Source of the DNA: a bacterium
GTDB taxonomy: Bacteria > CSSED10-310 > JAJRTK01
Reading direction: 5' to 3'
Assembly: GCA_024278345.1 (NCBI GenBank)
Contig: JAJRTK010000511.1
Location: 1 to 6,743, forward strand
Length of the DNA: 6,743 nucleotides
In this document: piece by piece, positions 1 through 6,743 of the stretch
Numbering within the stretch: the first letter of the stretch is position 1
Layout: the number at the start of each line of letters is the position of its first letter
The notes under the pieces: model-generated
Database searches by the model: none
The model's input: only the letters and a program-made list of their open reading frames with translations
What the model was told of the DNA's origin: nothing
Translations under genes and position numbers: made by a program

Positions 1-19
1 CCGGACGACCGCCGGGTAA

Positions 20-126
20 CACGAAGCGTGACCCTTCGAGTCACGCAAACGTGACCCTTCGAGTCACGCAAACGTGACCCTTCGAGTCACGCAAACGTGA
101 CCCTTCGAGTCACGCAAACGTGACCC
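20..126. repeat. 23-bp tandem array of alternating inverted half-sites
   Basis: Four perfect 23-bp units lie at 28-50, 51-73, 74-96 and 97-119, and a partial fifth starts at 120. A degenerate unit precedes the array (ACACGAAG at 20-27) and another follows it (CGTGACCCGCCGAG from 119). The half-site CGTGAC alternates with its reverse complement GTCACG, separated by CCTTCGA and CAAA in turn. Each arm can therefore pair with the neighbour on either side, through a 7-base or a 4-base loop. Perfect copies in the middle with decayed ends are typical of arrays that change length by slippage or unequal exchange. It could be an iteron-like protein-binding array or a structural satellite; no gene product nearby identifies a binder. 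Confidence 0.95.
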
Positions 127-220
127 GCCGAGCAGCGCGAGGAGTTGGCGCTTGCGGTTCCACAGTCCCGGAATTGTCCCGCGTTGCGTGGACGCCCTCC
201 AGCGCCGCTACCAGACCCAC

Positions 221-272
221 GCCAGGGAGCCAGCTCCCTGGACCCACATCTTTGTGCGCTGCGCGCTTTTTT
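221..272 (+). repeat. Dispersed hairpin + T6 element, copy A
   Basis: A perfect 9-bp palindrome (CCAGGGAGC at 222-230, GCTCCCTGG at 233-241, 2-base loop) abuts a 31-base core at 242-272. The core contains CTTTGTG, then GCTGCGCGC, then six T residues. It matches the minus-strand core at 4171-4201 at 29 of 31 positions. The flanking GCCAGGGAGC (221-230) also recurs at the second site (4243-4252, minus strand), so the homologous unit is larger than the core. The end of the core can fold as GCGC-TGC-GCGC followed by T6, like a small intrinsic terminator. Confidence 0.8.
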
Positions 273-522
273 CGGGTGGCCGGTACCATGACCGAGGCCC
301 GTCAATCTTCCATCCTCTCGTGTACCCACAGACTCGAAAAGGGGAAGACGAGGCCTTTCGTTGCAGCGGATGGTCACCGTTTCCATCGGTTGCCTGTTCT
401 GCAGCTCCCCGACAAACTGGCTCCTCCAAGATTGCGATGATTTCGACCTCTTTCTTGGCTCCCCGGGGGATCAATTCCTCATCGCCGACCCGATCACAAA
501 CTCGGTGGCGGTGAAGCGCAGA

Positions 523-630
523 ACGGCTCTCGATAGGGGGTACAACCTATCGTCCCGAAGAGCCGTATGTGAACAGCGCAAGTACGGTTCTGTGGGATCT
601 GGGGCGGGGAACCACGCCCGGCTACCCGAC
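523..630 (+). mobile_element. Group II intron 3' remnant (domain IV base, domains V-VI)
   Basis: Positions 560-590 read as a group II intron catalytic domain V: GAGCCGTATG on the 5' side and CAAGTACGGTTC on the 3' side, joined by a short distal stem-loop. It is 31 nt long instead of the usual 34. Domain VI follows, with a GGGCG/CGCCC stem, and ends in GGCTACCCGAC. This gives a candidate branch-point A at 624 and a 3' splice boundary after 630. Just upstream, CGATAGG (531-537) and CCTATCG (546-552) form a 7-bp stem that fits a collapsed domain IV base. The junction TATCGTCCCGAAGAGCCG is typical of bacterial introns of this class. I see no reverse-transcriptase motifs (such as YADD) and no 5' GTGCG boundary, so this is a fragment or an internally deleted copy rather than an active intron. 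Confidence 0.75.
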
Positions 631-692
631 GAGCGGACCACACGAAGAAGAGAAGGAACTCCCTTGCTGGATTGCCCTGAAGGCGTCCGGCC

Positions 693-720
693 ACCCATTT
701 TTGTGCGCTCTGCGTATCTT
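693..720 (+). repeat. Diverged relative of the dispersed element (copy B)
   Basis: ACCCATTTTTGTGCGCT followed by CTGCGTATCTT resembles the core at 242-272 and 4171-4201 once a 2-base deletion and a 1-base insertion are allowed. The run TTTGTGCGCT is identical to copy A. It lacks the GCGCGC-T6 ending and the abutting palindrome, so it is either decayed or only partly related. Confidence 0.45.
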
Positions 721-1030
721 CCTTACGTTTTATCCAGTATCCCACCTTGACACTCATGGAAACCAATCGGACCACCGCAGAAGCATGAAACTCGATGCTC
801 AAGTTTTCAACAGTCCGCTGAGTTCATTGAACTTCAATCCTGGGCTCCGAAAAACGACAATCTAGCAAAATCAATGAGTTGTGGATCCGTCCCTGGAACC
901 TGACTGATCTTGAGCTGGATAACTTGAGCTTTCAAAATCAATTACTTACAGACCGTTCTCGAAAAACTTGATCATCGAGTGAAAGGCAGGACGCCGAGGC
1001 CTCCGATGTTTTACCCCCCCAATCTTTTCC

Positions 1031-1054
1031 CATGGAGGCCTTCCGGTCTCCATG
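1031..1054. repeat. 10-bp hairpin
   Basis: CATGGAGGCC (1031-1040) pairs with GGTCTCCATG (1045-1054) with a single G·T wobble around a TTCC loop. Neither strand has a T-run on its 3' side, so it is not an intrinsic terminator. It directly abuts the first copy of the 1054-1181 repeat family and may mark an element boundary. Confidence 0.6.
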
Positions 1055-1181
1055 CTGGCGTGTACTTTCGCGGCGAGACAGATGTCTGCTTTGCGTGTAC
1101 TTTCACAGTCATGATCATGGAGAGAAATCGAACCACCCCGGAAAAGGAAAGACAAAAAACTGCTTTCCGCTACTTTCACGG
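1054..1181 (+). repeat. Three diverged GTGTACTTTC repeats, possibly an IS21-like end remnant
   Basis: Three related motifs run in the same direction: GCTGGCGTGTACTTTCGCGG (1054-1073), GCTTTGCGTGTACTTTCACA (1088-1107) and GCTTTCCGCTACTTTCACGG (1162-1181). The TACTTTC cores start at 1064, 1098 and 1171, so the spacing is 34 and 73. Multiple short direct repeats containing a GTAC-CTTTC-type core are characteristic of the ends of IS21-family elements. No transposase is present here, so this reading is an inference from motif style; a multi-site operator is the alternative. Confidence 0.45.
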
Positions 1182-1279
1182 TAAACAAACGGACACCCGG
1201 CCCTGCTCATCCCCGCCGCAATTCAGCGGATTCCCCGCCCAATCCAATCAACGGGGCTCTCACGGAGCGACTCCTGGGT

Positions 1280-3307
1280 TCAGAAGACCCTGGCCGTGTA
1301 CTGGACCGTGAGCTCGTTTTGCACTTGGCGGTAGGTGATGCGCATCCACCCGAAGAAGACGTCCCGGGAAATGGAGACGTCTAGGGCGCTGAAGCGGTTG
1401 CGGAAAAAGTCGAAACTTGCCCGTGCGGAGCCGCGCCAAAGAGTCCCGAAATCGCCATTGAACTGCGAGCTGGCGTTGAGGGGCCGGCCCTCGGAAATGC
1501 TGTAACTTCCCATAAGAATAAGGCTTTTCGAACGGCCAAGTTGAATCCGGGAACTGCTGGAAACCTCCTGGAGAACCGTGCCCAGGGTCCACCAATCAGA
1601 GTTGGTCTGTCGGACGGTCACGTAGCGATAGGTGACCGAGGCGGACGAGAAGCGGCCGAATCTCTGTGTGAGGGTCACCAGCCCGTTGAATTCGGTTTCA
1701 TCGTTGAGGTCCTGGAGCGTTTTTTGGCTGACCCGCATCCGTGCGTCCAGAAGGAGCTTGCGGGTAAACTGGATGGGGACGTGTTGAAGAAGCAGCCAGG
1801 CCTCGTCGTTCAAGCGGTCGTCTGTAAAGGTGGGGTTGTGGATGGAAGAAAACTCCACCCTGTTTACCACGGAGGCCAAGAATCCGCCGCCGATGGACTT
1901 CGGCAGAGATTCAATCGTCAGAGAAGGCAAGAGAGTGGTCTGCTCCCGTTCCAAATCCATGCTCCCTGAATAGTTGATGCTGGCGCGAAGCAGGTTGGAG
2001 GAGAGGGACACTCGAAGCCTCTGGGAAAGGACCTCCGCCGGCTGGTAGATCCCTTGATCGAACCGCTTGAGGTATCTGCTTGACGCAGTGAGGTCCAGCC
2101 GGTCTCTCCAGGTGCGTGATCGGATGTTGAAGCGCAGGGAGAGCTCAGTGCCCAAGTCGAAGGCCGCCTCCAGCGACGAGCGGAACTGCTCCTTTTCGTA
2201 GAGGTGGCGGAGACTCAAAACCTGGTGCTTCCCGGTTACGGGATCGGCCCCAAGTTGTCCTGCCGCACTCAAGGTATGTGCCCCTCGCTGGAGATCGAAA
2301 CCAAGGCGTCCCTTCCATTCTCCGTCCGTTTGGTAATAGCTCCTGGCTTCCAGCTCCGCCCCGGAACCAAGGAGGAAAAGCTGGCGGAAACCAAACCGCG
2401 CCCGCCGCTTGGCACGAAAGGGATCGTTCAGAAAGGAAAGCTCCTCGTACCGGGCGCTGAAGGTCGTGAGCAGCATCTCTGCCGGCGAGAGAGCGTACTG
2501 GACATTGGCCAGAATCCCGCTCAGATTCGACGCACCTAAAGACTGGATCGTCACGCCCTGACGAGGCACGGCGTCCCCGGTGCGAAAACTGAAGTAGGGG
2601 AGCCTGGGGCCCGGCTCCCCGTTGATATGAGGCACGACGCCCCAAGCCCGAACGCGGCTTTCAGGATCGATCTTGACCTTGTCGAGCTGAAGGTAGACCG
2701 GAGATTCGATGATCAGCGTGAGATCCGCGTCGATGGGTCCGCTTTCCAGCTCCGAAAATTGGAGCTCGAGCTGGGTGCTGGCAATCTCATCCTTTTCCGG
2801 GAACCAAATCCGCTCAGTCTCGATGCGATCACCATAGGTGGTGAGAATCCCCCGGCGGCTCTGGAAATCGATGCGGAGCACATCCCCCGCAAAACTTCTC
2901 TTCCGCTCCCCCTTCCGAAGGTTGCCCCGAACGCTGGTGAGGAGCGCTCGGCGAGAACCCACATCCAGGCGAAGCGTCTGGGCGACGACATTGAAGCCGC
3001 GACCGCTATACCGGACCTCTCCGCTGGCGTAAAGAAGCTTCTTGCTCGACTGGTAGAGCATGAACTCCGCGGTGACGGTGATGATCACCGGATGGGGAGA
3101 GGATGCCAGAAACCGCTGGGCAGGTTCGAGAGTTTCTGAACCGCCATTTCCTGAAGGGGCCAAGACTTTTTGGGGTTGGCTTTCGCTCCCACCGACCCGC
3201 GCCTGCGGCACGAGTTCCCCGGGTTCGCCGCTGTCCGCCTTGTGCGTCGCCAAGGCCATCACCATGACCCCGACGAAAAAGATTAGCGTTGTTCGGGGAA
3301 GAATCAC
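1280..3307 (-). CDS. lptD: LptD/OstA-type outer-membrane LPS assembly protein
   Basis: This 675-residue protein is predicted to insert lipopolysaccharide into the outer leaflet of the outer membrane. Residues 1-20 form a signal peptide (hydrophobic LIFFVGVMVMALA; cleavage likely near ALA-TH). A Ser/Gly/Pro-rich linker follows to about residue 70. Residues about 75-215 resemble the LptA/OstA jelly roll, rich in alternating beta strands. The segment LPYFSFRTGD (236-245) matches the conserved junction that leads into the LptD barrel, and the rest is amphipathic beta strand ending in a C-terminal Phe, as outer-membrane barrels do. It is shorter than E. coli LptD (784 residues) and has no cysteine, so it cannot form the inter-domain disulfides known there. 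The GTG start at 3307 overlaps the upstream TGA (GTGA) with no good Shine-Dalgarno sequence, which suggests translational coupling to the lipoprotein gene. A more distant OstA-like barrel with another cargo is possible. Confidence 0.8.
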   Translation of the reverse strand: MILPRTTLIFFVGVMVMALATHKADSGEPGELVPQARVGGSESQPQKVLAPSGNGGSETLEPAQRFLASSPHPVIITVTAEFMLYQSSKKLLYASGEVRYSGRGFNVVAQTLRLDVGSRRALLTSVRGNLRKGERKRSFAGDVLRIDFQSRRGILTTYGDRIETERIWFPEKDEIASTQLELQFSELESGPIDADLTLIIESPVYLQLDKVKIDPESRVRAWGVVPHINGEPGPRLPYFSFRTGDAVPRQGVTIQSLGASNLSGILANVQYALSPAEMLLTTFSARYEELSFLNDPFRAKRRARFGFRQLFLLGSGAELEARSYYQTDGEWKGRLGFDLQRGAHTLSAAGQLGADPVTGKHQVLSLRHLYEKEQFRSSLEAAFDLGTELSLRFNIRSRTWRDRLDLTASSRYLKRFDQGIYQPAEVLSQRLRVSLSSNLLRASINYSGSMDLEREQTTLLPSLTIESLPKSIGGGFLASVVNRVEFSSIHNPTFTDDRLNDEAWLLLQHVPIQFTRKLLLDARMRVSQKTLQDLNDETEFNGLVTLTQRFGRFSSASVTYRYVTVRQTNSDWWTLGTVLQEVSSSSRIQLGRSKSLILMGSYSISEGRPLNASSQFNGDFGTLWRGSARASFDFFRNRFSALDVSISRDVFFGWMRITYRQVQNELTVQYTARVF

Positions 3308-4059
3308 GGCGCGGGATCTTCTACGAGCTCAATCAAGTAAACCCTTCCGGCGCGATCAGAATAGTAGAAATCCTTGCCGTCCGAAGCAAGGCCCACCGCT
3401 GGCGTTCCCGGCAGGGAGATGGCTCGGATTTCGCTTCCATCCGCCCCAAGCTGCACCAGTCGGCTATCAAGTTGATCGATGGCCCAAAGCTCCGCACCGC
3501 GAAAAGCCAAGCCCCCCGGGGAGTTGATGGTGGGCACGGGAATTGGCTCACCCACGACTCCCAGGATGGGATCGATCCGGGCCAAGGTGGAATCGGCCCC
3601 ATCGATCACCCAGAGCAGCTCCCCGTCGAAGGCGACCCCGCGAGGATCACCACCCTGAGTCGGCAGGGGCTGTTGCAGCAATTCTCCGGTGAAGGGATTG
3701 ATCCGCGCGACGCTCCCCTGCCCGGGCTGGGTCATCCAAAGGAAATTATCGTCTGGCGCCACGCCAAAGATTGTCCCTAGATCCAGGCGTCGCTGGAAAT
3801 CGGATCGGCCATCCCGGGCAAAGATCCGGTAGAGCCTGCTTTCCGAGCTATCCACCACCCAAAGCTCCTCTTCTTCGAAGGCCAGTCCCGCAGTCTGGCT
3901 CCCCGGAGCATCGTAGAAGCTCAGAACCCGAATACCCTCCAAAGGGTTTTCCGGGTCCACCGGATTGTCAAAAACCCGAGATGCGCAACCCAAAAGAGAC
4001 AACACCAAGAACCCCGCTATCCGGAAGCTCGCGTATCCACGTAAGGCGGGACAGAGCAG
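3304..4059 (-). CDS. Beta-propeller repeat lipoprotein, coupled to lptD
   Basis: The predicted product is 251 residues with a lipoprotein signal: Arg7/Arg13, hydrophobic IAGFLVLSLL and lipobox L-L-G-Cys25. Residue +2 after the Cys is Ala, compatible with outer-membrane sorting by the E. coli Lol rule. An NPVDPENP stretch follows the Cys. Five similar repeats begin at residues 58, 99, 141, 183 and 223, with consensus G-L/V-A-F-D-G-x-x-L-W-V-x-D then S-x-L-x-R-I. They are 40-42 residues apart and resemble NHL/YncE-like propeller blades. The function is unknown; such propellers usually bind proteins or ligands. It directly precedes lptD with a 4-base overlap, so a role beside LptD is an inference. 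The start is unusual: the frame is open back to an ATG at 4500, but that extension runs through repeat DNA. No ATG, GTG or TTG lies at a suitable distance before the signal peptide. CTG at 4059, with GGGGA six bases upstream, is my best choice. Confidence 0.75.
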   Translation of the reverse strand: MLCPALRGYASFRIAGFLVLSLLGCASRVFDNPVDPENPLEGIRVLSFYDAPGSQTAGLAFEEEELWVVDSSESRLYRIFARDGRSDFQRRLDLGTIFGVAPDDNFLWMTQPGQGSVARINPFTGELLQQPLPTQGGDPRGVAFDGELLWVIDGADSTLARIDPILGVVGEPIPVPTINSPGGLAFRGAELWAIDQLDSRLVQLGADGSEIRAISLPGTPAVGLASDGKDFYYSDRAGRVYLIELVEDPAP

Positions 4060-4065
4060 GAAAAT

Positions 4066-4070
4066 TCCCC
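4066..4070 (-). promoter_or_regulatory. Candidate ribosome binding site for the CTG start at 4059
   Basis: GGGGA on the minus strand lies six bases before the CTG codon. It is a moderate Shine-Dalgarno match and the main support for that start besides the position of the signal peptide. Confidence 0.35.
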
Positions 4071-4084
4071 GGCGACCCGTTGTT

Positions 4085-4141
4085 CCGCTTTGGGTGGATA
4101 CCCGGAAGCGGAGGTGGTCAACGGTGGTCGGCGAAGCCGAC
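4085..4141 (-). promoter_or_regulatory. Two hairpins in the lipoprotein-lptD leader
   Basis: The first hairpin (4085-4111) has an outer stem CCGCTT/AAGCGG and an inner stem GGGT/ACCC with a four-base loop, and ends 26 bases before the proposed start. The second (4127-4141) is GTCGGC/GCCGAC with a three-base loop. Both would form in the transcript leader of the operon. Control of translation or mRNA stability is possible, but dispersed palindromic repeat DNA is an equally good explanation. Confidence 0.4.
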
Positions 4142-4170
4142 TTTCCCTGCGGTCGGCACCGGTCTCCCCC

Positions 4171-4252
4171 AAAAAAGCGCGCAGCACACAAAGGTGTGGG
4201 TAGGGATCCCGTTGCCCGCAAGTTGCAACGGGAAATGAGCGCGCTCCCTGGC
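4171..4252 (-). repeat. Dispersed hairpin + T6 element, copy C
   Basis: On the minus strand the order is GCCAGGGAGC (4252-4243), a 9-bp hairpin (TCCCGTTGC 4207-4215 with GCAACGGGA 4225-4233, 9-base loop), then the 31-base core ending in GCTGCGCGC-TTTTTT (4201-4171). The core matches copy A (242-272) at 29 of 31 positions. One of the two differences (C to T in the GYGC arm) keeps the small stem paired through a G·T wobble. It lies about 110 bases upstream of the proposed lipoprotein start and points the same way, so its terminator-like end could act as an attenuator; that is inference. Confidence 0.8.
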
Positions 4253-4257
4253 GAGGT

Positions 4258-4327
4258 CCAGGAGCAGCGCTCCTGGCGGAGGTATGGAGGCGGAGCCTCC
4301 GCCGGGTTCCAGGGCTGGAAGCCCTGG
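4258..4327. repeat. Cluster of three tight palindromes
   Basis: Three perfect inverted repeats lie almost back to back: CCAGGAGC/GCTCCTGG (4258-4276, loop AGC); GGAGGC/GCCTCC (4286-4300), which overlaps the alternative GGCGGA/TCCGCC (4289-4303); and CCAGGGC/GCCCTGG (4309-4327, loop TGGAA). Together with copy C and the leader hairpins they form about 240 bp of nearly continuous hairpin DNA, consistent with palindromic intergenic repeat elements. Confidence 0.75.
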
Positions 4328-4746
4328 GGCTGGGTCCGAAATTCACTGGGTGGCCGGGTCCGAGCGACAGCGAGAGCTGCCGAAGGCACCACCGGTGACC
4401 GAGGCCCCCGGAAGCTCCAGAGAGCAGAAAAATGAACCCACCACTTTTTCCAAGAAACCATGCCCCTTAACTCCGGCAGGAGTGCCATGAAAACGACCAT
4501 GTTCTACTAGAAACTCCAAGGAGGGCACAAGCCTTTTTCGGGAACCCGGTCTGCTCGATCCCAATGGAGAAGCCCCAAGTTCTCACCCAGAATCCACGGC
4601 GGAGGCGGATCTATCCCCGCTCTACCGGCCTCCTCTCATTGGGGCGCCCTCGACGTGGGCAGGACTTCACCGGAGCCCGACTCTCCCTGTCCGTGGTCGT
4701 AGCGGGGCTTCCGGCTCCCCCTGTTTTTCGCGAGAAGCAATTTTTT

Positions 4747-4775
4747 TTGAACAATAACTCTATGAGTTTACTAAA
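4747..4775 (+). promoter_or_regulatory. Possible plus-strand sigma70-type promoter in AT-rich island
   Basis: TTGAAC (4747-4752) could be a -35 box, and TACTAA or ACTAAA (4769-4775) a -10 box after a spacer of 16-17 bases. The -35 box matches consensus at four of six positions and the -10 box at about three, so it is weak by itself. Support comes from its place in a sharply AT-rich patch flanked by T8 (4741-4748) and A8 (4773-4780), and from a strong plus-strand terminator about 310 bases downstream. The inner palindrome AACTC-TAT-GAGTT (4756-4768) could be an operator. Confidence 0.3.
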
Positions 4776-4945
4776 AAAAAGATGTTTTTGATTTTTTGTT
4801 CGAAAAATTCGGGAACATTTCTCACTGCCCGATGTTGTAGACTGCGAATAGGGAAGGGAACAGCGAAGTCGCGGAAGCGGCAAGGCTGGTTTGGCAGCTT
4901 GCATCCCAAGAAACGACCTGGTACCGCGCTCCTCCTCCTCAACAG

Positions 4946-4973
4946 GGTGAGCGGGGAAGTACCCCGCTCCACC
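4946..4973. repeat. 11-bp GC-rich hairpin with one bulge
   Basis: GGTG-AGCGGGG pairs with CCCCGCT-CCACC around the loop AAGTA, leaving one bulged C. The GAGCGGGG/CCCCGCTC heart is perfect. The sequence style resembles the palindromes at 4258-4327. The weakly T-rich stretch after it on the plus strand is not enough for a terminator call. Confidence 0.6.
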
Positions 4974-5089
4974 TTCTTTAAAAGAGGTTCAGTGAGGGCG
5001 AGCATCGGGTTTTCCTGAATAAAATATCTACCTTCTTAGGAAGGTCGCGAGCTTTCCTTCTTAATTGTAAGGAATCATCCCTCCCCCCG

Positions 5090-5136
5090 AGGGGCGAGAA
5101 CCTGGTTCTTCGGAGCCGGCTCTTGCCCCTTTTTTT
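5090..5136 (+). terminator. Strong intrinsic terminator with UUCG tetraloop
   Basis: On the plus strand the outer stem AGGGGCGAGA (5090-5099) pairs with TCTTGCCCCT (5121-5130) with one G·T. After one mismatch, CC-GGTTC (with T5103 bulged) pairs with GAGCC-GG and closes on a C(TTCG)G tetraloop (5108-5113). A run of seven T residues follows (5130-5136). On the minus strand the same hairpin is followed by CGGGGGGAG and not by T, so it is directional and cannot serve the minus-strand genes. Confidence 0.8.
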
Positions 5137-5180
5137 GTACCCCGGCCCTGGCCCCTCCACACCATTGAGCGAGGCAGGAC

Positions 5181-5208
5181 CGGTCATCGGTGGCCAAAAT
5201 GATGACCG
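5181..5208. repeat. 8-bp inverted repeat downstream of the hydrolase gene
   Basis: CGGTCATC (5181-5188) and GATGACCG (5201-5208) are exact inverted copies around a 12-base spacer. There is no T-run on either side. It could be a protein-binding site or a hairpin at the mRNA 3' end. Confidence 0.45.
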
Positions 5209-5241
5209 ATGGGAACGTTTCTGGTTTCTCGGCGCCGGCCG

Positions 5242-5270
5242 AAAAAAACTGGGCGGCGACCTTTGACCAG
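5242..5270 (-). terminator. Weak terminator candidate after the hydrolase gene
   Basis: On the minus strand, starting 11 bases after the TGA stop, CTGG (5270-5267) can pair with CCAG (5252-5249), and seven T residues follow directly (5248-5242). The outer stem is only four base pairs, with a small GG/CC helix inside, so termination here is uncertain. Confidence 0.35.
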
Positions 5271-5280
5271 ATCAAGAAAG

Positions 5281-6591
5281 TCAGTTCACGTAGCCCAACT
5301 GGCGAAGCTGTTCCAGTTGCTCCGCCGAAAGATCGGGTTCCTCCTGGACGACTCTAGTGGACCGCCACCAGTCCAAAAGCAGGCGCCGGTACCGTTGAAG
5401 CTCGGGATGGCGTTGCGAGATGTTCCTTGTTTCTCCGGGATCACGAGCAAGATCGAAAACCCGCAGCTCCTTCTTCTTGGGAAGCAAGATCACCTTGAGG
5501 TTTTTCAGAAAGACCCCGATACGGCTCGGTTCTTTCCGCTTGACCGGGGACCAGAGAGTAAAGGTCTCGAAGTAGACAGGTCGCCGTTCCCATTGTTGCG
5601 ATCCGTCGAAGAGCGGAACCAGTGATTCTCCATGGCCCGACCTGCTTTTCAAGCCCAGCACTTCCAAGAACGTAGAAAAAAGATCCACCAGGCTCACGCG
5701 GTCGGCCACCAGGCGTGTCTTGGCCAGGCCGCCTGGCGGGCGAATCAGCAGGGGAATATGGAGGACCGGAGCGTAGACGCGTCGTCCGTGCTGATGATCT
5801 CCATGTTCGCCGAAAGCCTCGCCATGATCGGAGAAAATCACGATCCAACTGTCCCGGAAATGCCCGGCGCGGCGCAAGGCTTCCAGAAGTCGCGCAATCT
5901 GGGCGTCTGCAAAGGCGATCTCACTGTCGTAGGCCGCGAGCTTCCGAAGGAGCTTCGGTTTCTTCTCTGGGTGCAGCGAACCCAGGCTTTGAAGAAAATC
6001 GGCGTACCATTCTGGCTGCTGGCTATAGGGCACGTGGGGATCGAAGTAGTGCACGAATAGAAAAAATGGAGTGTGGCTTCTTGTTTGAAGCCAGGAAATA
6101 GCTCGATCCGTCACCTGGTCTCCAAATCTCTGGGCATTGATGAGCTTGTAGGTGTCGGTCATCTCGTCATCGTAAAACTTGAATCCCCGATCAAGCTTCG
6201 ACAGGTTTTTGCGAAGAGTCCATCCTGAAATGAAGGCCGCCGTGTCGTAACCTGCTTGCCGCAGGATCTGCGGTAAGACCGGGATTTTTTTTGAAATGGG
6301 CACCGTATTGCGAATGGCGCCGTGGGCATGGGGCATAAGACCGGAGAAGACGGTCGAATGAGCTGGGCCGGTGAGGGGAATCACGGCCTGTGCATCAGCG
6401 AAGAGGTAGGCTTCGCGGCTGATCCGGTCAAGGGTGGGGCTTGTCTGAAGGCAATACCCGCCAAGGCCAAGGTGATCCATCCGAGTCGTATCGACGGAGA
6501 TGAGGATCAGGTTTTTTGGGGGCTTTTGAGAAGGTTCTCCCGCGGCAAAAGGCGTCGTGAAGAAAAGGAGCAGCGGGAAGAACAATGCCAC
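5281..6591 (-). CDS. Secreted sulfatase-superfamily hydrolase, Thr nucleophile
   Basis: This 436-residue protein belongs to the alkaline phosphatase/sulfatase fold. Metal-site motifs are visible: ISVDTTRMDHLGLGGY (31-46, with Asp34) and FSDHGEAFGEHGDHQHG (253-269, with Asp255 and His256), plus HYFDPHVPY (181-189). The nucleophile loop reads IPLTGPAH (71-78). The sulfatase Cys/Ser-x-Pro/Ala-x-Arg signature is absent and Thr74 takes the place of formylglycine. A phosphodiester or phosphotransfer role is therefore at least as likely as sulfate ester cleavage; the substrate is unknown. The end LEQLRQLGYVN resembles the point where related proteins continue into TPR repeats, which are missing here. 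GTG 6591 is the first conventional start, but its signal peptide then lacks a basic N-region. CTG at 6603 gives a start of M-K-L-V-V-A-L-F-F with GGAG six bases upstream, and I consider it the likelier true start. The frame is open to the window edge. Confidence 0.88.
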   Translation of the reverse strand: MALFFPLLLFFTTPFAAGEPSQKPPKNLILISVDTTRMDHLGLGGYCLQTSPTLDRISREAYLFADAQAVIPLTGPAHSTVFSGLMPHAHGAIRNTVPISKKIPVLPQILRQAGYDTAAFISGWTLRKNLSKLDRGFKFYDDEMTDTYKLINAQRFGDQVTDRAISWLQTRSHTPFFLFVHYFDPHVPYSQQPEWYADFLQSLGSLHPEKKPKLLRKLAAYDSEIAFADAQIARLLEALRRAGHFRDSWIVIFSDHGEAFGEHGDHQHGRRVYAPVLHIPLLIRPPGGLAKTRLVADRVSLVDLFSTFLEVLGLKSRSGHGESLVPLFDGSQQWERRPVYFETFTLWSPVKRKEPSRIGVFLKNLKVILLPKKKELRVFDLARDPGETRNISQRHPELQRYRRLLLDWWRSTRVVQEEPDLSAEQLEQLRQLGYVN

Positions 6592-6609
6592 AACCAGCTT
6601 CAGGTGGTG

Positions 6610-6613
6610 CTCC
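6610..6613 (-). promoter_or_regulatory. Ribosome binding site favouring a CTG start at 6603
   Basis: GGAG on the minus strand (6613-6610) lies six bases before CTG 6603, which is followed by AAG. This restores a positive residue to the signal peptide. The conventional GTG at 6591 has only GAAG very close upstream. Confidence 0.45.
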
Positions 6614-6743
6614 AGCCCTAGGGCAATGGATGACGAAGGCGGCGATAATGGCGAGCAGCGGGCGTCGGATGGCGACCGATGGGAGCGGAACGCAACACGA
6701 AGAAGACAAAGGGTTTGCCGAGAACTCCGCCCTAAAAGAAGAG

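Follow-up and report, generated by a model that had tools for sequence, protein, structure and literature searches.

The window, by which we mean the whole stretch of 6,743 nucleotides that was analysed, constitutes an entire contig (C456) of a 6.06-Mb assembly that comprises 550 contigs and is 87.9% complete. It contains three protein genes, and all three lie on the minus strand, as had been claimed in the original prediction for every real gene of this DNA:

1280-3307, minus strand, gene matching neither Pfam nor NCBIfam at the cut-offs applied
3304 to about 4000, minus strand, gene for a beta-propeller-like protein with weak similarity to the virginiamycin B lyase family
5281-6591, minus strand, sulfatase-family gene (PF00884), convergent with the candidate RNA described below and relevant here as context

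A search of genome contigs with the sulfatase returned a single distant relative. Positions 4024-4410 are covered by a dispersed repeat of the genome, and none is listed for 4411-5280; the stretch of the candidate RNA is not repetitive and, short chance matches apart, is present in a single copy in the assembly. The same intergenic repeat family also occupies approximately positions 1-200 of the window and many other loci of this genome (for example L094, L110 and L055). It is often located at contig ends and is probably the cause of assembly breaks. Within positions 24-138, a 23-nt unit with the internal palindrome GTGAC CCTTCGA GTCAC is repeated in tandem, and related copies exist in several other contigs. 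Positions 6598-6741, where the sulfatase frame extends upstream to the contig end, share 90-98% identity with stretches in contigs C59 and C513, and probably represent a repeat rather than protein.

The plus strand carries a prominent termination signal in the region between the minus-strand genes:

5089-5136, plus strand only, intrinsic terminator with stem 5089-5108/5113-5131, UUCG loop 5109-5112 and T7 tract 5130-5136

The hairpin (5089-5131), whose 18-bp stem leaves three bases unpaired and is capped by a C(UUCG)G loop, overlaps the tract T5130-T5136 and has a calculated free energy of -28.3 to -29.8 kcal/mol. The terminator originally proposed for 5090-5136, with its C(UUCG)G loop and seven T residues, is therefore borne out, including its direction: a direct reading of the reverse strand gives no U-tract after the stem, so that the terminator works one way only. 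The further proposal, that the RNA could act against read-through from the hydrolase mRNA, finds no basis in the terminator, which is inactive on the minus strand; such an action would only be possible by base pairing with a long 3' UTR of that mRNA.

When compared with about 1 Mb of the same genome, sampled at 101 loci with eight short contigs read as N, the 5089-5136 signal ranks first among the canonical terminators. The next-strongest intergenic terminators in the sample have values of -21.8, -19.8 and -19.2 kcal/mol, and the best one in five dinucleotide-shuffled copies of the sample reaches -21.6 kcal/mol. Weaker hairpin-plus-T sites show no excess, with 15 in the real sample and 11-24 in the shuffles; it is thus by its strength that the 5089-5136 terminator is exceptional.

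What such terminators mark in this genome was assessed by counting hairpins followed by six or more T residues. Four of 17 stable-RNA units have one downstream; in a search zone of 150 nt, none of 666 protein genes does. The resulting Fisher p-value of 2.6e-7 is indicative only, as the protein genes were called by a simple codon-usage script and part of the RNA set had been gathered for containing tRNAs. The four units are those of tRNA-Leu, tRNA-Ala, tRNA-Gly and tRNA-Phe, all with tracts of T7 to T9, and since the other 13 of the 17 units lack such a terminator, the association is suggestive only. It suggests that a hairpin with T7 is a mark of stable RNAs rather than of mRNAs in this genome. 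A strong hairpin also closes one of the two tmRNA genes, but its T run is shorter and it was left out of the count. The presence of two tmRNA genes in one assembly (L147, C400:778-1140, and L146, C73:8429-8781), with a strong hairpin after one only, points to either a second gene or contamination.

Two open frames of 75-78 codons are present on the plus strand, at 4782-5018 (78 aa) and at 4564-4791. They raise the question of a short mRNA, in which a small protein such as that of the 4782-5018 frame would be followed by the terminator. Both frames, however, score below zero for codon usage (totals of -11.9 and -3.0), neither has a Pfam match, and a terminator of this type was found behind none of the sampled protein genes, which makes a short mRNA very improbable. 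A conserved plus-strand protein frame had been named as the counter-check for an RNA gene, and no plus-strand frame here looks coding.

Upstream of the terminator, the plus strand is predicted to fold into a compact structure, the elements of which are as follows:

4782-4818, plus strand, AT-rich hairpin, perhaps at the 5' end of the RNA (z -3.1; equalled by 15 of 2000 shuffles)
4851-5086, plus strand, closed multi-branched domain with closing helix 4851-4859/5078-5086 (z about -4; equalled by 0 of 500 shuffles)
4861-4888, plus strand, hairpin with a GGAA loop, paired as CAGC/GCTG and GTCGC/GCGGC (pair probabilities 0.98-0.99)
4896-5053, plus strand, long irregular arm with a side hairpin at 5030-5045 (z -4.47 on the plus versus -3.10 on the minus strand)
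5054-5074, plus strand, small hairpin TTCCTTC/GTAAGGAA (mean pair probability 0.85)

The entire 4782-5136 segment folds with approximately -139 kcal/mol (z about -4.1), a value equalled by none of 500 shuffles, and the internal hairpins that had been proposed are thereby confirmed. The closing helix of the domain stops just 5' of the terminator stem. The minus strand also folds well (z -3.6), as is expected of paired DNA; the plus strand folds better, most clearly in the 4896-5053 arm, and only there does the 4782-4818 sequence form a stable hairpin (-10.1 kcal/mol, versus -2.5 kcal/mol on the minus strand). Among equally long intergenic windows free of repeats, about 1% (three values) reach a z-score of -4.28; once windows of N are set aside, the 1st percentile of the 234 usable strand values from these controls lies at -4.46, and some of the windows with the lowest z-scores appear, by direct reading, to be 16S rRNA. 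Within the structure, hairpins 5030-5045 and 5038-5058 are mutually exclusive, and a switch between the two is conceivable, although not indicated. Elsewhere in the genome, a non-repeat intergenic segment (L122:3838-4073) forms a long near-perfect hairpin with a z-score of -6.3, and may be another candidate RNA or a terminator.

Some 145 nt separate the terminator from the convergent sulfatase gene, towards which it is directed, and it might therefore merely stop stray plus-strand transcription antisense to that gene, with the RNA upstream being functionless. We consider such a role as a simple insulator improbable, because it leaves unexplained both the closed fold directly upstream and the association of such terminators with stable RNAs. 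The gap of more than 1 kb between the lipoprotein-like gene and the sulfatase gene, with dispersed repeats up to about position 4410, would also be in line with a relic, that is, a terminator and leader left from a lost or decayed plus-strand gene. Plus-strand protein traces are absent, however, as judged from the codon scores and the Pfam search, and a locus in decay should not have kept a hairpin that ranks first in the sample, together with a fold that no shuffled sequence equals; a relic is accordingly quite improbable.

The region in which transcription of a plus-strand RNA might begin includes two features:

4741-4845, no strand, block rich in AT (30% GC) that may hold a promoter
4747-4777, plus strand, weak resemblance to a promoter (TTGAAC-19-TAAAAA), no better than chance

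AT-rich stretches such as 4741-4845 number three in the sampled sequence, the eight contigs read as N apart. A possible promoter had been proposed near 4747-4775, and a position-weight scan of both strands does return the TTGAAC-19-TAAAAA match there, at rank 31 of about 13,400 positions, which is about the level of chance; a consensus scan gave no promoter near 4747-4777. Likewise, no sigma54 promoter matched near 4740-4850, and matches in the window are no commoner than expected by chance. Several tRNA genes of this genome, read directly, have clean TTGACA-17-TAnnnT promoters. The AT-rich block fits a promoter region, but no convincing promoter was seen in the scans. The RNA would start at about 4784 if the 4747-4777 promoter serves, and otherwise somewhere 5' of 4851.

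The candidate resembles no known RNA family in the searches that we performed. With the Rfam 15 families at gathering threshold there was no match, relaxing the cut-off to an E-value of 10 brought up nothing convincing either (best sub-threshold E-value 0.61), and ARAGORN detected no tRNA or tmRNA in the window; the tmRNA genes, RNase P and SRP RNA are located elsewhere in the genome. A DNA search of 98 genomes returned short chance matches only, no DNA homologue was found in plasmids or phages, and the exact terminator pattern had no match in viral contigs. A covariance model built from the single sequence and its predicted structure gave no convincing match in the genomes of the phylum except itself. 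Against 145 genomes, it produced two weak matches (about 18 bits, E-values of 0.015-0.02 per genome), which were rejected as homologues since they resemble protein-coding DNA. The nearest genomes found share no more than the phylum, and a 675-aa neighbour protein has no match in them either, so that absent homologues say little.

One known RNA deserves separate mention. 6S RNA is clear in six of seven other genomes of the phylum and was found neither in this assembly nor in genome G003; a 6S model made from the phylum did not match anywhere in the whole assembly. The candidate could in principle be a divergent version of this seemingly missing RNA: like 6S RNA (RF00013), it would be a stand-alone intergenic RNA with a long irregular hairpin, and this hairpin, the 4896-5053 arm, from which a small side hairpin branches off, is loosely 6S-like. 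Yet the phylum model, built from six 6S RNAs, reaches no more than 5.3 bits within 4411-5280 and matches fragments only, Rfam 6S gives no match even at an E-value of 10, and in an assembly of this completeness a true 6S gene may sit in the missing part. We have therefore rejected the identification as 6S RNA, to which we would assign the slightest of chances.

Taken together, the locus is probably an independent plus-strand gene for a non-coding RNA. This is the best reading given the properties computed from the sequence, namely a terminator of exceptional strength and rarity, its direction, the association of such signals with stable RNAs, a fold beyond that of shuffled sequences, and the lack of a coding plus-strand frame. 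The terminator belongs to no co-directed gene, and the strand that would be transcribed bears no coding signal. The structured plus-strand RNA of roughly 300-350 nt that had been postulated is thus supported in part, by its terminator, its fold, the suggestive association with stable RNAs and its non-coding character, while its promoter is not established. We infer transcription of the locus, a start in the region delimited above, and a product that consists of the folded RNA itself. RNA polymerase would start in or near the AT-rich block at about 4741-4845, the resulting RNA of about 290-355 nt would fold into one closed multi-branched domain, and transcription would halt at the hairpin and U7 tract ending at 5136. 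The terminator would in addition shield the convergent sulfatase gene from transcription of the candidate RNA. Our best guess at its function, and no more than a guess, is that of a regulatory RNA acting by protein binding or base pairing.

Orphan Rho-independent terminators have been used to predict intergenic sRNA genes, for example in a screen of Sinorhizobium meliloti (PMC2573895). As in the loci of that screen, the terminator described here is foreign to the flanking genes, and its intergenic surroundings show no coding signal; in contrast to them, the candidate has neither a convincing promoter nor conservation to support it, and its RNA would be longer, at about 290-355 nt, with a strong fold. 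The DIMPL approach seeks large structured non-coding RNAs within long intergenic regions (PMC8723152). The candidate resembles its targets in being intergenic, compactly folded and located outside protein genes, but differs from the DIMPL classes in that no homologues were found, and hence no covariation; a single sequence defines no class.

Because orphan terminators are established in sRNA prediction (PMC2573895), the kind of gene is already known, and the family alone would be new. A more far-reaching reading, in which this is the first example to come to light of a hitherto unknown class of large structured non-coding RNAs in bacteria (about 300 nt), with its own transcription unit and a closed multi-branched domain that possibly includes the alternative hairpins, seems to us doubtful. 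If it is transcribed, the candidate represents an unannotated structured RNA of a lineage that stands very much apart, its nearest genomes found being related at the phylum level only. Hairpins with long U-tracts, moreover, may offer a cheap rule for finding further non-coding RNA genes in this genome.
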